Shown here: piece by piece, positions 1 to 7,291 of the stretch
Layout of the letters: each line of letters opens with the position of its first letter
Numbering within the stretch: position 1 is the stretch's first letter
NCBI GenBank assembly: GCA_903930515.1
Contig: CAIYYW010000087.1
Coordinates: 1-7,291, forward strand
DNA from: an uncultured delta proteobacterium
GTDB lineage: Bacteria > RBG-13-61-14 > DRUE01
Length of the DNA stretch: 7,291 nt
Reading direction: 5' to 3'
Translations under genes and position numbers: made by a program
Notes under the pieces: generated by a model
Databases searched by the model: none
What the model saw: the letters and a program-made list of their open reading frames with translations, nothing else
What the model was told of the DNA's origin: nothing

Positions 1-275
1 GCATCGACCACCTGCTGGTTCGTGATTTTGAGCGCGTCCTTGATGTTCTTGCCGATGATCATCTCGGTGGCCATGGAACTGGAGGCAACCGCGCTCGCGC
101 ACCCAAAGGTCTTGAACTTGGCCTCCCGGATAATCCCCTGAGCGTCTATCTTCAAATACATCTTCATTATGTCCCCGCAGACCGGGTTCCCAACTTCCCC
201 AATCGCGTTCGCGTCCGCAATTTCCCCCATATTGCGCGGATGCTGAAAATGATCCATAACCGTTTCGCTATACAT
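1..275 (-). CDS. nifU: NifU/IscU-type Fe-S cluster assembly scaffold protein, N-terminal part (runs off left edge)
   Basis: The N-terminal 91 codons of an Fe-S scaffold protein, on which a cysteine desulfurase (IscS/NifS) assembles a cluster for transfer to apoproteins in the cytoplasm. The protein begins MYSETVMDHFQHPRN, the standard opening of the family. It carries two of the three conserved cluster-ligand cysteines: C33 in the NPVCGD motif, with the conserved D35, and C59 in FGCASAVASSS. The third cysteine (near residue 105 in IscU) and any C-terminal NifU extension lie outside the window, so short IscU-type and long NifU-type proteins cannot be told apart. The ATG at 273-275 follows a GAGGT-type ribosome site about 8 nt upstream. 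The gene lies 65 bp after the cupin gene on the same strand and has its own candidate promoter. The fold assignment is very secure. Confidence 0.95.
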   Translation of the reverse strand, partial: MYSETVMDHFQHPRNMGEIADANAIGEVGNPVCGDIMKMYLKIDAQGIIREAKFKTFGCASAVASSSMATEMIIGKNIKDALKITNQQVVD

Positions 276-300
276 TAACGCGATACCTCACTTTTTATAT

Positions 301-329
301 AGAATATCTTTCCTTAAGGTAATCATCAA
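301..329 (-). promoter_or_regulatory. Candidate sigma-70-type promoter for the nifU-like gene
   Basis: On the minus strand TTGATG (324-329) is followed after exactly 17 bp by TATTCT (301-306), each matching 4 of 6 consensus bases. An AT-rich stretch and the GAGGT ribosome site come next, about 25 bp before the ATG at 275. It lies in the only gap between the cupin and nifU genes, so nifU could be transcribed independently of the upstream unit. The pattern is seen directly; promoter activity is inferred, and boxes of this strength can arise by chance. Confidence 0.4.
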
Positions 330-340
330 CTTGGCTCCCG

Positions 341-991
341 TCAACTTTTATCCAGGATTTCCAGCAGGCGGGCGGCCCAGGATTTTTGTTGGCGGGTTGG
401 ATGGTAAATCCGGCTGATTTCCCCGGTTTTCGGGTCAAATTTCCGGAGGTATCCCCTGGGGATGGGACGGGCATACGCGGACAGGCTGACCGCGAACTCC
501 CCTTCCGCCAGGCTCACCAGATGGATCCCGGCATCCTGGGGCCGGATATAAACGGTATTTTTCGGATCCAGCACCAGTTTTTCCTTCAACTCCAGCTTCA
601 CCCGCTCCGGCGAAACATATTCCTTGATCTCATAATTCTCCACCAGCAGCTTCCCGAACCAGCACCCGGTCACCCCCATCGCGTTATGATCGTGGATGAA
701 AACATCCGCGTCCGCGGCCCAGATCGCCATCCGAAGAGAAAAACATCCGTCCGGATCGCGCCAGAGCAGAACTTCATTCTTGAACAAATTGGCTGACTGC
801 TCCCTCACAAAATGAATGTCATGCGCCAATAGTTCCAGAATCCTTCTTAAAAGTTCCTGGTCCTGGAGCAGACGCGTAAGCGTGCTGCTGGTCAGCTTAA
901 ATTCCAGGGTCGGCTCTTCTTCTACCTGAAACCCTTCCCGCAGTTCCCGGATATATTCGTCCAGGCCCATCCGCTCTTCCAGCAGAGTCAT
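341..991 (-). CDS. Cysteine dioxygenase-like cupin (putative thiol dioxygenase / metal-dependent enzyme)
   Basis: A 216-residue protein with a cupin core like that of bacterial cysteine dioxygenase (CDO) type I and related thiol dioxygenases. CDO enzymes use a non-haem Fe(II) held by three histidines to add O2 to a thiol, giving a sulfinate. Visible ligands are H100 and H102 in FIHDHNAMGV and H157 in DAGIHLVSL. Y173 in VSLSAYARPIPRG lines up with the conserved active-site Tyr (Tyr157 in rat CDO). R78 in LLWRDPDG may correspond to the substrate-carboxylate Arg. Residues 1-70 are a helical N-terminal part, as in bacterial CDO-like proteins. The usual Ser-His-Tyr triad reads Ser169-Ser171-Tyr173 here, so the substrate or reaction may differ. 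The start ATG (989-991) has a GGAGGT site 9 nt upstream and overlaps the stop of the 52-residue gene (ATGA). The superfamily is fairly secure; the substrate is unknown. Confidence 0.78.
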   Translation of the reverse strand: MTLLEERMGLDEYIRELREGFQVEEEPTLEFKLTSSTLTRLLQDQELLRRILELLAHDIHFVREQSANLFKNEVLLWRDPDGCFSLRMAIWAADADVFIHDHNAMGVTGCWFGKLLVENYEIKEYVSPERVKLELKEKLVLDPKNTVYIRPQDAGIHLVSLAEGEFAVSLSAYARPIPRGYLRKFDPKTGEISRIYHPTRQQKSWAARLLEILDKS

Positions 992-1146
992 TTCTCTAAA
1001 ACCTCCCTTACCCCTTCATCCAACCCTTGCCGATACAACACCAGAACCCCCCGGTCCTGGAAAAAAATCCGCCCCAATTCAAATCCCCTGCTCAAATATC
1101 TCTTTGTTCCCGAGCGGTTTTTATACTCCAAGGCTTCGCGGGTCAT
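988..1146 (-). CDS. Small 52-residue protein of unknown function, coupled between dehydrogenase and cupin genes
   Basis: A 52-codon ORF beginning MTREALEYKNRSGTKR and ending GLDEGVREVLEK. I do not recognise a family. It has a basic N-terminal third (K9, R11, K15, R16, R20), a hydrophobic centre (FELGRIFFQDRGVLVLYRQG) that could form beta strands, and an acidic C-terminal helix. It has no cysteine, signal peptide or clear membrane span. Three observations support it as a real gene: a strong GGAGGA site 6 nt before the ATG; a start ATG (1144-1146) overlapping the dehydrogenase stop as ATGA; and a stop (988-990) overlapping the cupin start in the same way. It thus exactly fills the gap between two good genes, leaving no non-coding base. 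A role as a small partner or regulator of its neighbours is only a guess. Confidence 0.72.
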   Translation of the reverse strand: MTREALEYKNRSGTKRYLSRGFELGRIFFQDRGVLVLYRQGLDEGVREVLEK

Positions 1147-2222
1147 AAATATTCCTCCGGATTTATCCCCGCCTCTTTGGCCAGATTGCTCAGGTTCAGT
1201 ATTACCATCGGATGCAGCGGGATGCCGTTTTCCCTTCGCTCATCCTCAAATTCAAACTCCGGCTCGCCGTGGATATAGATGCGATCCTGGCCCTTGGCCT
1301 TGGGGGATTCCTTGAGCGAGTTCAGGGCCTGGTCCATGGTTTTTCCAAATTCATTGACCGGCCGGAATCCGTCCACCTTAACCGCCATAAAGAAATGACC
1401 GACATTGCTCGGCTCTTTCCGCATACTCATCAGCCCTTCCTGCTTGGCGCCGTAATTGGCGTCGGACAGGATCGCGGAGAGGATGTCAACCATCATCGCC
1501 AGACCGTATCCCTTGTGCCCGCCCAGTTCGCGGGTCCCGCCCAGGGGAGCCAGGTTCCCGCCTTTCACGATCATACTCGGGTCTTCCGTGAATTCCCCCT
1601 GGCTGTCATAAAGCCATCCGGCCGGAATCTTTTTATTGTTTTTCAGGGCAATCTCAATCTTGCCCAGAGGCACCGCGCTGGTGGCCATATCCAGCACGAA
1701 CGGATGGAGCTTCCCGGCCGGGACCGCGAAGCTGATCGGGTTGGTGCCCAACATACCCTTGGCGCCGAATGTGGGGGTGACCATTGAAACCGAGTTGGTC
1801 ATCACCAATCCCATCATCCCCTGTTTAAGCGCCATCATTGAATAATAGGCCGCGATCCCGAAATGGTTGCTGCGCCGGACCGAGATCAAGCCGGCGCCGA
1901 CCTTGTTCGCTTTGGCGATCGCAAGCTCCATCGCCTGTTTCGCCACCACCGGTCCCAGTCCGTTATCCCCGTCCAGCAAAGCGGTTGCCGGAAGCTCATT
2001 AAGAATTTTGATCGTGGGTTTGGGATTGACCGTGCCGTTCTTGAGCTTGCCGATGTAATAAGGAAGACGGGAAGCGCCGTGGGAATCTATCCCGCGAAGG
2101 TCCGCGGCGATCAAGGCCTCCGCGGCAATAATCGCGTCCTGCTCCGGGATCCCGGCCGCGACAAAGAGCTTTTTCATCAACTCTAAAAGTTTTTCCATCC
2201 GAACCCGCTTAAACTCTTCCAT
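1143..2222 (-). CDS. Ldh_2-family NAD(P)-dependent 2-hydroxyacid dehydrogenase (malate/L-lactate/sulfolactate dehydrogenase-like)
   Basis: A 359-residue oxidoreductase of the malate/L-lactate dehydrogenase (Ldh_2, YlbC/YiaK/ComC) superfamily, whose members interconvert 2-oxo acids and 2-hydroxy acids (or cyclic imino acids) with NAD(P)H. Hallmarks in order: RGIDSHGASRLP with the probable catalytic H48; SNHFGIAAYYS with H120; the cofactor-site motifs GTNPISFAVPAG (159-170) and LDMATSAVPLGKIE (177-190); and GGHKGYGLAMMVDILSAIL (234-252). The length is normal for the family (about 330-360). I chose the ATG at 2220-2222, with AAGGAGA 5 nt upstream. An ATG 42 nt further upstream would add a Cys/Lys-rich tail encoded by a hairpin repeat and is unlikely. 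The stop overlaps the next gene as ATGA. Specificity (malate, lactate, sulfolactate, ureidoglycolate, piperideine-carboxylate) cannot be read from sequence. A thiol-dioxygenase-like neighbour makes a sulfur-containing acid worth considering. Confidence 0.93.
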   Translation of the reverse strand: MEEFKRVRMEKLLELMKKLFVAAGIPEQDAIIAAEALIAADLRGIDSHGASRLPYYIGKLKNGTVNPKPTIKILNELPATALLDGDNGLGPVVAKQAMELAIAKANKVGAGLISVRRSNHFGIAAYYSMMALKQGMMGLVMTNSVSMVTPTFGAKGMLGTNPISFAVPAGKLHPFVLDMATSAVPLGKIEIALKNNKKIPAGWLYDSQGEFTEDPSMIVKGGNLAPLGGTRELGGHKGYGLAMMVDILSAILSDANYGAKQEGLMSMRKEPSNVGHFFMAVKVDGFRPVNEFGKTMDQALNSLKESPKAKGQDRIYIHGEPEFEFEDERRENGIPLHPMVILNLSNLAKEAGINPEEYL

Positions 2223-2238
2223 TATTTTCTCCTTCGGG

Positions 2239-2260
2239 GCGCAGGCACTCTTGCCTGCGC
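2239..2260. repeat. Perfect 9-bp stem-loop just upstream of the dehydrogenase ribosome site
   Basis: GCGCAGGCA (2239-2247), loop CTCT, then TGCCTGCGC (2252-2260): a perfect GC-rich 9-bp stem with a 4-nt loop. In the minus-strand transcript it would end 4 nt before the AAGGAGA site of the dehydrogenase. It could protect the 5' end or influence initiation. No U-run follows it on that strand, so it is not a standard terminator. Confidence 0.75.
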
Positions 2261-2277
2261 ACAATAAAAATGTGCGA

Positions 2278-2291
2278 GCGCCTTCAGGCGC
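2278..2291. repeat. Short 5-6-bp stem-loop GCGCC-TTCA-GGCGC
   Basis: GCGCC (2278-2282) and GGCGC (2287-2291) form a stem around a TTCA loop, extendable by one T-A pair. It lies between the two copies of AATGTGCGAGCG. On the minus strand a TTTTT run begins only about 7 nt after the stem, too far for a confident intrinsic terminator. Confidence 0.5.
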
Positions 2292-2311
2292 GATACCTTA
2301 ATGTGCGAGCG

Positions 2312-2343
2312 TCCTGTCTCGCTCCTACGAGAGCGTGACAGGA
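2312..2343. repeat. Long imperfect stem-loop (7 bp, one mismatch, 5 bp)
   Basis: TCCTGTC (2312-2318) pairs with GACAGGA (2337-2343). Inside it, after one T-T mismatch, CGCTC (2320-2324) pairs with GAGCG (2331-2335), leaving the 6-nt loop CTACGA. The structure is nearly symmetrical on both strands and has no following T-run, which suits a dispersed palindromic repeat better than a terminator. Confidence 0.7.
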
Positions 2344-2373
2344 TTAGCCGCGATCTTCGTGGTCTGCGCACAA

Positions 2374-3357
2374 CTAAATATTTGAAGCCATTTCCGGCTT
2401 CAAATCCTTCAAAGCCGGCAAAGCCCCCAGTCCGTCCGCGTAAATCACCGCGTTATTTATGGCCCGGGCCAGAACCTCCGCGGCCAGGATCCCGAGCCGG
2501 TTGATCTCAGCATCCATCTCTCCCGCGCTGACCGCGAAGATAATATCGCCGTCAAAGGTGGAATGGACCGGGGAGAGCGACCGGGCAAAGCCGGCCTCGG
2601 CCATTTTCGCGAGCATCTTGGCCTTGACCTTGTCCAGCTTGGCGTTGGTTACGATCACGGCCAAATTGGTGTTTTCTCCGATTGAAAATTCCTCCGGCTT
2701 CCTGGTCCCGGCGATGATCCGGGTGATGTCCGCGAACCGGTTGGTCTCGGGATGACGGCATCCGGCCAGGATTTGACCGGTCCGGTAATCCAGCACATCC
2801 CCGAAATTGTTCACCACGCAAAGCGCCCCCACCACCAGGCCGTCTTCAAAAGCGATGCTCGCGGAACCCAGCCCGCTCTTCATCGCTCCCTTCTGAGCGA
2901 ACAGCTTGCCCACCGTGGCGCCGGTTCCCGCGCCCACGCTCCCCTGCTCTAGCAAGTCCGACCGGGCGGATTTCGCGGCCAGGTATCCCATTTCCGAATC
3001 GGGCCGGACCTTGGCGCTCTTGAAGCTCAGGTCAAAAATAATCGCGGCCGGCACAATCGGCACGATCGCCACCCTGGCGGAATATCCGATCCCCTGCTCT
3101 TCCAGGCATTTCATCGCCCCGTCCGCGGCTGCCAGGCCGTATGCGCTTCCGCCGGCCAGACAGATGGCATTTATGCCCGGCGTGATATGATCAGGACTCA
3201 GGCAGTCCAACTCGCGCGTGCCCGAGGCGAACCCGCAGATATTGACCCCGGCCGGCGCCGCCTTTTCAAAAATGATCACCGTGCATCCGGTCCCGTGCTC
3301 AAAGTCGGACGCCTGTCCCACCCGGACCCCGCTCACATCCAAAATATTGTCCTTCAC
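2374..3357 (-). CDS. P1-family (S58, DmpA/NylC-type) aminopeptidase/amidohydrolase
   Basis: A roughly 327-residue member of the P1/S58 N-terminal-nucleophile family, which includes the DmpA L-aminopeptidase/D-esterase, beta-peptidyl aminopeptidases and the NylC nylon-oligomer hydrolase. These precursors cleave themselves before a Ser/Thr, which then acts as nucleophile on small amides or peptides. Numbered from the GTG at 3357, conserved features are ILDVSGVRVG (residues 5-14), HGTGCTVI, SGTREL, LAGGSAYGLAAADG (67-80), VPIVPAAIIFDL and GATVGK. IGENTNLAVIVTNA contains the likely cleavage and nucleophile pair N229-T230, and FDGDIIFAVSAG follows. The GTG at 3355-3357 is chosen because GAGGT lies 6 nt before it and the protein then begins as family members do. 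An in-frame GTG at 3385-3387 adds ten unlikely residues and lies upstream of the predicted transcription start. No signal peptide is seen, so it is probably cytoplasmic. The substrate cannot be told. Confidence 0.92.
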   Translation of the reverse strand: MKDNILDVSGVRVGQASDFEHGTGCTVIIFEKAAPAGVNICGFASGTRELDCLSPDHITPGINAICLAGGSAYGLAAADGAMKCLEEQGIGYSARVAIVPIVPAAIIFDLSFKSAKVRPDSEMGYLAAKSARSDLLEQGSVGAGTGATVGKLFAQKGAMKSGLGSASIAFEDGLVVGALCVVNNFGDVLDYRTGQILAGCRHPETNRFADITRIIAGTRKPEEFSIGENTNLAVIVTNAKLDKVKAKMLAKMAEAGFARSLSPVHSTFDGDIIFAVSAGEMDAEINRLGILAAEVLARAINNAVIYADGLGALPALKDLKPEMASNI

Positions 3358-3377
3358 TCCTCCACCTCGATTTTTAA

Positions 3378-3406
3378 ATACTACCACCAGTCCCCCTATC
3401 CTTCAA
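3378..3406 (-). promoter_or_regulatory. Candidate promoter for the P1 hydrolase gene
   Basis: On the minus strand TTGAAG (3401-3406), a 17-bp spacer and TAGTAT (3378-3383) form a sigma-70-like pair, 4 of 6 matches in each box. Predicted transcription would begin near 3371, about 14 nt before the GTG at 3357 and just ahead of its GAGGT site. This favours that start codon over the GTG at 3387. Activity is inferred. Confidence 0.4.
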
Positions 3407-3475
3407 CATTTATCCGAATAACGAACGATCAGACGATTGATTGAAGCGCGCTGATCCATCCGGCAATTTGCTCCC
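3407..3475. promoter_or_regulatory. Core of the divergent intergenic region, with a weak inverted repeat
   Basis: This stretch between the two outward-facing candidate promoters has no ORF with a ribosome site. It contains GATCAG (3427-3432) and CTGATC (3451-3456), an inverted repeat of 6-bp arms separated by 18 bp, around a GATTGATTGA tandem. It could be a binding site for a regulator serving both directions, but arms this short may be chance. Confidence 0.2.
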
Positions 3476-3504
3476 TTGAATCTCAGTCCGGAAAATACTA
3501 AGAT
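3476..3504 (+). promoter_or_regulatory. Candidate promoter of the plus-strand operon, implying a leaderless or near-leaderless mRNA
   Basis: TTGAAT (3476-3481), a 17-bp spacer and TAAGAT (3499-3504) form a sigma-70-like pair, 4 of 6 matches each. The expected start of transcription, about 7 nt further on, is near 3511, only about 3 nt before the ATG at 3514. No Shine-Dalgarno sequence precedes that ATG, and an in-frame TAA at 3499-3501 rules out an earlier start. The agreement between promoter position and missing ribosome site supports the call. Confidence 0.45.
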
Positions 3505-3513
3505 ATAGCCCGA

Positions 3514-5010
3514 ATGGACAAGCTGGAACATGAGAAAAAAGCGGACCGGGAGCTGGGAAAGAAGCGGAGCCTTTGGCTGGCGGAACTGAAGCTGGACGGT
3601 AAGGAAGACAAGCTGTTCGAGTTGGAAGTCTTGCTCAAGGGTCTGGACCGCTTTTTCAATCTGGAGAACCTTCCGTTCAACTCGGAGGACAACCCGATTC
3701 GTTTCAATTTTGCGGACGAGCTTTTGATCGCCTGCCAGGGCTTTGCGCGGATCACCGAGTTGTCTCGAAGGCTGCTGGAGGCGAGCGAGCGGAACTATTA
3801 CCAGTTCCGCTATTACATCGAGACCGAGTTGCTCGGGGATTTGGCCCGGGGAAGGATTGTCGAGCAGAGCCTGAGCCAGCGCACCCCGGATGAAAGCCTG
3901 ATGCTGACTTATACTTACTTCCTGAGCCTGAAGAACCTGTGCGTGGAGCTATCAAGGTTGCAGCAAGTCCAATACCCGCTGTTCTTCCACATCGGCTCCC
4001 TGGCCAGCCGCGCCATTGTCCAGAACCGCTTTTTTAATCCGATCAGCGGGATAGAATTCCGGCCCGAGTATGACCGGGTGGAGAACCTGATCGTGAAGCG
4101 GGCGGTTCGGGAGCTTAAGGATACCCGGCTCCGGCATTACATCTCGGTGATCATCCTGGCCTTTTACCGGCTGTTGCGCTACCTGGAATCCATCAAGGAG
4201 CGGTCCTTAAATATTGACCAGCTCAAGCAGAGCCTGATCATCTTCGCCCTGATCAATTCCGAGGCGCGCCATTTGATCCAGCATCTGGAACTGGAACTCA
4301 AGCCGGGCCTGGAAAAAAGCCGCAACCCGATGGCGCTGAATTTCGCGGAACTGGCCGACTCCCTGGCCTTCCAGCTCGGGATGGAACTCAAGAAGATCAA
4401 CCATACCGAACTGGCCGGAACCACCAAGCAGTCCCTGCTCGACCCGCTCAAGGCCTCGGTGGAAAACAGCAAGGGAATTCTCAGCAACTTCCTGGAGCAA
4501 AGCCTGGTCCAGATGATCCAACTCGCCCGGCCCGAGATCAAGGGCGAGGAAATCTTTCCCAATTTCGTTTCCAAAAAAGAACAGTCAAAAAAACTCCGGC
4601 AGGACCTGGCGGTTTTCAAGTCTTTGATGGACCGGTTTGAAGAGATCACCGAGAGCACGGTGGAAGGGGCGGCTCTGGACAATTTCATTAAATACCTCCG
4701 GCTCCAGAAGCTTTACATCCAATACCTGGAAAAGAGCGTGATTCCTTTTATCCGACACGGGGACCTGGTGGAATTCCGGAGATACTTCGCCAAGATCAAA
4801 TCGCTGAACCTTTCGGACCTGCACCGGATGGATCAGTTGGAGGAGTTCAAGATGCAATCCAAGTTTTTCAAGATTTTCCTCGAAACCACCCTGAGCCAGA
4901 TCAACCAGCGGGCCGACCTGCACGCAGTGCCGATGGACGAGGAGCGGGTGAGCGACCGGCTTAAAATCCTTCTCCAGCGCGACCGTGAAAATCACAAGGA
5001 GGGGCAATGA
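3514..5010 (+). CDS. Unrecognised 498-residue all-helical protein, first gene of the carboxyltransferase operon
   Basis: I do not recognise this family. The protein is rich in Leu, Glu, Lys and Arg, low in Gly and Pro, and has few cysteines (C74, C143). It reads as successive amphipathic helices with no signal peptide, nucleotide-binding loop or metal-binding cluster. The N-terminus (1-45) is highly charged and may be a coiled coil. The longest hydrophobic run, HYISVIILAFYRLLRYL (208-224), is better explained as a buried helix than a membrane span. Segments around 355-385 and 392-465 again look helical or coiled-coil. Its stop overlaps the carboxyltransferase start (ATGA), so the two are probably made together. 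A scaffold or regulatory partner is possible but unproven. The start lacks a ribosome site but is fixed by an in-frame stop 13 nt upstream. It is probably a cytoplasmic soluble protein. The coding call is secure because the frame is long, shares the neighbours' codon style and sits in an operon. Confidence 0.88.
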   Translation: MDKLEHEKKADRELGKKRSLWLAELKLDGKEDKLFELEVLLKGLDRFFNLENLPFNSEDNPIRFNFADELLIACQGFARITELSRRLLEASERNYYQFRYYIETELLGDLARGRIVEQSLSQRTPDESLMLTYTYFLSLKNLCVELSRLQQVQYPLFFHIGSLASRAIVQNRFFNPISGIEFRPEYDRVENLIVKRAVRELKDTRLRHYISVIILAFYRLLRYLESIKERSLNIDQLKQSLIIFALINSEARHLIQHLELELKPGLEKSRNPMALNFAELADSLAFQLGMELKKINHTELAGTTKQSLLDPLKASVENSKGILSNFLEQSLVQMIQLARPEIKGEEIFPNFVSKKEQSKKLRQDLAVFKSLMDRFEEITESTVEGAALDNFIKYLRLQKLYIQYLEKSVIPFIRHGDLVEFRRYFAKIKSLNLSDLHRMDQLEEFKMQSKFFKIFLETTLSQINQRADLHAVPMDEERVSDRLKILLQRDRENHKEGQ

Positions 5011-6557
5011 ACTGGGACGACCTGATCAGGGATCTGGAGATCAAGAATCAGGAGGCATTGGCCGGGGGCGGGGAAGAGCGGGTGAAGAAACAGCACGCGC
5101 TGGGCAAACTGAGATCGCGGGAGCGGCTGGAGATTTTATTGGACCCGGATAGTTTTATGGAACTGGACCGGCTGGTCGCTCCTCAAGGTTCGGGGGTCGG
5201 GATGGCGGACAAGAAATTCCCCGGAGACGGCGTGGTGGGTGGATCGGGCAAAATTCACGGCAGACCGGTCCTGGTTTACAGCCAGGATTTCACGGTGCTG
5301 GGCGGAAGCATGTCCCTGTCGCAGGCGAAAAAAATCTGCAAAATCCTGGACTTGGCGATCAAGACCGGGACGCCGGTGATCGGCCTGAACGATTCCGGCG
5401 GAGCACGGATCCAGGAAGGGGTGATGAGCCTGGCCGGATACGGGGAAATTTTCCTCCGCAATACCCTCGCCAGCGGGGTTATCCCGCAGATTTCCATCAT
5501 TATGGGACCGTCCGCCGGGGGAGCGGTTTACTCCCCGGGCCTGACCGATTTTATCCTGATGGCCGGGCCGACATCTTATATGTATATCACCGGTCCGGAG
5601 GTAGTGAAGGAAGTTACCGGAGAGGATGTTGATCATAGGGAATTGGGCGGGGCCGGGGTCCATTCCCGCAGCAGCGGCGTTTGCGACCTGGTCGGCGAGG
5701 ATGACCGGGGTATTTTGGAAACGGCGCGGAGGCTGCTGACATACCTTCCGCAGAATAATCAGGAAGACCCTCCGGTGGTGGACCTCAAGGACCCGATTGA
5801 GCGGTCGCTCAAAGACCTTTTCCGGATCATCCCGGCTGACGCCAAAACCGGATATGACATCAAGAATGTGATTGAGCTGGTGTTTGATGACGGGAGCTTC
5901 CTGGAGCTGAAGCCCGAGTTCGCGCCGAATATGGTGATCGGGTTCGCCCGGCTGGGCGGATACTCGGTCGGGGTGGTGGCGAATCAGCCTTTGCGTCTGT
6001 CCGGGGGGATTGATTCCAAAGCGGCTCGCAAGGCCGCGCGGTTTGTCCGCTTCTGCGACGCCTTTAATATCCCGATCATCACTTTGGTGGATGTTCCCGG
6101 GTTTATGCCCGGGACCGCGCAGGAATCCGAGGGGATCATCCACCACGGCGCCAAGCTGATCTTCGCCTATGCCGAGGCCACCGTTCCCAAGCTGACCGTG
6201 GTGGTGAGAAAGGCCTATGGAGGAGCTTATATCGTGATGGGGTCCAAGCATTTGCGCGGCGATTTGAATTTCGCGTATCCCGCCGCGGAGATCGCGGTGA
6301 TGGGCCCGGAGGCCGCGGTGAATGTGGTTTTCAAGAAGGAACTCGCTTCCGCGTCCGATCCTGAAAAGCGGAGGGGGGAATTGATCTCGGAATACCGGGA
6401 TAAATTCGCCAGCCCTTATCAGGCCGCGGAACTCGGTTACATTGACGAAGTAATCAGCCCGGACCAGACCCGGATGAAACTCTTCCGCGGCCTGGAGCTG
6501 CTGCTGGATAAAATTGACAAAAACCCGAAAAAGAAACATCCTAATCCACCATTATGA
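5007..6557 (+). CDS. Biotin-dependent acyl-CoA carboxyltransferase (PccB/MmdA/AccD5 family beta subunit)
   Basis: A 516-residue carboxyltransferase subunit with two crotonase-like halves, of normal length for the family. Members move a carboxyl group between biotin on a carrier protein and an acyl-CoA (propionyl-CoA carboxylase), or the reverse in methylmalonyl-CoA decarboxylase, as hexamers. Seen in order: KLRSRERLEILLDPDSF (34-50), FPGDGVVGGSGKIHGRPV, SQDFTVLGGSMS, NDSGGARIQEGV (128-139), and the first oxyanion-hole region MGPSAGGAVYSPG (166-178). The second half has VDVPGFMPGTAQE (361-373), HHGAKLIFAYAEATVPK (379-395) and RKAYGGAYIVMGSKHLRGD (401-419), with oxyanion glycines G405-G406. I409 sits where PccB has its specificity Asp. 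The ATG at 5007 overlaps the upstream stop, with AAGGAGG 4 nt before it. No biotin carboxylase or biotin carrier gene is in the window, so carboxylase and decarboxylase roles remain open. The family is certain; the exact substrate is not. Confidence 0.95.
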   Translation: MNWDDLIRDLEIKNQEALAGGGEERVKKQHALGKLRSRERLEILLDPDSFMELDRLVAPQGSGVGMADKKFPGDGVVGGSGKIHGRPVLVYSQDFTVLGGSMSLSQAKKICKILDLAIKTGTPVIGLNDSGGARIQEGVMSLAGYGEIFLRNTLASGVIPQISIIMGPSAGGAVYSPGLTDFILMAGPTSYMYITGPEVVKEVTGEDVDHRELGGAGVHSRSSGVCDLVGEDDRGILETARRLLTYLPQNNQEDPPVVDLKDPIERSLKDLFRIIPADAKTGYDIKNVIELVFDDGSFLELKPEFAPNMVIGFARLGGYSVGVVANQPLRLSGGIDSKAARKAARFVRFCDAFNIPIITLVDVPGFMPGTAQESEGIIHHGAKLIFAYAEATVPKLTVVVRKAYGGAYIVMGSKHLRGDLNFAYPAAEIAVMGPEAAVNVVFKKELASASDPEKRRGELISEYRDKFASPYQAAELGYIDEVISPDQTRMKLFRGLELLLDKIDKNPKKKHPNPPL

Positions 6558-6601
6558 AAAGCAACAAAAACTTTATAACCCATGCGCGCCAGGGGAGTTG
6601 A
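6554..6601 (+). CDS. Possible 15-codon bridging mini-ORF between carboxyltransferase and nitroreductase genes
   Basis: ATG at 6554-6556 overlaps the carboxyltransferase stop as ATGA. The frame encodes MKSNKNFITHARQGS and ends with TGA at 6599-6601, immediately followed by the nitroreductase ATG at 6602. It has no ribosome site of its own. It may let terminating ribosomes continue by reinitiation into the next gene, or may simply be a chance frame in a 44-bp gap. A functional peptide is not claimed. Confidence 0.2.
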   Translation: MKSNKNFITHARQGS

Positions 6602-7267
6602 ATGGAACTGAAAGAAGCTATCTTTGGAAGAAGAAGCATAAGGGATTTCAACCCGGAGCCGGTTCCGAAGGAATTGATGGAACAAGTCCTTCAGGCCGCG
6701 GTCCGCTCTCCCAGCAATTCCAACCGCCAGCCTTGGGAATTCCTGGTCATCAGTGGAGAGAAGCTGCGGGAGTTGGTGGAACGGATCGGGTTGGCGATGA
6801 AGCAGGAGCGGGAAAAGGATCAGCGGCGGGACCTGAAGACCTGGGATGACCAATATCCGATGCCGGAAGAGGGCGCCCGGAGGTCAAACCATTTGATGCG
6901 CTCTCTGGTGGAATCCGCGACCCAGGCCGGGATCAAGGCCTCGGATTTTATCCAGAGCAACTTCCGCTTCTTCAACGCGCCCTGCGCGATCCTGGTCTTG
7001 ATGGACAAGGGGTATGGGAATGGCGCGCTGGTGAGCGTCGGAGCCGGGATTGAAAACCTTTTGCTTCAAGCTTATGATCTCGGCTTGGGGAGTTGCTGGA
7101 TGATGGTCCCGCTGGAATTCGGAGAGGTGTTCCGGGCGATGTTTGAAATCCCGGAGCATAAATATTTGGTGAGCGTGATCGCGCTCGGGTATCCGAGCGA
7201 TTCTTCTCTCAACCGGTTCCGAAGCGCTCGCGATCCGTTGGAAAAGGTGGTAAAGTTTTATGATTGA
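6602..7267 (+). CDS. Nitroreductase-family FMN-dependent oxidoreductase
   Basis: A 221-residue protein of the nitroreductase fold, a dimeric flavoprotein group that uses NAD(P)H to reduce nitro compounds, quinones, enones or other acceptors. Seen: the FMN-phosphate motif RRSIRDF (10-16, with R10, R11, S12, R14); SPSNSNRQPWEFLVI (36-50), which normally contacts FMN; a charged helical insert (about 65-100) in the variable region that often shapes the substrate pocket; VSVGAGIENLLLQAYDLGLGSCWM (144-167); and the C-terminal IALGYP (193-198). There is no ferredoxin domain or signal peptide. The ATG at 6602 follows AGGGGAG with a short 4-nt gap. It is the third gene of the plus-strand set, 44 bp after the carboxyltransferase. 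Reduction of an enoyl or related intermediate of the same pathway is possible, but the family is too broad to name a substrate. Confidence 0.92.
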   Translation: MELKEAIFGRRSIRDFNPEPVPKELMEQVLQAAVRSPSNSNRQPWEFLVISGEKLRELVERIGLAMKQEREKDQRRDLKTWDDQYPMPEEGARRSNHLMRSLVESATQAGIKASDFIQSNFRFFNAPCAILVLMDKGYGNGALVSVGAGIENLLLQAYDLGLGSCWMMVPLEFGEVFRAMFEIPEHKYLVSVIALGYPSDSSLNRFRSARDPLEKVVKFYD

Positions 7268-7291
7268 AGTCATGCGCAGACCGGAGTGTCC
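7260..7291 (+). CDS. Possible start of a further gene overlapping the nitroreductase end (runs off right edge)
   Basis: ATG at 7260-7262 lies inside the last codons of the nitroreductase gene and opens a frame (MIEVMRRPEC...) to the window edge. AAGGTGG at 7244-7250 is a fair ribosome site 9 nt upstream. Only ten codons are visible, so coding cannot be judged. The same bases can also be read as the first arm of a hairpin repeat, which would argue against a gene. Confidence 0.25.
   Translation, partial: MIEVMRRPEC
7274..7291. repeat. Probable left arm of a GC-rich hairpin repeat cut by the window edge
   Basis: GCGCAGACCGGA (7274-7285), then GTG, then TCC (7289-7291) reads as a 12-nt arm, a 3-nt loop and the first three bases of the returning arm. 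It starts with GCGCAG like the hairpin at 2239-2260, and its TGCGCAGACC (7273-7282) is the exact reverse complement of 2361-2370 in the repeat cluster. Only 3 bp of pairing are visible; the rest is inferred. Confidence 0.35.

Follow-up and report, generated by a model that had tools for sequence, protein, structure and literature searches.

Between a dehydrogenase gene and a cupin gene lies a 52-codon open reading frame (ORF) that shares an ATGA with each of its neighbours. Does it represent a new small partner gene, or does such tidy packing have a more ordinary origin? We examined this question in the window, the whole 7,291-base stretch of DNA analysed here, and compared it with the corresponding locus in a sister genome, G001. 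The features that we refer to are listed below; P0001 is the product of the 52-codon ORF and P0002 the product of the small gene in G001.

3..275, minus strand: NifU-like scaffold gene (PF01592, E = 5e-37), downstream, also in G001, cut by the window end
341..991, minus strand: CDO-like cupin with a candidate 3-His site (H100, H102, H157), 71% identical in G001
988..1146, minus strand: 52-codon ORF (P0001), read here as a shortened copy of an 85-residue DUF4177-like gene, with a same-slot homologue in G001
1002..1008, minus strand: AGGGAGG, the likely cupin ribosome site, within the 3′ end of the small ORF; the G001 counterpart is AGGAGGG
1003..1089, minus strand: C-terminal tail, about residues 20-48, homologous to P0002 residues 55-84; codon score near that of real genes
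1090..1143, minus strand: putative deletion junction, covering the first ~20 codons; matches neither spacer nor protein of G001 significantly and has a codon score near zero
1143..2231, minus strand: Ldh_2 malate/L-lactate/sulfolactate-type dehydrogenase (PF02615, E = 3e-125; PDB relatives 1v9n and 2x06), 85% identical in G001
1153..1158, minus strand: GGAGGA, a Shine-Dalgarno-like site within dehydrogenase codons, also in G001

The small ORF and its packing

The window cupin alone showed weak similarity to CDO_I, and a two-sequence cupin profile matched cysteine dioxygenase structure chains (E = 1e-4), making the CDO link firmer. H100, H102 and H157 are kept by the cupin in both the window genome (G000) and G001, and their roles are proposed by analogy to the known 3-His site of cysteine dioxygenase. 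On the other side of the dehydrogenase gene, the spacer that separates it from an S58 peptidase gene (2232-2380) is a dispersed intergenic repeat with 46 matches in its own genome, itself included. Elsewhere in the window, a 498-residue ORF on the plus strand (3514-5010) had no Pfam match and overlaps a carboxyltransferase gene via an ATGA at 5007-5010.

The translation of the small ORF (988-1146, minus strand) is MTREALEYKNRSGTKRYLSRGFELGRIFFQDRGVLVLYRQGLDEGVREVLEK, followed by the stop. Its ATG shares an ATGA with the dehydrogenase stop (1143-1146), its TGA shares an ATGA with the cupin start (988-991), and GGAGGA at 1153-1158 lies six bases upstream of its start; the ORF, both overlaps and the upstream site were all found where the initial annotation had placed them. 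The accompanying view that such exact packing is unlikely by chance proved weaker than it was put. In composition-matched sequence with an ATGA at both ends in phase, the frame stays open 9.8% of the time, and by our own arithmetic a 1-in-3 phase factor lowers this to about 3%. In addition, the 5′ ATGA and GGAGGA are C-terminal codons of the dehydrogenase (GAG GAA TAT TTA TGA) that G001 shares exactly without using them to start its homologous small gene. Nor is the packing a conserved feature: the small gene of G001 has its own start, and the 3′ overlap with the cupin start is absent there. Because the 5′ signals are the dehydrogenase's own codons and the 3′ overlap is missing in G001, we consider the double overlaps to be weak evidence of design.

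P0001 contains no cysteine, and its structure model is of low confidence (pLDDT 54). Scans of the 52-residue sequence against Pfam, NCBIfam and PHROGs returned nothing significant. A match to Yae1_N (E = 0.056) covered 14 residues only and was rejected. In the sequence search that found P0002 (below), the other matches of P0001 were weak (E = 0.04-0.9).

The same slot in a sister genome

The only same-genus genome compared was G001 (CAIUDS01; contig CAIUDS010000459.1), a lake-sediment bin labelled delta proteobacterium. The Ldh_2-cupin pair was found in G000 and G001 only, the latter being the sole other carrier among the phylum's three genomes compared, and a contig scan of genomes gave the G001 contig as its sole match. 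The next cupin relative (E = 6e-25), in G173 (L043:1408-2139), has a different neighbourhood, with neither an Ldh_2 gene nor a small gene beside it. The gene order in G001 is the same as in the window, namely Ldh_2 dehydrogenase, small gene, CDO-like cupin and NifU (PF01592). Like the window ORF, the G001 small gene lies between the Ldh_2 and CDO-like cupin genes, and its C-terminal 30 residues are 57% identical to P0001. Unlike the window ORF, it is full length at 85 codons (L003:1339-1596), has its own ATG and a GGAGGTG ribosome site, and keeps a C-x5-C motif and a predicted helix. It starts 65 bases past the dehydrogenase stop and ends with a TGA four bases ahead of the cupin ATG. From dehydrogenase stop to cupin start, the slot measures 326 bases in G001 versus about 152 in the window, which is 174 shorter. 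The dehydrogenase-stop ATGA of G001, behind GGAGGA, opens a frame of only 16 codons (MTVPDGPENGKLKSDI, L003:1271-1321), which precedes the 85-codon gene and may be a coupling leader.

The homology between the two small genes was found in the tail. With P0001 as the query against G001, the tail matched the C-terminus of P0002 (E = 4e-7), and with P0002 as the query against the window genome the match was 57% identical over 30 amino acids (E = 2.4e-6); across both searches, tail identity was 55-57% over about 30 residues. Aligned to the G001 spacer, the 62 bases that follow the ATGA gave no significant match, so the deletion break points cannot be placed, and a protein alignment of the first ~20 residues with P0002 is not trustworthy. 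Codon scores, referenced to the usage of 26 long ORFs of the same genome, were -0.01 for the first 20 codons and 0.32 for the tail, where real genes average 0.37 and off-frames -0.38. The whole ORF scored 0.19; 16% of real-gene windows scored that low and 4% of off-frame windows that high.

The initial annotation had proposed a coding sequence in the dehydrogenase-cupin slot and a comparison of synonymous with non-synonymous change. The two genomes support a coding sequence there: the G001 homologue lies between the same enzymes, and the part that it shares with the window ORF is under protein-level constraint. The 28 shared tail codons comprise 9 identical codons, 8 with synonymous differences and 11 with amino-acid differences, and the changes at codon positions 1, 2 and 3 number 7, 7 and 13. 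Residues are kept at 17 of the 28 positions, compared with 11.8 expected from an equal number of random changes (P = 0.002), and the NG86 method gave a dN of 0.23 and a dS of 2.5, the latter saturated. Residue conservation, the codon-position pattern and dN/dS together argue that the tail was protein-coding during much of the window-G001 divergence, a constraint that spans the whole divergence of the two genomes and can neither date the truncation nor show constraint afterwards.

Relationship to DUF4177-like proteins

No family had been recognised for the small ORF. This holds for direct scans of P0001, but a DUF4177-like relationship is recognisable through G001, and only by that route. Searching with P0002 led to a full-length 80-residue protein from another phylum (L030) and then to L034, L054, L055 and L056. 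All five match DUF4177 (PF13783; best E = 6.7e-6), and the same five match the Sp36 family (NF053529; best E = 4e-8). A profile of these five members, A6, built without P0001 and P0002, finds P0002 (E = 2e-5, residues 23-78), and by this profile relationship P0002 is DUF4177-like in the superfamily sense; neither P0001 nor P0002 gave a direct hit to PF13783, whose curated cut-off is 25 bits. P0001 alone was missed by the DUF4177-like profile, and its link to DUF4177 is indirect, through P0002: only the C-terminal ~30 residues align, short of a complete strand-helix-strand-strand domain. The C-x5-C motif is invariant in six full-length proteins including P0002, and P0001, without any cysteine, falls outside this subfamily. 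The P0002 structure model is of low confidence (pLDDT 50), and if it is right, P0001 would lack the first strands and the helix and keep only the last two strands. A DUF4177 member has been described with a helix at residues 14-30 and three strands (PMC11322243), in line with the P0002 model. The tail homology, the same gene order, the shorter slot and the missing parts are shown by these comparisons.

The Sp36 family takes its name from sP36, a small protein of Methanosarcina mazei that binds AmtB1 and GlnK1 (PMC10714827). Although the five full-length relatives match its model, P0001 and P0002 gave no hit to it, L030, the one full-length relative with a printed score, reached 20.4 bits and so lies below the 50-bit membership cut-off of NF053529, and neither amtB nor glnK is among the window genes. 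Viral contigs scanned with the cupin pair and the DUF4177-like alignment yielded nothing, plasmids scanned with P0002 yielded nothing, and no other intact copy of the DUF4177-like gene was found in the window genome.

Origin of the short form and its possible role

Because the corresponding slot of G001 holds an 85-residue gene that is intact, we think it probable that the window ORF is a 5′-truncated, possibly decaying DUF4177-like gene and not a new partner gene. The 85-residue form appears to be the older and the 52-residue form the derived one, since full-length members occur in other phyla and since the A6 profile, all five members of which match DUF4177, finds P0002. The ancestor would have encoded a DUF4177-like protein of ~80-85 residues, with strands, a helix and two further strands and with C-x5-C, its gene lying between those of the dehydrogenase and the cupin. 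The window lineage would then have lost about 174 bases net, through a single deletion or several, and with them the start, the ribosome site, the first strands, the cysteines and the helix. Only the final ~30 codons would have remained, fused in frame with the ATGA that pre-existed at the dehydrogenase stop. An additional small indel, close to the 3′ end, would have shifted the stop into the cupin's ATGA, which comes from the cupin's own ATG A. The chance of a frame open back to the ATG after such a deletion is roughly 1 in 8 by our arithmetic, which multiplies a phase factor of one third by a probability of about 0.4 that 20 codons stay open at the composition stop rate. Ribosomes re-initiating at the ATGA would run on to the cupin start, which would couple translation of the dehydrogenase to that of the cupin.

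From these comparisons we infer truncation rather than extension, loss of function, and coupling. The remnant probably makes no working DUF4177 domain, and its remaining role, if any, would most likely be to carry ribosomes over from the dehydrogenase to the cupin. Our preference is for a gene in decay, or one retained solely as a coupling bridge. If the peptide is made, the absence of most of the domain makes a folded partner protein less plausible than a translational bridge to the cupin. Against truncation and decay, the tail remains in frame and free of stops, the codon usage of the ORF is nearer to that of genes than to that of off-frames, and the shared tail shows protein-level constraint; the comparison rests on one sister genome, and both assemblies are draft.

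These same features could instead reflect a functional miniature protein, in which the terminal hairpin and a new N-terminus have been selected to bind a flanking enzyme. The open frame, the ribosome site, the ATGA coupling at both ends, the gene-like codon score of the tail and its constraint would all suit such a protein, but the helix, the first strands and C-x5-C are missing, the first 20 codons look non-coding, the predicted fold is of low confidence, and the overlaps are not kept in G001. We regard it as unlikely. Somewhat more doubtful still is a DUF4177-type protein cut to its last hairpin and kept as a translated 52-residue gene locked by its stop-start overlaps, whether as a mini-subunit or as a translational bridge from the dehydrogenase to the thiol-dioxygenase-like cupin. 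An assembly or binning artefact, in which about 174 bases of a gene of ~85 codons, intact in the true genome, went missing from the contig, would be easier to accept for a window that is itself a contig of a 401-contig draft genome. However, both flanking genes are intact, and simply cutting the G001 sequence would not give this junction, since no significant match to it was found for the first ~20 codons, which makes this account improbable. That the frame is chance or pure spacer and never encoded protein is scarcely credible and largely refuted, for even though roughly 10% of spacers flanked by ATGA in phase would be open, the same slot in G001 holds a homologue with significant protein similarity and constraint, which is in turn homologous to DUF4177-like proteins of other phyla.

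Returning to truncation, we conclude that the window ORF is genuine but unremarkable: a DUF4177-like gene that has been shortened, with double overlaps that lack conservation. It illustrates how deletion within a pre-existing small gene can produce a neatly overlapping ORF, and exact packing alone is therefore no evidence for a new gene.

Homologues do not always sit between an Ldh_2 dehydrogenase and a CDO-like cupin, a point that the initial annotation had asked to test: the full-length relatives in G103, G121 and G387 adjoin ferritin instead. In these genomes a C-x5-C DUF4177-like gene lies directly downstream of ferritin (L030:1477-1719, L034:1501-1731 and L056:1501-1728, respectively), and desulfoferrodoxin, rubrerythrin or peroxiredoxin genes are near the small genes; the L056 neighbours were named from sequence, without a profile scan. 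A by-product of this work is thus the C-x5-C DUF4177-like subfamily, whose neighbours suggest a link to iron or thiol chemistry. Because the subfamily adjoins ferritin and oxidative-stress genes in the three genomes in which its neighbours were examined, and a CDO-like cupin and NifU here, we offer a role in iron or thiol handling as a lead only.
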